From Haloactinospora alba (GTDB lineage Bacteria > Actinomycetota > Actinomycetes > Streptosporangiales > Streptosporangiaceae), in contig NZ_VFQC01000001.1 in NCBI RefSeq assembly GCF_006717075.1, positions 1,969,501 to 2,033,500 of the forward strand: a stretch of DNA of 64,000 nt, read 5' to 3'. Of this stretch, positions 1 to 64,000 are shown one piece after another (the stretch's first letter is position 1; each line of letters starts with the position of its first letter). Below the pieces are notes generated by a model, which saw nothing but the letters and a program-made list of their open reading frames with translations, was not told the origin of the DNA and ran no database searches. A program made the position numbers and the translations under genes.

Positions 1-391
1 GGAAGCCGTCGGTGGTGTCGGGCTCGTAGCGTGTCCCGCTCCGGAGTCACTCGCGTGGCGCGTGGGAGCACGCGGGTGACGGGAGAGGCCAGCGTGGGCG
101 GGGCGGCTTCGCAAGGGTCGCCGGCACTGCGGCCACTGCGGATGGTGGGACCGGCTCGCAGGCGCGGGCCTCGGCCCGGTCGTCGGTGTTCCCACCGCAC
201 CGGTAGTGCGTGGGGAACACCGTGCAGGTGCGAGGTATGGCCTCCCGCTCGTGCCCCTTGGGGCGGGGATAAGGCCTCCGCCATCAGGCGCGCGTCCGGC
301 TTGGGGAGCTGGCCTCCGGCGATGGGCGCCGCGAGCGAGGCGGCCCGGACCCGCGTACCGCCGGGCGCATGACGCACCATCGCCCGGGCCG
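1..391. other. left-edge stretch without a supported gene
   Basis: No reading frame here looks like a protein family. The short open frames have no ribosome binding site and arginine-rich, shadow-like compositions. One plus-strand frame closes with a TAG at 27-29 after a few G/C-ending codons and could be the last residues of a gene entering from the left, but eight codons are too few to judge. Confidence 0.4.
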
Positions 392-1429
392 TCAACAGCA
401 GGCGAACTCGCAGTAGACCTGGCTGAAGTCACCCGCCCGCAGCGCCTCGGCCGGGATGTCCAGCGAGATCATGCCGCCGTCGCCCCATTCCCACATGTCG
501 TCGGTATCGAGCTGAAGCAGGTGGTCGCTGTCGAGCTGAAGCAGGTGGAGGCGGCTGTCGTCGGCTATGGGCTCGCCCTGCATCTGCCACGGCCACCCGA
601 ACGCCCGGTGCCCGTTGATACGCCGTTCGGCGTCGAGGTCCGGAGCATGCTCATGCATATGCCGGAATCCTCCGTCGTTCCCGTCGTCCGGGAGCAGCTC
701 CAAAAGCGGTTCCTGGATCCCTGCCAACGCCTCGCGCACCTCGGGATCGAGCCGCTCCTTGCCAAGCGCGAAATCGGTGTCGTTCAGGTCGGGAACCGTC
801 ACGATGGGCTCGGCACGGACGGGGCGCAGGGGCAGCGTGCCCACTCCAGAGGGGGCCGGGGCCTCCACCGCTTTGGCCGGGTCGGCGGGCACCACCCGCC
901 AGTCGCGCGGCGCTCCGAAGACCGCATGACGCGAGTGGTTGGTGCCGTCCTCGATCATGTCGTTGTATCCCCCGTAAAAGACGTTGAGCAGGTTCGCGCC
1001 AGGCGGCAGTGCGACGTCGAGCCAGGGCGCCAGTGCGTCGGTGTCAAGCACCGCGAGCAGGGTCAACGTTCCGTGTTCCGATGCCGGCCACGGCGTCCCC
1101 GGCTCCAGCAGCGCCGGCCCGCCGAACCGGCACCGCCCCGAGGGTTTCTCGCCCTCCCCCGTGGGGTATAGCTCGAATCCGTTCCGAAACAGCGCCGCGA
1201 CCCGCGGCCCCATATCGGTACCCAGGTGGCTGGTGCACAACCGTTCGATCCGTGTCTTGAGTTCCTGTGGTTCCACGGTGGAATCCAACCACTCCCTGAA
1301 GACATTTCTGAGCGCAACCCCAGCGCAACCCTTACATCGTAGATCCACGTACACGTTGGCTTCTGCCGCACGGTCGGCCAGTCCACGACGAGGCCCCGGG
1401 ACGCTGGGACGCAGACCGCCTGCGAACAC
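392..1429 (-). CDS. DUF1963 / YwqG-like protein
   Basis: The C-terminal half has the pattern of the DUF1963 (YwqG-like) family: a FGGPALLEPGTPWP segment near residue 105, then LLQLDSD...WEWGDGGMISLDIP and a DFSQVYCEFACC ending. The family's role is not established; members are soluble proteins found beside varied enzymes. The longest frame gives 345 residues. The first 25 or so are proline/arginine-rich and an internal start is possible. An in-frame 24-base tandem duplication (507-554) doubles the motif HLLQLD(S/T)D near the C-terminus. The gene is followed by no partner in its direction and stands divergent to the AidB-like gene. Family assignment is good; the start is uncertain. Confidence 0.7.
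   Translation of the reverse strand: MFAGGLRPSVPGPRRGLADRAAEANVYVDLRCKGCAGVALRNVFREWLDSTVEPQELKTRIERLCTSHLGTDMGPRVAALFRNGFELYPTGEGEKPSGRCRFGGPALLEPGTPWPASEHGTLTLLAVLDTDALAPWLDVALPPGANLLNVFYGGYNDMIEDGTNHSRHAVFGAPRDWRVVPADPAKAVEAPAPSGVGTLPLRPVRAEPIVTVPDLNDTDFALGKERLDPEVREALAGIQEPLLELLPDDGNDGGFRHMHEHAPDLDAERRINGHRAFGWPWQMQGEPIADDSRLHLLQLDSDHLLQLDTDDMWEWGDGGMISLDIPAEALRAGDFSQVYCEFACC
507..554. repeat. 24-bp in-frame tandem duplication
   Basis: Two head-to-tail 24-base units start at 507 and 531; the first 18 bases (TCGAGCTGAAGCAGGTGG) are identical and the last six differ. The repeat adds exactly eight residues to the DUF1963 protein, so the frame is kept. Confidence 0.9.
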
Positions 1430-1642
1430 CGCGTAGCCACCGCACTCGGTGAATCTCGCACCCGCTCCGCCGGAGGACGCAGCGGTGAGAGCCCACCGCC
1501 TGGACCACGTGGTTGGTCATTGCGCACTCGGCGCATCGCCGGCTGGCCCCTCTCCTCTGCGCCCAACACGATCGGGCCGTTAGCCTGGGATCGACCACCG
1601 ACCGAATCCGGTTCGAGACACGCGCCGAGGAGAGCCAACCGC

Positions 1643-3274
1643 ATGCCCCCCACGCACGAGGTGTTCAACCAGCCCGCCCCGCTGGAGGACTACGACGTCG
1701 CCACCGAGGACGCTCTGCTCGACGGCCTCCACCGCGAGGGCGCCGGCTGGGCCGCTGACGAGCTGCACGAGCTGGGGCGGCTCGCCGGGACGGCCCGCGC
1801 CGGCCTGTGGGCCGAGCAGGCCAACGTGAACCATCCCGCGTTGCGCACGCACGACCGGTACGGGCACCGTGTCGACGAGGTCGACTTCCATCCCGCCTGG
1901 CACGTGCTCACGGACACCGCCGTGCGTTACGGGTTGCACGCCGCACCGTGGGCGGAGGACACACCGGGTTCCCACGTAGCACGAGCCGCGAAGTTCTACG
2001 TCTGGTCCCAGGTCGAGGGCGGGCATGGCTGCCCCATGTCCATGACCTACGCTGCCGTCCCCGCGCTGCGCCACTCCCCCGAGCTGGCCGCCCGGTACGA
2101 GCCACTGCTGTCGGCGCGGAGCTACGACTTCGGGCTCCGCCCACCGAGGTCCAAGGAAGGGCTCCTCGCCGGGATGTCGATGACGGAGAAGCAGGGCGGA
2201 TCGGACGTACGGAGCAACACCACCAGCGCTGTCCCCACCTCGGACGGCGGGTACCTGATCACCGGCCACAAGTGGTTCACGTCGGCTCCCATGGGAGACC
2301 TGTTCCTCACCCTCGTCCAGACCGCGGAGGGCCCCACCTGCCTGCTGGTTCCCCGGGTGCTGGAGGACGGCACCCGCAACACCCTGCTGATCCAACGGCT
2401 CAAGGACAAGCTGGGCAACCGTTCCAACGCCTCGGCCGAGGTGGAGTACGACGAGGCGATGGGATGGCCGGTCGGTTCCCCCGGACGCGGGGTGCGCACC
2501 ATCATCGACATGGTGAACAGCACGCGGCTGGACTGTGTCGTCGGTTCCGCCGCGGGGATGCGAGCAGGACTCGTGCGCGCCATGCACCACGCCACCCAGC
2601 GCCGCGCGTTCGGTGACCTGCTGGTCAACCAGCCGCTGATGCGCAACGTCCTCGCTGACCTCTCGTTGGAGGCAGAGGCGGCGACGGTGCTGATGCTGCG
2701 TCTGGCCGGTGCCGCGGACCGTGCCGTCCACGGGGACGAGCACGAGGACGCTTTCCGTCGGATCGCTGTCGCCGTCGGGAAGTACTGGGTCACCAAACGG
2801 TTGCCCGCCCACGCGGGAGAAGCCCTGGAGTGCCTGGGAGGCAACGGTTACGTCGAGGAGTCCGGGATGCCGCGACTGTTCCGGGAGTCGCCGCTCAACT
2901 CCATCTGGGAGGGATCCGGCAACGTGGTGGCCCTCGACGTGCTGCGCGCCATGGCAAAGCAGCCCTCCGGGGTGTCGGCGTTCTTCGCTGAGGCGGAGCG
3001 GGCCTGCGGGGCCGACCGGCGTTTCGACGACGCGCTCGCGCGGCTGCGCGAGGACGTGGGCGACGTGACGGACATGCAGTTCCGCGCTCGTGAACTGGTG
3101 GAGCGTATGGCACTGACGCTGCAGGCTTCCCTGATGATCCGGCACGCTCCCGCACCGGTCGCCGACGCGTTCGTCGCCTCACGCCTCGGCGGGGAGCGGG
3201 GCGCCAGCTTCGGCACCCTAGCGCGCGGAGCGGACGTCGCGGCGATCCTGGAGCGGAACCAGCCCCGAGTGTGA
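1643..3274 (+). CDS. aidB: AidB-like acyl-CoA dehydrogenase family protein
   Basis: A 543-residue flavoprotein of the acyl-CoA dehydrogenase superfamily. The N-terminus THEVFNQPAPLEDYD, the LRTHDRYGHRVDEVDFHP block and the region around RLFRESPLNSIWEGSGN (about residue 410) are characteristic of AidB, the FAD protein induced by alkylation damage in E. coli, rather than of beta-oxidation dehydrogenases. The flavin-binding GMSMTEKQGGSDVRSNT motif lies near residue 177. The ATG at 1643 is preferred over an upstream in-frame ATG because a GAGGAGAG ribosome site precedes it and the protein then begins exactly like the family. Whether this homologue acts in DNA protection or as an unspecialised dehydrogenase cannot be told from sequence. 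It stands alone; the next gene follows after 295 bases. Confidence 0.9.
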   Translation: MPPTHEVFNQPAPLEDYDVATEDALLDGLHREGAGWAADELHELGRLAGTARAGLWAEQANVNHPALRTHDRYGHRVDEVDFHPAWHVLTDTAVRYGLHAAPWAEDTPGSHVARAAKFYVWSQVEGGHGCPMSMTYAAVPALRHSPELAARYEPLLSARSYDFGLRPPRSKEGLLAGMSMTEKQGGSDVRSNTTSAVPTSDGGYLITGHKWFTSAPMGDLFLTLVQTAEGPTCLLVPRVLEDGTRNTLLIQRLKDKLGNRSNASAEVEYDEAMGWPVGSPGRGVRTIIDMVNSTRLDCVVGSAAGMRAGLVRAMHHATQRRAFGDLLVNQPLMRNVLADLSLEAEAATVLMLRLAGAADRAVHGDEHEDAFRRIAVAVGKYWVTKRLPAHAGEALECLGGNGYVEESGMPRLFRESPLNSIWEGSGNVVALDVLRAMAKQPSGVSAFFAEAERACGADRRFDDALARLREDVGDVTDMQFRARELVERMALTLQASLMIRHAPAPVADAFVASRLGGERGASFGTLARGADVAAILERNQPRV

Positions 3275-3569
3275 CCCCTCTCTTCCCACGGGGAGCCTGC
3301 CGTTCCTTCCCTCCCCTTCCGCGATCCCGCCCCCTCCACACCGAATCGGTCATTTCGCAAATCCTACACTAAAAACAGAAAGAAAAGAACACAGGATTCC
3401 CGCACTGCCGCATTCGGAAACAGCGACTTTCCACCCATCGACTCCCAACCGGAATGCGGACCTCGTTTTTCGCGATATCTCTGAAAGAGCAGGGTTTCTG
3501 TGGTTCCATTAGGTGCGACGCCACAGCACACAACGGAACCGACACGAGCGAACCGGGGGCGGTAACGTC

Positions 3570-5756
3570 ATGGTGGAAGTACGGCCGGGGAATTCCTACC
3601 CTCTCGGCGCGACCTATGACGGCGCGGGAACCAACTTCTCTCTGTTCTCCGAAATAGCGGAAGGTGTGGACCTCTGCCTGTTCGACCATGCCGGCAACGA
3701 GACCGTCGTTCCGCTCGTCGAGCGGGACGGCTTCGTCTGGCACGGTTACCTTCCCGGCATCGGTCCCGGCCAACGCTACGGCTACCGGGTGCATGGGCCC
3801 TACGAACCGGAAGCCGGGCTGCGTTGCAACCCCAGCAAACTACTCGTCGACCCCTATGCCAAAGCCATCGACGGTACGGTCGAATGGCACGAGGCGCTTT
3901 TCAGCTACCACTTCGACAACCCCACCCACCGCAACACGCGCGACAGCGCACCCTATGTTCCCAAATGCGTGGTGGTAAGCCCATTCTTCGACTGGGGGAA
4001 CGCGAGCCGCCCCCACATTCCCTACCACCGGACCGTGATATACGAGACGCACGTCCGGGGACTGACGATGCAGCATCCGGACATTCCGGAACACCAGCGC
4101 GGAACTTACGCCGGAATCGCCCACCCGGCCATAGTCGACTACCTCACCTCGCTCGGCGTCACCTCGGTCGAGTTGATGCCAGTGCACCACTTCGTCCCGG
4201 AGCACGCGTTCGTCGCCCGTGGACTCACCAACTACTGGGGTTACAACACGCTCGCCTACCTCGCGCCGCACAGTGGCTACTCCTCCAGCGGAACGCTGGG
4301 ACAGCAGGTCCAGGAGTTCAAGAGCATGGTGCGATCGCTGCACGAGGCCGGGATCGAGGTGCTGCTCGACGTGGTCTACAACCACACGGCCGAGGGCGAC
4401 CACACCGGCCCCACCCTGTCCCTGCGCGGGATCGACAACCTCAGTTACTACCGGCTGCGCGACGGCGACCAGCGCTACTACCTCGACTACACCGGGTGCG
4501 GCAACAGTCTCAACATGCGCCACCCCCACGCGCTGCAACTCATCATGGACTCCCTGCGCTACTGGGTTCTGGAGATGCACGTCGACGGTTTCCGCTTCGA
4601 CCTGGCATCCGCACTGGCCAGGGAGTTCCACGACGTGGACCGTCTGGCGACGTTCTTCGACATCGTCCAGCAGGACCCGGTCATCTCCCAGGTGAAACTG
4701 ATCGCGGAACCGTGGGACGTCGGCCCCGGCGGGTACCAGGTCGGCAACTTTCCGCCCCTGTGGACGGAGTGGAACGGTAAGTACCGGGACACGGTCCGGG
4801 ACTTCTGGCGCGGTTACCCCGTCGTCCCCGACCTCGCCTCCCGGCTCGCGGGGTCCAGCGACCTGTACCAGGACGACGGCCGTCGCCCCGGGGCTTCCAT
4901 CAACTTCGTCACGTGCCACGACGGGTTCACACTCGCCGACCTGGTCAGCTACGACCACAAGCACAACGAGGACAACGGCGAGGACAACCAGGACGGGACC
5001 GACGACAACCGCTCGTGGAACCACGGGGCCGAGGGGAGCACGGACGATCCCGCCATCCGACGGCTACGGGAACGGCAACAGCGCAACCTCCTGGCGACCC
5101 TGTTCCTCTCCCAGGGAGTCGTCATGCTCTCCCACGGGGACGAGATCGGCCGCACGCAGTACGGGAACAACAACGCCTACTGCCAGGACAACACCCTCGC
5201 GTGGGTGGATTGGGACCTGTCCGAGGAGAAGGCGCGACTGCTCGTCTACGTCCGGCACCTCGCGGAACTGCGCCGCACCCATCCCGTGTTCCGGCGGCGG
5301 CGTTTCTTCTCCGGACACGCGCCCCGGGGCGGCGGGCTGCGTGACATCACGTGGTTCCACTCCGACGGAAGGATGATGACCGACCACGACTGGCAGACGG
5401 GAGGAACCGTGCTCGGGGTGTTCCTCAACGGGGACGCCATAACCGAACCCGACCGCTGGGGACAGCCGATCTCGGATGACTCCTTCCTCCTGTTCCTCAA
5501 CAGCAGCACGGAACCGGTGGACTTCACCGTCCCCGGAACGGAGTACGGCCGTTCCTGGGAGACGGTGCTGGACACCGCGGATCCGGACTCCACCGGACGC
5601 CCGCCGGCTCCCGCCGGCGCCGCAGTGCGGGTACCCGACCGCGCGCTGCTGCTACTCCGACGCGGCACGACAACCCACCTCTCCGACGTCCCCGGTATGC
5701 CGGGCGCGGTCCGTTGCGCGGCGACCCCGCGGCAGCGTCTCACCTCACGGAGGTGA
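3570..5756 (+). CDS. glgX: glycogen debranching enzyme (GlgX/TreX type)
   Basis: A 728-residue GH13 enzyme that hydrolyses alpha-1,6 branches of glycogen or limit dextrins. An N-terminal CBM48 domain (about residues 1-130, beginning with RPGNSYPLGATYDGAGTNFSLF) precedes the TIM barrel. Catalytic residues are visible: nucleophile D344 in DGFRFD, acid/base E380 in IAEPWD, and D451 in TCHDGF. The sequences LTNYWGYNTLAYLAPHSGY and HGDEIGRTQYGNNNAYCQDN are diagnostic for the GlgX/TreX subgroup. The ATG at 3570 follows GGGGGCGG and removes an arginine-rich upstream extension. The upstream gap is unusually AT-rich around 3355-3410 with a TACACT hexamer at 3365, a possible -10. No treY/treZ or other glycogen gene adjoins it here. 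Confidence 0.95.
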   Translation: MVEVRPGNSYPLGATYDGAGTNFSLFSEIAEGVDLCLFDHAGNETVVPLVERDGFVWHGYLPGIGPGQRYGYRVHGPYEPEAGLRCNPSKLLVDPYAKAIDGTVEWHEALFSYHFDNPTHRNTRDSAPYVPKCVVVSPFFDWGNASRPHIPYHRTVIYETHVRGLTMQHPDIPEHQRGTYAGIAHPAIVDYLTSLGVTSVELMPVHHFVPEHAFVARGLTNYWGYNTLAYLAPHSGYSSSGTLGQQVQEFKSMVRSLHEAGIEVLLDVVYNHTAEGDHTGPTLSLRGIDNLSYYRLRDGDQRYYLDYTGCGNSLNMRHPHALQLIMDSLRYWVLEMHVDGFRFDLASALAREFHDVDRLATFFDIVQQDPVISQVKLIAEPWDVGPGGYQVGNFPPLWTEWNGKYRDTVRDFWRGYPVVPDLASRLAGSSDLYQDDGRRPGASINFVTCHDGFTLADLVSYDHKHNEDNGEDNQDGTDDNRSWNHGAEGSTDDPAIRRLRERQQRNLLATLFLSQGVVMLSHGDEIGRTQYGNNNAYCQDNTLAWVDWDLSEEKARLLVYVRHLAELRRTHPVFRRRRFFSGHAPRGGGLRDITWFHSDGRMMTDHDWQTGGTVLGVFLNGDAITEPDRWGQPISDDSFLLFLNSSTEPVDFTVPGTEYGRSWETVLDTADPDSTGRPPAPAGAAVRVPDRALLLLRRGTTTHLSDVPGMPGAVRCAATPRQRLTSRR

Positions 5757-6083
5757 GTTCCCGCCGTTCCCTCTCCCGGGGGAGGGCGGCCCCGACCGGT
5801 ACGGTCAGGGAACGGGTACGAAGAACGCGGCACCACGCGGTGTAGCGCGCGAGCGTGCGTCACGGTGCCGTGGGACGGACGCCGTGCACGCGGCCCAACG
5901 CGCGCGGAAGCTGTGCTTCCCACATGTGCGCGGGTGGCGTAGGAACGGTGCGTCGGATCTCCGCTTCGCCGTCGCCCGACCTGTGGCTCACACCGTGTCG
6001 ACCGCTGCGTGGATACGAGCAGGAAGGAGAGGGCGTTCACTCCCCGTCCCCGGAGGGTCGGGTACTCCACGCCCAACACAACG
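5757..6083. other. 327-bp gap between glgX and the RibD-C gene
   Basis: No coding frame is supported. A short hairpin GGAAGC-TGT-GCTTCC sits near 5906-5920 and could be part of the glgX terminator. The remainder shows no recognisable motif. Confidence 0.5.
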
Positions 6084-6845
6084 ATGAACCAGAGTTCCGC
6101 TACGGGTGCCGCGCGTTTCCGCGCGCTGCTGCCCGCCTCCGACGAGGAGCCCGGACTCGCCACGGCCTACGCCTATCCCGGGGAGCTCACCCGCCCGTGG
6201 CTGCGCGCCAACATGGTCACCAGCGTCGACGGTGGCGCGTGGGGCCCGTCCGGACGCACCGCCGAGCTCTCCGCTCCGGCAGACCGGGCTGTCATGAGCG
6301 TGCTGCGCGGCCAGGCCGACGTGGTACTCGCCGGGGCCGCGACGGCACGTATCGAGGGATACCGCCCGGTTCGGCCGCGCGAGGTTTTCACCACGCTGCG
6401 GGCGGGACGGTCGGCCACCCCGCCCGTAGCGATCATCACGCGCACGTTGGACGTCCACCCGGACCTGCTGCACCAAGCGCCGCAGGACGCTCCCACCATC
6501 GTGTTCACGACCGAGTCGGCGCCCGAGGCCAAACGCCGGGAGGTCTCGCGCGTCGCCGACCTCGTCGTTGCCGGAACCGAATCGGTACGGCCGGAGGAGG
6601 TCCTGTCGGCCCTCGCGGCACGGGGGATGTTCCGGGTTCTGACGGAGGGGGGACCCCAGTTGCTGTCCGAGTTCACTTCGGCCGGGCTCGTCGACGAGCT
6701 GTGCCTGACGGTGGCTCCCCACCTGATCGGACCGGCGGCCTCTCGCATCGTCGCCGGGGACGCCCCCTCCCACACCCAGGATCTCCGGCTCAGGCACGTA
6801 CTGGAGTCCGAGGGGACGCTGTTCCTGCGCTACACGGCACAGTAG
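6084..6845 (+). CDS. RibD C-terminal-domain pyrimidine reductase family protein
   Basis: A 253-residue stand-alone reductase domain homologous to the C-terminal half of RibD and to dihydrofolate reductase. Typical features are WLRANMVTSVDGGAWGPSGRT (about residues 40-60), DVVLAGAATARIEGY, and RVLTEGGPQLLSEFTSAGLVDELCLTVAPHLIGP, which binds NADPH and forms the C-terminal strands. No deaminase domain is present, so it may reduce the ribosyl chain of a riboflavin precursor or another pyrimidine or pterin substrate. The ATG at 6084 has only a weak ribosome site. A strong 21-bp inverted repeat downstream (7014-7079) probably ends its transcript; in related actinomycetes such genes occur near hem genes and msrB, as here. 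Confidence 0.85.
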   Translation: MNQSSATGAARFRALLPASDEEPGLATAYAYPGELTRPWLRANMVTSVDGGAWGPSGRTAELSAPADRAVMSVLRGQADVVLAGAATARIEGYRPVRPREVFTTLRAGRSATPPVAIITRTLDVHPDLLHQAPQDAPTIVFTTESAPEAKRREVSRVADLVVAGTESVRPEEVLSALAARGMFRVLTEGGPQLLSEFTSAGLVDELCLTVAPHLIGPAASRIVAGDAPSHTQDLRLRHVLESEGTLFLRYTAQ

Positions 6846-7013
6846 GCGGCGGCTCCGCCCGTTCTCGGACGCGGGCCGTTGCTTCCTCCCCGCGGTGGTA
6901 CCGGTTGCCGCTCACCAGGAAAGCGGCGGGTCCGACGACAGCGCGGCCCCGTACGGGCGGGGCCGCAGAGGTCCGCGCCCGCGCCGGAGAGCGCGTCGGC
7001 CGCTGGTCCAGAT

Positions 7014-7079
7014 CGCCGATCTCGCAACGGACCAACCAGGACTCCCGGAGGGCAAGGGTGGTCCGTTGCGAGATCGGCG
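7014..7079. terminator. 21-bp perfect inverted repeat between convergent genes
   Basis: The arms 7014-7034 and 7059-7079 (CGCCGATCTCGCAACGG... and its exact complement) are separated by a 24-base loop. They lie between the ends of the plus-strand RibD-C gene and the minus-strand membrane-protein gene, so the most likely role is a bidirectional factor-independent terminator. There is no U-tract, as often in high-GC actinomycetes. Confidence 0.75.
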
Positions 7080-7098
7080 GGCACAACGTCATGCCTCG

Positions 7099-7317
7099 CT
7101 AGTGTCCTACCGAGCGTCTGGACTTCTTGGACGCGAAAACCAGATAGATCAACGCGAGGATCGCGCTTCCGAGGAGGACCGCTCCCCCTGCGGCGGGAAG
7201 CAGGTCCTGGGAACGCGTCATCATCCACTCCGAAAGGGCGATTCCCAGGAGTAGGGCGACCGCCAACGCCCCGGCCGCGAACGTGGCCAGCACCCAGAAG
7301 AGCTTCTTGTCCGTCAT
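7099..7317 (-). CDS. small two-helix membrane protein
   Basis: A 72-residue protein with two clear hydrophobic helices (about residues 6-27 and 43-62, the second ALIYLV-rich) separated by a short polar loop EWMMTRSQ and ending in a basic tail FASKKSRRSVGH. The family is not recognised. ATG at 7317 (MTDKKLFW) is chosen because upstream in-frame sequence is arginine-rich and lacks hydrophobic character, but no good ribosome site is present and a GTG further upstream is possible. It converges on the RibD-C gene and is divergent from msrB. Confidence 0.55.
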   Translation of the reverse strand: MTDKKLFWVLATFAAGALAVALLLGIALSEWMMTRSQDLLPAAGGAVLLGSAILALIYLVFASKKSRRSVGH

Positions 7318-7702
7318 CGGCTGCGGACGGGCACGTTCGATCCGCGACTCCGCCAGGTTCGCGGCCGTCCGCACGCGTGTCGTGGTCGCATTGACCGTCG
7401 TGGATATCACCTTCCAACTAAGACGGGCTTCCGAACGGATCCGGAAGGTGTGGTGGGCCAGCCAGAGGCGGCAGTACAGTGTCCGCCCCACACGGATCGG
7501 CTGGCGGCTTCCCAATGGCTGTCGGTATGAAACAAGCATCGCCACTTCTCCCGATCTACCTCCAAACCCTGGTGTTTCTCCTACCCGAGGAATTTCGTCC
7601 CGAACTTCACAGCTGGTATGGAAACAGACATTCAACGCTGACCCACGGGCCCGGAAGGGGCGGAAGGCGCACACGAACGGCGCTCGGGGTAGCGTCTCTC
7701 GT
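7318..7702. other. 385-bp divergent intergenic region upstream of msrB
   Basis: No gene is supported. The right end carries TAGCGT at 7690-7695, seven bases before the msrB ATG, a spacing typical of leaderless actinomycete transcripts. Locally lower GC around 7505-7630 fits a promoter region. Confidence 0.5.
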
Positions 7703-8125
7703 ATGGATGATTCGACAGCTGGGATTCCCCGGACCGAAGCGGAGTGGCGCGAACGCCTCGGTTCCGACGCGTACGCTGTCCTGCGCCAGGGGGCGACCGA
7801 ACGGCCGTGGAGCGGGGAGTACGTCTCCACTGACACGGTGGGCGTGTACCGGTGTCGGGGCTGTGGCACCGAGCTGTTCCGCTCCGCGGAGAAGTTCGAG
7901 TCGCACTGCGGCTGGCCGAGTTTCTACGACCCCGCCGACAGCTCCGCCGTCACCCTCCACGAGGACCGGTCACTGGGTATGACCCGCACGGAGGTCCGCT
8001 GCGCGCACTGCGGCTCCCACCTCGGACACGTGTTCCGGGGGGAGGGTTACCCCACGCCGACCGACGAGCGGTACTGCATCAACTCCGTGGCCCTCACCCT
8101 GGAACCAGCCGACTCTGCGCGATAA
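7703..8125 (+). CDS. msrB: peptide-methionine (R)-S-oxide reductase
   Basis: A 140-residue MsrB that reduces the R epimer of methionine sulfoxide in proteins, normally with thioredoxin. The structural zinc site is intact with C51/C54 (CRGCG) and C100/C103 (CAHCG). The catalytic cysteine is C125 in RYCINS. ESHCGWPSFYDP and GSHLGHVF are family signatures. The ATG at 7703 starts the conserved region directly; the gene is probably leaderless, with TAGCGT as -10. Thiol and oxidative-damage repair fits its place near haem genes in actinomycetes. Confidence 0.95.
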   Translation: MDDSTAGIPRTEAEWRERLGSDAYAVLRQGATERPWSGEYVSTDTVGVYRCRGCGTELFRSAEKFESHCGWPSFYDPADSSAVTLHEDRSLGMTRTEVRCAHCGSHLGHVFRGEGYPTPTDERYCINSVALTLEPADSAR

Positions 8126-9160
8126 CGCCCCTGCGTGCGTTCCACCGTGGCACCCGGCGGCGGTTGGCGACGGGTGTCGGTACCGGGCGTGTGTCCCGCC
8201 CGGACACGTGCCGCACGGACCCCACCGCTGCGGCGCCCACCCCCGGGAGATGCGGCGCGCAGCCCCGTGGGGATCTCTCCTCGTTCGACACCGCCCGTCC
8301 GCCACCGACGGACCAACCAACCGAGGGGAGGGCGGGGTTCTCCCGCCCGGCGCCAGGCACGCTCACCGGCCGCGTCCGAGTTCCCGTTCCGGGCGGTCAT
8401 ACCCCGCAGCGGGAACCGGAGGTGTCCCGGTCACCCGGGAGGGACGCGTTCCGGCGGCAGGCCGGGCGCGAGCACCCGCGCTCCCGCAACGGACCGGCGG
8501 CCGTGTCCGCTTCCGCGCACGAGGAGGAAGGGGAGACCCTCCGCGCCTGCAAGCGGGGTATCCGTCCCCGCGGCCGACGCCCGGTGAGCACGCTCCGCGC
8601 CGGCCGGCTCCGCCCTGGCAATCCCGCGCCCCGTGGCGAGGGCCGGGCTGCGCCGGGGAACGGGCGCCGCGATACCCGCTGCGGGTACCCGTCGTCCGCA
8701 CCGGCCATACCACGGTCAGAGAAACAGGGCGCGCTCCGGGTCCCCCTCAACGGGCAGAACACGGTACAGTCACAACGCGGCCCGCGGCGCTGGCTACCTC
8801 CACGGTGGCACATGGAGTACACGCCCGCGCCCGTCCTGGCTTCTGTGCCTTCCCTCCGGGGCGCACAGTCGCATCCGGGGCGCACAGTCGCATGTGGGCC
8901 CTTGCTGCACCGGTGTCCCCGGACACCAGCAACGCTGGCCGGCGTGAAGGAGGGCGCCGCACTGGCCATGTCCATAAGCCACATCGGTATCCGCACCGGC
9001 GACACTGTCACCATCCCCGTGCCCGCGCCGCAGGAGGAACATATCCACGGCTGCCGCATTCGTCCGCTCCACCGCGCCGGTGGTGACGTCCATGCTGCCA
9101 GAAAGGAGGCGGGCCTCCCCTCCTTCCGATGAGGATGGGATCCCTACGCCCAACATCCCG
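8126..9160. other. 1-kb stretch without a supported gene
   Basis: All open frames have shadow-like composition and no ribosome site. The only structure seen is a perfect 19-bp tandem repeat at 8856-8893. A short frame at 8969-9132 ends just before psd and could encode a small protein, but nothing supports it. Confidence 0.45.
8856..8893. repeat. perfect 19-bp tandem repeat
   Basis: Two adjacent identical copies of CCGGGGCGCACAGTCGCAT at 8856-8874 and 8875-8893, in the non-coding stretch upstream of psd. Confidence 0.9.
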
Positions 9161-9808
9161 ATGAGCAACGACGCACAATCTGCCCCCCGACGACGTGTGC
9201 GCATGGCACGCGGCTCGGCCCCATGGCTCGTACCAGCCTGTGTAGCTGCCGTGGCTTCCGCGGTCGCAGGACGGCGCTCGTGGCTGGGATTGGCTCTGGC
9301 CGCACCGGCCGTCGGTGTGGCGGCCGGTATGACGTGGTTCTTCCGCGATCCCGAGCGTGGACCGGCCCAGGAAGGGATCATCTCCGCCGCCGATGGCGTC
9401 GTGCAGAGCGTCGAGAGCCAGCCCGACGGCCGCATCCGAGTCGCGGTTTTCATGAGCCCGCTCAACGTGCACGTCAACCGTGCGCCGGTAGCGGGTGTGG
9501 TGACCCGACAGGAGCATCGGCCCGGAGGCTTCCGTCCCGCATTCGACAAGGACAGCGAGCGTAATGAGCGCGTCATCTGGACCTTCGAAACCGCGACCGG
9601 TCAGGTCACGGTCGTTCAAATCGCCGGCGCGATGGTCCGGCGTATCGTCCCGTATTTCTCTGAAGGGCAGAAGGTGGCGGCGGGCGAAAGGATCGGGCTC
9701 ATCCGGTTCGGCTCGCGCGTCGACGTCTACCTACCGGAGGGGGTTGCCCCGGCGGTGGCGCCCGGGCAGAAGGTTCGGGCGGGAGAGACGCGCCTTGACC
9801 ACGGCTGA
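9161..9808 (+). CDS. psd: phosphatidylserine decarboxylase (short type)
   Basis: A 215-residue proenzyme that converts phosphatidylserine to phosphatidylethanolamine at the membrane. The N-terminal part has membrane-associated helices (about residues 15-50). TWFFRDPERGPAQEGIISAADGVV and FMSPLNVHVNRAPVAG are typical of the short decarboxylase class. The self-cleavage site that yields the pyruvoyl group is G184-S185 in FGSRVD. The ATG at 9161 is taken because a start there gives the usual length for the class; an upstream ATG at 9080 has no better ribosome site. The stop overlaps the start of pssA, so the two enzymes are co-translated. Confidence 0.9.
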   Translation: MSNDAQSAPRRRVRMARGSAPWLVPACVAAVASAVAGRRSWLGLALAAPAVGVAAGMTWFFRDPERGPAQEGIISAADGVVQSVESQPDGRIRVAVFMSPLNVHVNRAPVAGVVTRQEHRPGGFRPAFDKDSERNERVIWTFETATGQVTVVQIAGAMVRRIVPYFSEGQKVAAGERIGLIRFGSRVDVYLPEGVAPAVAPGQKVRAGETRLDHG

Positions 9809-10640
9809 CAACGCGAGTCCCGGGATCGGCAGTGCTCCTGTGCTGGAGACCGAACAGCCACCGGCACGGATGCGGCTGGCGATGGCCGATTACTTCACAC
9901 TCGGCAACGCGCTGTGTGGCTTCATGGCGGTCTGGCAGCTGGCTGCTGCCCAGTCGGCGCACCTGTCGGCGGGTGTGCACGACTCGTTGCAGCGCGGTGC
10001 CATCGCGACGGCTGTGGTGCTGCTGCTGCTCGCCTCCGCCTTCGACCTGTTCGACGGTCGGGTGGCCCGCAAGTTCGGCGGGAGCGGGATGGGAGCCGAA
10101 CTCGACAACCTCGCTGACGTGATCAGCTTCGGTTTCGCGCCGGCGTTCTTCGTCGTCGCGTGGGGGACGCTCACCGGCGCGGGGAGCCTCGCTCCGGTAG
10201 TGGCCGCGGGGGCCGTGCTGTTGGCGGTCGTGGTGCGTCTGGCCCGGTTCTCCCGCCAGGCGAGTGAGTGCGACTACTTCACGGGTCTGCCGAGCCCCTT
10301 CGGCGCCATGGCCGTGATCACGGTGGTCCTTCTCGATCCGCCGGTGTACGTCGGCGTGGCCGCGATCCTCGCCGTCGCCTGGCTGATGGTGAGCAGGTTG
10401 GAGTACCCCAAACCACGTGGCCGTCTGGCTTTCGCCGTCCTCGCCTGGATCCTGGGAAGCGTGGGTTGCCTCACGGCGTGGGCTGTGGACGCTCCCGCCG
10501 GCAATGCCCTGCTGTACTCCGGTTCCGGCCTGGTGGTGGTGCTGCTGCTGACCATCCCGGTCTACGTGCTGGCGACCCGCAGACACGCCTCGGGGCGCCG
10601 GGATGAGGACGTCGCCGTCCCGGCGGCTCGCGAGAGGTGA
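9795..10640 (+). CDS. pssA: CDP-diacylglycerol-serine O-phosphatidyltransferase
   Basis: A polytopic membrane enzyme of about 281 residues that makes phosphatidylserine from CDP-diacylglycerol and serine, the substrate of the adjacent Psd. The full CDP-alcohol phosphotransferase motif D-G-x2-A-R-x8-G-x3-D-x3-D is present in FDGRVARKFGGSGMGAELD. TLGNALCGFMAVW begins the first helix and at least six hydrophobic segments follow. TTG at 9795 is chosen: it follows GGGAGAG, overlaps the psd stop by 14 bases and starts just ahead of the family-conserved region. An internal GTG at 9839 is an alternative. Confidence 0.92.
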   Translation: MTTADNASPGIGSAPVLETEQPPARMRLAMADYFTLGNALCGFMAVWQLAAAQSAHLSAGVHDSLQRGAIATAVVLLLLASAFDLFDGRVARKFGGSGMGAELDNLADVISFGFAPAFFVVAWGTLTGAGSLAPVVAAGAVLLAVVVRLARFSRQASECDYFTGLPSPFGAMAVITVVLLDPPVYVGVAAILAVAWLMVSRLEYPKPRGRLAFAVLAWILGSVGCLTAWAVDAPAGNALLYSGSGLVVVLLLTIPVYVLATRRHASGRRDEDVAVPAARER

Positions 10641-11315
10641 CGGCCTTCCGCCGGGGCGGCTCTCTGCCGGCGCCGCGAACGGGATGCCCCGCGGGACCGA
10701 GGGGTCCGGAGGGTCGCGGACGGCCGCGCCACTGCACGGGCGAGCCCGCGTTCCCGGTTCCGGGCGGTACAGCCCACGTGCTCCGGAGCGGGAGACCACG
10801 GGCCGTACCGCACGGGTTGGCAGCCCGGGTGGCGAACTGACCGATGTCCGGAGCGCTGCCGCAGCACGGGGCGTGCTCGGCGGGCTCCGGACTCCTCCGG
10901 AACGGCTGCCACCGGGTCCGTGGTTTCCCGCCGCGCCCCTCCCCCTCCTCCGGTCCCTTCGTCGCTCGTTACTCAGACGCCCGAGGCGCTGCAGCACTCC
11001 GTGCAGGAATCGGGGCTTGCTCCGGAGGCAGCGCTGCACGAGACGCGGTGACACCTGCGCCTCGTGGACCACCGAACGGATCGTTGCGGCGCGCATCGCG
11101 CATCCCCTCCCCCTCCCTACCGGCGACGCGCACGAGATCTTCCGGGGGCTGGACACGCCGCTCGTGGTGGTCGGCGGGCCTCACACGCTCACTCCTTCTC
11201 CCGCCTCCACGACCGTGCTGTGCTGATCCCACGCTTTTTGATACACATGTACCAGAGAGCGTTCCCCATGGGACACCCGCGCGGGGGACGGCAGCGGACA
11301 CGGAGGGGCCCGGCC
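10641..11315. other. 675-bp stretch without a supported gene
   Basis: No frame resembles a protein and no strong repeat was seen. The gap marks the left border of an accessory pocket. A GGAGG site at its right end belongs to the DUF1992 gene. Confidence 0.45.
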
Positions 11316-11717
11316 ATGACCGAACGCAAGCCACCGCACCTGAGTTTCGAGAGCTGGGTGGACAAACAGGTCCGGGAGGCCACCGAACGCGGGGAGTTCG
11401 ACAACCTACCGGGCGAGGGAAAGCCCCTGCCCGACATCGACCGCCCCTACGACGACCTGTGGTGGGTGCGGAAGAAGGCTCGGCAGGAGAACGTCTCCTG
11501 CCTCCCTCCGGCACTCGCTCTGCGCAGGGAGGCCGAGGACGCGATCGCGGCCGCGCACCGCGCCGGATCGGAGGCCGAGGTGCGGCGCATCGTCGCGGAC
11601 ATCAACGACAGGATCCGCGCGGCGCTGAAAAGGCCCACCTCCGGACCACCGGTCACCCTGATGCCGTTCGACGCCGACCGTGTCGTCGCGCAGTGGCGTG
11701 ACCAGCGTTCCGGGTGA
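11316..11717 (+). CDS. DUF1992 (DnaJ-C28-like conserved domain) protein
   Basis: A 133-residue protein that is essentially one DUF1992 domain. The motif FESWVDKQVREATERGEFDNLPGEGKPLP and the following DLWWVRKKARQENVSCLPPALALRREAE are the family hallmarks, related to a conserved region of eukaryotic DNAJC28. No J-domain is present. Its biochemical role is unknown. The ATG at 11316 follows a strong GGAGGGG site. The stop codon overlaps a possible GTG start of a small downstream frame by four bases (GTGA). Confidence 0.88.
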   Translation: MTERKPPHLSFESWVDKQVREATERGEFDNLPGEGKPLPDIDRPYDDLWWVRKKARQENVSCLPPALALRREAEDAIAAAHRAGSEAEVRRIVADINDRIRAALKRPTSGPPVTLMPFDADRVVAQWRDQRSG

Positions 11718-11989
11718 CCGGGAGGGAGCGTGGCTGGGTGCCCACCGGCACACTCCCCGCACCCACACGCGCGTCCCCAGGCACCGTCCTTGGAGGCGGG
11801 AGCAGAACGGATCCTGCCCCGGAAGAGGGGGTGCACGCTGCCCTGGCGGCTCAGGCCGGGGCGCTGCTCACCGACGCCATGGAGCCTCAATCCGCGGGAA
11901 TCCGTGACCTGCGTGAGCACCAGCGCGCCACGGGCCAGGCTGCGCTGGACTGGCTGCGTGACCGCCTCAACCATCCCGGCGCACCCTGA
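11714..11989 (+). CDS. small hypothetical protein, weak support
   Basis: A 91-residue frame whose GTG overlaps the stop of the DUF1992 gene. The last 50 residues (AALAAQAGALLTDAMEPQSAG...DWLRDRL) look helical and use G/C-ending codons like real genes; the first 40 are proline-rich and less convincing. It may be a true coupled small gene starting later (GTG near 11830) or the C-terminal remnant of a lost gene at the border of the accessory pocket. No family recognised. Confidence 0.35.
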   Translation: MTGRERGWVPTGTLPAPTRASPGTVLGGGSRTDPAPEEGVHAALAAQAGALLTDAMEPQSAGIRDLREHQRATGQAALDWLRDRLNHPGAP

Positions 11990-12166
11990 ACCCGCGTACT
12001 CGTGTCACGCCCGCCCTGCCGCGTCGGGTGGGAAGGACGTGACACGAGAAGGGGGACCCGCGACCGCGGCGAACTTCCTCGGCGCGGCAGTGGGCAACAT
12101 GCTCTCCCGGACCCCTGGGAGTGGCCGGGCGCCCCTCGGCCGGGCCGGCCGGTCCGCGTGTTTCCG

Positions 12167-12700
12167 TCAGCGGGTGGGCGGGGCCGTCCAGGAGTAGTAC
12201 CGCATGAGCCTGCCGCTGGGCGGGAACGGCTCCTCGGCTGTGCAGGCGAACCCGTGAGGGAAGAAGACGTGGCGCTCCATGTGGGCACGGGCGGGATTGT
12301 GCGACTCCATCCGCACCCTGATCGCGGAGAAGCGCGGGTCGTGCTGAGCGCGGGCCAGGTAGGCGGCCGCGGCCTCCCGGCAGTAGCCAGAGCGCCAGTA
12401 CGCACGGATCAGCATGCAGCTGAGTTCAGGGATACCGTCCTCCCCGGGTGAGAGGCCCAACAGCCCGATCACGTCCCGGTTCCCGCGCAGTTCGATGGTC
12501 GCCATGCCGTATCCGTGCTGCTGGTGGTCGTCGGCCCAGCCCTGCAGGCGCCGTCCCATGCTCTCCCGGTCCCACGCGGTCTGGGTGCCCACGTGTTCGA
12601 GTGCGGCGGGATCCTCGTAGAACTCGCGCAGGGGGTCGAGATCGGTGGCCTGCGGCACGCGCAGCAGGAGCCGCTCGGTGGTGATCGGCAGGGCCAGCAT
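12167..12700 (-). CDS. GNAT N-acetyltransferase in the P450-peptide locus
   Basis: A 177-residue GCN5-related acetyltransferase of the RimJ/RimL-like type (ITTERLLLRVPQATDLDPLREFYEDP at the N-terminus; acetyl-CoA-binding region around RAYWRSGYCREAAAAYLARA; SHNPARAHMERHVFF). It starts 18 bases after the stop of the P450 gene, with AAAGGA upstream, so the two are one transcription unit. In a P450-modified peptide pathway it could acetylate the free N-terminus of the released product, as N-acetylation is known in biarylitides. That link is inferred from context; stand-alone GNAT roles (for example resistance or ribosomal-protein acetylation) cannot be excluded. Confidence 0.85.
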   Translation of the reverse strand: MLALPITTERLLLRVPQATDLDPLREFYEDPAALEHVGTQTAWDRESMGRRLQGWADDHQQHGYGMATIELRGNRDVIGLLGLSPGEDGIPELSCMLIRAYWRSGYCREAAAAYLARAQHDPRFSAIRVRMESHNPARAHMERHVFFPHGFACTAEEPFPPSGRLMRYYSWTAPPTR

Positions 12701-12718
12701 CCTCGTGTTCCTTTTCCA

Positions 12719-14017
12719 TCAGCCGCGGGGGTGGAAGGCCAGGTGCAGTCCGGCGGGGGTGAGCGCGCCGTCGGTGTCCAGCCGGTAGGGCTGGGAGTCG
12801 GGGCAGGACAGGCGGTGTGTCCGCGCTGTCATCGCCAGCACCAGGACGAGTTCGAGGGAGGCCAGAGAGGCCCCCGGGCACAGCCGCGGCCCGGCGCCGA
12901 AGGGCAGGTAGGCGCCGGTGGTTCCGGGTGAGGAAGCCTCGAGCCAGCGCTCGGGTGCGAAGGTGTCGGCCCGGTCGTGGTGGCGCTCGTCGCGGTGGAG
13001 CAGATAGGGCGAGACCATGACCCGGTCGCCGGGGACCAGTCGGTGCCCGCCCAGGTGGGTGGGTTGGGCCACGACGCGGGAGGTCAGCCAGTTCGGCGGG
13101 TACAGGCGCAGGGTCTCGCGGACGAAGGCGTCGGCGGTGCGCAGGCGCGCGACGTGTCCGGCGTCGACCTGGTGCCCGTCGTGGGGCAGCGCCGACGCCT
13201 CCGCGGCGATGTGCTCGGCCCACTGGGGGCGGCGGGCCAGGTTCAGCAGCAGCCAGGCACCCGCGCGGGTGGGCATCTCCTACCTGCTGGCCACCAGGAT
13301 GGTGGCCAGCAGGTAGGAGATGGGTGGTCCGGGAGGTGTGCCGTGGTCCGATGACGCCTGGATCATGGCGCTGAGCAGGTCGGGGCCCCTCGCGCGGCCC
13401 TGGGTCAAACGCCGTTCCATCACCGCGCCGATGCGCCCGGCCAGGGCGTTGATGCGGCTGCGCATGCGTAGCCGGGTTGCGGTGGGCACCCACCACGGCA
13501 GGTACAGGGTGCTGGGGGGAATGTTGTTGCGGGTCCGGGCCAGGGCGGCCTCGGCGTGGGTGAGGGTACCGGCGTCGGCGCCGAAGCAGAAGCCGGCACC
13601 GATGCGGGAGAACGTGCGCCTGAGTCGGGGCATGACCTCCTCGGGACGGCCGCGGGGCCAGTCGCGGGCCAGGGCGGCGGCCTCGGCGGCGACCATGGGG
13701 GTGTGCTGGATGGTGCCGTTATGGCGGAAGCAGCGCCTGGCCGCGTTCAGGCTCTCGGGCAGCAACGTGCCCGGTGTCAGGGCACGGCGCACCCCGCGAG
13801 GAAGCGGGAACGCCCCCTGCGAGGGGCTGAACTGCGCTCCGGTGCGGCGGAACACCTCCCGGGTCAGCTCCGGCCCCGCCGCGACATAGACGTGCGGGGC
13901 GAACTCCCAGAAGTCGCCGTAGCGCACAGTACCCTGGGTCAGGAAACTGATCCTGTCCGCCTTGTACTGTGAGGCGGACAGGATCTCTCCGGTGTCCGGT
14001 GCAAGGTGTTGGTCCAC
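12719..14017 (-). pseudogene. cytochrome P450 with one in-frame amber codon
   Basis: Read through the stop, this is a full-length P450 of about 431 residues. The N-terminal part (GTG at 14017 to TAG at 13282-13280) carries the substrate region and the start of the I-helix (PPISYLLATILVASR). The C-terminal part continues in the same frame with EMPTRAGAW, the K-helix ExxR (ETLRLYPP) and the haem loop PFGAGPRLCPG with its cysteine ligand. Only the TAG interrupts it. The stop lies inside a perfect inverted repeat, and deleting three bases would give ASREMP at the place of the usual A-G-x-E-T-T. The start follows AGAAAGG. The gene lies 88 bases after a 24-codon peptide gene and 18 bases before an acetyltransferase. 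It is probably inactive as written unless the stop is an artefact or is revertible. Confidence 0.85.
13274..13320. repeat. 21-bp perfect palindrome in the P450 gene
   Basis: The arms (plus strand ATCTCCTACCTGCTGG... at 13275-13295 and its exact complement at 13301-13321) flank a five-base loop AGGAT. On the minus strand the first arm encodes ISYLLAT of the I-helix and the second arm contains the amber codon. Coordinates are accurate to one or two bases. Confidence 0.85.
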
Positions 14018-14105
14018 GGCGACCGAACCTTTCTTGTACGCATTGGCCGGCCGCCGAACGCGGCCCTCCGCATGGTTTTTCACGTCCGGAACCGGAACAG
14101 GTTCG

Positions 14106-14180
14106 CTACCTCCAGTAGAATGGGTAAGCTCCGGCCTTCGCGGCACGGACATCACGCAGGAACTTCTTGATAGCGGTCAT
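14106..14180 (-). CDS. 24-residue aromatic-tailed peptide, candidate P450-RiPP precursor
   Basis: A tiny gene just upstream of the P450, in the same direction. It has an excellent ribosome site (AAGGAGGG, eight bases before ATG 14180) and ends at TAG 14108-14106. The leader is basic and helical (KKFLRDVRAAKAG), and the C-terminal end AYPFYWR concentrates four aromatic residues. Short leaders with a C-terminal aromatic core next to a P450 are the hallmark of biarylitides, cittilins and atropopeptides (tryptorubin type), where the P450 forges aryl-aryl, aryl-ether or C-N bridges. The core would be within YPFYWR. No other maturation protease is visible nearby. The gene is an independent call from the sequence; no database comparison was possible. 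Confidence 0.72.
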   Translation of the reverse strand: MTAIKKFLRDVRAAKAGAYPFYWR

Positions 14181-14460
14181 CTGTTCCACCCTCCTTATAT
14201 CTGCGGAGCGAATTCTCCTTCCCTGGCCATAGCTGCCCAGGACATGCCGCGCGAAACATCGGGCCACAATGGTCCACATTCAAACAGGAGCGCGCGCAGC
14301 AGATTTTTCCTTTCCCGTTCCGGTTGTTTTCCGATGGGTATGATGTCCGGTCGCGTGTCGCTGCCTCTGCATTATTCTCTCTTTTTGTGCTTATGGGAAA
14401 CGTTGACCTCACGCTGGCCGTATCCGGCGGTTCCTCCGACGGGAAGGAGTGATCAGGTAA
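14181..14460. promoter_or_regulatory. AT-enriched leader region of the P450-peptide locus
   Basis: This 280-bp stretch has clearly lower GC than its surroundings, with A/T runs at 14302-14335 and 14370-14395. It lies directly upstream of the minus-strand peptide gene and must contain its promoter. No consensus -35/-10 pair stands out; GAATAAT on the minus strand near 14372 is one candidate -10. Low GC suggests foreign origin. Confidence 0.45.
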
Positions 14461-14529
14461 TGGGACCGCCGCTCAGGCGCTGTTCTGCGAACGGGGCAGA
14501 TCGCGAAACCGGATCCGGACCGAGGTGGC

Positions 14530-15230
14530 CTGCACCGTCCCGTCGATGGTGTTCGCGCTGATCACGGGGCTGGGCGATGGTCGCTGCGAGCCCACGCCTG
14601 CGCGGGTGGACCCGGTCGGCCTTGCTGGAGCAGGCCGTGCCGCCCAGCACTCGGTCAACTCGGGTCGCGGCCTGCCGGTACCGCGAGGCAGGCCCAGAGC
14701 ATCCATCAGGGAATCGAACACGGGCGAGTCCCTGCGTTGGCCGAGGCTGGCCAGGACCGGGGGGACGCCGGTGATGATCGGCGATCAGGTGGATCTTGGC
14801 GGCCGGTCCGCCTCGGAAGCGTCCGCGTGCTTCGGTCCCGTCCGGCTCGTCCCTGGCCGCGCCCCCCTTTTTCACAGCTCCGGCACCGGGCTGGTGGGCG
14901 CGCACGCTGCTCGATCCGATATTCGCGATGCGTTCTTCACCGCTGTTGGCGTCGATACGCAGCCGGTCGGCGGTTCTCTGCCAAGTGCCGTCGGTGCGCC
15001 AGCGGCGGTGGTGTCCGGCGGCGGTCTCCCAGGGGTCGTAGCGTTCGAGCGGGGCGCGCCAGGGGATACCGGTGCGGGGTCGGAACAGGATCGCGTCGAT
15101 GATGCGTCGGTGGTCGGCCCGCCTCTTGCTTTCGGGCGCATCGGCGGGCCGGAGCGGGGCGAGCAGGGCCCACTCGGCACCGGTGGGTTCATGGCGGCCA
15201 GGCCGCGCTCACCAAGCCTGCCGGGCCGGG
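14530..15230 (-). pseudogene. degenerate IS5-type transposase
   Basis: Fragments of an IS5-family DDE transposase are spread over several minus-strand frames. Recognisable pieces from 5' to 3' are KRRADHRRIIDAILFRPRTGIPW (around 15130-15060), ETAAGHHRRWRTDGTWQR, RAHQPGAGAVKKGGAARDEPDGTEA, IHLIADHHRRP, SLMDALGLPRGTGRPRP in a shifted frame, and RRRGLAATIAQPRDQRE. The N-terminus and the C-terminal catalytic part are missing or scrambled, with at least two frameshifts. No clean terminal repeats were seen. It separates the P450-peptide locus from hemQ and suggests that the locus arrived or moved with mobile DNA. Confidence 0.8.
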
Positions 15231-15263
15231 CCCTGCTTCACTCCCATTTCCAAAGAACAGTGC

Positions 15264-15989
15264 CTAGGGCAGGCTCGCGACGAGTTCGGTGGTGTTCTTC
15301 CGGCACCCCGTGTAGAACGGGACCTCCAGCCGGGTGTGTCTGCGGGCCTCAGCCCCTCGGAGGTGGCGCATCAGGTCAACGATCCGGTACATCTCCGGGG
15401 CCTCGAAGGCGAGGATCCACTCGTAGTCGCTGAGCGCGAAGCTGGAGACGGTGTTCGCGCGGACGTCGGAGTAACCAGCGGCCATCTTGCCGTGCTCGGC
15501 CAGCATCGTCCGGCGCTCCTCGTCGGGCAGCAGGTACCACTCGTAGGAGCGGACGAAGGGGTACACGCACAGGTAGTCCTGGGGCTCCTCCCCGGCGAGG
15601 AACGCCGGGATGTGGCTCCGGTTGAACTCGGCCGGACGGTGCAGGCCGACCGCCGACCACACCGGCGTGCTCAGCTTCCCCACACGGGTCCGGCGGAAGG
15701 CCGTGTACATCTCCTGCACGGCCTGCGGGCTGTCTCCCACCCACCAGAACATGATGTCGGCGTCGGCCCTGAAGCCCTGGACGTCATAGGAGCCGCGGGT
15801 GGTCACCCCCTTCTCGGCCGAGCTGTCGAACAGTTCCGCCAGCTCCTCCGCAGCGGCGCCGCGGTCGGTTCCACCAAGGTCACCGACCTTGAACACCGAC
15901 CACATGGGATACCGCAGAAGCTCGTTCAGCTTCTCCGGATCAGCGCTGGCAGTGTGTTCCCCTGTCGCCACGTTCGTCTCCTCACTCAT
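15264..15989 (-). CDS. hemQ: coproheme decarboxylase (HemQ/ChdC)
   Basis: A 241-residue chlorite-dismutase-fold protein of the actinobacterial HemQ group. It performs the last step of the coproporphyrin-dependent route, oxidative decarboxylation of coproheme to haem b with hydrogen peroxide. [12 protein letters not shown] at the N-terminus, [43 protein letters not shown] (contains the likely catalytic tyrosine in SYEWY) and [10 protein letters not shown] at the C-terminus mark the family. It starts 19 bases after the hemY stop on the same strand, so both are one operon. Confidence 0.93.
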
Positions 15990-16008
15990 GGGTGTTCGCC
16001 GTTCGTCC

Positions 16009-17430
16009 TCAACCGGTCAGGCCGTGCCTGTCGAGAATCCGTTGCGCCTCCCGTTCGGCGCTGGCAACGCAGGCCGGTATGCCCACTCCCTCGTAAGCCG
16101 CTCCGCACAACGCCACGCCCTCCCTGTCCGAGAGCGCGTCCCGCACCCGGGCGATCCGCTGCTGGTGCCCGACCGCGTACTGCGGGAGCGCACGGTCCCA
16201 GCGGGTGACCCGGCGGTCCACGGGCGGTTGGGACACACCGCAGATCTCGGCCAGGTCGGCGGTGACGCGCTCGGTGAGCTCCTCGTCGGAGAGTTCCGCC
16301 ACGGCCTCGCCACGGGACTGCGCGAGGGAACAGCGCACCAGGACCATCCCGGTGTCCGGATGCTTGTCGCGCAGTTGTTCGGCGAGCCACGGCCACTTGG
16401 TGCTGCTGAACGTGGCGGCTTTGATCGACCGCCCCTCCCGGGGGCCGACGAGGAAGCCGCTTCCTGCCGGTGGCCGTGTCACGGAGGCAGCGGGGTAGGC
16501 CAGGGTCACGATGGTGGTACTCGCGTAGTCGATCCCGGCCAGCTCACCGGAGGCCGCCGGAACGACCGGTCGCAGGAGCCGCGCTGCTTCGGGAGCGGGA
16601 CAGGCGAGCACCACACTGTCCGCGTCGAGCTCCCAGGGGTGCTCCTCCGGTCCGACCAGCAACTGCCACCCTCCGCCGACCGCGCGCAGCTCCCGCACTG
16701 GGGCAGAGGTCTCGACCGCCGCGTCCGCCTGCTTGGCAAGAGTGTCGACGAGAATGGCGAGGCCGCCGCGCAGAGTGGCGAAGGCCGGACCGGAGCTCGC
16801 TTCCGCCGCTTGCTGGGCGGCGGCCCTGCGAGCGATGCCGAACAGGGAGCGTTCGCTGCGGGCGAGGGGTGCGATACGGGGGAGTGCGGACTCCACGGAC
16901 AGCTCCCCGGCCTTACCGGCGTACACCCCGCCCAGGAGCGGCCCCACCAACCGGTCCACGACCTCCCGGCCCATCCGGGCTCCGACGTAGTCGCCCACCG
17001 AGGCGTCCTCCGCCACGCGGGTGGAGGGAAGGACCCTGTCCGCGGCAGCACGCAGCACGCCCCTCCAGGACACCACTCCGCTTCGCGCGAGGCTGGTGAG
17101 GCTGCCCGGGATCCCCATCACATGGGGGCGGGGGAACGAGCGCAGCCTTCCCCTGCTGTAGATGGCGGCGGGTCCCGGAGCCGGGTGGGCGATCCGCTCC
17201 TCCAGCCCCAGCTCCGTCAGCAGCCGGAGAGCCTCCGGACGTCGGGTCAGGACCGACTCGGCTCCCGAGTCCACGGGCACACCCGCCACCGGGGAGGTAT
17301 CCAGCTTCCCCCCGATGCGTTCCGTGCTCTCCAGCACCGTGACCTCGGCGCCGCCGCGGGCGAGGCGATAGGCCGCGGTCATTCCGGACACCCCGCCCCC
17401 GACCACGGCGACGCGTGGTTTCCTCTCCAT
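16009..17430 (-). CDS. hemY: coproporphyrinogen III oxidase / protoporphyrinogen oxidase, FAD-type
   Basis: A 473-residue FAD amine-oxidase-fold enzyme (HemY/HemG type, now often CgoX). The dinucleotide-binding motif [21 protein letters not shown] opens the protein, and the [17 protein letters not shown] region near the end completes the FAD site. [20 protein letters not shown] is specific to porphyrinogen oxidases. In organisms with HemQ it oxidises coproporphyrinogen III to coproporphyrin III. It is the first gene of the hemY-hemQ pair; hemE lies 343 bases upstream on the same strand. Confidence 0.93.
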
Positions 17431-17773
17431 ACCCCCAGCTTTCCAGACAACAGCGGCGGACGCGGCTCGCCCCCTGCAACCGCTGCCGCGGACCGCGCTG
17501 CCGAGCTGTTCGTTCCCGGTACCAGCCTACGCGGGCGACGCACGTGACCTGCCCGCCTCGGGAGACGCGGAGATGGGCGACGGGGGCGCGCTGCCCGCTG
17601 GTGGGAGAACGCGGACGGCTGGCCGGTGCTTCCCGGCGTCCCGCGCGCCTCGGGGATCGGCCCGGGAACACCTCCGAGCGCTCACCGGCCGGGAGACCGC
17701 CCGCGCGCTCCCTCCGGCGGCGAGGCCCAGTCACACGCGGGAAGCGCCGGACCGGCCCGGGGGCCGGGAGTGT
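17431..17773. other. 343-bp gap between hemE and hemY
   Basis: Contains no supported gene. It is uniformly high-GC and arginine-rich in all frames. It should hold the promoter of hemY-hemQ on the minus strand, but no motif is distinct. Confidence 0.45.
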
Positions 17774-18829
17774 TCAGCCGCGGGCTGTCTCCTCGTGCAC
17801 GAAGTCGGTCAACCGTGCCAACGCGTCCGGGTCCGTGTCCGGAAGCACACCGTGCCCGAGGTTGAACACGTGCCCCTCGGCAGCGCGCCCCTGGGTGAGG
17901 ATGCCCCGGGCCCGCTCGTTGACGACCTCCTCCGGTGCGAACAGCGTGGCCGGGTCGAGATTCCCCTGCAGGGCCGTACCGCGCCGGACGCGCTGCGCCG
18001 CCTCGCCCAGGGGGACCCGCCAGTCCACGCCCACGACATCGGCCCCGGCCTCGCTGAGGGAGGGCAGCAGTTCGCCCGTGCCCACCCCGAAGTGGATACG
18101 CGGCACGTCCAGGTTGGCCAGCTGGTCGAAGATCCAGGAGGCATGCGGCAGCACCGACTCCCGGTAGTCGGCAGCGCTGAGCGCGCCCGCCCAGGAGTCG
18201 AACAGCTGCACGGCGCTCGCCCCGGCCGCGACCTGAACCCGGAGGAACTCGGCGGTGATGACGGACAGGCGGCGCATGAGCCGGTGCCACAGTTCCGGCT
18301 GGCCGTACATCATCGCTTTGGTGCGCTCGTGGTTCTTGGAGGGGCCGCCCTCGATCAGGTACGACGCCAGGGTGAACGGGCCGCCGGCGAACCCGATCAG
18401 CGGGCGCTCCCCGAGTTCGCCGACGAGCTCGCCGACGGCTTCGGTGACGTACCAGACGTCGTCGGGTTCGAGGTCCCGCAGCTGTCCGACGCCGTCAGCG
18501 TCCCGGATCGGCTGCTCCACCACGGGACCCACACCGGCCTTGATGTCGATCCCGACCCCGATGGCTCTCAACGGCACGACGATGTCACTGAAGTAGATGG
18601 CGGCGTCGACACCATAGCGACGCACAGGTTGCATCGTGATCTCGACGATCATGTCAGGGCGCGCGCACGCCTCCAGCATCGGCACGTCCGCGCGGACTCT
18701 ACGGTACTCGGGCAGAGAGCGCCCTGCCTGGCGCATGAACCACACGGGGGTGTACGGCACTGGAAGGCGCCGACAGGCGCGGAGGAAAACGGAATCTTGG
18801 AGCGTCACACCACCGATCGTGCCACGCAC
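17774..18829 (-). CDS. hemE: uroporphyrinogen decarboxylase
   Basis: A 351-residue enzyme that removes four carboxyls from uroporphyrinogen III to give coproporphyrinogen III. The two family signatures are present: [16 protein letters not shown] (about residues 28-43) with the substrate-binding arginine, and the [17 protein letters not shown] region near residue 145. [18 protein letters not shown] holds the catalytic aspartate. [16 protein letters not shown] closes the active site. GTG at 18829 follows GGGAG; GTG at 18808 is also possible. Divergent from the DUF3000 gene, as in many actinomycetes. Confidence 0.95.
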
Positions 18830-19346
18830 GGGCTCCCGTTGGGACCAGCACTCCGCGCTCCGTTCCGGTCGTCAACACGGCACGGCGGGAGGGACGCGCG
18901 AGGCACCGCCGCTCCGGTCGGCATACCCGCACCGCACGGCCGCGCGGCCGACGCCCCGGCCACCTACCCGTAGGACGGGGACCGTGTGTTCCGGCCGCGC
19001 GGCGCGAGCCGACGGGCGGAACACACCGGGAGGGAGCGGCGCCCGAGAGTGTCGTGTGCCGTGTCCGGGCCGGTCCGGGTTCGCGGTCCGCACGCGGCGG
19101 CCGGGTCACGCTCCGCGTCGGCGCCGCGGCTGTAACGAGTTCGTCGCGCCCACGATCCCGAGATCATTACAAAACACCGACACGCCGGGGAAACTCTGCG
19201 CTCTGCCACACGGCTCGTGCCACCGTCATGGGGTGCCCGCCGCCGCACTCCGGTAAGCCTCGGCCACTGCGGCGGGTAGCGGGCGCGTGTGCCGGTTCCC
19301 AGACGGTCGACGCTGCGCCCGCCATCCATGACGTACGAGACACCAC
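18830..19346. other. 517-bp divergent gap hemE / DUF3000
   Basis: No gene is supported. It must carry the hemE promoter and that of the DUF3000 gene. A small island of lower GC (GATCATTACAAAACACC near 19160) is the only compositional signal. Confidence 0.45.
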
Positions 19347-19949
19347 ATGAAGGCTGACATTCCCATCATGCCCCCTGCCGGTAGGGTCGATGACGCGCCG
19401 CCCGAGTTCCGCCGAGCGGTCGAGAGTTTGCACGTTCCCGTCGCGCGTCCCGAGATCAGTGTCGAGGACATTCCCGCGCCCCAACGCCTTGCCCCGTACG
19501 CTGTCGCGATGTCAGCGCGTGTGTGGCTCCACCAGGAGGACGTGGCGTTCGGTCGGCTGATCGTGCTCTACGACCCGGACAACACGCGCGAGTGGCCGAG
19601 TCCTTTCCGTGTTGTCTCCTACATGAGCGCGGACATGGAATCGGAGATCGCCACCGACCCCCTGCTGGGTCAGGTCGCCTGGAGCTGGCTGACCGACGCG
19701 CTCGCCTCCTGCGCTCCCCAGCACCAGGGGCTGAGTGGAACGGTCACGCGGGCCACGACCGAGGGATTCGCCGCCAAGGCCGAGGATCCCACGACCACGG
19801 AGGTAGAACTGCGCGCGTCGTGGTCCCCGTCCGGTGACGACCTCTCCGGGCACATGGCGACCTGGTTGGAGCTGTTGGCCTCCGCCGCCGGCCTCCCCCC
19901 GGTCAACGTCACCGACATCACGCAGCGCCGTCCGAGTTCCGACAGTTAG
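19347..19949 (+). CDS. DUF3000 family protein
   Basis: A 200-residue actinobacterial protein of unknown function. PPEFRRAVESLHVPVARPEISVEDIPAPQRLAPYAVAMSA and GRLIVLYDPDNTREWPSPFRVVSYM are typical for DUF3000. No membrane segment or catalytic motif is visible. Its position between hemE and the RNase D gene is strongly conserved in Actinobacteria, which supports the call. The ATG at 19347 has no clear ribosome site. Confidence 0.88.
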   Translation: MKADIPIMPPAGRVDDAPPEFRRAVESLHVPVARPEISVEDIPAPQRLAPYAVAMSARVWLHQEDVAFGRLIVLYDPDNTREWPSPFRVVSYMSADMESEIATDPLLGQVAWSWLTDALASCAPQHQGLSGTVTRATTEGFAAKAEDPTTTEVELRASWSPSGDDLSGHMATWLELLASAAGLPPVNVTDITQRRPSSDS

Positions 19950-20168
19950 GTCCGGTCCGGCCGGCGCTGCTCGTCACGAGCGGCGCCGGCCGGTACCGCG
20001 TTGGCAAGGCCGAGAACGAAGGCAAGGCGGGGGGCGGGGGTCTGTGTCGACTGACGGGCAGGCGGCCGGACGGCGCTGGGCCCCGCGCGAGGGGACGAGC
20101 GCCTGCCGGACGGGCTTGGTCGGGACCACCGTAACCACTCCGCCGGCGGAAGCACATACCGTAGTGCT

Positions 20169-21437
20169 GTGGCGAATGTGCTGAATTCCAAAACAGGCTC
20201 TCCCGAGCCGGAACCGGACGGGTCCGAGGAAGGGAACCGGGCCCCGTTGCTGGAGGAGCCCCGTGGCGGGGTACCGTCCGTCGTCGAAACGGCGGATCAG
20301 CTCTCTCGGGTTGTCGCGGATTTCGCACGTGGTCAGGGACCGGTCGCCGTGGATGCCGAACGCGCTTCCGGATACCGTTACAGCCAACGCGCGTACCTCG
20401 TGCAGTTGCGTCGCTCCGGCGCGGGATCGGCTCTGGTGGACCCGGTCGCCTGCCCCGACCTGAGTGAGCTCGACGCGGCCCTGTCGGACGCGGAGATGGT
20501 GCTCCACGCGGCCCATCAGGACCTGCCCTGTCTCGACGAGCTGTCGTTGCGTCCCAGGACGCTGTTCGACACCGAACTCGCTGGACGGCTTCTCGGCTAC
20601 CAGCGGGTCGGTCTGGGGACGATGGTCGAGCGCTTCCTCGGTGTGCGGCTGGCGAAGGAGCACTCCGCCGTGGACTGGTCCGTGCGCCCGCTTCCCGAGG
20701 AGTGGCTGGCCTACGCGGCGCTGGACGTGGAGGTCCTGACCGAACTGCGTGACGCTCTCCACGAGGAGTTGTCGGCCGCGGGCAAGCTGGGGTGGGCCCG
20801 GGAGGAGTTCGCCGCGGTGCTGTCCGCCCCGCCCAAGGAGCCCCGGACCGAACCGTGGCGTCGCACCTCCGGCATCCACCGGGTGCGCAACCAGCGGGCA
20901 CTGGGAGCGGTTCGGGAACTGTGGCAGGAGCGGGACCGCATCGCTCAGGAGCGCGATGTGGCCCCTGGCCGGGTCGTTCCGGACTCCGGTCTCGTCGAGG
21001 CCGCCATAGCCATGCCGCGCACGGAGCGGCAGCTCGTCGCGATCAAACCGTTCGGCGTCCGGTTGGCGCGACGGTATGTCCCCTCGTGGCTCAGGGCGGT
21101 CAACCGGGTGCGGGACATGCCGGACGCGGACCTTCCCCGTCCCGGAACACCGGGCGACGGCCCTCCGCCGACGAACCGGTGGGCGGACCGCGACCCGGCC
21201 GCCGCCCAACGGTTGGAGTCCGCGCGGGCACGGGTGCGCGCTCTCGCCGAGCAGGTCACGATGCCCGCGGAGAACCTTCTCCCGCCCGACGCGGTGCGGC
21301 GGCTGTGCTGGACACCGCCGGAGACGATCGACGTCACCACGGTGAGCGAGCACCTCCGGAGGAACAACGCGCGCGAGTGGCAGATATCGCTGACCGCTGG
21401 GGAGCTCACGGGCGTGTTGGGGGGACCGGGGAACTAG
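20169..21437 (+). CDS. rnd: ribonuclease D-like 3'-5' exonuclease with HRDC domain
   Basis: A 422-residue DEDD exonuclease. The Exo motifs are VAVDAERASGYRY (D and E metal ligands), HAAHQDLPCL and YAALDVEVL. An HRDC-type RNA-binding region follows (about residues 235-310, with RNQRALGAVRELWQERDRIAQERDVAPGRVVPDSGL). A C-terminal extension of about 100 residues is usual for actinobacterial members. The probable role is trimming of tRNA or other stable-RNA 3' ends. GTG 20169 is chosen as the first start after the intergenic region; no ribosome site is obvious, so it may be leaderless. Confidence 0.9.
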   Translation: MANVLNSKTGSPEPEPDGSEEGNRAPLLEEPRGGVPSVVETADQLSRVVADFARGQGPVAVDAERASGYRYSQRAYLVQLRRSGAGSALVDPVACPDLSELDAALSDAEMVLHAAHQDLPCLDELSLRPRTLFDTELAGRLLGYQRVGLGTMVERFLGVRLAKEHSAVDWSVRPLPEEWLAYAALDVEVLTELRDALHEELSAAGKLGWAREEFAAVLSAPPKEPRTEPWRRTSGIHRVRNQRALGAVRELWQERDRIAQERDVAPGRVVPDSGLVEAAIAMPRTERQLVAIKPFGVRLARRYVPSWLRAVNRVRDMPDADLPRPGTPGDGPPPTNRWADRDPAAAQRLESARARVRALAEQVTMPAENLLPPDAVRRLCWTPPETIDVTTVSEHLRRNNAREWQISLTAGELTGVLGGPGN

Positions 21438-21831
21438 GCTCTGTTCGTCGCGAGCGGCGTCCGCCGGACAGGGACCAGAGCTCGTTGTTCTCCGGCGCGT
21501 CCGGGCACCGCGCCGGCCGTGTTCCCCTCGGTTGGCGGAGGAGCGGCTCCGTCCCCGTGCCGCCCGTTCCGGCGCGGCGGCGCGGGCGGCGCAACGCGCC
21601 GGGAGCGGTGCCCGCCGAACCGGCCTGACCAGGACTCTCCGGTGCTCTCCACCACCGCGTCCAGACCTTTGTTCCACCCGCAAAACGGACAAGTGACTGA
21701 TTTCACAGTTTTATCACCACTGCACGGCTCCCTAGTGTGAGCGTCACGGATTAAGTTATGGAATCGTGCTGTTGTTGTTGCGTGGTGGAAAGTTCCCAGG
21801 GTCCCCGGCGCGCGGAAGGGTGGTGAGTCTG
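21438..21831. other. 394-bp regulatory gap upstream of the TPR gene
   Basis: No gene is supported. The right half (from about 21655) is AT-richer and contains a CRP-like palindrome at 21692-21707 followed by TAGTGT at 21732, a plausible -10. Confidence 0.5.
21692..21707. promoter_or_regulatory. CRP-type operator
   Basis: AGTGACTGATTTCACA matches the CRP consensus TGTGA-N6-TCACA except for the first base and has the exact GTGA-N6-TCAC core. It is centred about 35 bases upstream of a possible -10 hexamer (TAGTGT, 21732-21737), the spacing of a CRP-activated or repressed promoter. Actinobacterial Crp proteins use this consensus. Confidence 0.5.
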
Positions 21832-22704
21832 ATGTCGATGTGGCGTACTTTGCTGCGCAAGAGTGGATTCCCGACGGCGAGTTCTCCCTCCTCCCGCGCA
21901 CCGTCCACCGAAGCGGGCCCCGGGCAGACCCCGGCGATGCGGGCCGCATCACTGGAACGGACGCTGAACGAGCACATAGAACAACTGGGTCACGACGACT
22001 CGCGCACCATCACCGCCCGCAACAACCTCGCCGGCAAGTACGCGCAGATCGGACGGCGCGACGCGGCTGTCTCCCAGTTCGAACAGGCGCTGGCCGAGGC
22101 CAGCCGGGTCTTTGGCGAGGACCATCCGCAGACCGACGTGATCCGGGAGAACCTCGCCTGGTCTTACGAGGACGCCAGCAGGCCCGCCGAGGCCGCGTAC
22201 CAGTGGGAGACGCTGCTCAACCACCGTGACCGGCGCCTCGGCCCGGTCTCCGCGGACACGGTGGCCGCACGTGCCCGGCTCGCGGTCTGCTACCGCAAGA
22301 GCGGGCGTTACTCGGCCGCCATCGCCCATTTCGAGCGGGCTATCGAGGACTCCGCCGTGCCCGAGGAGCGGGAGGACCTACGGATCGGGCTCAGCGTCGC
22401 CTTCGGAGCCGTGGGCCGACACGACGACACCATCCAGCAGCTGCGGATCGTCCACGCGCAGCGGACCCGCAGGCTCGGGAGCAAACAGCACGACACGCTC
22501 GTGATCCAGCACCGACTCGGCCGTGCCTACAACCAGGCGGGCCGCAGCGGGGAAGCGATCGACACGCTCGGCTCGGCGTACCGCAACGGCATCGGGGCCT
22601 CCGGGGACCCCGAGATCCGGATGCTCACGCTGAAGATCCGTCGTGACCTTGCCGGGGCCCTCAGCGCCGCGGGCCGGCACCGCGAAGCCGCGAACCTGTT
22701 CTGA
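21832..22704 (+). CDS. tetratricopeptide-repeat protein
   Basis: A 290-residue protein built mainly of TPR/kinesin-light-chain-like repeats: RTLNEHIEQLGHDDSRTITARNNLAGKYAQIGRRDAAVSQFEQALAEASRVFGEDHPQT, then at least three more units containing the LG/GEDHP-x-T turn. It has no catalytic motif and no signal peptide and probably serves as a binding scaffold. Repeats of this type are common in actinomycete signalling and developmental proteins. ATG 21832 is preferred; a GTG at 21823 and an ATG at 21838 are close alternatives behind GGAAGGG. Confidence 0.85.
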   Translation: MSMWRTLLRKSGFPTASSPSSRAPSTEAGPGQTPAMRAASLERTLNEHIEQLGHDDSRTITARNNLAGKYAQIGRRDAAVSQFEQALAEASRVFGEDHPQTDVIRENLAWSYEDASRPAEAAYQWETLLNHRDRRLGPVSADTVAARARLAVCYRKSGRYSAAIAHFERAIEDSAVPEEREDLRIGLSVAFGAVGRHDDTIQQLRIVHAQRTRRLGSKQHDTLVIQHRLGRAYNQAGRSGEAIDTLGSAYRNGIGASGDPEIRMLTLKIRRDLAGALSAAGRHREAANLF

Positions 22705-23017
22705 GCCGGACACCCCCTTTCGGTAGTCCGCGCTCCCGGCACGGTGCCGCCGGAGCGGCCCCGTGCCACTGCTACCGCAGCCCCTCCCTTCCCCGCGGAG
22801 ACCCCCTCGGGGTGCCGTGTCGTACGGCGCCCCGCAACCAGCACGTACGCCCCACCGGAAGCGCCGGCGGGCCCTGGTTCGCGGGCTTCATCCGCTGTTG
22901 CGCCCCCTTGCGCCCCAGGATCCGACACAGGTTCCCGGTAGCGCTCGCACCATTGGTTACTGACCAGTAGCATGAGGGCACCAACTGATCCACCCGCATG
23001 AGTAAGGAGGGGCGATC
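22705..23017. other. 313-bp gap upstream of fadA
   Basis: No gene is supported. The right end holds a short palindrome TACTG-AC-CAGTA at 22958-22969, overlapping TAGCAT at 22968-22973 that could serve as -10, and then the fadA ribosome site. Confidence 0.5.
22958..22969. promoter_or_regulatory. palindrome over the presumed fadAB -10
   Basis: TACTGACCAGTA is an inverted repeat (TACTG/CAGTA) that overlaps the likely -10 element TAGCAT. A repressor of the fatty-acid regulators (TetR or GntR type) bound here would block the fadA-fadB promoter. The regulator is not encoded nearby. Confidence 0.4.
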
Positions 23018-24220
23018 GTGCCGCGAACCGCCCGCGATGTCGTGTTTGTCGACGGAGCACGGACTCCGTTCGGCAAGGCCGGCAAGGGCCTCTATGCCGA
23101 GACCCGCGCCGACGACCTCGTCGTCCGTGTCATCCGCGAACTGCTACGGCGCAACCCCGACCTCCCGCCGGAGCGCATCGACGAGGTCGCCATCGCCGCC
23201 ACGACCCAGATCGGTGACCAGGGGCTCACCATCGGTCGCAGCGCCGGCATCCTCGCCGGCCTGCCCCGCAGCGTTCCCGGCTACGCCATCGACCGTATGT
23301 GCGCCGGAGCGATGACCGCCGTCACCACCAGCGGCGCCGGCATCTCCTTCGGGGCCTACGACGTCGCCATCGCCGGAGGCGTGGAGCACATGGGCCGCCA
23401 CCCCATGGGCGAGGGGGTCGATCCGAACCCGCGTTTCCTCTCCGAGAAACTCGTGGACACCTCCGCTCTGGTCATGGGCAACACCGCGGAGAACCTCCAC
23501 GACCGCTTCCCCAGCATCACCAAGGAACGCGCCGACGCCTACGCCGTACGCAGCCAGGAGAAGGTCGCCAAGGCCTACGCCGAGGGGAAGCTCCAGCCCG
23601 ACCTCGTCGAGATGCTCGTCCGCTCCACGGAGGAGGGCTACGGCCTGGCTACCCAGGACGAGCCGCCGCGGGCCAACACCACCATGGAGTCCCTGGCGGA
23701 GCTGAAGACGCCGTTCCGTTCCCACGGCAACGTCACCCCGGGTAACGCCGCCGGTCTGAACGACGGTGCCACCGGCGCGATCATCGCAGCCGAGGACGTC
23801 GCCGCCGACATGGGGCTGAACGCCGGGATGCGGCTGGTGGACTTCTCCTTCGCCGGTGTGGAGCCCGAGGTCATGGGTGCCGGGCCGGTTCCGGCGACGG
23901 AGAAGCTCCTCCAGCGCCAGGGCATGTCCATGGACGACATCGGCCTGATCGAGATCAACGAAGCGTTCGCCGTGCAGGTGCTGGCCTTCCTGGAGCACTT
24001 CGGCATCGCCGACGACGACGCCCGGGTCAATCCGTGGGGCGGCGCCATCGCTCTGGGACACCCGCTGGCCTCCTCCGGCGTGCGACTCATGATGCAGCTC
24101 GCCCGCCTCTTCGCCGAGCGGCCCGACGTCCGTTACGGCGTCACCACCATGTGCGTGGGCATGGGCATGGGCGGAACCGTGCTCTGGGAGAACACGAACT
24201 GGGAAGGAAACACCAAGTGA
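23018..24220 (+). CDS. fadA: acetyl-CoA acyltransferase (thiolase)
   Basis: A 400-residue thiolase that cleaves 3-ketoacyl-CoA in beta-oxidation. The acyl-accepting cysteine is C95 in DRMCAGAMTA; H348 (ALGHPL) and C379 (TTMCVGMGMGG) complete the active site. The family signature NEAFAVQVLAF is present. GTG 23018 has an AAGGAGG ribosome site at ideal spacing. The stop overlaps the GTG of the next gene by four bases (GTGA), so both subunits of the multienzyme complex are translationally coupled. Confidence 0.95.
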   Translation: MPRTARDVVFVDGARTPFGKAGKGLYAETRADDLVVRVIRELLRRNPDLPPERIDEVAIAATTQIGDQGLTIGRSAGILAGLPRSVPGYAIDRMCAGAMTAVTTSGAGISFGAYDVAIAGGVEHMGRHPMGEGVDPNPRFLSEKLVDTSALVMGNTAENLHDRFPSITKERADAYAVRSQEKVAKAYAEGKLQPDLVEMLVRSTEEGYGLATQDEPPRANTTMESLAELKTPFRSHGNVTPGNAAGLNDGATGAIIAAEDVAADMGLNAGMRLVDFSFAGVEPEVMGAGPVPATEKLLQRQGMSMDDIGLIEINEAFAVQVLAFLEHFGIADDDARVNPWGGAIALGHPLASSGVRLMMQLARLFAERPDVRYGVTTMCVGMGMGGTVLWENTNWEGNTK

Positions 24221-26310
24221 GCAGCGCGATCGAGGAAGCCCGCGAGCTGTTCGCCGACGAGGTCGTCACCCACGCGCTCTCGCGTGACGTCGAGCTCCCG
24301 TACGGCGCGGGCACAGCTGTCCTGATCACCCTGGACAACGGGCACGACCACAACAAGCCCAACACCTTCGGCCCCGCCGGCCTGGTGAGCCTGGGCGAGG
24401 CCATCGACGCGGCCGCCGCGCGCACCGACATCGCCGCGATCGCTGTCACCGGCAAACCGTTCATCTTCGCGGTCGGCGCCGACCTCACCGGTGTCCCCCG
24501 GGTGCAGAACCACGAGCAGGGGACGGCCATCGGGAAACTGGGCCACGACGTCTTCCGCAAACTCGGTGAGCTCTCCGTCCCCACCTTCGCCTTCATCAAC
24601 GGGGCGGCCATGGGCGGCGGCGTCGAGGTGGCGCTGCACTGCTCCTACCGGACCGTCTCCTCCGGGGTACCCGCGTTCGCGCTCCCCGAGGCCTTCCTCG
24701 GCCTGGTTCCCGGGTGGGGCGGCACCTACCTGCTTCCCAACCTCATCGGTGCGGAGCAGGCGCTCAAGCTGATCATCGACAACCCGCTCGCCCAGAACAA
24801 GACGATCAAGGGGCCCCAGGTACGGGAGATGGGCATCGCGGACGCGATGTTCGAGCCGGCCGACTTCGTCGAGGAGTCGCTGCGGTGGGCGTCCCGGGTC
24901 ATCACGGGCGAGACCAGCGTCGAGCGCCCCCAGGTGGACCGGGGTGAGGCCTGGGACCAGGCCGTGGCCAACGCCCGCTTCCAGGTGGAGGGGAAGCTGC
25001 GCGGAGCCGCCCCGGCGCCCGTGCGGGCGCTGGACCTCGTCGCCGAGGCCAAGCACCGCGACCGGGACACGGCGTTCGCCGCCGAGGACAAGGCGCTGGC
25101 CGACCTCATCCTCAGTGACGAGCTGAAGGCGGGCCTGTACGCTTTCGACCTGACGCAGAAGCGGGCCCGTAAGCCCGCCGGCGCTCCCGACAAGTCGCTG
25201 GCCCGCCCCGTCACCAAGGTCGGGGTCGTCGGCGCCGGCCTCATGGCCGGCCAGCTCGCCCTGCTGTTCGCCCGCCGCCTCGAGGTGCCGGTCGTACTGA
25301 CCGACCTGGACCAGGACCGTCTGGACAAGGGCGTCAACTACGTGCACGAGGAGATCGACAAGCTCCTCGGTAAGGGACGCGTCTCCGCCGACAAGGCCAA
25401 CCGGCTCAAGAGCCTGGTGAGCGGCTCGTTGACCAAGGACGCGTTCTCCGACGCCGACTTCGTCATCGAGGCGGTCTTCGAGCGCACCGACATCAAGCAG
25501 CAGGTGTTCGCCGAGGTGGAGGCCGTCGTCTCGCCGGAGGCGGTCCTGGCCACCAACACCTCATCGCTGTCGGTCACCGACATGGCCAGCGAGCTGCAGC
25601 ACCCCGAGCGCGTGGTCGGGTTCCACTTCTTCAACCCGGTGGCGGTCCTGCCGCTGCTGGAGATCGTGCGCGGGGAGAAGACCGACGACGCCACGCTGGC
25701 GACGGCGTTCGCCACGGCCAAGACCCTGAAGAAGACCGCCGTGCTGTGCAAGGACGCCCCGGCCTTCGTGGTGAACCGGTTGCTCACCCTGTTCATGGGT
25801 GAGGTGCTGGGTGCCGTCGAGGAGGGTACCGAACCCGAGGTCGCCGATCGCGCCGTGGCTCCACTGGGGCTGCCCATGTCCCCGCTGATGCTGCTCCAGC
25901 TCGTCGGCCCGGCGGTGGGGCTGCATGTCTCCGAGACGCTCAACGCCGCCTTCCCGGACCGGTTCGGTGTCTCCGAGAACCACCGCAAGCTCGTGGAGTC
26001 CGGTAAGACCGAGATCTTCGGTTCGGACCTCCAGATCGACCCCGAGGTTCGGGAGATGTTCTCCGGTGGGGGCTCCCCCTCCAGCGAGGAGCAGATCCTC
26101 GAGCGCGCCCTGCAGGCTCTGGCGCGCGAGATCCGGATCATGCTCGACGAAGGGGTCGTCGCCGAACCCGCCGACATCGACCTGTGCCTGATCACTGGTG
26201 CGGGCTGGCCGTTCCACCTGGGCGGCATCACCCCGTACCTGGACAGCTCCGGGGTTTCCACCAAGGTCAACGGGGTCCTGTTCCACCCGGACGGCCCGAA
26301 GGCCGTGTGA
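24217..26310 (+). CDS. fadB: fatty-acid oxidation complex alpha subunit (enoyl-CoA hydratase / 3-hydroxyacyl-CoA dehydrogenase)
   Basis: A 697-residue bifunctional protein. The N-terminal third is an enoyl-CoA hydratase/isomerase domain (AIAVTGKPFIFAVGADL, FINGAAMGGGVEVALHC oxyanion hole, LPEAFLGLVPGWGGTYLLP). From about residue 334 a 3-hydroxyacyl-CoA dehydrogenase follows: NAD motif VGVVGAGLMAGQ, NTSSLSV, catalytic HFFNP (about residue 470) and FVVNRLLTLFM. A C-terminal dehydrogenase domain ends with GAGWPFHLGGITPYLD. It hydrates enoyl-CoA and oxidises the product for the coupled thiolase FadA. Confidence 0.95.
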   Translation: MSSAIEEARELFADEVVTHALSRDVELPYGAGTAVLITLDNGHDHNKPNTFGPAGLVSLGEAIDAAAARTDIAAIAVTGKPFIFAVGADLTGVPRVQNHEQGTAIGKLGHDVFRKLGELSVPTFAFINGAAMGGGVEVALHCSYRTVSSGVPAFALPEAFLGLVPGWGGTYLLPNLIGAEQALKLIIDNPLAQNKTIKGPQVREMGIADAMFEPADFVEESLRWASRVITGETSVERPQVDRGEAWDQAVANARFQVEGKLRGAAPAPVRALDLVAEAKHRDRDTAFAAEDKALADLILSDELKAGLYAFDLTQKRARKPAGAPDKSLARPVTKVGVVGAGLMAGQLALLFARRLEVPVVLTDLDQDRLDKGVNYVHEEIDKLLGKGRVSADKANRLKSLVSGSLTKDAFSDADFVIEAVFERTDIKQQVFAEVEAVVSPEAVLATNTSSLSVTDMASELQHPERVVGFHFFNPVAVLPLLEIVRGEKTDDATLATAFATAKTLKKTAVLCKDAPAFVVNRLLTLFMGEVLGAVEEGTEPEVADRAVAPLGLPMSPLMLLQLVGPAVGLHVSETLNAAFPDRFGVSENHRKLVESGKTEIFGSDLQIDPEVREMFSGGGSPSSEEQILERALQALAREIRIMLDEGVVAEPADIDLCLITGAGWPFHLGGITPYLDSSGVSTKVNGVLFHPDGPKAV

Positions 26311-26403
26311 ACCGCTTCCAGCGGCCGAACCAGCCCCGGTCCGGACGTGTCCTTTCCCGTCGCGCGATGGGTGCGCCGGGCCGGGGCTGGCAATAAACCG
26401 GGT

Positions 26404-26958
26404 ATGCGCAACACCGCGGAGCCCTTCACCGTCGCCAACCGGGTGCGAGTGACCTGGGAGGGGACCTGGCTGGCCGCTGCCTGTACGATCTTCGCCGGCG
26501 CCGGCGCGGCCCTGGCGCTCCGGGACGGTTCCACCGACACCGCTATCGGGGTCGTGGCGCTCGTCCTGTTCGGTGGCGGCGGGCTGCTCGCGGCCTCGCG
26601 GATGCTGTCCCGCCGTCCCGTGCTCGTCCTGGACGAGGCGGGGGTCCGGCTGGTCGCACCGTGGCCACGGCCCTCCAGCGGCGACGTTTTCCTCCGGTGG
26701 GAGGACATCGCCGCTGTGCGGGTGTGCAGCCAGTTGGTCCCGTACCGCGGGGCTCCCACCGCGTTGCGCTATCTCGACTTCGTCCCGCGCGGCGAGGCCG
26801 ACCAACCGCCGCAGACCCCCGGACCGTGGCAACCGCACCACGCCGTACGTATCCGGGAGAGCTGGGACCACACGGTTGCGGACGTCATCGCCGAGGTTCG
26901 CCGCCACCGCCCGGACATGCCGTTCGAGGAGCAACGGGCTCCCTGGTCGGAGCCGTAG
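26404..26958 (+). CDS. membrane protein with a PH-like domain
   Basis: A 184-residue protein with two hydrophobic helices (about residues 20-40 and 46-66) followed by a soluble part that resembles bacterial PH-like folds: RRPVLVLDEAGVRLVAP...DVFLRWEDIAAVRV. No enzyme motif is visible. ATG 26404 is preferred as the first start beyond the fadB terminator space; TAAACC at 26394 just before it could be a leaderless -10. The gene ends before the 3' end of the convergent mmpL gene. Confidence 0.6.
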   Translation: MRNTAEPFTVANRVRVTWEGTWLAAACTIFAGAGAALALRDGSTDTAIGVVALVLFGGGGLLAASRMLSRRPVLVLDEAGVRLVAPWPRPSSGDVFLRWEDIAAVRVCSQLVPYRGAPTALRYLDFVPRGEADQPPQTPGPWQPHHAVRIRESWDHTVADVIAEVRRHRPDMPFEEQRAPWSEP

Positions 26959-27025
26959 TCCGACCGGAGGCGCGGGCGCGCGGAGGCGCGGTCGCCGCAG
27001 TCCTCCACACGCCCGCGCGCGGAGT

Positions 27026-29167
27026 TCACTGTTCGGACTCGTTGACACCGATCCGGTCGTGCACCAGCCGCAGCCCGCGGGGAAGCCACCAGTTGGCACC
27101 GCCCAGCAGCCGCATGGTCGCCGGGACGAGCACGGCGCGCACCAGGGTCGCGTCCACGACCACCGCCGTCGCCAGCCCGATTCCGATGATCTTGAGGAAC
27201 AGCAGGTCCGAGGCCCCCATCGCCGCCAGAACCACCACCAGCAGCAGCGCGGCGCTGGTGATGATCCGTCCCGTGCGTTGCAGGCCCACAGCGACCGAAC
27301 GCGGGTTGTCCCCGCTGGCCGTGTACTCTTCCCGCACCCGGCTGAGCAGGAACAGTTCGTAGTCCATCGCCAGGCCGAAGGCAACGATCAGGATCAGCAC
27401 CAGGTAGGTCGGATCGATGGTTCCGACCGCGTCGAACCCGAGCAGCGACGCGAGGTGCCCCTCCTGGAACCCCCAGATGACCGCGCCGAGGGAGGCGCCC
27501 AGGGACAGGAAACCCATCGCCACCGCCTTGAGGGGGAGCACGATGGAGCCGAACGCCAGGAAGAGCAGCACGGTGGTCACCGCGATCACGAACAGCAGTG
27601 TCCAGGGGACGGCCTCCATGATCGCGTCGACGTTGTCGACGTGCTGCGCCGCGGGCCCTCCGACGAGCACGCGTTCCGCGCTGTCCGGCCCGGGTTCCCC
27701 TCGCACGTCGTTCACCAGTCGGCTGGTGTCGGCGTCGTCGGGGTCGCCCTCGTAGGTGACGGACAGGTGGGCGGTGGTGTCGCCGGCGCGCTGGACCGTG
27801 GCTCCGGTCGCGCCCTCCAGCTCTGCCAGGCGCTGTGTGTAGGCGGCGAGCTCCGGTTGGGCAACCTCGCCGGTGACCGCGACCTCCAGCTGTCCGTTCC
27901 CGCCGTTGGGAAAGTCCGTTTCCAGGATGTCGGCAGCGGTGCGGCTCTCGGAGCCGTGGGGCAGGTAGCGGTGGTCGGTGGAACCGATGTCGGTGGACAG
28001 CAGCGCCGAGGCGAACGCGAGCAGCACACAGCTCACGGTGATCAGGTACCGGAGCGGTCGCTGCATGACACTGTGCGCCAACCGTTTCCACACCCCGCTG
28101 CTGTTCGCCGCCGCGCCCGTGATGGTGTTCCGCGACCCCGGGAGCCGCAGGGAGTCGACGTGCCGTCCGACCATGCTCAGCAGGGCGGGCAGGACGAGGA
28201 GCGCGGCCAGCACGTCGAACAGGACGACGGCCATACCGCCGAGACCGATGGAGCGCAGGATCGGTTGCGGGAAGAACAGCAGTCCCGCGAAGGCGATCAT
28301 CACGGTGACACCGGAGAAGGCGACGGTGCGTCCGGCCGTTTCCAGGGTGCGCGGCAGGGCCCGGGCTACGTCGCCCCTGGCCATCTCCTCCCGGAAACGG
28401 CTGACCAGGAACAGGCCGTAGTCGATGGCCAGCCCCAGGCCGAGCAGTGTGGCGACGTTGATCGCGAACACCGAGACGTCGGTGACGTGGGTCAGCGCGC
28501 GCAGGAGCGTCAGCGACCCCAGAATCGCCAACCCGCCCACGGCCAGGGGCAGCAGGGCCGCCACGACGCCACCGAAGATCACGACGAGGAGGACGAGGAG
28601 AAGGGGCAGGGAGATCAGCTCGGCACGTACGACGTCGCTCTCCGCCTTGTCCTGGAGCTCCTGCTCGACGGCGACCGGCCCGCCGACGTGCGTGTCGAGC
28701 TCCTCGGAGCGGAGTTCGCCGGTGATCTCCGCGAGCCCGTCCATCCGTTCGGCCGTGGAGTCGCCGTGGAGGGTCAGGGCCACGTAGGTGGCGTCCCGGT
28801 CCTCGGAGACGAGGACGCTACGCTCCCGCTCGCCGATCCCGTTGTCCCAGTACGTGGTGGTGTCCGCCACCACGTCGTCGGGGAGGTCGTCGACCGTCCG
28901 CTGGACCGCGGAGGCGAACTCCCGGTCCCCGACGGTCAGTTCGTCACTGCGGTAGACCGCGGTGACGTCCACAGCGTCGTGTCCCAGCTCGTCCTCGATG
29001 ACCTCGCCCGCCCGTGTGGATTCGGCATCGGGGTCCTCGAAACCTCCCTCGCTCACCGCGTCGAAGATCCCGGTGCCCCAGAGGGAGGCCAGGACCACGA
29101 AGAACCCGGTTGCGACGAGTATCCAGGTTCGGCCGCGGTGGGAGAATCGTCCCAGCGCAGAGAACAT
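27026..29167 (-). CDS. MMPL/RND-family transporter
   Basis: A 713-residue RND-type exporter of the MMPL group. It has two homologous halves, each with one helix, a periplasmic loop (about residues 40-180 and 370-520) and a bundle of five or six helices. LLGLGLAIDYGLFLVSRFREEM and LIVAFGLAMDYELFLLSRVREEY are the paired helix-4 motifs with the D-Y couple needed for proton coupling. Substrates are typically lipids or hydrophobic drugs. The ATG 29167 follows AAAGGCGG; upstream in-frame sequence belongs to the operator. It is transcribed divergently from a tetR gene and shares a large dyad with it, so it is very likely repressed by that regulator. Confidence 0.93.
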   Translation of the reverse strand: MFSALGRFSHRGRTWILVATGFFVVLASLWGTGIFDAVSEGGFEDPDAESTRAGEVIEDELGHDAVDVTAVYRSDELTVGDREFASAVQRTVDDLPDDVVADTTTYWDNGIGERERSVLVSEDRDATYVALTLHGDSTAERMDGLAEITGELRSEELDTHVGGPVAVEQELQDKAESDVVRAELISLPLLLVLLVVIFGGVVAALLPLAVGGLAILGSLTLLRALTHVTDVSVFAINVATLLGLGLAIDYGLFLVSRFREEMARGDVARALPRTLETAGRTVAFSGVTVMIAFAGLLFFPQPILRSIGLGGMAVVLFDVLAALLVLPALLSMVGRHVDSLRLPGSRNTITGAAANSSGVWKRLAHSVMQRPLRYLITVSCVLLAFASALLSTDIGSTDHRYLPHGSESRTAADILETDFPNGGNGQLEVAVTGEVAQPELAAYTQRLAELEGATGATVQRAGDTTAHLSVTYEGDPDDADTSRLVNDVRGEPGPDSAERVLVGGPAAQHVDNVDAIMEAVPWTLLFVIAVTTVLLFLAFGSIVLPLKAVAMGFLSLGASLGAVIWGFQEGHLASLLGFDAVGTIDPTYLVLILIVAFGLAMDYELFLLSRVREEYTASGDNPRSVAVGLQRTGRIITSAALLLVVVLAAMGASDLLFLKIIGIGLATAVVVDATLVRAVLVPATMRLLGGANWWLPRGLRLVHDRIGVNESEQ

Positions 29168-29206
29168 GTGACCGCCTTTGATCGTTTCTGACGCTGCTAG
29201 CGTGGT

Positions 29207-29272
29207 GTTAATGCCAATAAATTCAGTGAACGATGTTAGCTTACAGTGTTCACTGAAACTGACAGCATTAAC
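29207..29272. promoter_or_regulatory. 66-bp concentric dyad operator between mmpL and tetR
   Basis: Two nested inverted repeats share one centre (29239.5). The inner arms are TTCAGTGAAC (29222-29231) and GTTCACTGAA (29248-29257); the outer arms are GTTAATGC (29207-29214) and GCATTAAC (29265-29272). All matches are perfect. It covers the promoter space of both divergent genes, the expected target of the TetR-type regulator. Confidence 0.8.
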
Positions 29273-29324
29273 CACGGGTGCCGGCGGGAGCCCGGCACCG
29301 CACCCACCGACAGGAAGGACGAGC

Positions 29325-30083
29325 GTGGTTCACCAGGAAGCGCGGGAACCGGACACCAGGGGGAACGCGGCTCCCCCCTCTCGCCGCGAACGTCTGCGTG
29401 AGGCCACGCTGCGCGAGATCAAGGACATCGCGCGCCACCATCTCGCCGAGCACGGACCGGCTGGTATCTCGTTACGCGCCATCGCCCGGGAGATGGGTAT
29501 GACCGCCCCGGCTCTCTACCGTTACTTCGCGAGCCTGGAGGAACTGCTGGAGAGCCTCGAGGCCGACTTCTTCGCCGAGCTCTCCGCCCACGTGCGCTCC
29601 TGCGAGGAGACGCTGCCCGCGGATGACACCGACGGTCGCATCCTCGCCTCCCTCCGGGCGTTCCGCCGATGGGCCCTGCGCAACCAGGCGGAGTTCGCGT
29701 TCCTGTTCGGCCCTCCCAGCCCGCAGCGGGAACGCGCCGCAGCGGGCACCGCGATCGAGGCGGGACAACGCTTCGCGGCGATCTTCTTCGCCCTGTTCGA
29801 CCGGCTGCTCCAGGAGCACCGGTTCACCGTTCCAGACGAGGCCGAGCTCTCCCCCGCGCTGTGCCGCCAGCTGGAACTGTTCGCCCGCAACAACGGCTTC
29901 ACCGACGACGTCTCCAACGGAGCGCTGCGCGTGCTCACCTCGTGCTGGATACGACTCTACGGACTGATCTCCATAGAAGCCTTCCATCACATGTCGTCCC
30001 TCATGGAGGACATGGAGCCCCTGTTCGAGTACGAGCTGAAAAACGTGCTCACCCAGCTGGGAGTCGACTACCGCGCTCCGTGA
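29325..30083 (+). CDS. TetR-family regulator
   Basis: A 252-residue TetR/AcrR repressor. The helix-turn-helix lies at about residues 40-65 (GPAGISLRAIAREMGMTAPALYRYF), after TLREIKDIARHHLAEHG. The ligand domain has the WHG-type layout (SLRAFRRWALRNQAEFAFLFGPP and SNGALRVLTSCWIRLYGLISIEAFHHM). GTG 29325 follows GGAAGGA. It is divergent from the mmpL exporter and separated by a strong dyad, so it most likely represses mmpL and itself and responds to an exported compound. Confidence 0.92.
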   Translation: MVHQEAREPDTRGNAAPPSRRERLREATLREIKDIARHHLAEHGPAGISLRAIAREMGMTAPALYRYFASLEELLESLEADFFAELSAHVRSCEETLPADDTDGRILASLRAFRRWALRNQAEFAFLFGPPSPQRERAAAGTAIEAGQRFAAIFFALFDRLLQEHRFTVPDEAELSPALCRQLELFARNNGFTDDVSNGALRVLTSCWIRLYGLISIEAFHHMSSLMEDMEPLFEYELKNVLTQLGVDYRAP

Positions 30084-30203
30084 GACCGCTTTCGGGCGGA
30101 CGTTCCCGCTTCCACTACCCTGCCCCTGTATCCCCACATAACGTGGGTTATCGCGATTCCCGAAGCGCAACACAACAGGCAGCACAACAGAAGGAACGCC
30201 CCA

Positions 30204-31220
30204 GTGGAGACCCCCCAGACCGGCGGACAGCCTCCCGGAACGGCCCAGACTCCCCCCTGCGGACCTGCCGGGCCCCAACCAGCGGGTCCACCCCCCGCGG
30301 CCCCTCCCCCTCCTCCGCGCCAGGACGGCCCGCCGCCCGCGCGGGGGAGTTCGACCGCCACCATCGCGGTAGCGGCGGGAGGGGCGACCTTCGCGGCTGT
30401 CACCGCCCTCGCCGTCGGAGCCACGATCCTCGTCAACGCCACGGACGACCCCGCGGCCACGGAGGGAAAGCAGGAAACGCCCGACCTCTCCCGCCACTAC
30501 GAACGGAGCCTGGACGACGCCCCCTCAGCGGTGGACGTCGACGTCGCCGCGCATCCTCTCTACGGGGCCAGCCCCCCGGAGCCGAACGACTGCGACCTCC
30601 CCCGCGTTGACACGTCCTCGTCCGCTTCCTGGGAGGCGTTCAGCCAGGACATCGGAGACTGCCTCAACGACATGTGGCAACCCCGGCTGTCGGAACTCGG
30701 AATCCGCAAGGACGCCCCGTCCTTCAAGGCCAGTTCCGACATCCCGGACGACACCCCCCAGGAGGGGATGACGTTGGCCTACTACAAGGACCGGGAACCC
30801 AGCATCACCGTCGTCATCCCCAATGTCGCCAAGCTCGCCCGGCACGTTCCCGAGGAGCACCAGCAAGGGGTGTGGAGCGCGTTGCTCGCCCACGAGTACG
30901 GTCACCACGTCCAGCACGCGACGGGCATCCTGCAGCGAACCGCCGAGATGGAGGAGGACGCCCCAGCCGAGGAGGAAGCGCTGAACACGCTGCGCCGCAC
31001 CGAGCTCCAGGCCGAGTGCCTGGGCGGAGCTGCCATGGGCCGGCTCGGGACCTTCCAGGACTCCGAGCTGGAGGAGATCAACCGTTTCCTCAACGGCGGA
31101 AGCGACCTGGAGACGCACGGGAGCGCGGCCAACCGCCAGTACTGGTTCGAACAGGGAACCGCCGGGGGAACTCTGGACGGATGCAACACGTTCGACGCCG
31201 ACCGGTCCCGGGTGCGTTGA
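30204..31220 (+). CDS. membrane-anchored neutral zinc metallopeptidase
   Basis: A 338-residue protein of the putative neutral zinc metallopeptidase family (PF04228-like). Residues 1-50 are a proline-rich cytoplasmic tail; one membrane helix follows (about 53-76, IAVAAGGATFAAVTALAVGATI). The extracellular domain has the zinc motif H230-E-Y-G-H234 and a candidate third ligand E271 in LQAECLGG. GCNTFDADR is the usual C-terminal end. GTG 30204 follows AAGGAACG. The substrate is unknown. It converges with fprA, and a hairpin overlaps both stop codons. Confidence 0.88.
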   Translation: METPQTGGQPPGTAQTPPCGPAGPQPAGPPPAAPPPPPRQDGPPPARGSSTATIAVAAGGATFAAVTALAVGATILVNATDDPAATEGKQETPDLSRHYERSLDDAPSAVDVDVAAHPLYGASPPEPNDCDLPRVDTSSSASWEAFSQDIGDCLNDMWQPRLSELGIRKDAPSFKASSDIPDDTPQEGMTLAYYKDREPSITVVIPNVAKLARHVPEEHQQGVWSALLAHEYGHHVQHATGILQRTAEMEEDAPAEEEALNTLRRTELQAECLGGAAMGRLGTFQDSELEEINRFLNGGSDLETHGSAANRQYWFEQGTAGGTLDGCNTFDADRSRVR

Positions 31221-31236
31221 GTCCGCCCCTCAACGC
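31214..31236. terminator. hairpin across two convergent stop codons
   Basis: GCGTTGAG (31214-31221) pairs with CTCAACGC (31229-31236) around a seven-base loop. Each arm contains the stop codon of one of the two convergent genes, giving a very compact bidirectional terminator. Confidence 0.6.
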
Positions 31237-32588
31237 CGCATGGCGGTGTAGAACTCGTCCCACCCCAACAGCTTCACTCGTTCCCCCCGACCCAGCGCGG
31301 CGGCCCGGTCCCGCTCGGCGCTCTCGATCGCCAGCCAGTCCTGGTACGTGGACACTGTCGCCCCACTCGCGTGAAGGACCTGATCAGCGGGAACCCGCTC
31401 GCCGCGCCGCGCGCGCAGGTCGTCGGCATCGTCCAACAGACTGCGCACACTGGCGGCGGCGTCGGACTTGTTCGTCCCGATCACCCCGGTGGCGCCGCGT
31501 TTGATCCAACCGGCGACGTACTCGCCGGGAAGAACCGTCCCTTCGGCGTCCACGACCCGCCCGTCGGCATGCGGCACGGTCCGGGAGTCGCTGTCGAACG
31601 GAACCCCGGGAAGCGGAACCCCCACGTAACCGATGGAGCGGAACACCATGCCGACATCGAACGTTTCGTACTCCCCGGTCCCGACGACCCGGCCGTCGGC
31701 GTCCAACCGGGTCGCCTCGGCCCGCAGTCCCCTGACCCGGTCCTCCCCGGTGACCGCGACCGGTCTGCGCCAGAAACGGAACTCGATGCTGCGCGGCAGC
31801 CCGGCGGGGACGCGTTGCGCCCAGTCGCGCAGGTACGTGAGGTTGGTACGCGCCGCCCGGGCGGCCTCGCGCATGGCCGGACCGTTGGGGTCGATGTCGA
31901 CCTCGTCGGGGTCGACGACGACGTCGGCGTTGTCCAGCTCACCGACACCGCGCAGTTCCGGAGCGGTGAACTTCGCCTGGACCGGTCCTCGGCGGGCCAG
32001 CAGGTGGATGCGTCGTACCTTGCTGTCAGCGAGTACGTCCAGAGCCGGCTGGGGAATGTCGGTGTCACGCAGTTCCTCGGCGCTCTTGGCGAGGATGCGG
32101 ACGACGTCGAGGGCGACGTTCCCCGCCCCCACCACCGCGACCTCCTCAGCGTCCAACAGGAACGATGCCAGTTCCGAGTCGGGATGACCGCAGTACCAGT
32201 TGACGAAATCCGTCGCGGCGACGCTTCCCGGGAGGTCCTCACCGGGGACCCCCATCCGGCGGTCCACACTCGCACCGGTGGCGTACACGACGGCGTCGTA
32301 GGCGCGCCCCAGCTCGCGGCGGGTGACATGCCGGCCGAACTCCACTCCGCCGACAAAACGCACCTCGGGGCGTTCCAGAACATCGCGCAGTACCCGCGCC
32401 ACACCCTTGATCTTGGTGTGGTCGGGGGCGACGCCGTACCGCACCAGGCCGTAGGGGGTCGGGAGGCGGTCCAGGACATCGACGGCCACATGCTGACGGT
32501 CCTGCCGGGTGAGGGCATCCGCCGCGTATATACCTGCCGGACCGGACCCGATCACCGCTACCCGCAGGGGATCCTCGGAAGAGTTCAT
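31230..32588 (-). CDS. fprA: ferredoxin-NADP+ reductase, FprA type
   Basis: A 452-residue adrenodoxin-reductase-like flavoprotein that moves electrons between NADPH and ferredoxin and so can feed P450s. The FAD motif RVAVIGSGPAGIYAADAL opens the protein, DRLPTPYGLVRYGVAPDH is family-specific, and the NADP motif VAVVGAGNVALDVVRIL lies near residue 150. GEYVAGWIKRGATGVIGTNK closes the FAD site. ATG 32588 removes an unlikely 21-residue extension and may be leaderless. Confidence 0.94.
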   Translation of the reverse strand: MNSSEDPLRVAVIGSGPAGIYAADALTRQDRQHVAVDVLDRLPTPYGLVRYGVAPDHTKIKGVARVLRDVLERPEVRFVGGVEFGRHVTRRELGRAYDAVVYATGASVDRRMGVPGEDLPGSVAATDFVNWYCGHPDSELASFLLDAEEVAVVGAGNVALDVVRILAKSAEELRDTDIPQPALDVLADSKVRRIHLLARRGPVQAKFTAPELRGVGELDNADVVVDPDEVDIDPNGPAMREAARAARTNLTYLRDWAQRVPAGLPRSIEFRFWRRPVAVTGEDRVRGLRAEATRLDADGRVVGTGEYETFDVGMVFRSIGYVGVPLPGVPFDSDSRTVPHADGRVVDAEGTVLPGEYVAGWIKRGATGVIGTNKSDAAASVRSLLDDADDLRARRGERVPADQVLHASGATVSTYQDWLAIESAERDRAAALGRGERVKLLGWDEFYTAMRR

Positions 32589-32784
32589 ACCCCCATTGTT
32601 CCGTACCGCGCCAATCCGCAACGGGAACGCGGTGGCCGGTATCGGCCACACCCGTCCCCGTCTGCGGGACTCGACTCAGCGGGCGTGATGGGTTAGAGGC
32701 ACCGTCCGGCGGACACGTGCCCTGCCTGCTGCACGGCGCCCCGGTACCGTGCCGGCCGCGACGAACGGCGGCCGGCGAACAGGC

Positions 32785-32790
32785 CCTAGT
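32785..32790. repeat. 6-bp target duplication of IS481, left copy
   Basis: CCTAGT here is repeated on the other side of IS481 as CCTA (35158-35161) plus GT (36328-36329), the second copy being split by IS630 and its TA duplication. Confidence 0.8.
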
Positions 32791-33325
32791 TGTACTGCCC
32801 TGAGAGGTTGGTGACGCGGGAGGCGGGAGGGCCGCTGATCGCGGTGTGGAACCGGTGGTGATTGTAGTGGTGCAACCATCCCTGCAACGCTTGGCGCCGC
32901 TCGGTTTCGGAACGGTAGGGGCGGGCGTAGGCCCATTCCTCGTTCAGGATCCGGTTGAAGCGCTCTACCTTGCCGTTGGTCTGGGGCCGGTACGGGCGGG
33001 TGCGCTTGTGCTTGACACCCTGCTCACGCAGCAGGTCCCGCCACACGTGGGACCGGTAGCACATCCCGTTGTCGGTCAGCACCCGCTGCACGGTGATGCC
33101 GGCTGAGGCGAAGAAGGCCCGGGCCCGTTCCCAGAAGGCGGTGGCGGTCTCTTTCCTCTCGTCGGCCAGGACCTCGGTGTAGGCCAGCCGGGAGTGGTCG
33201 TCGATGGCGTTGTGCACGTAGCTGTAGCCGTCCCGGGAGCGGTTCTTGCGCCCCTGGGTGCGGCCCAGCACCTTGTGTCCGCCCCCGTCGGGGATGTTGC
33301 CGAGTTTCTTGATGTCCACGTGCAC
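32786..33325 (-). pseudogene. IS481 transposase, C-terminal half
   Basis: The integrase core of an IS481-family transposase: HVDIKKLGNIPDGGGHK, DDHSRLAYTEVL, LTDNGMCYRS and QTNGKVERFNRIL carry the DDE residues. It is cut from its N-terminal half by the IS3 element. The reading frame leaves the element at 32791, and its TAG stop (32788-32786) lies in the duplicated target sequence. Confidence 0.92.
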
Positions 33326-33383
33326 CAGGTGACCGGGGCGTGAGGGGCCTTGCTGATTCCGGACAGGGAGTGAGCCGGTGATT

Positions 33384-34253
33384 TTACGCAGCTAGGCGCT
33401 GTTTCTCATGTTCCGCATAGATCTCTGATGGAGTGTTGTATCCCAGTGCGGAATGAAGACGCCTGTGATTATACCAGTGCTCGATGTATCGTGTAATGTC
33501 CCGTCGTGCTCGTTCTCGCGTGGGATACACCATCTGGTTCACACGCTCATTCTTCAACACCCCGAAAAATGATTCCGCCATCGCGTTGTCGAAACAAATC
33601 CCGGTTCGCCCCACCGACCGTGTCATCCCGACCGAAGCAAGGTAATCACCGAACTCCCGGGACGTGTAATTACTCCCCCGATCCGAATGGAACACCGCCC
33701 CCGCACGAACCTTTCCCTTGCCTGTCGCATGAGCGACAGCCCGGATGATCAGCGGAGTCCGGTAGTTGTCATCCATCGCATAACCAACCACTTCTTTCGT
33801 GCAGCAATCAATGACGGTGGCCAGATACACCCACCCGCTCCATGTCGGGATATAGGTGATATCCCCGACGAGTTTCACACTGGGCATGGGTGCGGTGAAG
33901 TCGCGGCCCACGAGGTCGGGGATCGCACCGGTATCCGCTGGTGTGGTCAGCGAGCTGCGCCGGGGGCGGGGTTGGCAGGGATGCAGCCCCATCTCGCCCA
34001 TCAACAGACGCACCAGCTCCACTCCCACCGCAACGCCCCAGCGTTGCAGCTGGGCGCGGATCCGCCGGTGGCCGTAGGTGCCGTCGGCGTGGTCTACGGC
34101 GGTGCGGATCAGTAGCCGCAACTGTTGGCGGCGCTGAGACGTGGCGGATTCGGGCCGGGACCGCCATTCGTAGTAACCCGACCGGGAGACGTTCACGCAT
34201 GCACACATGAAATCAACGGGGAAAGCGTACTCCGCGTGTTCATCGAACCGCAT
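33384..34253 (-). CDS. IS3-family transposase OrfB
   Basis: The 289-residue integrase part of an IS3-family transposase. An HTH_21-like start (FMCACVNVSRSGYYEW) precedes the rve core: KLVGDITYIPTWSGWVYLATVIDCCTKEVVGY (first D), FHSDRGSNYTSREF (second D) and DNAMAESFFGVLKNE (E). It is normally made as an OrfAB fusion by -1 slippage at A-AAA-AAG near 34312. The frame appears intact, so the element could still be active. Confidence 0.92.
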   Translation of the reverse strand: MRFDEHAEYAFPVDFMCACVNVSRSGYYEWRSRPESATSQRRQQLRLLIRTAVDHADGTYGHRRIRAQLQRWGVAVGVELVRLLMGEMGLHPCQPRPRRSSLTTPADTGAIPDLVGRDFTAPMPSVKLVGDITYIPTWSGWVYLATVIDCCTKEVVGYAMDDNYRTPLIIRAVAHATGKGKVRAGAVFHSDRGSNYTSREFGDYLASVGMTRSVGRTGICFDNAMAESFFGVLKNERVNQMVYPTRERARRDITRYIEHWYNHRRLHSALGYNTPSEIYAEHEKQRLAA

Positions 34254-34279
34254 CGTCTCGATGAACTCGTATATGTCGC

Positions 34280-34567
34280 TTACGGACGATCCTTCGCGAA
34301 GTACGCGGCCGCTTTTTTCAAAAAAGCGATCTCCATGTCCTTCTCGCGGTTGAGTCGTTCCAGTTCACGCAGCCGGGCCCGCTCGGTCGTATCCAGTGAC
34401 GGTGCATCGTCGGGAGTTTCTTTCCTGTATTTGCGCACCCAGTTCCGTAGTGTTTCCGAGCTGATCCCGAGCTCGTTGGCAACCCGGTTGATAGAGCGTT
34501 GACTCTCGATGACATGTTTCACCGCTTCATCACGGAACTCCGGCGAATATGCGTTTGCCTTGCCCAA
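34280..34567 (-). CDS. IS3-family transposase OrfA
   Basis: A 95-residue HTH_Tnp_1 protein (YSPEFRDEAVKHVIESQRSINRVANELGISSETLRNWVRKY) with a leucine-zipper-like tail (LRELERLNREKDMEIAFLKKA). The run AAAAAAG in LKKA is the expected -1 frameshift site into OrfB. Confidence 0.92.
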   Translation of the reverse strand: MGKANAYSPEFRDEAVKHVIESQRSINRVANELGISSETLRNWVRKYRKETPDDAPSLDTTERARLRELERLNREKDMEIAFLKKAAAYFAKDRP

Positions 34568-34621
34568 TGCTTCCCTCGTTTCCTTTCAGAACCATCGTAT
34601 TGGCACTCTGTCCGGAAAACA

Positions 34622-35041
34622 CGAGGCACCCCAGCGGTCGTGCTCGTAGCGGCGCACCGCCCGCCCGGTGGCCCGGTCGGTGTGGGCCAGGCGGGGGCAT
34701 GTGTAGCGGGTCAGGATCCGGTGCACGGTCGAGGCGTGCATGCCCAGGTGCCCGGCGATGCGGGCCGGCCCCCACGCCCGGGTGCAGCGCAGTTTGACCA
34801 CGCGGCGCTCACGCCGGGTGGGGGTGCGCCGCGGTGAGTGGCCCGGGCGGCTGGAGGCATCGGCCATGCCTGCCGGGCCCAGAGTGCGGTAGCGGTCGGC
34901 CCATCGTTGGGCGGTGGGAACCGCGACCTGGAAGCGCTCGGCGGCCCGGCGCAGGGGCCAGCCCTGGTCGATGACGCAGCGGGCCAGTTCCAAGCGCGAG
35001 GTAGGGGTGAGCTTGGCATTGGCATGGATAATGTGGGGCAC
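34622..35041 (-). pseudogene. IS481 transposase, N-terminal half
   Basis: The helix-turn-helix half of the IS481 transposase: NAKLTPTSRLELARCVID, RRAAERFQVAVPTAQRWADRY and ARIAGHLGMHASTVHRIL. The match ends at YEHDRWG, where IS3 begins; residues beyond are read from IS3 sequence. Confidence 0.9.
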
Positions 35042-35114
35042 GGAGGGCCTCCTGACCTACTTCAGGTGTTGGTCTTGGTCGATTCACACCTATGTCGGAG
35101 GCCCTCTCTTGTTG

Positions 35115-35757
35115 TCAAGCCCAGTCCGGGCTGTACTCAACCTCTGTGGTCAGTACACCTACTGAGGTTTTCGTTGGTTGGTTGGTTGTAGGACGGGGGT
35201 GGATTGTCAGGCCAGTGTGGGCGAGGAAGGACCAGGCGAGCTGGTCGTCGTTGCAGATGCGGGTGATGCCGGCCCGGGCGGCGTGGGCGGTGTCGGCGAG
35301 GTACTCGCCGGCGAGGTTGGCCAGTTCGGCGTTCTTCAGGCTGGCCCACAGCATCTCCACGGGGTTGAGCTCGGGGGCGTAGGCGGGCAGGCGTTCCACA
35401 GTCAGCCAGTCCTGCTCGGCGAGCCAGTCGCGCATGGCGCGGCTGCGGTGGGCGGGCAGGCCATCCCAGATCAGCACCACGCGCTCGCCGGTGTAGAAGT
35501 CTTTGAGGCGGGTGAGCACGTCGATCAGTGCGGTGGTGTCGTAGGTGCCGGGACGCAGGTCGAAGCACAGTCGCGCGCCGCGGCCGGGATCGGCGGCGTG
35601 ATAGCCCACGGCCGCGGCCATGGATGCGCGTTTCCAGTTGCTCAGTCGGTGGCCCAGCACGGGGGTGCGTCCGCGGGGGGCGTAGGTGCGCCGCACCTGG
35701 GGCAACAGCGAGATGCCGGATTCGTCGAAGAAGACGATCCATGCCCGGTTTTCTAGG
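35115..35757 (-). CDS. IS630-family transposase, second frame
   Basis: The catalytic part of an IS630-family DDE transposase: AWIVFFDESGISLLPQVRRTYAPRG (first D), VVLIWDGLPAHRSR (second D) and AYAPELNPVEMLWASLK (third acid). It is joined to the upstream frame by -1 frameshifting at AAAAGGGGG (about 35761-35769). The frame does not stop within the element and runs 15 codons into the neighbouring IS481 end. No start codon of its own is needed. Confidence 0.88.
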
Positions 35758-36325
35758 GCCCCCTTTTGATGCGCGGCCACTCGTGGGCCACCCAGTGGGC
35801 GATGGCGGCCTCGTCGCGCTCGGCGGCCCGGCGCACCGGGCGCTGCAGGCTCCAGCCCAGCCGAGCGGTCAGCAGCCGCCACACCGAGGCCGCCGACATC
35901 TGCACCCCGCACACGCGCTCGACCACGTGGCCCACCCGCCGCACGGTCCACAGATCGGAGTCGAAGCCGTGGGCGTGGGCTCCCTGCTCCAGCGCTCGGC
36001 GGACGTGCTCCACCTGGGCCTGGGTGAGCTTGGGTGCGGCCCCTGGGGCGGGACGGCGACGCAACGCGGCCGCCCCGCCCTGCTCCCAGCGCCGCTTCCA
36101 GCGGCGCACACTCTCGGCCGACACCCCGAGCCGGCGCGCGATCTCGGCCTGCGAGCAGCCCTGCTCCCACAGCTCGACGGCATGCATCCGCCGCGCCTCA
36201 CACGACTGCGGCCGAGTCAACGGCGGCACAGCCTCAGGAGCGTTTCCGGTACCAGAAGGGAGAGACATGCCGCGATGCTCACACAATCTGACACCTCATA
36301 CCCACAGAACCAACGAAAACCTCAG
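35162..36325 (-). mobile_element. IS630-family element at the 3' end of dxs
   Basis: A 1,164-bp element bounded by CTGAGGTTTTCGTTGGTT and its complement, with a duplicated TA on each side (35160-35161 and 36326-36327), the IS630/mariner signature. It sits in the dxs-proximal copy of the IS481 target duplication, so it arrived after IS481. Confidence 0.9.
35753..36286 (-). CDS. IS630-family transposase, first frame
   Basis: A 177-residue N-terminal transposase part with a winged-helix domain: RMHAVELWEQGCSQAEIARRLGVSAESVRRWKRRWEQGG, then LTQAQVEHVRRAL and GVQMSAASVWRLLTARLGWSLQRPVRRA. It ends in a TAG just after a slippery AAAAGGGGG, where the DDE frame takes over. Confidence 0.88.
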   Translation of the reverse strand: MCEHRGMSLPSGTGNAPEAVPPLTRPQSCEARRMHAVELWEQGCSQAEIARRLGVSAESVRRWKRRWEQGGAAALRRRPAPGAAPKLTQAQVEHVRRALEQGAHAHGFDSDLWTVRRVGHVVERVCGVQMSAASVWRLLTARLGWSLQRPVRRAAERDEAAIAHWVAHEWPRIKRGP

Positions 36326-38244
36326 TAGTTCCGCATCGACTCGTCGCTCTCCAACTCGCGTTCCGCGTAGCGGGACACGGTCTCGGTGAGCTTACGGGCG
36401 ATGTCCTGGGCGGTCAGTTCCATCTCCGCCAGCAGGTACTCCCGTTTCCCGTGTTCCGGGAACTCCTGGGGAACACCGAAGGTACGCACCGGGATGTCCA
36501 TCTCCGCGTCGCGCAGCGAACGCGCCACGGCGTCGCCGACGGCACCCACCTTGCCGTTGTCCTCGACGACCGCGGCCACGCGGTGTCCGGCGGCCTCAGC
36601 GACGAGTTCCTCGGGAACGGGTTTCACCCAGCGCGGGTCGACAACGGTGACCCCGATGCCGTGGTCGGCCATCCGGTCGGCGACGTCGCAGCACACCTCG
36701 GCCATCCACCCCACGGCCACCAGCAGCAGGTCCTGGCTGTTGCCCTCGTCCGGGGAGCGACGCAGCACGTCCATGTCCCCGACCTTCTCGAGCGTCGGTA
36801 TGTCCTCGGGAACCGCGGTCTTGGGGTAGCGCAGCACGGTGGGCGCGTCCTCCACCGCTACCGCCTCACGCAGCAGTTGCCGCATACGGGTGGCGTCCCG
36901 CGGCACGGCCATCCGCAGCCCCGGAACGACGTTCAGGACGGAGAGGTCCCACATGCCGTTGTGGCTGGGACCGTCGTCTCCCGTGACGCCTGACCGGTCC
37001 AGGCAGAACGTGACCCCCTGACGGTGGAGGGCGGTGTCCATCAGGATCTGGTCGAAGCAGCGGTTCAGGAAGGTGGAGTACAACGCCACCACCGGATGCA
37101 GTCCGCCCATGGCCAGGCCGGTCGCCGAGGTCGTGGCGTGCTGTTCGGCGATTCCCACGTCGTAGGTGCGTTCGGGATAGGCCTCCGCGAACGGAGCGAG
37201 CCCCGTGGGGTGCATCATCGCGGCGGTTATGGCGACGAGGTCGGAGCGTTCCGCGCCGAGCTTGACCATCTCCTCACCGAAGACCTTCGTCCACTTCAGT
37301 CCCGGCTTCGCCTGTTGCTCCCCCGTCTCGACGTCGAACGGTCCCGGACCGTGGAACTGGTCGACCGTGTGGTTCTCGGCGGGAGCGTACCCCTTGCCCT
37401 TCTGGGTCAGACAGTGCACGATGACCGGACCACCGTAGTCCCGGGCGCGGCGCAGGGCCCGCTCCACCGTCTGTTCGTCGTGGCCGTCGATGGGCCCCAC
37501 GTACTTCAGCCCCAGGTCCTCGAACATCATCTGTGGCTGTATGGCGTCCTTCAAGCCCTTCTTCACCCCGTGCAGCGCCTCGTAGAGCGGCTGTCCCACC
37601 ACCGGCGCGTGGTTCAGGGCGGTCTTGGCGAGGTCGAGGGCGTGTTCGTAGCCCTGGGTCATCCGCAACGACGCCAGGTGGTCCGCCAGTCCGCCCATCG
37701 TCGGGGAGTACGAGCGGCCGTTGTCGTTGACCACGATGACGACCCGGCGGTTCCTTCCCTCCGCTATGTTGTTCAGCGCCTCCCACGCCATGCCGCCGGT
37801 GAGGGCACCGTCTCCGATGACCGCGGCGACGCAGCTCCCGGTCTCCCCCCGCAGGTCCTGCGCCTTGGCCAGCCCGTCCGCGTAGGACAGCACCGTGGAG
37901 GCGTGGGAGTTCTCGATGAAGTCGTGCTCCGACTCGGCTCGGGAGGGGTAGCCGGACATGCCGCCCTGACGGCGCAGCGCGGAGAAGTCGCGCCGTCCGG
38001 TGAGGATCTTGTGGACGTAGGACTGGTGCCCCGTGTCGAAGAGAACGGGTTCCCGGGGCGACTCGAACACCCGGTGCAGCGCGACAGTGAGCTCAACCAC
38101 ACCGAGGTTGGGACCCAGGTGGCCGCCGGTACGGGAGACTGCGGAGAGGAGGAACTCGCGGATCTCGCCGGTCAGCGTTTCGATCCGCTCGGGTTCGAGC
38201 TTCTTCACGTCTTCCGGTGTGCGTATCGACTCGAGCAACGTCAC
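36322..38244 (-). CDS. dxs: 1-deoxy-D-xylulose-5-phosphate synthase
   Basis: A 640-residue thiamine-diphosphate enzyme that makes DXP from pyruvate and glyceraldehyde 3-phosphate, entry step of the MEP isoprenoid route. [21 protein letters not shown], the ThDP motif [26 protein letters not shown]-like region [12 protein letters not shown], and [18 protein letters not shown] are all present. The C-terminus is altered by insertion sequences: the ancestral end was probably N-TAG, now N-Y-TGA, with TGA provided by the IS630 end. The change adds one residue only, so activity should be intact. The 3' untranslated region and any former downstream gene in the operon are separated by 3.5 kb of mobile DNA. 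Confidence 0.96.
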
Positions 38245-38355
38245 CTCGTGTCAGCCCCCTCGTCCGGCATCGTGATACCAGCGGCCGCAGTGTCCCCGCG
38301 GTGCCACTGGACCACCTCGAGTTTATGTTCCGATGGGAACGGTTTTGCCCCGAAT

Positions 38356-38943
38356 CTATCCCGGACCAGACGGACCGGAAGCTGCGACCGCCCCGTTCGC
38401 TGGAGGGACCCGCTTCCACAACGTCGCCATCTCCGCAGCTATCGAGGGAACGTCCCAGTGGGCGTTCAGGCCGCTGGGGTTCGGCAGTACCCACAGCAGA
38501 ACGCCACCAACCGTCTCCTCCTGCTCTCCCACCCGCGCGTGGGGGCGGCCGAACGCCTGACGGTAGGCGGTGACACCCAGCACGGCGAGCGCGGCGGGCC
38601 GGTGGTCGGTCACCCGCTGGACCAGTTCCTGTCCTCCGGCCCTCAGCTCCTGGGCCGACAGCTCGTCAGCGCGCCCGGTGGCGCGGGAGACCAGGTTCGT
38701 GATGCCCATGCCCCACTGCGGAAGCAGGTGCTGCTCCGAAGGGGCGAGGCGCCGCGGCGTGAGTCCGGCGTGGTGCAGGGACGGCCAGAACCGGTTTCCG
38801 GGCCGTGCGAAATGCAGGCCCGTGTGGCCGGAGTACAGCCCGGGGTTGATGCCGCAGAAGAGGAGTCGCAGCCCGGGCGCGATGACATCGGCAACCGTGG
38901 CACCACGCGCGGCTGTCAGTTCGTCCTTGGTCGGTCCCGCCAT
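38356..38943 (-). CDS. mug: G/T-U mismatch-specific DNA glycosylase
   Basis: A 195-residue uracil/thymine DNA glycosylase of the Mug/TDG family. It excises U or T opposite G, arising by deamination, an important task in a high-GC genome. The catalytic-pocket motif LLFCGINPGLYSGHTGLHFARPGNRFWP and the DNA-intercalation motif VLPNPSGLNAHW are both present. The last 25 residues are a low-complexity tail. It lies upstream of dxs on the same strand with 111 bases between. Confidence 0.94.
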   Translation of the reverse strand: MAGPTKDELTAARGATVADVIAPGLRLLFCGINPGLYSGHTGLHFARPGNRFWPSLHHAGLTPRRLAPSEQHLLPQWGMGITNLVSRATGRADELSAQELRAGGQELVQRVTDHRPAALAVLGVTAYRQAFGRPHARVGEQEETVGGVLLWVLPNPSGLNAHWDVPSIAAEMATLWKRVPPANGAVAASGPSGPG

Positions 38944-38964
38944 CGGTACCGCAGCATACTCCTC

Positions 38965-39705
38965 TCAGCCCAGTGACCGCATGATCAGTACCACGCCGGA
39001 CACGGCGACCACCGCCAGCAGCGCGGCACGCAGGATCCCGGCGTCCACCACGCGCCGCACCGGGCGCCCGGCGAGGAAACCGGCGATGACGCAGGGGACG
39101 AGCACCGCCCCGGTCCATACTTCCCGTTGCCCCATCTGCCCGGTCACCGTGAGTACGATCAGGGATATTCCCACCCCGAACAGGAAGAACGCGGCGAGGG
39201 TCGCGCGTACGCGTGGCCCCGACTCGTTCTGGTAGAGGAGCGCGAGCGGAGGGCCGCCGATCGACGTGGCGGTTCCCGTGACTCCCGACGCGGCTCCAGC
39301 GCTGAACAACGAGACCGGCGTGATGGGGACCCGTACCGACAACAGGCTCAGCCCGACCGCCACCAGCACCATCGATCCCACCACCGCCCCCAGGGTCTCC
39401 GGGTCCAGCACGGCGACGATCCAGGCTCCGGTGAGGGACCCGGGGACGCGGCCGGGAAGCCCCCAGGCCAGGCCGCGCCAGTCGACGTGGCGTCGTTCCG
39501 CGAGCAGGGACAGCAGGGGAAGCACCGCCGTCGCGATCAGGATCGCTCCCGGCATGAGGGACGGTTCGAGGAACGAGATCACGGGAGCGGCGATGAGCCC
39601 CAGCCCGAGGCCGATGCTGCTCTGCACCGTCGCGCCGATCAGCACCACGGTTCCGGCGATCAGGAAGAACGACATGTCGGGAAGGGCGACAGCGGATAAG
39701 GGCAT
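38965..39705 (-). CDS. TauE/SafE-family membrane permease
   Basis: A 246-residue protein with seven or eight hydrophobic helices typical of the TauE/SafE (sulfite exporter / TSUP) family. The duplicated family motif appears as GATVQSSIGLGLGLIAAPVI and GAASGVTGTATSIGGPPLALLYQ. The family moves anions such as sulfite, sulfoacetate or other organosulfur compounds; the substrate here is unknown. ATG 39705 is preferred over 39771 because the upstream part is not hydrophobic and not conserved in pattern. It ends 21 bases before mug begins, probably co-transcribed with it. Confidence 0.88.
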   Translation of the reverse strand: MPLSAVALPDMSFFLIAGTVVLIGATVQSSIGLGLGLIAAPVISFLEPSLMPGAILIATAVLPLLSLLAERRHVDWRGLAWGLPGRVPGSLTGAWIVAVLDPETLGAVVGSMVLVAVGLSLLSVRVPITPVSLFSAGAASGVTGTATSIGGPPLALLYQNESGPRVRATLAAFFLFGVGISLIVLTVTGQMGQREVWTGAVLVPCVIAGFLAGRPVRRVVDAGILRAALLAVVAVSGVVLIMRSLG

Positions 39706-39925
39706 TGGAACCGACGCTACATCCCCCACCAGGGACGGGTATCGACAGGTGGGGTGATCGGAACCTCCCATGCCGATGCACTGTCGTTCCGCTGTCCGGG
39801 AAACAGCGGGTTCCCCGGGCTCGTCCGGGGCGTCCCGGAGGGAGGGGAGGGAGGGGCCCCGGGACGCCCCGGTCCGGCCGTGAACCGGATCGGGAGTGGC
39901 GGCGGTACACGGCCGGAGCGGACGG

Positions 39926-41191
39926 TCACCCTCGCGCGTGGGCGCGTCGGGTCCGCCGCGAGACGGCGTCCAGCACGACAGCGATCAGCAGCACGACAGC
40001 CGTGATCATGAACCGCACGGAGGCGTCCATCTGCAACAGGTACAGCCCCGACTGGATCGCCCCGAGAACCAGCCCACCCAACAGTGCGGAGTAGGAGTTT
40101 CCGCGCCCTCCGAACAGGCTGGTGCCCCCGATCACGGCCGCGGCTATCGCCATCATCAGCTCGTCTCCCGCGGCGGTCGCCTGGCTCGCGGAGAAGGACC
40201 GGGAGACCAGCATGATGCCGCCGATTCCGGAGAGGGCCGAGGCGAGTCCGAACACCGACACCCGGATCAGGTCGACATTGATTCCCGCGCGGCGGGCCGC
40301 TTCCGCGTTACCGCCGACGGCGAAGACCATCCGCCCGTAGCGGGTTTTCCGCAGCATCAGGTCGAAGGCGACCACGAACCCCACGAAGATGAGGAAAGCC
40401 AGGGGCACGCCCTTGAACTGGTTGAGTACGGCCACCGCGGCCAGGGCCGGAACGGCCAGCAGGACCGTCCGGACCACCACCTCCACCGTGGGTTTGGCCG
40501 CGAGTCCCGCGGAGGCGCGGCGCCGCTCGCCGGCGTACGTGGCGGTGAAGTACCACACGATCGCGGCGCAGGCGATGGCCCATCCGACCGCGGGAGGGAA
40601 GTAGGTCTGGGTCAGGCCCGCGATGAGACCGTCGTAGGAGATGTTGATGGTGCCCTCGTCACCGAGCAGGTAGAGCTGTGCCCCCTGCCAACCGATCAGC
40701 CCGGCCAGCGTTACGACGAGCGCGGGAACCCCGATCTTGGCGAAGATCGTGCCGTGGATGATCCCGATGGCGGCCCCGGTGGCGACGGCACCGGCGAGGG
40801 CGGCCCATTCGGGCACTCCCTGTGTTGTGGCGAGGACGGCCAGCACCGCACCGGAGACACCGGCGACCGACCCGACCGATATGTCGATCTCGCCGAGCAG
40901 CAGCACCATGATCACGCCGGTCGACATCAGCCCGATACCGACGATCTGCACCGTGAGGTTGGACAGGTTCTGTGGCGAGAGGAAGCGGTCGTTCAGTGTC
41001 TGGAAGACCACGCAGATAACAACCAGGCCGACGAGCACGGGCAGCGGTCCCAGCTCACCACCGCGCAGGCGGCGCATTCCCGCCTCCATCAACCCGCGGG
41101 GCGAGATGGTGGTGACGATCATTCTCGGATCGGGCCCGGTGGCCGGAGAGTCGTCCGGCCCTGTGGCGACAGGGGTCTGTTGTGCCATCAC
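39926..41191 (-). CDS. xylH: sugar ABC transporter permease (XylH type)
   Basis: A 421-residue inner-membrane permease of the ribose/xylose (CUT2) class with about ten helices. VIMVLLLGEIDISVGSVAG and GRGNSYSALLGGLVLGAIQSGLYLL are class signatures. The EAA-like loop region is GGNAEAARRAGINVDLIRV. It overlaps the ATPase gene: GTG 41191 gives a GTGA overlap, and ATG 41188 follows directly. It is the last gene of the ROK-binding protein-ATPase-permease unit. Xylose is the likely sugar from similarity of all three subunits to XylFGH, but other pentoses are possible. Confidence 0.9.
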   Translation of the reverse strand: MMAQQTPVATGPDDSPATGPDPRMIVTTISPRGLMEAGMRRLRGGELGPLPVLVGLVVICVVFQTLNDRFLSPQNLSNLTVQIVGIGLMSTGVIMVLLLGEIDISVGSVAGVSGAVLAVLATTQGVPEWAALAGAVATGAAIGIIHGTIFAKIGVPALVVTLAGLIGWQGAQLYLLGDEGTINISYDGLIAGLTQTYFPPAVGWAIACAAIVWYFTATYAGERRRASAGLAAKPTVEVVVRTVLLAVPALAAVAVLNQFKGVPLAFLIFVGFVVAFDLMLRKTRYGRMVFAVGGNAEAARRAGINVDLIRVSVFGLASALSGIGGIMLVSRSFSASQATAAGDELMMAIAAAVIGGTSLFGGRGNSYSALLGGLVLGAIQSGLYLLQMDASVRFMITAVVLLIAVVLDAVSRRTRRAHARG

Positions 41192-41973
41192 GCCTCCTCC
41201 GTTCCCACCGCCGAGGAGTGCTCGGCACGCAGGGTGGCCGAATTGTCCGCCGCGCCGGTGATAGCCGCCACGATCTCCTCGTAGGCGGTGTCCTCGACCC
41301 GGAAGTCTCCCGCGTTGCGCCCCAGTCGCAGCACGGCCGCACGGTCGGCGACCGCCCGGACGTCGGCCATGTTGTGGCTGATCAGGATGATGGCGTGCCC
41401 CTGGTCGCGGAGGCGTTCGATCAGGTCGAGCACCTGGGCGGTCTGGGCCACCCCGAGCGCCGCGGTCGGTTCGTCCAGCATCACGACCTTGGGGGATCCC
41501 AGGAGGGAACGCGCTATGGCGATGATCTGCCGCTGGCCTCCGGACAGTGTCGCGGCGGGAACCCGCAGACTGGGGACGTTCACCGCGAGCGAGTCCAGGA
41601 GCTCCTTGGCGCGCCGCTCCATCTCCAGCTCGTCCAGGACCCCGTGGCGCATCTGCTCAGCACCGAGGAACAGGTTGCCCACGATGTCGAGATTGTCGCA
41701 AAGCGCGAGGTCCTGGTAGATCGTAGCGATCCCGAGCCGCTGCGCGTCACCGGGCTTGGTGATGCTGACCTCCTGGCCCTCCCACAGGATGCTGCCCGTG
41801 TCCGCCGGCCCCACGCCCGCGATCGCCTTCACGAGCGTGGACTTGCCGGCGCCGTTGTCGCCCAGCACCGCCACGACCTCTCCGGCGGCCACCCGCAGGT
41901 CCACCCCGGCAAGCGCCTGGACGGCACCGAATCTCTTGGTAATCCCGGAAAGCTCCAGGACCGGTGTACTCAT
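41188..41973 (-). CDS. xylG: sugar ABC transporter ATP-binding protein (single-domain XylG type)
   Basis: A 261-residue ATPase with Walker A GDNGAGKSTL, signature LSGGQRQ, Walker B VVMLDEPTAAL and the switch histidine in ILISHN. Classical XylG proteins have two ATPase domains in tandem; this one has one, as common for actinobacterial CUT2 systems. It powers the XylH permease and overlaps its gene. Confidence 0.92.
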   Translation of the reverse strand: MSTPVLELSGITKRFGAVQALAGVDLRVAAGEVVAVLGDNGAGKSTLVKAIAGVGPADTGSILWEGQEVSITKPGDAQRLGIATIYQDLALCDNLDIVGNLFLGAEQMRHGVLDELEMERRAKELLDSLAVNVPSLRVPAATLSGGQRQIIAIARSLLGSPKVVMLDEPTAALGVAQTAQVLDLIERLRDQGHAIILISHNMADVRAVADRAAVLRLGRNAGDFRVEDTAYEEIVAAITGAADNSATLRAEHSSAVGTEEA

Positions 41974-42052
41974 TGGCTTTCCTCTGCCTCGCCTGTGTCT
42001 GGCTGAACGTCGGATTCCCTCCCGCGGCCCGGGGCCGCGGGAGGGAATCCGG

Positions 42053-43162
42053 TCACGTGTCCGCAGCGTTCTGGCAGAACTCGGTGTCGGAGTAGTCGTC
42101 GGTGCAGATCTCCTCGACGGTGTAGTAACCGTCCTCCACGACGGTTTCGCGCACCTGCCCCTTGGTTATGGGGACGGGCTCCAGGAGCACCGCGGGGACG
42201 TCCTCACCGCCACCGTCGGTGACCTCCCGCAGTTCCCGCTCCCCTCCGTCGTAGTCCTCGCCGGTGGCCGCGGCGACCGCCATCTCGGCCGCTGTCCGCG
42301 CCTCGGGCCGGATCTTCTTGTAGATCGTCATGTACTGCTCACCGGCGATGATGCGCTGGATCCCCGCGAGTTCGGCGTCCTGCCCCGTGACGGGGGGCAG
42401 CTCCTCCGCGCCGGCGCTCTTCAGCGCGGCGATGACGCCGGCGGCCATCCCGTCGTTTGCGGAGTAGACCCCGCTGATGTTGTCCAGTCCGACGTCGGAG
42501 ATGGCGGCCTCCATCTGTTCCTGCGCCTTGTCCGGGGACCAGTCGGGGGTGTCGTACTCGGCGCCGATCTCCGCCTCACCGTCCAGGGCGTTGTGGGCCC
42601 CGGTCTTGTACGAGTCCGCGTTGGGGTCGGTGGGGGCGCCGTTGATCATGACGATCTCGCCGTCGGCCCCCTCCTCGTCCACGGCTTCCAGCAGCGCTTC
42701 GCCCTGCACCTCTCCGACGGTCTCGTTGTCGAAGGAGACGTAGTAGTCCACGCCGCCTTCAGCGAGCCGGTCGTAGGCGACCACCGGGACACCCTGGCTC
42801 TTGGCGTCCTGGACGATGCTGCCTGCCGACTCGGAGTCCACAGCGTCCAGTACCAGCACGTCCACGCCCTCGGTGAGCATCGCCTCGGCCTGCGACTGCT
42901 GCTTGGCGATTTCCTGGTCGGCGTTCTGGTACGAGAGCTCGCAGTTCTCGCAGAGTTCGCCGAGCGCCTCCTCGAAGTAGGGCTTGTCGAACTTCTCGTA
43001 ACGCGTGGTCTTGGACTCGGGCAGCAACAGGCCGACGTTGAAACCCTCCTCGACGCTCACGTCGCCACCGCCGTCCGCCGTACAACCGGTAGCCAGCAGT
43101 ACCCCGGAGGCTGCCACGGCCAGTGCGCCCCGCGTGACTGTGCTTCCTCGACTCACCGGCAC
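42053..43162 (-). CDS. xylF: sugar ABC transporter substrate-binding lipoprotein (XylF type)
   Basis: A 369-residue periplasmic-binding-protein-fold protein with a lipoprotein signal: basic start, helix and lipobox LLATGC (cysteine about residue 27). VGLLLPESKTTRYEKFDKPYFEEAL, DVLVLDAVDSESAGSIVQDAK, PVVAYDRL and GVYSANDGMAAGVIAAL are typical of the D-xylose-binding group. A cysteine pair CENC near residue 72 and C-terminal CTDDYSDTEFC may form disulfides. It lies upstream of the ATPase and permease genes; two palindromes in the 189-bp gap to the ROK gene probably control it. Confidence 0.93.
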   Translation of the reverse strand: MPVSRGSTVTRGALAVAASGVLLATGCTADGGGDVSVEEGFNVGLLLPESKTTRYEKFDKPYFEEALGELCENCELSYQNADQEIAKQQSQAEAMLTEGVDVLVLDAVDSESAGSIVQDAKSQGVPVVAYDRLAEGGVDYYVSFDNETVGEVQGEALLEAVDEEGADGEIVMINGAPTDPNADSYKTGAHNALDGEAEIGAEYDTPDWSPDKAQEQMEAAISDVGLDNISGVYSANDGMAAGVIAALKSAGAEELPPVTGQDAELAGIQRIIAGEQYMTIYKKIRPEARTAAEMAVAAATGEDYDGGERELREVTDGGGEDVPAVLLEPVPITKGQVRETVVEDGYYTVEEICTDDYSDTEFCQNAADT

Positions 43163-43248
43163 CGACCTCCTCTTCGCGATGTTCCGGGCCAGGGGGATCA
43201 GACCCGGTAAACCAGTGCCGTGAAGTCAAACTCGTCACACTCGCAACG

Positions 43249-43295
43249 TCAAGACTTGAAAACATAACCGAAACATCACAGGAATTGAATTCAAT
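43249..43295. promoter_or_regulatory. two palindromes upstream of xylF
   Basis: TCAAGACTTGA (43249-43259, one-base centre) and ATTGAATTCAAT (43284-43295) are perfect inverted repeats in the AT-rich gap between the ROK regulator gene and xylF. They are good candidates for the operator of the ROK protein encoded next door. Confidence 0.55.
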
Positions 43296-43351
43296 CCTTA
43301 AAAACAAAAAAGACGCAGGTCACAGCCGAACAGCGTTCGTGTCACCGGAGT

Positions 43352-44518
43352 TCAGCCAGCGGAAACCGCGGCGATGTGCAGTGCCCCCCGCAGAGGGGCG
43401 TCGGAGGCGAGCTCGCCCGCCACGACCCGCAGGTCACCCAACGCGCTACCGAGCGTCCCCAGCTCCATGGCGCGCCGCATCGGTTCCAGCAACAGGTCCC
43501 CCGCCTCGGCCAGCTCCCCGCCGACCACGACCACCTGAGGGTTCACCATGGTCGCGACCACCCCCATACCGTGTCCGAGGGCGGTACCCGCGTCGCTCAC
43601 GACCCGCTGGCATCCCGGGTCACCGGACCGGGCGGCCGCGATCAACGCGCCCAGCTCCGCGGGGGACTCCGTTCCCGCCTGGGACGGCACCATGCTCAGC
43701 AGGTACGGCGCTCCCACCAGCGTCTCCAGGCACCCCCGGTTACCGCACCGGCACACCTGCCCCCGAGAGTCCAGCGCCATATGGCCGATCTCGCCGGCGG
43801 TTCCCCCCACCCCGCGGAACACGTGCCCGTCGATCACGATCCCCGCGCCCACGCCCTCACCCAGCCGCACGTAGACGACGTGGCGCGAACCGCGCGCGGC
43901 CCCGACCGAGACCTCCGCCAGAGCGCAGACGTTGGCGTCGTTCTCCACCACCACCGGCAGGCCGAGCCGGTGGGACAACGACGCGGCGGGGCGGAACCCC
44001 GCCCAACGCGGCATGCACGTTATCGGGGAGACCTCCCCGCTGTCCGGAGCGACCGGGCCGGGTACGGAGGCACACACCAGGGACACGCTCGCGTGGTCCA
44101 CCCTCGACCGCGCCAGCAGTGTCTCCGCCAGCCACACCGCGCGCCGCACACTGCGCTCCGGGTCGGCCGCTACGTCGTAGCTGATCGACTCCCGGGCCAG
44201 GACCGCACCCTGCCCGTCCCCGAGAGCGACGGTGAGCGTGACGAACGAGAAGTCGATCGCCAGCACGGCGTTCGGGGAACGCACCAGTGTGATCGCCCGG
44301 GCCCGACGCCCGTTGGCGGACGTGCTGATGACCGAGACCGCACCGGTACTGCGCAGGTTCCGGACGATGTTGGAGACGCTTGCCGCGGACAGGCCCGTAC
44401 TGCGCGCGATCTCCGCCTGGGTGAGGGTTCCCGACTCGCGCAGCACCTCGACCACCCGCTGTTGGTTGGCCTGCCGCAGGGCCGCCTGCGATCCCGGTGT
44501 CACCCCAGCGTCACCCAC
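43352..44518 (-). CDS. ROK-family transcriptional regulator
   Basis: A 388-residue repressor/sugar-kinase-fold regulator. The N-terminal winged helix (RVVEVLRESGTLTQAEIARSTGLSAASVSNIVRNL) is followed by a ROK domain with FSFVTLTVALGDGQG, VVVENDANVCALAEV, GTAGEIGHM and the zinc motif CRCGNRGCLE. It most likely senses the imported sugar (xylose or xyloside) and controls the downstream xylFGH genes. GTG 44518 follows GAGGGGGAG; a GTG at 44539 is less well placed. Confidence 0.92.
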   Translation of the reverse strand: MGDAGVTPGSQAALRQANQQRVVEVLRESGTLTQAEIARSTGLSAASVSNIVRNLRSTGAVSVISTSANGRRARAITLVRSPNAVLAIDFSFVTLTVALGDGQGAVLARESISYDVAADPERSVRRAVWLAETLLARSRVDHASVSLVCASVPGPVAPDSGEVSPITCMPRWAGFRPAASLSHRLGLPVVVENDANVCALAEVSVGAARGSRHVVYVRLGEGVGAGIVIDGHVFRGVGGTAGEIGHMALDSRGQVCRCGNRGCLETLVGAPYLLSMVPSQAGTESPAELGALIAAARSGDPGCQRVVSDAGTALGHGMGVVATMVNPQVVVVGGELAEAGDLLLEPMRRAMELGTLGSALGDLRVVAGELASDAPLRGALHIAAVSAG

Positions 44519-44635
44519 GACTCCCCCTCGGTACCCCACTCGACGTCCGCGGCCTTACCAACGGCCCGGAGCCTACAAGAACTGAACTCACACCGGGTTT
44601 CCGGGGGCGTGGAGCCTGTCGTTAGGCTGCCGTAC

Positions 44636-45220
44636 GTGCCTGCTATCCGCACCGACACCCCGGAGTGGCCCTCCGCAGGGGCCGAACTCCTACTCAGTCT
44701 GCCAACAGCCCCCGGAGGGTTCCGCCTCGTGGCCGTCGAGGGACGCTCCGGTTCCGGGAAAAGCACCGTCGCCGACAGGATCGCCGCCGAGCTGCGCGCT
44801 CCCGTGGTACGGATGGACGACCTGTACCCGGGTTGGGAGGGACTTGCCGCGGTGGTACCGCTGGTGCGGCGCTGGATCGTCGAACCGCTGCGCCACGGTC
44901 GCGCGCCCTGCTGGCAGCGTTACGACTGGGATCTCGGCCGGCGCGCCGAATGGCGGGAGACACCGGTCGCGGAGACTCTGTTGATCGAGGGGTGCGGCAC
45001 GGGAGCGGCGGAGCTGCGGCCGTTCCTGTGCGCCCTGGTATGGGTGGAGACCCCGCCGGAGGTACGACAGCGGCGGTTGGCGGCTCGCTGGGACGCCGGC
45101 GTCTACGCGCCCTACCGCAGTACCTGGTCCCGCCAGGAGGACGCCTTCTACGCCGAGAACCGTCCCTGCGCCCACGCCCACCTGACCGTCGACAACGGCA
45201 CGGACCTCCCTCTTCCCTGA
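44636..45220 (+). CDS. uridine-kinase-like P-loop protein
   Basis: A 194-residue P-loop NTPase. Walker A GRSGSGKSTV (about residues 36-45), an acceptor-site region RMDDLYPGWEGL and LLIEGCGTGA match the uridine kinase/AAA_18-like group of small-molecule kinases. The true substrate is unknown. GTG 44636 sits seven bases after TAGGCT, so the mRNA is probably leaderless. Its stop codon and that of the convergent neighbour lie within one 13-bp palindrome. Confidence 0.82.
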   Translation: MPAIRTDTPEWPSAGAELLLSLPTAPGGFRLVAVEGRSGSGKSTVADRIAAELRAPVVRMDDLYPGWEGLAAVVPLVRRWIVEPLRHGRAPCWQRYDWDLGRRAEWRETPVAETLLIEGCGTGAAELRPFLCALVWVETPPEVRQRRLAARWDAGVYAPYRSTWSRQEDAFYAENRPCAHAHLTVDNGTDLPLP

Positions 45221-45227
45221 CTCAGGG
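45215..45227. repeat. 13-bp palindrome containing two convergent stop codons
   Basis: CCCTGA-C-TCAGGG is a perfect inverted repeat around one base. The TGA stops of the two convergent genes occupy its two halves with a one-base gap. Confidence 0.7.
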
Positions 45228-46847
45228 GGTGACGGTCACCGCGACGCCGTGGTGGCCCGTGGCGCCGTCCGGAGAGGTGGGGGACTCCCGGGAGGTCTGT
45301 ACCCCGCCCTCCCGGTCGCGCGCCCGCACGCTGATCCGGTGCTCACCCGGTTCCGCGTCCCACTCCAGTACCCACTGCCGCCAGGTGTCCGCCGTGTCCT
45401 CCGCCGACAGGCGAGCCCGCTGCCACTCCCCGTCGTCGACACGGACCTCGACCGCCTCGATCCCGCGGTGCTGCGCCCACGCCACACCCGCGACCGGTAC
45501 GGTTCCGGCGCTGACGTTCGCCCCGTCGCCCGGGGTGTCGATACGCGACTGCGTCTTGACCGGAGCTTTCTCCGCCCAGCCGCGCGGCACCCAGTAGGGG
45601 TCGTAGTCCTCGAACGTCGTCAGCTCGAGCTCCACCAGCCACTTGCACGCCGACACGTAGCCGTACAGGCCCGGGACGACCATACGCACCGGGAAACCGT
45701 GCCGTTGGGGCAGCGGCTCCCCGTTCATCCCCAGGGCGAGCATGGCGTCGCGCCCGTCCATGACGTCGGCGACCGGTGTACCGATGGTCATCCCGTCCTC
45801 GGAACGCGAGACGAGCTGATCCGCCGGCCCGCCCTCGCCGGGCGGACGTACGCCCGCTTCCTCCAACAGCCCTGCCAACGGCACCCCGATCCACCGTGCG
45901 TTCCCCACGTAGGTACCGCCCACGGGGTTGGAGACGCAGGCGAGGGTGATGTCGCGTTCGATCAGGTCCGCGCGGTTCAGCAGGTCCGCGATGGTGTACT
46001 CGCGCTCGGCCGCTCCCCTGCCGTGCAGGCGCAGCCTCCATTCGGAGGCCGCGATCCGCGGCACGGACAGCACGGTGTCGATGCGGTAGAAGTCCTCGTT
46101 GGGGGTGAAGAACGGGTCCAACCCCGCGATGTCGAGTTCGGCCCCCTCCGGCAGCGGAGGCGCGGGCGAGGCCGGCTCCGGCAGGGTGAACCGCGCGCTG
46201 GACGGGCCGCGGCCCGCGGCGGACGCGGCGTACCAGCGGGCGCCCGTTCCCCCCACCGCGGAGACCGTGGCGACGGCACCCGCCGCGGCGACGAACCGGC
46301 GCCGGTTGGTTCCAGCACCGCGGGCCCCCGGACCGGCTGGCGCCTCCACGGCAGCGCTCTCCGCCGCCTCACGGGGCTCCTGTCCATGGGTCGGCTCCGG
46401 AGCCCGGGCCACGAGCAGCCACAGCACGACGACCGCTGCCCCTCCGCCGAGCAGGCTCGGCACGGCATCCAGCGCCCCACTGTCGGGACGGTCCAGGGCC
46501 GCTGCGGCACCGATCGCGGTGAACACCGCCACTCCCGCCCCCGCGGCCCCCGGTCTCCGCAGCGCGAGCACCCCGAGCAGTGCTGCGGCTCCCGCCAGGG
46601 CGAGCGCCATCCCCGCGAGCAGCACCGCCTTGTCCGCGGTACCGAGGACGGAGACAGCGAGCTCCTTCACCGGCCGGGGCGTCGCGTCGATGACCTCGCC
46701 CCCGACGGCGACGAGCGGTGTGGCCTCCGGTCGGGCGGCCAGTCCCGCCGCCTCCGCGGCGGCGAGTCCCGCACCGGCGGCGACGATCCCACACAGGGCG
46801 CCCACCGCGGGGCGTGCTCTCGGACGTTCCCCTGTCTGCTCACTCAT
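45222..46847 (-). CDS. membrane-anchored molybdopterin oxidoreductase (sulfite-oxidase-like)
   Basis: A 541-residue protein. The N-terminal 160 residues form about four membrane helices. A second hydrophobic stretch with RRR (TNRRRFVAAAGAVATVSAVGG, about residues 175-195) resembles a Tat-type signal. From about residue 230 comes an oxidoreductase molybdopterin domain: NEDFYRIDTVLSVPRI, TLACVSNPVGGTYVGNARWIGVPLAGLLEEAG (with the Mo-ligand cysteine in ACVSN), HGFPVRMVVPGLYGYVSACKWL. A C-terminal Mo-co dimerisation domain ends the protein. It lacks a haem domain, so electrons probably go to a separate membrane carrier. Extracellular sulfite or a sulfoxide are plausible substrates. Confidence 0.9.
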   Translation of the reverse strand: MSEQTGERPRARPAVGALCGIVAAGAGLAAAEAAGLAARPEATPLVAVGGEVIDATPRPVKELAVSVLGTADKAVLLAGMALALAGAAALLGVLALRRPGAAGAGVAVFTAIGAAAALDRPDSGALDAVPSLLGGGAAVVVLWLLVARAPEPTHGQEPREAAESAAVEAPAGPGARGAGTNRRRFVAAAGAVATVSAVGGTGARWYAASAAGRGPSSARFTLPEPASPAPPLPEGAELDIAGLDPFFTPNEDFYRIDTVLSVPRIAASEWRLRLHGRGAAEREYTIADLLNRADLIERDITLACVSNPVGGTYVGNARWIGVPLAGLLEEAGVRPPGEGGPADQLVSRSEDGMTIGTPVADVMDGRDAMLALGMNGEPLPQRHGFPVRMVVPGLYGYVSACKWLVELELTTFEDYDPYWVPRGWAEKAPVKTQSRIDTPGDGANVSAGTVPVAGVAWAQHRGIEAVEVRVDDGEWQRARLSAEDTADTWRQWVLEWDAEPGEHRISVRARDREGGVQTSRESPTSPDGATGHHGVAVTVTP

Positions 46848-47316
46848 CGAACCAGGCACACCTCTCGGCCGCGAACCGTGGAGAGCGTCCCCGCTCCCCG
46901 ATCGCAGCCAACGGTAGTCCGCGCGTTGACGCCCTCCCGCGCCGTTCCCCGGGTCGGCACGCTCGCTTCCGTCCCGACAACCCCAGGTGGGAGGGGGTGG
47001 CGCACCGTACCTCCGGTCGTTTCCGCCCCGGGAGAGTTCACGTTTCCGTAATGGCTGTTCCCCGCGGGCGCCCGAGCGCGCTGGGCCCGTGTCTCCGACC
47101 GCGGGAACGGCACGCTCCCGTCCGGAGGCGGGTGTTCGTTTTCCCCAGCCGCCGAGCCTGTGGTCTGCGGGGAGGAACCGGCGGGCACTTGCCGGGGTGA
47201 CGCCCCCGGTGGCCACGGGCGTCCCTGTCGAGCTCTCCCAGCGAGGTCGCTATGTGTATCCCTGTCCTGCGCACCGCACCACGCCGCACACGACTCGCTT
47301 CGGCGGGAGGTGGCGT
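46848..47316. other. 469-bp divergent gap
   Basis: No gene is supported between the sulfite-oxidase-like gene and the small plus-strand gene. A GGGAGG ribosome site at its right end belongs to the latter. Confidence 0.45.
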
Positions 47317-47613
47317 GTGACGACCGAACCCACCGAGGAGCAGCGTTCCTCCCTGGTACAGCTGCGCAACGCCCACCAGGACTCGGGGTGGGTGTTCTGG
47401 TACGGCACGACCACCCGGCAGTACTGGGCCGCCCACACACGTCTGATGGTGCTGCTCTACGCGGAGGAGCCCCACGAACTGGACCGGGCGGCCCACCAGG
47501 TCAGCCGGTGGTGGTACAGCACAGCTCGTCCCCCGGCGCCCCGCCTGACTCGCCGCGTTCCGCGTCCCCGGCCGCGTGAACACCGCCCGGCCGGCCAGCC
47601 GCAGCCCGCGTGA
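47317..47613 (+). CDS. small protein of unknown function
   Basis: A 98-residue protein preceded by a good ribosome site (GGGAGG, GTG 47317). The first 70 residues look folded (TEEQRSSLVQLRNAHQDSGWVFWYGTTTRQYW, then HELDRAAHQVSRWWY) with several tryptophans; the last 30 are a proline/arginine-rich tail. No family recognised. It converges on acnA with a strong hairpin between. Confidence 0.6.
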   Translation: MTTEPTEEQRSSLVQLRNAHQDSGWVFWYGTTTRQYWAAHTRLMVLLYAEEPHELDRAAHQVSRWWYSTARPPAPRLTRRVPRPRPREHRPAGQPQPA

Positions 47614-47664
47614 CCGGGCGCGGGACTGTCCACCCGCACGCCTGCTCGGTTCCCGGGAACACGA

Positions 47665-47706
47665 CAGCGCCGCCGTGCTCCGGCTTCCGGGAACACGGCG
47701 GCGCTG
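47665..47706. terminator. hairpin between the small gene and acnA
   Basis: CAGCGCCGCCGTG (47665-47677) pairs perfectly with CACGGCGGCGCTG (47694-47706) over a 16-base loop. It serves the two convergent genes as a bidirectional terminator. Confidence 0.75.
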
Positions 47707-47741
47707 GCCGCGACGGGTCGGGACATCCGACTCCGGTGTCG

Positions 47742-50531
47742 TTACTTCTGGATCAGCTGACGCAGCACGTACTGCAGGATGCCGCCGTTGCGGTAGTAGT
47801 CGGCCTCACCGGGGGTGTCGATCCGCACGTCGGCGTCGAACTCCACCCCGCTGTCGGTGCTCACCCGTACCGTCCGCGGGATCGTCCCCTCGTTGAGGGT
47901 GGTGACCCCGGTGATGGAGAACGTCTCCTCACCGGTCAGGCCCAGCGAGTCGGCGGACTGCCCCTGGGGGAACTGCAACGGGAGCACACCCATGCCGATC
48001 AGGTTGGAACGGTGGATGCGCTCGTAGGACTCGGCGAGCACGGCCTGCACACCCAGCAGACGGGTGCCCTTGGCCGCCCAGTCGCGCGAGGAGCCGGATC
48101 CGTACTCCTTACCCGCCAGCACCACCAGCGGTGTGTTCTGGGCGGCGTAGTTCTGGGCGGCGTCGTAGATGAACGTCACCGGGGCGTCGGCCGGGTTCTC
48201 CGCCTGGGTGAAGTCGCGGGTGTAGCCGCCCTCGGCACCCTGGGCCAGCTCGTTGCGTAGCCGGATGTTGGCGAACGTCCCGCGGATCATCACCTCGTGG
48301 TTGCCGCGCCGCGACCCGTAGGAGTTGAAGTCCTTGCGCTCGACCCCGTTGGCCTTGAGGTACTGACCCGCCGGACTGTCCGGCTTGATCGCGCCGGCTG
48401 GTGAGATGTGGTCGGTGGTGACCGAGTCGCCCAGTTTGGCCAGGGCGCGGGCACCGGAGATGTCACCGACCGGCTCCGGTTCCTGCCCCATCCCGTCGAA
48501 GAACGGGGGCTTGCGGACGTAGGTGGACTCCTCGTCCCACTCGAAGGTGTTTCCGGTGGGTGTGGGCAGGGCGTGCCACCGGTCGTCCCCGGCGAACACG
48601 TCCGCGTAGGCGTTGACGTACATGTCGGAGGCGATCGCGGAGTCGATGACCTCCTGGATCTCCTCCGGCGACGGCCAGATGTCGGCCAGGTAGACCGGGT
48701 TGCCGTCCTGGTCGGTACCCAGCGGCTCGGTGGTGATGTCGACGTCCATCGACCCGGCCAGGGCGTAGGCCACCACGAGCGGCGGCGAGGCCAGGTAGTT
48801 CATCTTCACGTCCGGGTTGATCCGGCCCTCGAAGTTGCGGTTGCCGGACAGCACCGACGTGACGGCCAGGTCGTTGTCCTGCACGGCCTTGGAGATCTCC
48901 TCCGGGAGCGGGCCGGAGTTACCGATGCAGGTGGTGCAGCCGTAGCCGACGAGGTGGAACCCGAGCTTCTCCAGGTAGGGCGTGAGGCCCGAGCGCTCGT
49001 AGTAGTCGGTCACGACCGTGGAGCCGGGCGCCAGCGAGGTCTTCACCCACGGCTTCCGGTTCAGGCCCTTCTCCACCGCGTGCTTGGCGAGCAGGGCCGC
49101 GCCGATCATCACCGAGGGGTTGGAGGTGTTGGTGCACGACGTGATCGCGGCGATCACCACAGCACCGTGGTCGACCTCGGTCTCGGTGCCGTCGGCCAGC
49201 GTGACCGGAACCGGCTTGTGCGGGCGCCGGATGCTCTGCTTGGCGGTGTGCTCGGCCACGGCGTCGCCGCCGTTGATGTGGACCGCGGGGGCGTCGGATG
49301 CGGGGAAGGACTCGGCGGAGGCCTCGTCGACCCCGGTCTGGATGCCGTCGTCGTGCACGTACTCCTGGACGTTCCGGCGCCAGGTGGGCTTGGCCTCCGA
49401 CACGGCGATCCGGTCCTGGGGACGCTTGGGACCGGCGATGGAGGGAACGACGTCGCCCAGGTCCAGTTCCAGGTACTCCGAGTAGACCGGCTCGTGGGCG
49501 GGGTCGTGCCACAGCCCCTGGGCTTTGGCGTAGGTCTCCACCAGGTCGGTGTGCTCGGCGCTGCGCCCGGTCAGGCGCATGTAGCGGATGGCTTCCTCGT
49601 CCAGCGGGAAGATCGCCGCTGTGGAACCGAACTCGGGGCTCATGTTGCCGATGGTGGCGCGGTTCGCCAGCGGGACCGAGGCCACGCCCTCGCCGTAGAA
49701 CTCGACGAACTTGCCGACGGCCCCGTGCTCACGCAGCATCTCGGTGATGGTCAGCACGAGGTCGGTCGCGGTGGTTCCGGGGCGGAGCTGACCGGTGAGC
49801 TTGAAGCCCACGACGCGCGGGATGAGCATCGAGATCGGCTGGCCGAGCATGGCGGCCTCGGCCTCGATACCGCCGACTCCCCAGCCCAGGATGCCCAGAC
49901 CGTTCTGCATCGTGGTGTGGGAGTCGGTTCCCACGCAGGTGTCCGGGTAGATCTGGCCGTTGCGGTTCATCGTGACCCGGGCCAGGTTCTCGATGTTGGC
50001 CTGGTGCACGATGCCGGTTCCGGGCGGGACGACCCGGAACTCGTCGAAGGCGGTCTGTCCCCACCGCAGGAACTTGTACCGCTCGTAGTTTCGTTCGTAC
50101 TCGATCTCGACGTTGCGCTCGAACGCGTCCGGGCTACCGAAGAGGTCCACGACCACGGAGTGGTCGATCACGAGCTCCGCGGGGGCCAGGGGGTTGATTT
50201 CGTCCGGGTTCCCGCCCAGGGCCCCCACTGCCTCGCGCATCGTCGCGAGGTCCACCACACACGGCACACCGGTGAAGTCCTGCATGATCACCCGGGAGGG
50301 GGTGAACTGGATCTCCTGGTGCGGCTGGGCGGTGGGGTCCCAGTTCCCGAGCGCCCGGATGTGTTCGGCCGTCACGTTCTGACCGTCCTCGGTGCGCAGG
50401 AGGTTCTCCATCAGCACCTTCAAGCTGTAGGGAAGGCGCTGCGCCCCCTCGACCGCGTCCAAGCGGAAGTACTCGTAGGATTCGTCGCCAACGCGCAGCG
50501 TGTCACGGCTGCCGAAGCTGTTCGCCGACAC
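47742..50531 (-). CDS. acnA: aconitate hydratase A
   Basis: A 929-residue aconitase of the AcnA/IRP type, which interconverts citrate and isocitrate in the TCA cycle. The iron-sulfur ligands are in [13 protein letters not shown] and [14 protein letters not shown]. The C-terminal swivel domain has [23 protein letters not shown] and [20 protein letters not shown] 50531 is chosen for its AGGAGG ribosome site eight bases upstream; the frame is open 32 codons further but lacks a better start. Bacterial AcnA apo-proteins can bind mRNA, which is known for the family but not testable here. Two direct repeats 255-300 bases upstream may regulate it. Confidence 0.96.
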
Positions 50532-50785
50532 GGTATCTGCCTCCTGATCTCGCCACTGTTCTTCCAGCAGGCCGGTGTAGCGGCTGGTGCTGGGACACTC
50601 TGCGACCCCGTGCGAGACGCCGTTCACAGCCGGCTCAGCCTGCCACGCGAGCCCCCGTTATCCCCGTTTGTATCAGGTGGAAGCGGTGGGAACGTGTTCG
50701 CCAGTGCCGGACTCGACCCGTACGCGTCGCAGCGGGGATATCCGGCCCACCGGGCGGGGCCGCATACCCGACACCCCGTACCCTT

Positions 50786-50830
50786 TCTCTCGATATCAAG
50801 CTAGCGAATAGATCTCTCGATATCAAGCTA
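50786..50830. promoter_or_regulatory. pair of 18-bp direct repeats upstream of acnA
   Basis: TCTCTCGATATCAAGCTA occurs identically at 50786-50803 and 50813-50830, 27 bases apart start to start. Each has a near-palindromic core (CTCGATATCAAG around GATATC), as expected for a dimeric regulator. Both lie upstream of acnA on the minus strand and well after the previous terminator, so they likely mark an operator near its promoter. Confidence 0.6.
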
Positions 50831-50908
50831 ACTTTCCGTAGGTTCGCACACGCCAGCCGCCACATCGGGCAATCCACCTGAAGAACACAAACCGGATAAA
50901 AGAGAAAA

Positions 50909-50937
50909 CCGGGGGGCCGGATCCTACGGCCCCCCGG
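50909..50937 (-). terminator. intrinsic terminator of the oxidoreductase gene
   Basis: On the minus strand an 11-bp GC stem (CCGGGGGGCCG with its complement) closes a seven-base loop and is followed by TTTTCTCTTTTAT. This is a classic factor-independent terminator, rare in such a GC-rich genome. Confidence 0.85.
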
Positions 50938-51010
50938 GGAGACGGGGACGAGTGGAGGCCCGAGAGAACGCCCCCACACCCGCCGTGTCCGTGCCGGACG
51001 AGCTCCGACG

Positions 51011-51943
51011 TCACCCGAGCTGCGGCGCCACCTCCGTAGCGACCAGCTCCAGATGGTCCAGGTCGGAGAGGTCGAGCACCTGCAGGTACATCCGCTGCGC
51101 CCCCGCTTCGGCGAACCGGCCGATCCTGTCGGTGACCTCGTCCGGCGTCCCGGCCAGACCGTTGGCTTTGAGCTCGGCCACGTCGCGTCCGATGGCCTCG
51201 GCCCGGCGCGAGACCTCGGCGTCGTTGCGGCCGCAGCACAGCACCTGGGCGGCCGAGTACACCATCGGCTCCGAACGCCCCGAGTCCGCCACCGCGCTTC
51301 TGGTGCGCTCGAAGGCCGCCGAGGTCTCCGCGACCGGGCTGAACGGCACGTTGTACTCGTCGGCGTGAGCGGCCGCGAGCCGCGGAGTGCGCCGGGGGCC
51401 GGTCCCGCCGACCAGCACGGGAGGTCGCGGCCGCTGCTCGGGCTTGGGCAGGGCGGGGCTCTCGGAGAGACGGTAGTGCGACCCGTCGTAACTGAAGCCC
51501 TCCCCCACCGGCGTCGCCCACAGGCCGGTGATGATGTCGAGCTGCTCCGCGTAGCGCTCGAAGCGCTCCCGGGAGCTGTCCGGGAACGGGATACCGTAGG
51601 CCGCGTGCTCCTCGGCGTACCATCCCGCGCCGAACCCGAACTCGACCCTGCCACCGCTCATCTGGTCAACCTGGGCGACGCTGACGGCGAGCGGCCCCGG
51701 GTACCGGAAGGTCGCGGCCGTCATCAGGGTTCCCAACCGGATCCGCGACGTCTCCCGCGCCAGGCCGGCGAGAGTGGTCCAGGCATCGGTGGGCCCCGGC
51801 AGCCCGTCCGCGTCCCCCATCCTCAGGAAGTGATCACTGCGGAAGAAAGCGTCGTAGCCGAGGTCCTCGGCCGCGGTGGCTACGCGCAGCAGCGTCTCGT
51901 AGCTCGCACCCTGCTGCGGTTCGGTGAAAATCCTCAAGCGCAT
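51011..51943 (-). CDS. LLM-class F420-dependent oxidoreductase
   Basis: A 310-residue luciferase-like flavin/F420 oxidoreductase. RLRIFTEPQQGASYETLLRVATAAEDLGYDAFFRSDHFL at the N-terminus, RIRLGTLMTAATFRYPGPLAVSVAQVDQMSGGRVEFGFGAGWY and PVLVGGTGPRRTPRLAAAHADEYN mark the F420-dependent TIGR03560-like group. The substrate is unknown. ATG 51943 gives the usual family start; an ATG at 51952 and a TTG at 51955 are in frame. Neither has a good ribosome site. The right end of the IscB element lies about 15 bases upstream, so the native leader was probably displaced. Confidence 0.88.
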   Translation of the reverse strand: MRLRIFTEPQQGASYETLLRVATAAEDLGYDAFFRSDHFLRMGDADGLPGPTDAWTTLAGLARETSRIRLGTLMTAATFRYPGPLAVSVAQVDQMSGGRVEFGFGAGWYAEEHAAYGIPFPDSSRERFERYAEQLDIITGLWATPVGEGFSYDGSHYRLSESPALPKPEQRPRPPVLVGGTGPRRTPRLAAAHADEYNVPFSPVAETSAAFERTRSAVADSGRSEPMVYSAAQVLCCGRNDAEVSRRAEAIGRDVAELKANGLAGTPDEVTDRIGRFAEAGAQRMYLQVLDLSDLDHLELVATEVAPQLG

Positions 51944-51980
51944 GCGTTCCATCAAATTTTCGCGGCGGGGACCCCGGCCT

Positions 51981-53294
51981 TCAGGCCGGGGAGGAAGCCG
52001 CTTCCTCCTTTCTCATGGTGTAGCCGTAACCGTCCGCCCGCTGGAGCAGGCGGACATGGCGATAGTGGATGTCTTTAGCGGTGCCGTGGGCGGTGGTGAT
52101 ATTGAAGCTCCCCCTGGCACGCACCGCAACGCGGCCGGTGTAGGTGCCCGCCTTCTTCCCGGCGGGCACAACCGCCTGGACGAGGTCGCCGGTCTGGTAT
52201 CCGAAGAACGTCTTCTGCCGGGGCAGGCGCAGCCGGGGGAACCCGTGCTTATCGGGGCGGGTGCGGGCGTGGGTGCCGCGCCCGGTGCAGGCGGCCACCA
52301 CCACCCGGTTCACAACCTCAGCAACAGCGCCGGTTTCACCCACGCACAACGCGTCCAGCGTGTGGGTCTTGGGCAGGTGGTTGCGGGTGCGGTTGTACTT
52401 AGTGCGGCCCCCCGAACCCACCCGGGTGGGAAGGCGGGACTCCAGTACGCGCCACAGCGCCCACCGGGTGGACTGCGCCGCCGCAGCATCCCGCAGCGGG
52501 GCCTTGGCCTGGGCGAGGATGCGCGCGGCAGCCTTGGGGGCGAACTCCTTCACGGGCTTCTCGCCCTTGGTCTGGTTGCAGCGGATGCAGGCCAGCACCA
52601 GGTTGGACACCCGGTCGGACCCACCCCGCGATTTGGGGTGGACGTGGTCCACGTTCAGCGGCGTATTCATGGCGCCGCAGTAGACACACGCCCGGTCGAA
52701 CTTGGCGAGCAGGTATTCGCGGACCTCGTAACCGTGCAGGGTTCCGTGCTGGTACTCCCTGCCTTCCAACGGGCTCCCGGCGGACAGGGCGTGGGTATCG
52801 AACGCGACGCGTTCCACGTGCACGTGGCGCACCGGCGTCCACCGGGCAAGCCGCTCCACCCACGACACGGTTGTATCGACCCGGTGGCGCAGCGACGGAG
52901 GCAACCACCCCTGAGGGCGGGCGCGGTTGTTGAACCGAGGAGCGCGGTAGCGCACGTTGGCCGTCCGGCGGCGGCGCCGGTAGGCGCATCGCTGGTCGAG
53001 TTTCTTGCGGATGGCCGCGCCGCGATGGTCCAGCTGGATGCTATAGCGGTTCCGACGCTGCCCCTCTTGAGCGGTGAATACGGCAATGCCGGTGTGTTTG
53101 GATCCCGGGTCGATACCGACCTCAACCCCCTCCATCTCGGAAGCCTCGGCGGTGCGGTCTTTCAGCCGGATGGTGAACGGAACACGGCGGTGGACGACTG
53201 CCCGGCCTTTGGCCAGGAGCTTGCGGGCCCTGGCGGGCGGGCACGGTTGTAACGGCCGGTGGTGAGCGTCGAGCACGAACACGTACGGGTGCAC
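51981..53294 (-). CDS. iscB: RNA-guided nuclease IscB
   Basis: About 437 residues from GTG 53294 (MHPYVFVLD by initiation). The order is that of IscB: an N-terminal RRXRR/PLMP domain (YVFVLDAHHRPLQPCPPARARKLL, residues 4-45), RuvC-I with D62 (GIDPGSKHTG), an arginine-rich bridge helix (RRRRTANVRYRAPRFNNR, about 107-124), RuvC-II with E161 (VHVERV), an HNH domain with zinc cysteines 203/206 and 236/239 and catalytic H217 (NVDHVHPKSRGG), RuvC-III with H311/D314 (HTLDAL), and a C-terminal PAM/TAM-interacting region. All catalytic residues are kept, so it should cleave DNA with an omegaRNA. The frame is open 77 codons upstream, but that part overlaps the structured RNA region and is not conserved in character. 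Confidence 0.92.
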   Translation of the reverse strand: MHPYVFVLDAHHRPLQPCPPARARKLLAKGRAVVHRRVPFTIRLKDRTAEASEMEGVEVGIDPGSKHTGIAVFTAQEGQRRNRYSIQLDHRGAAIRKKLDQRCAYRRRRRTANVRYRAPRFNNRARPQGWLPPSLRHRVDTTVSWVERLARWTPVRHVHVERVAFDTHALSAGSPLEGREYQHGTLHGYEVREYLLAKFDRACVYCGAMNTPLNVDHVHPKSRGGSDRVSNLVLACIRCNQTKGEKPVKEFAPKAAARILAQAKAPLRDAAAAQSTRWALWRVLESRLPTRVGSGGRTKYNRTRNHLPKTHTLDALCVGETGAVAEVVNRVVVAACTGRGTHARTRPDKHGFPRLRLPRQKTFFGYQTGDLVQAVVPAGKKAGTYTGRVAVRARGSFNITTAHGTAKDIHYRHVRLLQRADGYGYTMRKEEAASSPA

Positions 53295-53620
53295 CTCACG
53301 GTGCGTCTCCCCACCCGGAGGAGTGGGGGTGGCGCCCCCGGCGCCAGGTGCAGCACCGGGGATCTCCTCTCGCACATGTTCCACACCGGGTGCGTCGTGG
53401 CGCCCGACCCCCGTTTCGTCCCTGTTCCCGGGGGTGTCTGCTGGGTCGGGTTCCAGAGCAGGCCGCTGAGGAGGCACGGCCTGGTGGGTCTGTGGTCCTG
53501 TGTGGAACGTAGCCAACGGGGTCACCTCCCTTCATGTTGGCTAGTGCTGGTAACGGCGGGCCTTCACTCGCGGGGTGAAAGCCCCCGCCTTCAGGCGGGG
53601 GAACCCGTTACTGTCCTAGA
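53295..53620 (-). ncRNA. predicted omegaRNA of IscB
   Basis: IscB guides are encoded directly 5' of the gene. This region has many potential stems on the minus strand, for example CCCGACCC with GGGTCGGG (around 53450 and 53405), GGCGCC pairs near 53335, and the terminal hairpin at 53581-53600. About 130 bases of it (53428-53560) are recognisably conserved in the deleted copy at 58140-58265, which lacks the protein, supporting an RNA function. The guide would be at the 5' end, reading into the flank near 53620. Confidence 0.55.
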
Positions 53621-53622
53621 GT

Positions 53623-53999
53623 CCGCACCGCGTCACACGGTCCGAAACGCGGGCTTTGGAGGGGGAGAGCCGCCTGTGGGCCCGCGGTGCCACCGCGCAC
53701 CCGCAGGAGCGGGACGTCACCACGACCCGCTCTCCCGCTCCACGGGGATGTTCCGGCTGTTGGGAGACGCCAGGCCGCCGGTTCGATCCCCCAGCCGAGC
53801 ACCCGCCTTGGATGGACACGGATACGGGCAGCACCGTTCTCATCGGCGGGAAGAGCCCGTGCCACCCCGCGGATCTCGACTCCGCGGGGACGCCAGGGAT
53901 CCACGGAGGCGAGGTCGCCACCGGGATCAGAAGGCCCTCTCTTTGCTCAACCGCTCTGTGTGGCGTGTTGCCTGTTACCAACGTTCCGGGACATCACAA
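53623..53999. other. 377-bp gap with one strong hairpin
   Basis: No gene is supported between the IscB element and the RNA methyltransferase gene. The only feature is the hairpin at 53865-53889. The sequence next to 53620 would supply the omegaRNA guide. Confidence 0.45.
53865..53889. terminator. GC hairpin downstream of the RNA methyltransferase gene
   Basis: CCCCGCGGA (53865-53873) pairs with TCCGCGGGG (53881-53889) over a seven-base loop. It lies 111 bases beyond the stop of the minus-strand methyltransferase gene and probably terminates it. Confidence 0.55.
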
Positions 54000-55259
54000 C
54001 TAACCGCGGGCCAGCGTCACGACGCACTCCACATGGTGGGTCATCGGGAACGCGTCGAAGGCACGCAGCTCGACCATCCGGTACCCGAGCCCGGCGAACG
54101 TGGCTATGTCGCGGGCCAGCGTCGCCGGATCGCACGAGACATAGGAGACACGGCGCGGGCGCAGCTCGGACAGGGCGTGCACCACCTCACGGCCGGCCCC
54201 GGAACGCGGGGGGTCCAACACCGCGATGTCAGCCCGCAGGTCCCACCATTCGCGCAGTTGTCCGATCACGTCGCTCTGCGCGACACGCACCTGGTCGGTG
54301 TCGCCCAGGTTGTGAGCGGCGTCGCGGGCGGCCTGCGGATGGGACTCCACGGCCATGACGCGCCCCTCGGCCCCGACAGCGTCCGCGAGAGAGCCCGCGA
54401 AGAGTCCCGCACCGCAGTACAGGTCCACCGCGGTCTCCCCCGGCTGCGGGTCCAGAGCATCGAGCACCGCCGAGGTGAGAGTGTCGGCAGCCTGCGGATG
54501 GACCTGCCAGAAACCGCCAGCGCTGACCCGCCACTCGCGTCCGGCCGCATGCTCGCGTACGCTCCGCCGTCCCCGTACGGACTGGATCCGCCCGCCCTTG
54601 AACCGGCGCAGAACCGCCGCCGAGTCGTTGAGTTTCGGCAGCGAGGGGAGCTTGGCGCCGCGCGGCTGTACGATCACGGCGCTGTCGTTCGTGCTGTCCG
54701 ACACCACGGCCTCGACGTCCGACACACCCGGCCAGGGCAGATCCTGGACACCGAGCCGGTTCACGTCGGGGTGGGCTATCGCGCACTCGTCGACGGGCTG
54801 TATCTCGTGCGACCGGTGTCGGCGGAAACCGGCCGTCCCCTCCTCGTCCACGGCGAACCGCACCCGGGTACGCCACCCCAGCCCGTCCGGCGTGTCCGGC
54901 AGCTCCTCAACCCGCACCTCCGTCTCGATCTCCGCGATACGGGAGAGCTGCTCCGCGACCACCTGCCCTTTGATCCGGCGCTGCGCCTCCAGCGAGGCGT
55001 GCTGCCAGTCGCACCCCCCGCATTTCCCCGGACCGGCGAACGGGCAGGGTGGCGTCACCCGGTCGGGGGAGGCGTCCAGGATCTCGACGGCGTCGGCTCG
55101 CAGGAACCGGCTGGTCTCCTCGGTCACCTGCGCCAGGACGCGCTCTCCTGGCAGCGTGTGGCGAACGAACACGACCTGCTGCTCGTAGCGGCCCACGCAC
55201 CACCCCCCGTGCGCGGGGCGGTCCACACGAAGTTCAATACGGGTTCCGGCACGGCTCAT
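54000..55259 (-). CDS. TrmA/RlmD-type RNA m5U methyltransferase
   Basis: A 419-residue SAM-dependent methyltransferase. A TRAM RNA-binding domain (about residues 1-60) precedes the iron-sulfur cysteines C72, C80, C83 (PCPFAGPGKCGGCDW) and C159. The methyltransferase domain has the SAM motif VDLYCGAGLFAGSLA, DPPRSGAGREVV and the catalytic cysteine in SYVSCDPATLARD. It should make 5-methyluridine in rRNA or tRNA; the exact site is not predictable. In many actinomycetes this gene neighbours TrkA-type genes, as here, with an APC permease between that is absent in this genome. Confidence 0.92.
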   Translation of the reverse strand: MSRAGTRIELRVDRPAHGGWCVGRYEQQVVFVRHTLPGERVLAQVTEETSRFLRADAVEILDASPDRVTPPCPFAGPGKCGGCDWQHASLEAQRRIKGQVVAEQLSRIAEIETEVRVEELPDTPDGLGWRTRVRFAVDEEGTAGFRRHRSHEIQPVDECAIAHPDVNRLGVQDLPWPGVSDVEAVVSDSTNDSAVIVQPRGAKLPSLPKLNDSAAVLRRFKGGRIQSVRGRRSVREHAAGREWRVSAGGFWQVHPQAADTLTSAVLDALDPQPGETAVDLYCGAGLFAGSLADAVGAEGRVMAVESHPQAARDAAHNLGDTDQVRVAQSDVIGQLREWWDLRADIAVLDPPRSGAGREVVHALSELRPRRVSYVSCDPATLARDIATFAGLGYRMVELRAFDAFPMTHHVECVVTLARG

Positions 55260-55760
55260 GGGAAACCTCCGAATAGGCGGGACTGTTACAGGCGTTGGGC
55301 GGCTGACGCGACGCTCTCCGAGCCACGGCGGTCCGGCGACCGGCCCGCGTCATGGCTCGGCGGCTCCCCACGACCGGCGGGACGCTCTGGAGCGGGGCTC
55401 TGCTGCCGCCGTGCCGTCAGCGGGAACAGCCCTGTTCCTGCGGAGGGCACGGCACGGGTCCGTACGGGCGAAAGCGGCGGTGACGGCCGGGGCCGCGTCC
55501 GGCTTCCCCACGCTCCGTACGGCACGCCTGACAGTGGGATCCTGCTGCCCGCCTCATCCGGGTGGCTCACAGCCCAGGGGCAGGCCTGCACCAGGTTGGC
55601 TGACCACCGCCCATCTGCGACAACCCTAACCGACCCGCCCCCTGCCCCACGCCAGCGTTGGCCCCCGCTCCGGGCAGCGCGCATGGCCCCTTGCACGACA
55701 GGCACGGTTACGCTCGGATGGGTGAGGGCCGAGCCACACACCTAGGGGAGCGGAGCGTCA
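55260..55760. other. 501-bp gap upstream of the trkA pair
   Basis: No gene is supported. In related actinomycetes an amino-acid/polyamine permease often sits here between the methyltransferase and trkA genes; no recognisable remnant of it was seen. The region should hold both divergent promoters. Confidence 0.45.
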
Positions 55761-56456
55761 GTGCATATCGTGATTTTGGGGTGCGGACGGGTGGGCGCGA
55801 CCCTCGCGCACACCCTGGAGGACCTCGGTAACACCGTCGCCGTGATCGACCGGGACCACGAGGCCTTCCGTCGGCTGCGCGCGAGTACGGCCAAGGCCGC
55901 CGTCCGTGGCCTCGGCCACGACCGCGCCGTGCTCACCACCGCCGGCATCGAGTCCGCCTCGGCGTTCGCCGCGGTCAGCAACGGTGACAACTCCAACATC
56001 ATCTCGGCACGCGTGGCCCGGGAGACCTTCGGGGTGGAGCACGTGGTCGCCCGGATCTACGACCCGCGTCGCGCGGAGGTCTACCAGCGGCTGGGGATTC
56101 CCACCGTGGGTACCGTGCGCTGGACCGCGGACACCGTCCTCCGCCGTCTCGTCCCGGGATCGGCCGGGTTGGACAACGGGCCGTTGTGGCGCGACCCCTC
56201 CGGGACGATCGTGTTGGACGAGACCCCGCTTCCGGAGGAATGGGTGGACTGGCGGGTCGAGAACCTGGAGGCCGCCTGGCCCGTCCGGGTGGCGTACCTG
56301 TCCCGCGGAGGCGAGCTCCTGCTTCCACGCGGGGACGAGGTGCTTCGGGCCGGGGACGTGCTGCACGTCCTGGCCCGGACCTCGGACATCGACGGCGTAC
56401 TGGCGCGGTCGGGCGCACGCGCCAGTAGCGACGAAACGACGGGAAGGGCGTTGTGA
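55761..56456 (+). CDS. TrkA-family K+ channel/transport regulatory protein, first copy
   Basis: A 231-residue soluble protein with an RCK/TrkA-N domain (MHIVILGCGRVGATLAHTLEDLGNTVAVIDRDHEAF, a Rossmann motif with acidic residue for NAD(H)) and a TrkA-C domain (about 145-220). It gates potassium uptake in response to nucleotide. GTG 55761 follows GGGGAGCGGAG. Its stop overlaps the ATG of a second TrkA gene (TGATG), so they form a heteromeric pair. Confidence 0.92.
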   Translation: MHIVILGCGRVGATLAHTLEDLGNTVAVIDRDHEAFRRLRASTAKAAVRGLGHDRAVLTTAGIESASAFAAVSNGDNSNIISARVARETFGVEHVVARIYDPRRAEVYQRLGIPTVGTVRWTADTVLRRLVPGSAGLDNGPLWRDPSGTIVLDETPLPEEWVDWRVENLEAAWPVRVAYLSRGGELLLPRGDEVLRAGDVLHVLARTSDIDGVLARSGARASSDETTGRAL

Positions 56457-57124
56457 TGCGGGTCGCGATAGCCGGAGCCGGAAGCGTGGGACGCTCCATC
56501 GCCACGGAGCTCACCGGGAACGGCCACGAGGTCGTACTCATCGACTGGGACTCCCGCGCGATCGGCGTGGACGAGCTTCCCGGGGCGGAGTGGCTGCTGG
56601 CCGACGCCTGCGAGCTCGCCTCCCTGGAGGACGCGCGGCTCGCGGAATTCGACGCTGCTGTCGCGGCCAGTAGTGACGACAAGGTGAACCTGGTGTTCTC
56701 GCTGCTGGCCAAAACCGAGTTCGCGGTGTCCCGGATCATCGCCCGGATCAACGAACCGCAGAACGAGTGGTTGTTCACCGACGACTGGGGGGTCGACGTC
56801 GCCGTCTCCCCGCCCCGGCTGATCGCGGCCCTGGTCGAGGACGTGTCCAGCACCAACGACTCCGGCGACGCGCTGCCGTTGCTGTCGACACCGGAGACGG
56901 ACCTGTTGGAGTTCACACTTCCCGACGGGGCGCCGCACGCGGGCCGACCCGTCTCTGAGTTGGCCCTCCCGGAGGGGATCGTCCTGGTCGCGGTGGTCCG
57001 CGAGGGTCAGGTACGGACACCGCACCCGGAGACCGTGCTCGACGCCGGGGACGACCTCGTCTTCCTCAGCAGCGCGGAGAGCACGGAGGAACTCGGCGCC
57101 CTCCTCACGGGCGGTGACGGGTGA
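56456..57124 (+). CDS. TrkA-family K+ channel/transport regulatory protein, second copy
   Basis: A 222-residue RCK protein: MRVAIAGAGSVGRSIATELTGNGHEVVLIDWDS binds the nucleotide, and the C-terminal domain ends with DLVFLSSAESTEELGALL. It is translationally coupled to the first copy, an arrangement conserved in actinomycetes (ceoB/ceoC-like). The membrane transport subunit is not encoded in the window. Confidence 0.92.
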   Translation: MRVAIAGAGSVGRSIATELTGNGHEVVLIDWDSRAIGVDELPGAEWLLADACELASLEDARLAEFDAAVAASSDDKVNLVFSLLAKTEFAVSRIIARINEPQNEWLFTDDWGVDVAVSPPRLIAALVEDVSSTNDSGDALPLLSTPETDLLEFTLPDGAPHAGRPVSELALPEGIVLVAVVREGQVRTPHPETVLDAGDDLVFLSSAESTEELGALLTGGDG

Positions 57125-57164
57125 CCGACCGCGGACACGGTTCCGGACGTCGGCGGAGGCCCCG

Positions 57165-57947
57165 TCATGCTCTGGAGCTGTGTCCCGCGTCGCTCTGAGG
57201 GGCGAGCGTACCTCCCGGCCCCATGGGGGTGCGGCCGCGTGTCAGCAGCCACACCATCACGGCCAGAGCGGCCACCTGCAGTGGCCACCCCAGGGCGATC
57301 TTGGAGAAACCGAGCAGGCCGAACACGTCAGCGGTGCCGGAACTCTCCGCCGCCCACAACGGGAACTGGACCGCCACCCGGATCACGCACGGCAGCACCA
57401 GCAGCCACGTCAGCCGCGAACTCAGTTTCACCACGGCCGGGTTCTTCCGCCAGCCGGTGGGGTCGCCGGTGACGCTTCCGATCAGTAGGCCGACGGCGGG
57501 CCACCGGATGAGGACGGTCAGCGCGAGCACGACGGCGTAGCCGGCGTTGTAGATGATGCCGGGCAGGAACGCGTCCTCGGCGTCGCCGCTACGCAACGCG
57601 AACACTGCGGCGATGGCGATACCGAACAGGCTGTTGGCCACGAACTGCAGCGAGGAACGCTGCACCAGCCGCACGCCCCCCAGCAGCACGGCGGCACCGA
57701 TACCCAGCCCCAGCGCGAGGCGCAGCTCCTGGCCGACCATGTAGGTGAGCGTGAACACCAGGGTCGGGATCGCCGCCTCCACCATGCCGCGTTTCCCGCC
57801 CAGCGCCTTGGACAACTGCGCGCGTACCGCGGCCTCCACGGTGTGTTCCGAAACGGCGGGAGTCTCCTGCGCGGTTCCGGAGGTGGCGGACGTCGTTTCC
57901 CCGGGGCCGTCCGCTGCCGCGTCGGCAGGGCGCTGTTGTTCGGTCAT
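57165..57947 (-). CDS. DUF3159 membrane protein
   Basis: A 260-residue actinobacterial membrane protein with an acidic/Ala-rich N-terminal tail of 40 residues and five or six helices. GGKRGMVEAAIPTLVFTLTYM, GIIYNAGYAVVLALTVLIRWPAVGLLIGSVTGDPTGWRKNP and LPCVIRVAVQFPLW are DUF3159 signatures. Function unknown. It converges on the trkA pair, a conserved neighbourhood. Confidence 0.9.
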   Translation of the reverse strand: MTEQQRPADAAADGPGETTSATSGTAQETPAVSEHTVEAAVRAQLSKALGGKRGMVEAAIPTLVFTLTYMVGQELRLALGLGIGAAVLLGGVRLVQRSSLQFVANSLFGIAIAAVFALRSGDAEDAFLPGIIYNAGYAVVLALTVLIRWPAVGLLIGSVTGDPTGWRKNPAVVKLSSRLTWLLVLPCVIRVAVQFPLWAAESSGTADVFGLLGFSKIALGWPLQVAALAVMVWLLTRGRTPMGPGGTLAPQSDAGHSSRA

Positions 57948-57954
57948 CGATTCT

Positions 57955-58290
57955 CTGGGGCCAAATCCCGGACCCTCGGATCCGGGGAGGAAGCCCCTGC
58001 CTCCTTCTCTGCGGTTCGGGCGTACCCGTCGGCGCGTCGCGGCGAACGGACGTGCTTATGCCGGATTCCTTGGACGGGCGTGTGGCCGGTTCCCGTGGCG
58101 ACACCGCGTCCGCCGCCCGCACGGCTTCCTCCCGGCCCGGGAGCTGTCCGCTGGGACGGGAGCCGCGGCGCGCCGTCGGCCGGAGACAGTCTGGTGGGTC
58201 TGCCGCCCTGGGCACAACGGAGCCAACGTCGGTCACTTCCCCTCGGGTGCCGGCTGGTGATGGTAACTGCGCAACCCTCGCCCCATCCTC
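57955..58290 (-). mobile_element. deletion derivative of the IscB element
   Basis: This 330-bp stretch matches both ends of the IscB element but lacks almost all of iscB. Its left part (GGGGAGGAAGCC...CCTCCTT...GTACCCGTCGGCGCG) corresponds to the iscB 3' end at 51985-52045. Its right part (CTGGTGGGTCTG, AGCCAACG, GGTCAC, CTGGTGATGGTAAC) corresponds to the omegaRNA region at 53428-53560. It resembles a MITE or an orphan omegaRNA copy. It sits just upstream of the DUF3159 start. Confidence 0.75.
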
Positions 58291-58541
58291 CCGGAAGCCC
58301 TCTGTGGGAGAAGGCCCCGGTGGCGCTCCGCGGTGTGACACCCAGGGCGGCTACCGGCGCTGCCCCCGGAACCGGCCCTGCCCCGCTTCCAGGGTCTCAC
58401 GGGGAGGAATTCCACACACGCATCGTCCCAGACACGGTACGTGACCGAACCGGTCCGGAGAAACTGGTGACATGTCCGGGACGGTCTCACTAGGCTGGTC
58501 GCGATCCGCACCAGGCCGGTGAGGAGAGTGAACGCGACGCT
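58291..58541. other. 250-bp promoter region of the serpin gene
   Basis: No gene. ACTAGGCTGGTCGCG at 58490-58504 contains TAGGCT, a possible -10, 39 bases before the serpin start. Confidence 0.4.
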
Positions 58542-59630
58542 ATGCCAGCACCGCGCAGCGACCATCTCGACTTCGCGCTGCTGTTGGACGGCCGGCTGTC
58601 CGACAGCGGCTCCTCCACGGTGTGGTCCCCGCACTCGGTGGCCTACGCGCTGGGGACACTGGCCGCCGGCGCCCGCGGTGGGACCCGTGCGGAACTGACA
58701 CGTCTGCTCGGCGCGAAGCCGCGCGAGCACCTCGCGGCCCTGGACGACGCCGTGGCCGACGGCCCGGAGCTGGCCGCCGGCACCGGACTGTGGGTACGCG
58801 AGGAGCTTCCCCTGAACCCCGGCTTCGAGGCGGAGCTGCGGCAGACGCCCGGAGCGGCGGTGCACACCGCCGACTTCCACAACGACGCCGAGGGGGCGCG
58901 GCACACGATCAACGCTGACGTCGCCAGGGCCACCCGCGGTATGATCACGGAGCTCCTCACCAGCGGGACGGTGACGGCCGCTACCCAGGCCCTGCTCGTC
59001 AACGCGCTGTGGGTCCGCCTCCGCTGGCGGCACCCGTTCGACCCCGGTAGGACGGCACCCGCCGTGTTCCACGCGCCCTCCGGCGACCATCGGACCCCGA
59101 TGATGCGCTACACGGGACGACTCCCGCACTCCCACACCGCCGGGTGGCGCATGGTGACCCTCACTGGGGAGCACGAGCTCGCTCTGGACCTGCTGCTTCC
59201 CGACGACACCACCGGGTTCCCGCCGCGACTGGAACACGACGCCCTCACCGCTCTGTACGAACGCTCCTCCCCCACCGAGGTCGAACTCACCCTCCCCCGC
59301 TTCGAGGCGGCACAGCGCGCCGAACTGTCCGGGCCGCTCGCCGGTTGCGGTGTGCGTACCGTCTTCGGCGACCGGGCCGACCTGTCCGGCGTCTCCGAAG
59401 TGCCGCTACGTATCGACGAGGTCATCCACCAGGCGCGGCTCCGGGTGGACGAACACGGAGCGGAGGGCGCCGCCGCCACGGCCGTGGCGATGCAGCTCGC
59501 CGCCGTGACCCGTTCCCGACCGGTCGTGTTCCGGGCCGACCGCCCGTTCCGTTTCGTCCTGCGGCGCCGCTCCTCGGTCCTGTTCCTCGGTACTGTCGCC
59601 GCTCCCAGGGATCCGGGGACGGCGGAGTGA
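58542..59630 (+). CDS. serpin-family protease inhibitor
   Basis: A 362-residue serpin without signal peptide. SGSSTVWSPHSVAYALGTLAAGARGGTRAEL, LLVNALWVRLRWRHPFDP, MMRYTGRL and PFRFVLRRRSSVLFLGTVAAP follow the fold. The reactive-loop hinge EHGAEGAAATAVAM keeps the small residues required for inhibitory serpins; the scissile bond is probably near QLAAVTRS. Lack of a signal suggests an intracellular protease target or unconventional release. Serpins are uncommon in bacteria but known from Nocardiopsaceae (thermopin of Thermobifida). The gene lies where related genomes have an OB-fold gene between DUF3159 and DUF3710. Confidence 0.92.
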   Translation: MPAPRSDHLDFALLLDGRLSDSGSSTVWSPHSVAYALGTLAAGARGGTRAELTRLLGAKPREHLAALDDAVADGPELAAGTGLWVREELPLNPGFEAELRQTPGAAVHTADFHNDAEGARHTINADVARATRGMITELLTSGTVTAATQALLVNALWVRLRWRHPFDPGRTAPAVFHAPSGDHRTPMMRYTGRLPHSHTAGWRMVTLTGEHELALDLLLPDDTTGFPPRLEHDALTALYERSSPTEVELTLPRFEAAQRAELSGPLAGCGVRTVFGDRADLSGVSEVPLRIDEVIHQARLRVDEHGAEGAAATAVAMQLAAVTRSRPVVFRADRPFRFVLRRRSSVLFLGTVAAPRDPGTAE

Positions 59631-59646
59631 CCCGTCCGTAGCGGAT

Positions 59647-60198
59647 TCAGAGCCGGGTGAACGGTTCGGCGTAACGGAACACGGCCCCCGCCGTGAAGGG
59701 CGCCCCCGCCAACAGGCGCGCCTGGAAATAGGTTCCCCAGGACGCCTCGGGTGGTTCGATCCCGTGGTCCTGAGCCGGGCGGAAACCGAACCGCCGGTAG
59801 TACGCCGGTTCGCCGAGCAGCGCGACCATCCGCTCACCGCGCGCCTCCGCGGCGGCCAGTACCGCGTGCATGAGCGCACTCCCCGCACCGTGGCGCTGGT
59901 GGTGCGGGTGGACGCTCAACGGGCCCAGACCAAGCGCGGGCACGTCCGCCAACCAGCCACGGGTGCACACCACGTGCCCGACCACCGACGGGCGCTCCGT
60001 CGCACCGCCGGGGTTCCGGGGGCGGGTGGCGACCAGGGAGAGCTCCGGTATCCAGCCGGGGTCGGCACGGAGCCGGTCAAGGAGTGTCACTTCGACCGGC
60101 TCGCGGTCGGAAGCACCGGCCTCGGCGGAGGAGAACGCCGCGCTGGTCACGCTCCGGACAGCGGGGATGTCCTCGTCGGTCTCTCGTCGGATCAGCAT
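59647..60198 (-). CDS. GNAT-family N-acetyltransferase
   Basis: A 183-residue acetyltransferase of the YhbS-like type. MLIRRETDEDIPAVRSVTSAAF starts the domain, GLGPLSVHPHHQRHGAGSALMHAVLAAA is the acetyl-CoA P-loop region, and VALLGEPAYYRRFGFRPAQDHGIEPPE is characteristic of the subgroup. The substrate is unknown. ATG 60198 removes an arginine-rich extension and is followed directly by the conserved start. It converges on the serpin gene with 16 bases between. Confidence 0.88.
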   Translation of the reverse strand: MLIRRETDEDIPAVRSVTSAAFSSAEAGASDREPVEVTLLDRLRADPGWIPELSLVATRPRNPGGATERPSVVGHVVCTRGWLADVPALGLGPLSVHPHHQRHGAGSALMHAVLAAAEARGERMVALLGEPAYYRRFGFRPAQDHGIEPPEASWGTYFQARLLAGAPFTAGAVFRYAEPFTRL

Positions 60199-60372
60199 CG
60201 GTCCATCCTCACCGCGGCTCTCCCGGAGAGCAACGCGTTTCCCACGTACCGGGCACGGTCGTGGGCCCCGCACCCGGGGCCCTCTCACCGTCCCGACCGG
60301 GTCAGCCCGTGGAGGATGCGGGACCGGCGGTTGCTCGGAGCCGGGGGCACCGGGGCGCGTCCCCGAAGCACC

Positions 60373-61104
60373 CTACTCCTGACCGTTGCCCTGGGAGGGC
60401 TCGGAGGCGCGCTGCACCGCCGCTGCCATGGCTTCCTGCTGCTCCGGGGGAACCTTGATCTCGAGCATCTCGCGTGGAGGGATCGGTTCCTCGCCGCGGA
60501 CCACGACGATCTTGGCGAAGATCTCCTCGACCCGGGCCATGGCCTCGGGCTTCACCGCGGCCTCGCCGCGGATCACGCCGCGCAGCACCCAACGGGGCCC
60601 GTCAACACCGATGAAACGCATTCGCTGTCCCATCTGGTGCCCCTCCTCGTTGGTCTTGCCCTCCACAGGCACGACCGCGCGCAGCTCCGTACCGAACGTT
60701 CCGGAGAACTCCTCGGCCTTGCCGCCCTGTTCCGTGATCTGGCTACGCAGCTCCTCGCGCATCTCGTCCCACAGACCACTGGACTTGGGGGCCGCGAACG
60801 GCTGCACCTGGATCGCCGACCCACCGTGGACCAGGGTGACCCCGATGATCCGGTTCTGCTTCTGGGCGACGTTGACCTGGACCTCCACCCCGGACTCCAC
60901 CGGAACCCTCATACTGCCCAGGTCGAGGCGCTGCGTCTCGGGAGCCTCCTCGGAGGAGTCCCACGGACCCTGCGCCCGGTGCTGGTCCGACTCCTTCTCC
61001 GGCTCCTGCACCGGATCGATGCGTTCGGGAGCCGCGACGCTCTCCTCGGCCACGTTCTGCGTGCTGCTCTTCGTGCTGTTCTTCCTGCTTCGACGTCCGA
61101 ACAC
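60373..61104 (-). CDS. DUF3710 protein
   Basis: A 243-residue soluble actinobacterial protein. After a low-complexity N-terminal 45 residues come RLDLGSMRVPVESGVEVQVNVAQ, LVHGGSAIQVQPFAAPKSSGLWDEMREEL and RFIGVDGPRWVLRGVIRGEAA, the DUF3710 hallmarks. Function unknown. It lies 44 bases after dut on the same strand, a conserved order. Confidence 0.92.
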   Translation of the reverse strand: MFGRRSRKNSTKSSTQNVAEESVAAPERIDPVQEPEKESDQHRAQGPWDSSEEAPETQRLDLGSMRVPVESGVEVQVNVAQKQNRIIGVTLVHGGSAIQVQPFAAPKSSGLWDEMREELRSQITEQGGKAEEFSGTFGTELRAVVPVEGKTNEEGHQMGQRMRFIGVDGPRWVLRGVIRGEAAVKPEAMARVEEIFAKIVVVRGEEPIPPREMLEIKVPPEQQEAMAAAVQRASEPSQGNGQE

Positions 61105-61148
61105 GCCTCACACCTCTCCCGCGTCATCGTTCCCGGATCGGCCGGGAA

Positions 61149-61634
61149 TCACCGTCGTGGTTCTTCCCTCGCGTATCCGCCCGTGGAGCCGAACCCATCC
61201 GCACCGCGCACCGAATCGGACAACTCATCTACCTCAGTAAAAATCGCCTGTTCGACACGCTGAATAATAAGTTGGGCGATTCGGTCGCCACGCGACAACC
61301 TGAGCGGCATATCCGGATCCGTGTTGAGCAGGGTCACTCTGACTTCCCCCCGGTACCCGGAGTCAATGGTCCCGGGAGCGTTGACAAGGGTCAGGCCGTG
61401 CCGGGCGGCCATGCCCGAGCGCGGGTGCACGAACCCCGCGTACCCGTCGGGAAGAGCGATGGCGATACCGGTGCCCACTGTGGCGCGCCGGCCGGGAGGG
61501 AGCTCGACGTCCTCGGCCGTAACGAGATCAGCGCCCGCGTCACCGGGGCGAGCGTAGTCGGGAAGCGCCAGGTCCGGTTGCAGACGACGAACCGAGACGC
61601 GCGGTTGGTCGCCGTTCGGGCAGTCACTACTCAC
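61149..61634 (-). CDS. dut: dUTP diphosphatase
   Basis: A 161-residue trimeric dUTPase that hydrolyses dUTP to dUMP and keeps uracil out of DNA. The five motifs are present: [37 protein letters not shown] (catalytic aspartate, uracil-binding tyrosine), [10 protein letters not shown] and [15 protein letters not shown] 61634 lies eight bases after TAGGCT, indicating a leaderless transcript. The next gene upstream is valS, with a long terminator hairpin between. Confidence 0.95.
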
Positions 61635-61788
61635 ACCGTGCGAGCCTACCGTCTTCCGCACGGCGCGGCAGCCGAGCCGCGGACCGCCGTTCCCCGCCCG
61701 CCGGGCCCCATCGGGCTCTGTCCTCCGGCCGCGCGGTGGCCCCGCGCTCGTATCGTTACCTCGGGGACCCAGCACCCGCCCCGGGAGG

Positions 61789-61857
61789 CGGGGCTGTTCC
61801 GTGGTGTGCGGGAAGCCCTTCTCGCACGTTCCCTCTTTCCGGTCCGGAACAGCCCCG
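61789..61857 (-). terminator. large two-part hairpin downstream of valS
   Basis: Outer arms CGGGGCTGTTCCG (61789-61801) and CGGAACAGCCCCG (61845-61857) are perfectly complementary. Inside them GTGCGGGAAG and CTTCTCGCAC form a second stem. It begins 21 bases after the valS stop and is the likely valS terminator. Confidence 0.8.
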
Positions 61858-61877
61858 TACCTCGACGGGACCGCGTC

Positions 61878-64000
61878 TCAGCCCACGGTCTCGGGAAGTG
61901 TCACGTCCACGCTGAGCTCGGCGCCGTCCACCGCCTCGAAACTGAGGTCGTTGACATTGCCCGCGGCGGCGATGTCGCTCTCGGCGGCCCGGGCATCGGG
62001 CACGTTCTCCCCGCGTACCGCGGCCCGCTCCACTTCGGCACGCATCGAGAGCTGCGCCTCCGACTTGGCCTTGCGCACCCCGCGCAGCACCTCGGAAGCC
62101 GCGGTCAGGACAGCGGGGTCCCCGTGCACCGCCCCGAACTCCGCCGTGTCCGGCCACGGCTCGGCATGCACCGAACCGTCGTGCCACCAGGACCACACCT
62201 CGTCGGCGACGAAGGGCAGGAACGGGGCGAACAGCCGGTTCAGGGTCGCCAGAGCGATCAGCAGCGCGCTGCGGGCCGATGCACCGGCCTCGGAGGAGGT
62301 GTCGTAGGCGCGGCTCTTCACCAGTTCCAGGTAGTCGTCGCAGAACTCCCAGAAGAAACGCTCGACACGCTCCAGGGCACGTGTGTGCTCGAACTCCCGC
62401 AGTGACGCCGTGGCGTCCGCAACGGCGTCACTGAGCGCGGCCAGCATCGCGCGGTCCAACGGTTCGCGCACTGCCGCCGGGTCCGAGGGGGTCTCCTCTC
62501 CCGCCACCTTCAGTACGAACTTGCTGGCGTTGAGGATCTTGATCGAGAGCCGACGGCCGACCTTCATCTGGCCCTCGTCCAGGGCGGTGTCCGTACCGAG
62601 CCGGCCGTTGGCCGCCCAGTAGCGGATAGCGTCCGAGCTGTAGCGCTCCAGCAGGTCGATGGGAGTGACGACGTTGCCCCGGGACTTCGACATCTTCTTC
62701 CGGTCCGGGTCCAGGATCCAACCGGAGATCGCGGTCGCGTTCCACGGAAGCCCGCCGTGCTCGAAATGGGACCGCACGACGGTGCAGAACAGCCACGTCC
62801 GGATGATGTCCTGGCCCTGCGGACGCAGGTCCATCGGGAACACCCGCTCGAACAGGTCGTTGTCCCGTTCCCACCCTCCTGCGATCTGCGGTGACAGGGA
62901 GGAGGTCGCCCACGTGTCCATCACGTCGGAGTCGCCGGTGAACCCGCCCGGAACGTCACGCTGGCCCTCGGAGTAGCCGGGTGCCGCCTCGGAGCTGGGA
63001 TCGACGGGCAGGGTGCCCTCCTCCGGTAGGATCGGCGCGTCGTAGCGGGGTTCGCCCTCGGAGTCCAGCGGATACCAGACCGGGAACGGCACCCCGAAGA
63101 AACGCTGCCGGCTGATCAGCCAGTCCCCGGTGAGGCCCTCAGCCCAGTTCTCGTAGCGCGTGCGCATGTGCTGCGGGTACCACGTGAGCTCCCGGCCGCG
63201 TTGCAGCAGCGCGTCACGCACCTCGGCGTCCCGACCCCCGTTGCTGAGGTACCACTGCCGGGTGGTGACGATCTCCAGCGGCTTGTCGCCCTTCTCGTAG
63301 AACTTGACCGGGTGTGTGAGGGACTCCGGTTCGCCGATGAGCTCACCGGACTCACGCAGCATCTCCACCATCCGCTCCCGGGCGGTGTGCACCGTCGCGC
63401 CGGCGAGACGCGCGTAGGCAGCACGGCCGGCCTCGGAGTCCAGCCCCGGCGGAGGCGTGGGGACGATGCGCCCGTCCCAGCCGATCACGGAACGCGTCTC
63501 CAGCTGGAACTCCCGCCACCAGGTGACGTCGGTGATATCACCGAACGTACAGATCATGGCGATACCCGAGCCCTTCTCGGGATCGGCCAGGTGGTGGGCC
63601 TTGACGGGAACCTCCACGTCGAACACGGGGCTGCGCACGCTCCTGCCGAACAGGTCCTGGTAGCGCTCGTCGTCAGGGTGCGCCACAAGCGCGACGCAGG
63701 CGGGCAGCAGCTCCGGCCGGGTGGTCATGATGTACACCGGTTCGCCGTCGTCCCGGTGGAAGGAGACCTTGTGGTAGGCGCCCTGGCGTTCCCGGTCCTC
63801 CAGTTCGGCCTGGGCGACGGCCGTCCTGAACGTCACGTCCCACAGCGTGGGCGCCTCGGACATGTAGGCCTCCCCACGCGCCAGGTTGCGCAGGAACGCC
63901 CGCTGCGCCGCCGCGCGGGAGTTGTCGTCGATCGTCGCGTAGGTGTAGCGCCAGTCCACACTGAGACCGAGCCTGCGCCAGATCCCCTCGAAAACCTTCT
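61878..64000 (-). CDS. valS: valyl-tRNA synthetase, C-terminal part (cut by window edge)
   Basis: The frame runs off the right edge; 707 codons are visible and the N-terminal portion (HIGH region) lies outside. Present are the editing domain (YIMTTRPELLPACVALVAHPDDERY, GIAMICTFGDITDV), PVWYPLDSEGE, DVMDTWATSSLSPQ, and the class I KMSKS loop in DRKKMSKSRGNVVTPIDLLERY. A tRNA anticodon-binding domain (FWEFCDDYLELVKSRAY, FAPFLPFVADEVWSWW) follows. It charges tRNA-Val. The subtype with an editing TTRPE and short C-terminal end is usual for actinobacteria. Confidence 0.96.
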   Translation of the reverse strand, partial: KVFEGIWRRLGLSVDWRYTYATIDDNSRAAAQRAFLRNLARGEAYMSEAPTLWDVTFRTAVAQAELEDRERQGAYHKVSFHRDDGEPVYIMTTRPELLPACVALVAHPDDERYQDLFGRSVRSPVFDVEVPVKAHHLADPEKGSGIAMICTFGDITDVTWWREFQLETRSVIGWDGRIVPTPPPGLDSEAGRAAYARLAGATVHTARERMVEMLRESGELIGEPESLTHPVKFYEKGDKPLEIVTTRQWYLSNGGRDAEVRDALLQRGRELTWYPQHMRTRYENWAEGLTGDWLISRQRFFGVPFPVWYPLDSEGEPRYDAPILPEEGTLPVDPSSEAAPGYSEGQRDVPGGFTGDSDVMDTWATSSLSPQIAGGWERDNDLFERVFPMDLRPQGQDIIRTWLFCTVVRSHFEHGGLPWNATAISGWILDPDRKKMSKSRGNVVTPIDLLERYSSDAIRYWAANGRLGTDTALDEGQMKVGRRLSIKILNASKFVLKVAGEETPSDPAAVREPLDRAMLAALSDAVADATASLREFEHTRALERVERFFWEFCDDYLELVKSRAYDTSSEAGASARSALLIALATLNRLFAPFLPFVADEVWSWWHDGSVHAEPWPDTAEFGAVHGDPAVLTAASEVLRGVRKAKSEAQLSMRAEVERAAVRGENVPDARAAESDIAAAGNVNDLSFEAVDGAELSVDVTLPETVG

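Follow-up and report, generated by a model that had tools for sequence, protein, structure and literature searches.

A probable minimal P450-RiPP cassette with a Tyr-x-x-(Tyr/Trp) core and an interrupted P450 in Haloactinospora alba

Introduction

The described systems closest to the locus analyzed here pair a very small peptide with a cytochrome P450. In the cittilin family, a 27-amino-acid precursor with the core YIYY is encoded just 5' of the gene for the P450 CitB, and the myxobacterial cittilins also involve a methyltransferase (PMC8708641). Biarylitides (bytA/bytO) come from a five-residue aromatic precursor (PMC13417212) that is cross-linked by one P450. N-acetylated biarylitides are known, and the enzyme responsible for the acetylation is unknown (PMC8708641). 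Atropopeptides, including tryptorubin, are encoded by two-gene precursor/P450 cassettes, sometimes with acetyltransferases nearby, and are defined by a KSLK-like leader motif and an xWxxxx core (PMC11450843). Micitide 982 and other genome-mined P450 RiPPs (He et al. 2023) are described as peptides with a Tyr-Trp link installed by one P450 (PMC12299652, PMC13383641).

We analyzed a stretch of 64,000 nucleotides of the H. alba genome (the window), in which a gene for a short peptide with an aromatic tail is followed by genes for a P450 and a GNAT acetyltransferase. Our main conclusion, which we consider probable, is that these genes form a minimal cassette of the P450-RiPP type and represent an apparently undescribed Y-x-x-[Y/W] subfamily, within a P450 clade that also contains the cittilin type, with an optional N-acetyl cap, and that the window P450 was recently lost.

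Results

The original prediction placed a 24-codon peptide gene with a ribosome binding site, a P450 gene and a GNAT gene in this part of the window. All three were found where they had been placed, and we could add that they lie on the minus strand (Table 1). The P450 frame matched the Pfam p450 model with an E-value of 4.9e-37 when its single stop codon was read as X, and it has the heme-cysteine motif, positioned after that stop. The GNAT matched Acetyltransf_3 with an E-value of 3.5e-19; its nearest solved relative by sequence was PA3944, a weak match (E 4.6e-4). Comparison of the precursor gene with its homologue in Nocardiopsis quinghaiensis (locus L061) gave a dN/dS of about 0.27, a value that comes from small counts over 24 codons. 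The codons for AYPFYW differ between the two only synonymously. The predicted core had been YPFYWR or part of it; the silent changes put the core within AYPFYW, and its exact boundary is an estimate. Just upstream in the window (15267-18829, minus strand) are genes matching uroporphyrinogen decarboxylase, a flavin amine oxidase (HemY-like) and chlorite dismutase (HemQ-like). Heme synthesis genes thus adjoin a heme enzyme in the window; the N. quinghaiensis locus is without these flanks.

Table 1. Features of the precursor/P450/GNAT locus in window coordinates.
Feature	Position	Strand	Details or basis
Precursor peptide gene, 24 codons	14106..14180	-	MTAIKKFLRDVRAAKAGAYPFYWR*; homologues in 9 other loci
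Precursor division: leader MTAIKKFLRDVRAAKAG, then probable core AYPFYWR	14106..14180	-	cleavage point predicted
Shine-Dalgarno AAGGAGG, 9 nt 5' of the precursor ATG	14190..14196	-	sequence
Cytochrome P450, probable aromatic cross-linker, interrupted	12719..14017	-	Pfam, tree, comparison with L061
Predicted GTG start of the P450	14017	-	AAGAAAGG upstream, and L061
In-frame TAG at codon 246 of the P450 frame, in the I-helix	13280..13282	-	reading frame; comparison of relatives
Perfect inverted repeat containing the TAG (arms 13274-13296 and 13300-13322)	13274..13322		23-nt arms, 3-nt loop
Heme-binding motif FGAGPRLCPG, 3' of the TAG	12872..12901	-	sequence
GNAT acetyltransferase (Acetyltransf_3), intact, 18 nt past the P450 stop	12167..12700	-	Pfam

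Of 343 genomes searched in the family, few contained a close P450. When 347 genomes of the order were searched with a profile, nine loci (plus one split match) stood far above the remainder, separated from it by a gap in E-value from about 1e-173 to 1e-69. Among the matches listed in a scan of GTDB genomes, there were at least nine related loci in at least seven species: one each in N. quinghaiensis, Allonocardiopsis opalescens, Nonomuraea cypriaca, Actinomadura logoneensis and Microtetraspora fusca, and two each in Actinomadura oligospora and A. harenae. The two cassettes of A. oligospora (L064/L066) and of A. harenae (L067/L068) fall on different branches and have different cores. No relative of the P450 was found in viral contigs.

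The peptide gene is kept together with the P450. A homologous ORF of 20-25 amino acids lies just upstream of the P450 in all ten clade members, and a loose rule detected no such ORF when applied to 18 control P450s that do not belong to the clade, 13 of which fall on the terpene-type side of the tree. Among 20,000 random first-order sequences, the loose pattern occurred 22 times (0.1%) and the strict pattern never; these patterns were picked after the alignment had been seen, and the counts indicate rarity and not a formal P value. The distance from precursor to P450 ranges from roughly 30 to 210 nt. A short aromatic-tailed precursor paired with a dedicated P450, the broad description of a P450 RiPP, therefore holds for 10/10 members against 0/18 controls. 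This conserved pairing supports the predicted precursor/enzyme relationship, and the homologous peptide genes that the original prediction expected beside orthologous P450s were present at all of them.

The ten cores (AYPFYWR/G, AYWYYW, AYLVYPW, AYPPYPW, AYSHYPWW, AYRSYYL, AYLFYYG, PYPTWT and PYTSWS) share a first Tyr and a Tyr or Trp at +3, both invariant (n = 10), and the intervening residues vary freely. Beyond peptide, P450 and GNAT, there was no neighbor common across genera, and no protease, transporter or regulator common to the loci, so none of the neighbors can be assigned a protease or transporter role. This arrangement fits a minimal RiPP and adds no further support for one.

The ten members formed a single clade with support of 100/100 in a tree built from 49 P450s, and the terpene-type P450s (albaflavenone or pentalenene models) lay across another 100/100 branch, so that the window P450 does not cluster with them. 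The P450 had been predicted to lie outside the terpene clade, as it does; it groups instead with cittilin-family loci. The larger clade, also examined in a second, quick tree of 52 rows, takes in L017, L023 and L028, which have precursors scoring above the cut-off of the NCBIfam cittilin_RiPP model (NF038373), as well as several groups whose aromatic precursors gave no model match. The window clade is a subclade distinct from the cittilin-type loci in a tree that was built without CitB itself, and its exact sister is uncertain because long branches meet there. At seven of the 16 sister loci scanned, the same loose rule found no peptide. The sister P450s L011-L016, L018-L020, L026, L073, L074, L077, L079, L081, L082 and L090 have short precursors ending in GGMYTYWNFxN, GGRYHWxx, SGRYIYWPYHxx, GGRYIWIP or AGRYPWRH, and none of the representatives scanned matched an NCBIfam model.

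The I-helix of many P450s contains an acid-threonine pair, at the position of which the clade P450s have QEM or QEQ. An AlphaFold model of the P450, built from seven sequences, was set aside because its quality was mediocre (mean pLDDT 69) and ordinary P450s were its closest structural matches. The ApyO model outscored both terpene models for the window P450 and that of L061, and the reverse was true for L021 and L027. Assignment to the aminopyruvatides was rejected: the window P450 scored 113.9 bits against a cut-off of 525 bits for ApyO (NF050147), and the window core ends in R where a C-terminal Asp is expected in the precursor.

The window clade resembles each of the described families in part. 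As in the cittilins, a short precursor stands just 5' of one P450 and the core opens with Tyr followed by further aromatic residues, but the precursors are shorter, the cores are Y-x-x-[Y/W] rather than YIYY, and a GNAT takes the place of the methyltransferase. The precursors of the window, L061, L062, L063, L065, L066 and L068 did not match NF038373, and none of the window-clade precursors tested matched a curated model. Biarylitides likewise result from one P450 acting on a tiny aromatic peptide, but by their published definition the precursors here are too long (PMC13417212). The two-gene layout with a nearby acetyltransferase recalls the atropopeptides, whereas the KSLK motif is missing in the window and the second residue of AYPFYWR is not W (PMC11450843). 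The resemblance to biarylitides and atropopeptides noted in the original prediction thus does not amount to membership in either. Three Actinomadura cores end in Y-P-W, the ring implied by the synthetic route to micitide in PMC13383641. The aromatic spacing in the window clade differs in being invariantly i, i+3, and the clade may overlap with families listed by He et al. 2023.

Discussion

By analogy with cittilins, atropopeptides and biarylitides, we propose that the basic leader (about residues 1-17) docks on the P450, which would oxidatively join the first core Tyr to the Tyr or Trp at +3 (Tyr19-Tyr22 of AYPFYWR in the window) and perhaps also bond the Trp that comes next. Because no protease is common to the loci, the leader would be cut off by a housekeeping peptidase encoded outside the cluster. 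Where the GNAT is kept, it may acetylate the freed amine of the core. A fuller account, which we regard as evenly balanced between right and wrong, is an undescribed RiPP subfamily that combines an invariant Tyr-x-x-(Tyr/Trp) ring with a cluster-encoded N-acetyltransferase, has P450s without the I-helix threonine (QEMPTRAG), occurs in few actinomycetes and decays piecemeal.

The short ORF might instead be the leader peptide of an attenuator, in which Tyr and Trp codons sense the supply of aromatic amino acids and control the P450, with no product being made. Its aromatic codons cluster at the end of the ORF, as they do in known attenuators. However, there was no minus-strand terminator between peptide and P450, and the intergenic RNA folded no better than shuffled sequences in the window, L061 and L068 (z = -0.56, 0.16 and 0.24) and slightly better in L062 (z = -1.30). 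With neither terminator nor structure, with a variable gap, with conservation of the leader half, which an attenuator would not require, and with cittilin-family precursors beside related P450s, we dropped this reading as very improbable, and we interpret the ORF as a RiPP precursor. The role of the GNAT is less settled. An intact copy stands immediately 3' of the P450 in the window and at the loci of A. opalescens (64% identity), A. harenae (copy 1, 52%) and A. logoneensis (44%). Fragments remain in N. quinghaiensis and A. oligospora copy 1. Our reading of the translation at A. oligospora copy 2 and A. harenae copy 2 is that just a start-like remnant precedes the next gene, and the Nonomuraea and Microtetraspora loci have no GNAT. 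This distribution takes four changes by parsimony. With an intact gene in only 4/10 members, the GNAT is accessory, and the original claim that it caps the released N-terminus was not established. The same pattern of decay would suit a GNAT unrelated to the peptide, present by chance or for self-protection. We think this rather unlikely, given that the same GNAT stands directly 3' of the P450 at four loci in three genera, where no other neighbor is common across genera; acetylation of the core is our preferred, analogy-based role for it.

The remaining alternative concerns the stop codon. Where its relatives carry CAG (Gln), the window P450 has AGGTAG (AGC AGG TAG GAG ATG, vs AGC CAG GAG ATG in N. 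quinghaiensis), a gain of 3 nt that renders the 23-nt inverted repeat perfect; copying of the opposite arm would turn C into AGGT. Template switching extends identity between imperfect repeat arms and is a known type of mutation in vivo (PMC3820800, PMC8604942). Because the change to a perfect repeat is its known signature, the comparison suggests a template switch within a quasi-palindrome, from one arm of an imperfect inverted repeat to the other, as the most likely cause of the inactivation. The dN/dS of the P450 against L061 was 0.31 before the stop and 0.28 after it, and from this likeness we judge the loss to be recent. Similar selection on both sides would equally be seen if the pair were real, the P450 active and the living strain intact, with the TAG an assembly or sequencing error; hairpins are difficult templates, and the sequence comes from one assembly, of one genome of this genus. 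Against such an error, which we consider improbable, the change is exactly what opposite-arm copying would produce. Readthrough of the stop would still leave the enzyme with an additional residue in its I-helix. We therefore favor true inactivation: with a TAG in frame before the heme cysteine, the P450 has presumably lost its function and the window copy is probably dead and would make no product, a correction to the original interpretation. A sister P450 frame in Streptomyces sp. P3 (L090, 4001-5193) also has a stop, and on that basis decay of such cassettes may be common.

In the literature searched, we found no paper on the core strings. Some matches look like unrelated chance strings, and the supplements of genome-mining papers from 2023-2024 may list the cores. 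The interest of these results is chiefly for RiPP specialists, and they overturn nothing. They add a subfamily of precursor/P450 pairs, small and open to testing, that was missed by every curated model used here, with ten natural cores for one type of enzyme. The GNAT of some clusters is a candidate for an N-acetylation step and deserves attention because the enzyme that acetylates biarylitides is the missing one (PMC8708641). The copy in H. alba appears to be a fossil of an apparently undescribed branch, and a clear example of how a template switch between repeat arms has apparently inactivated a biosynthetic gene.
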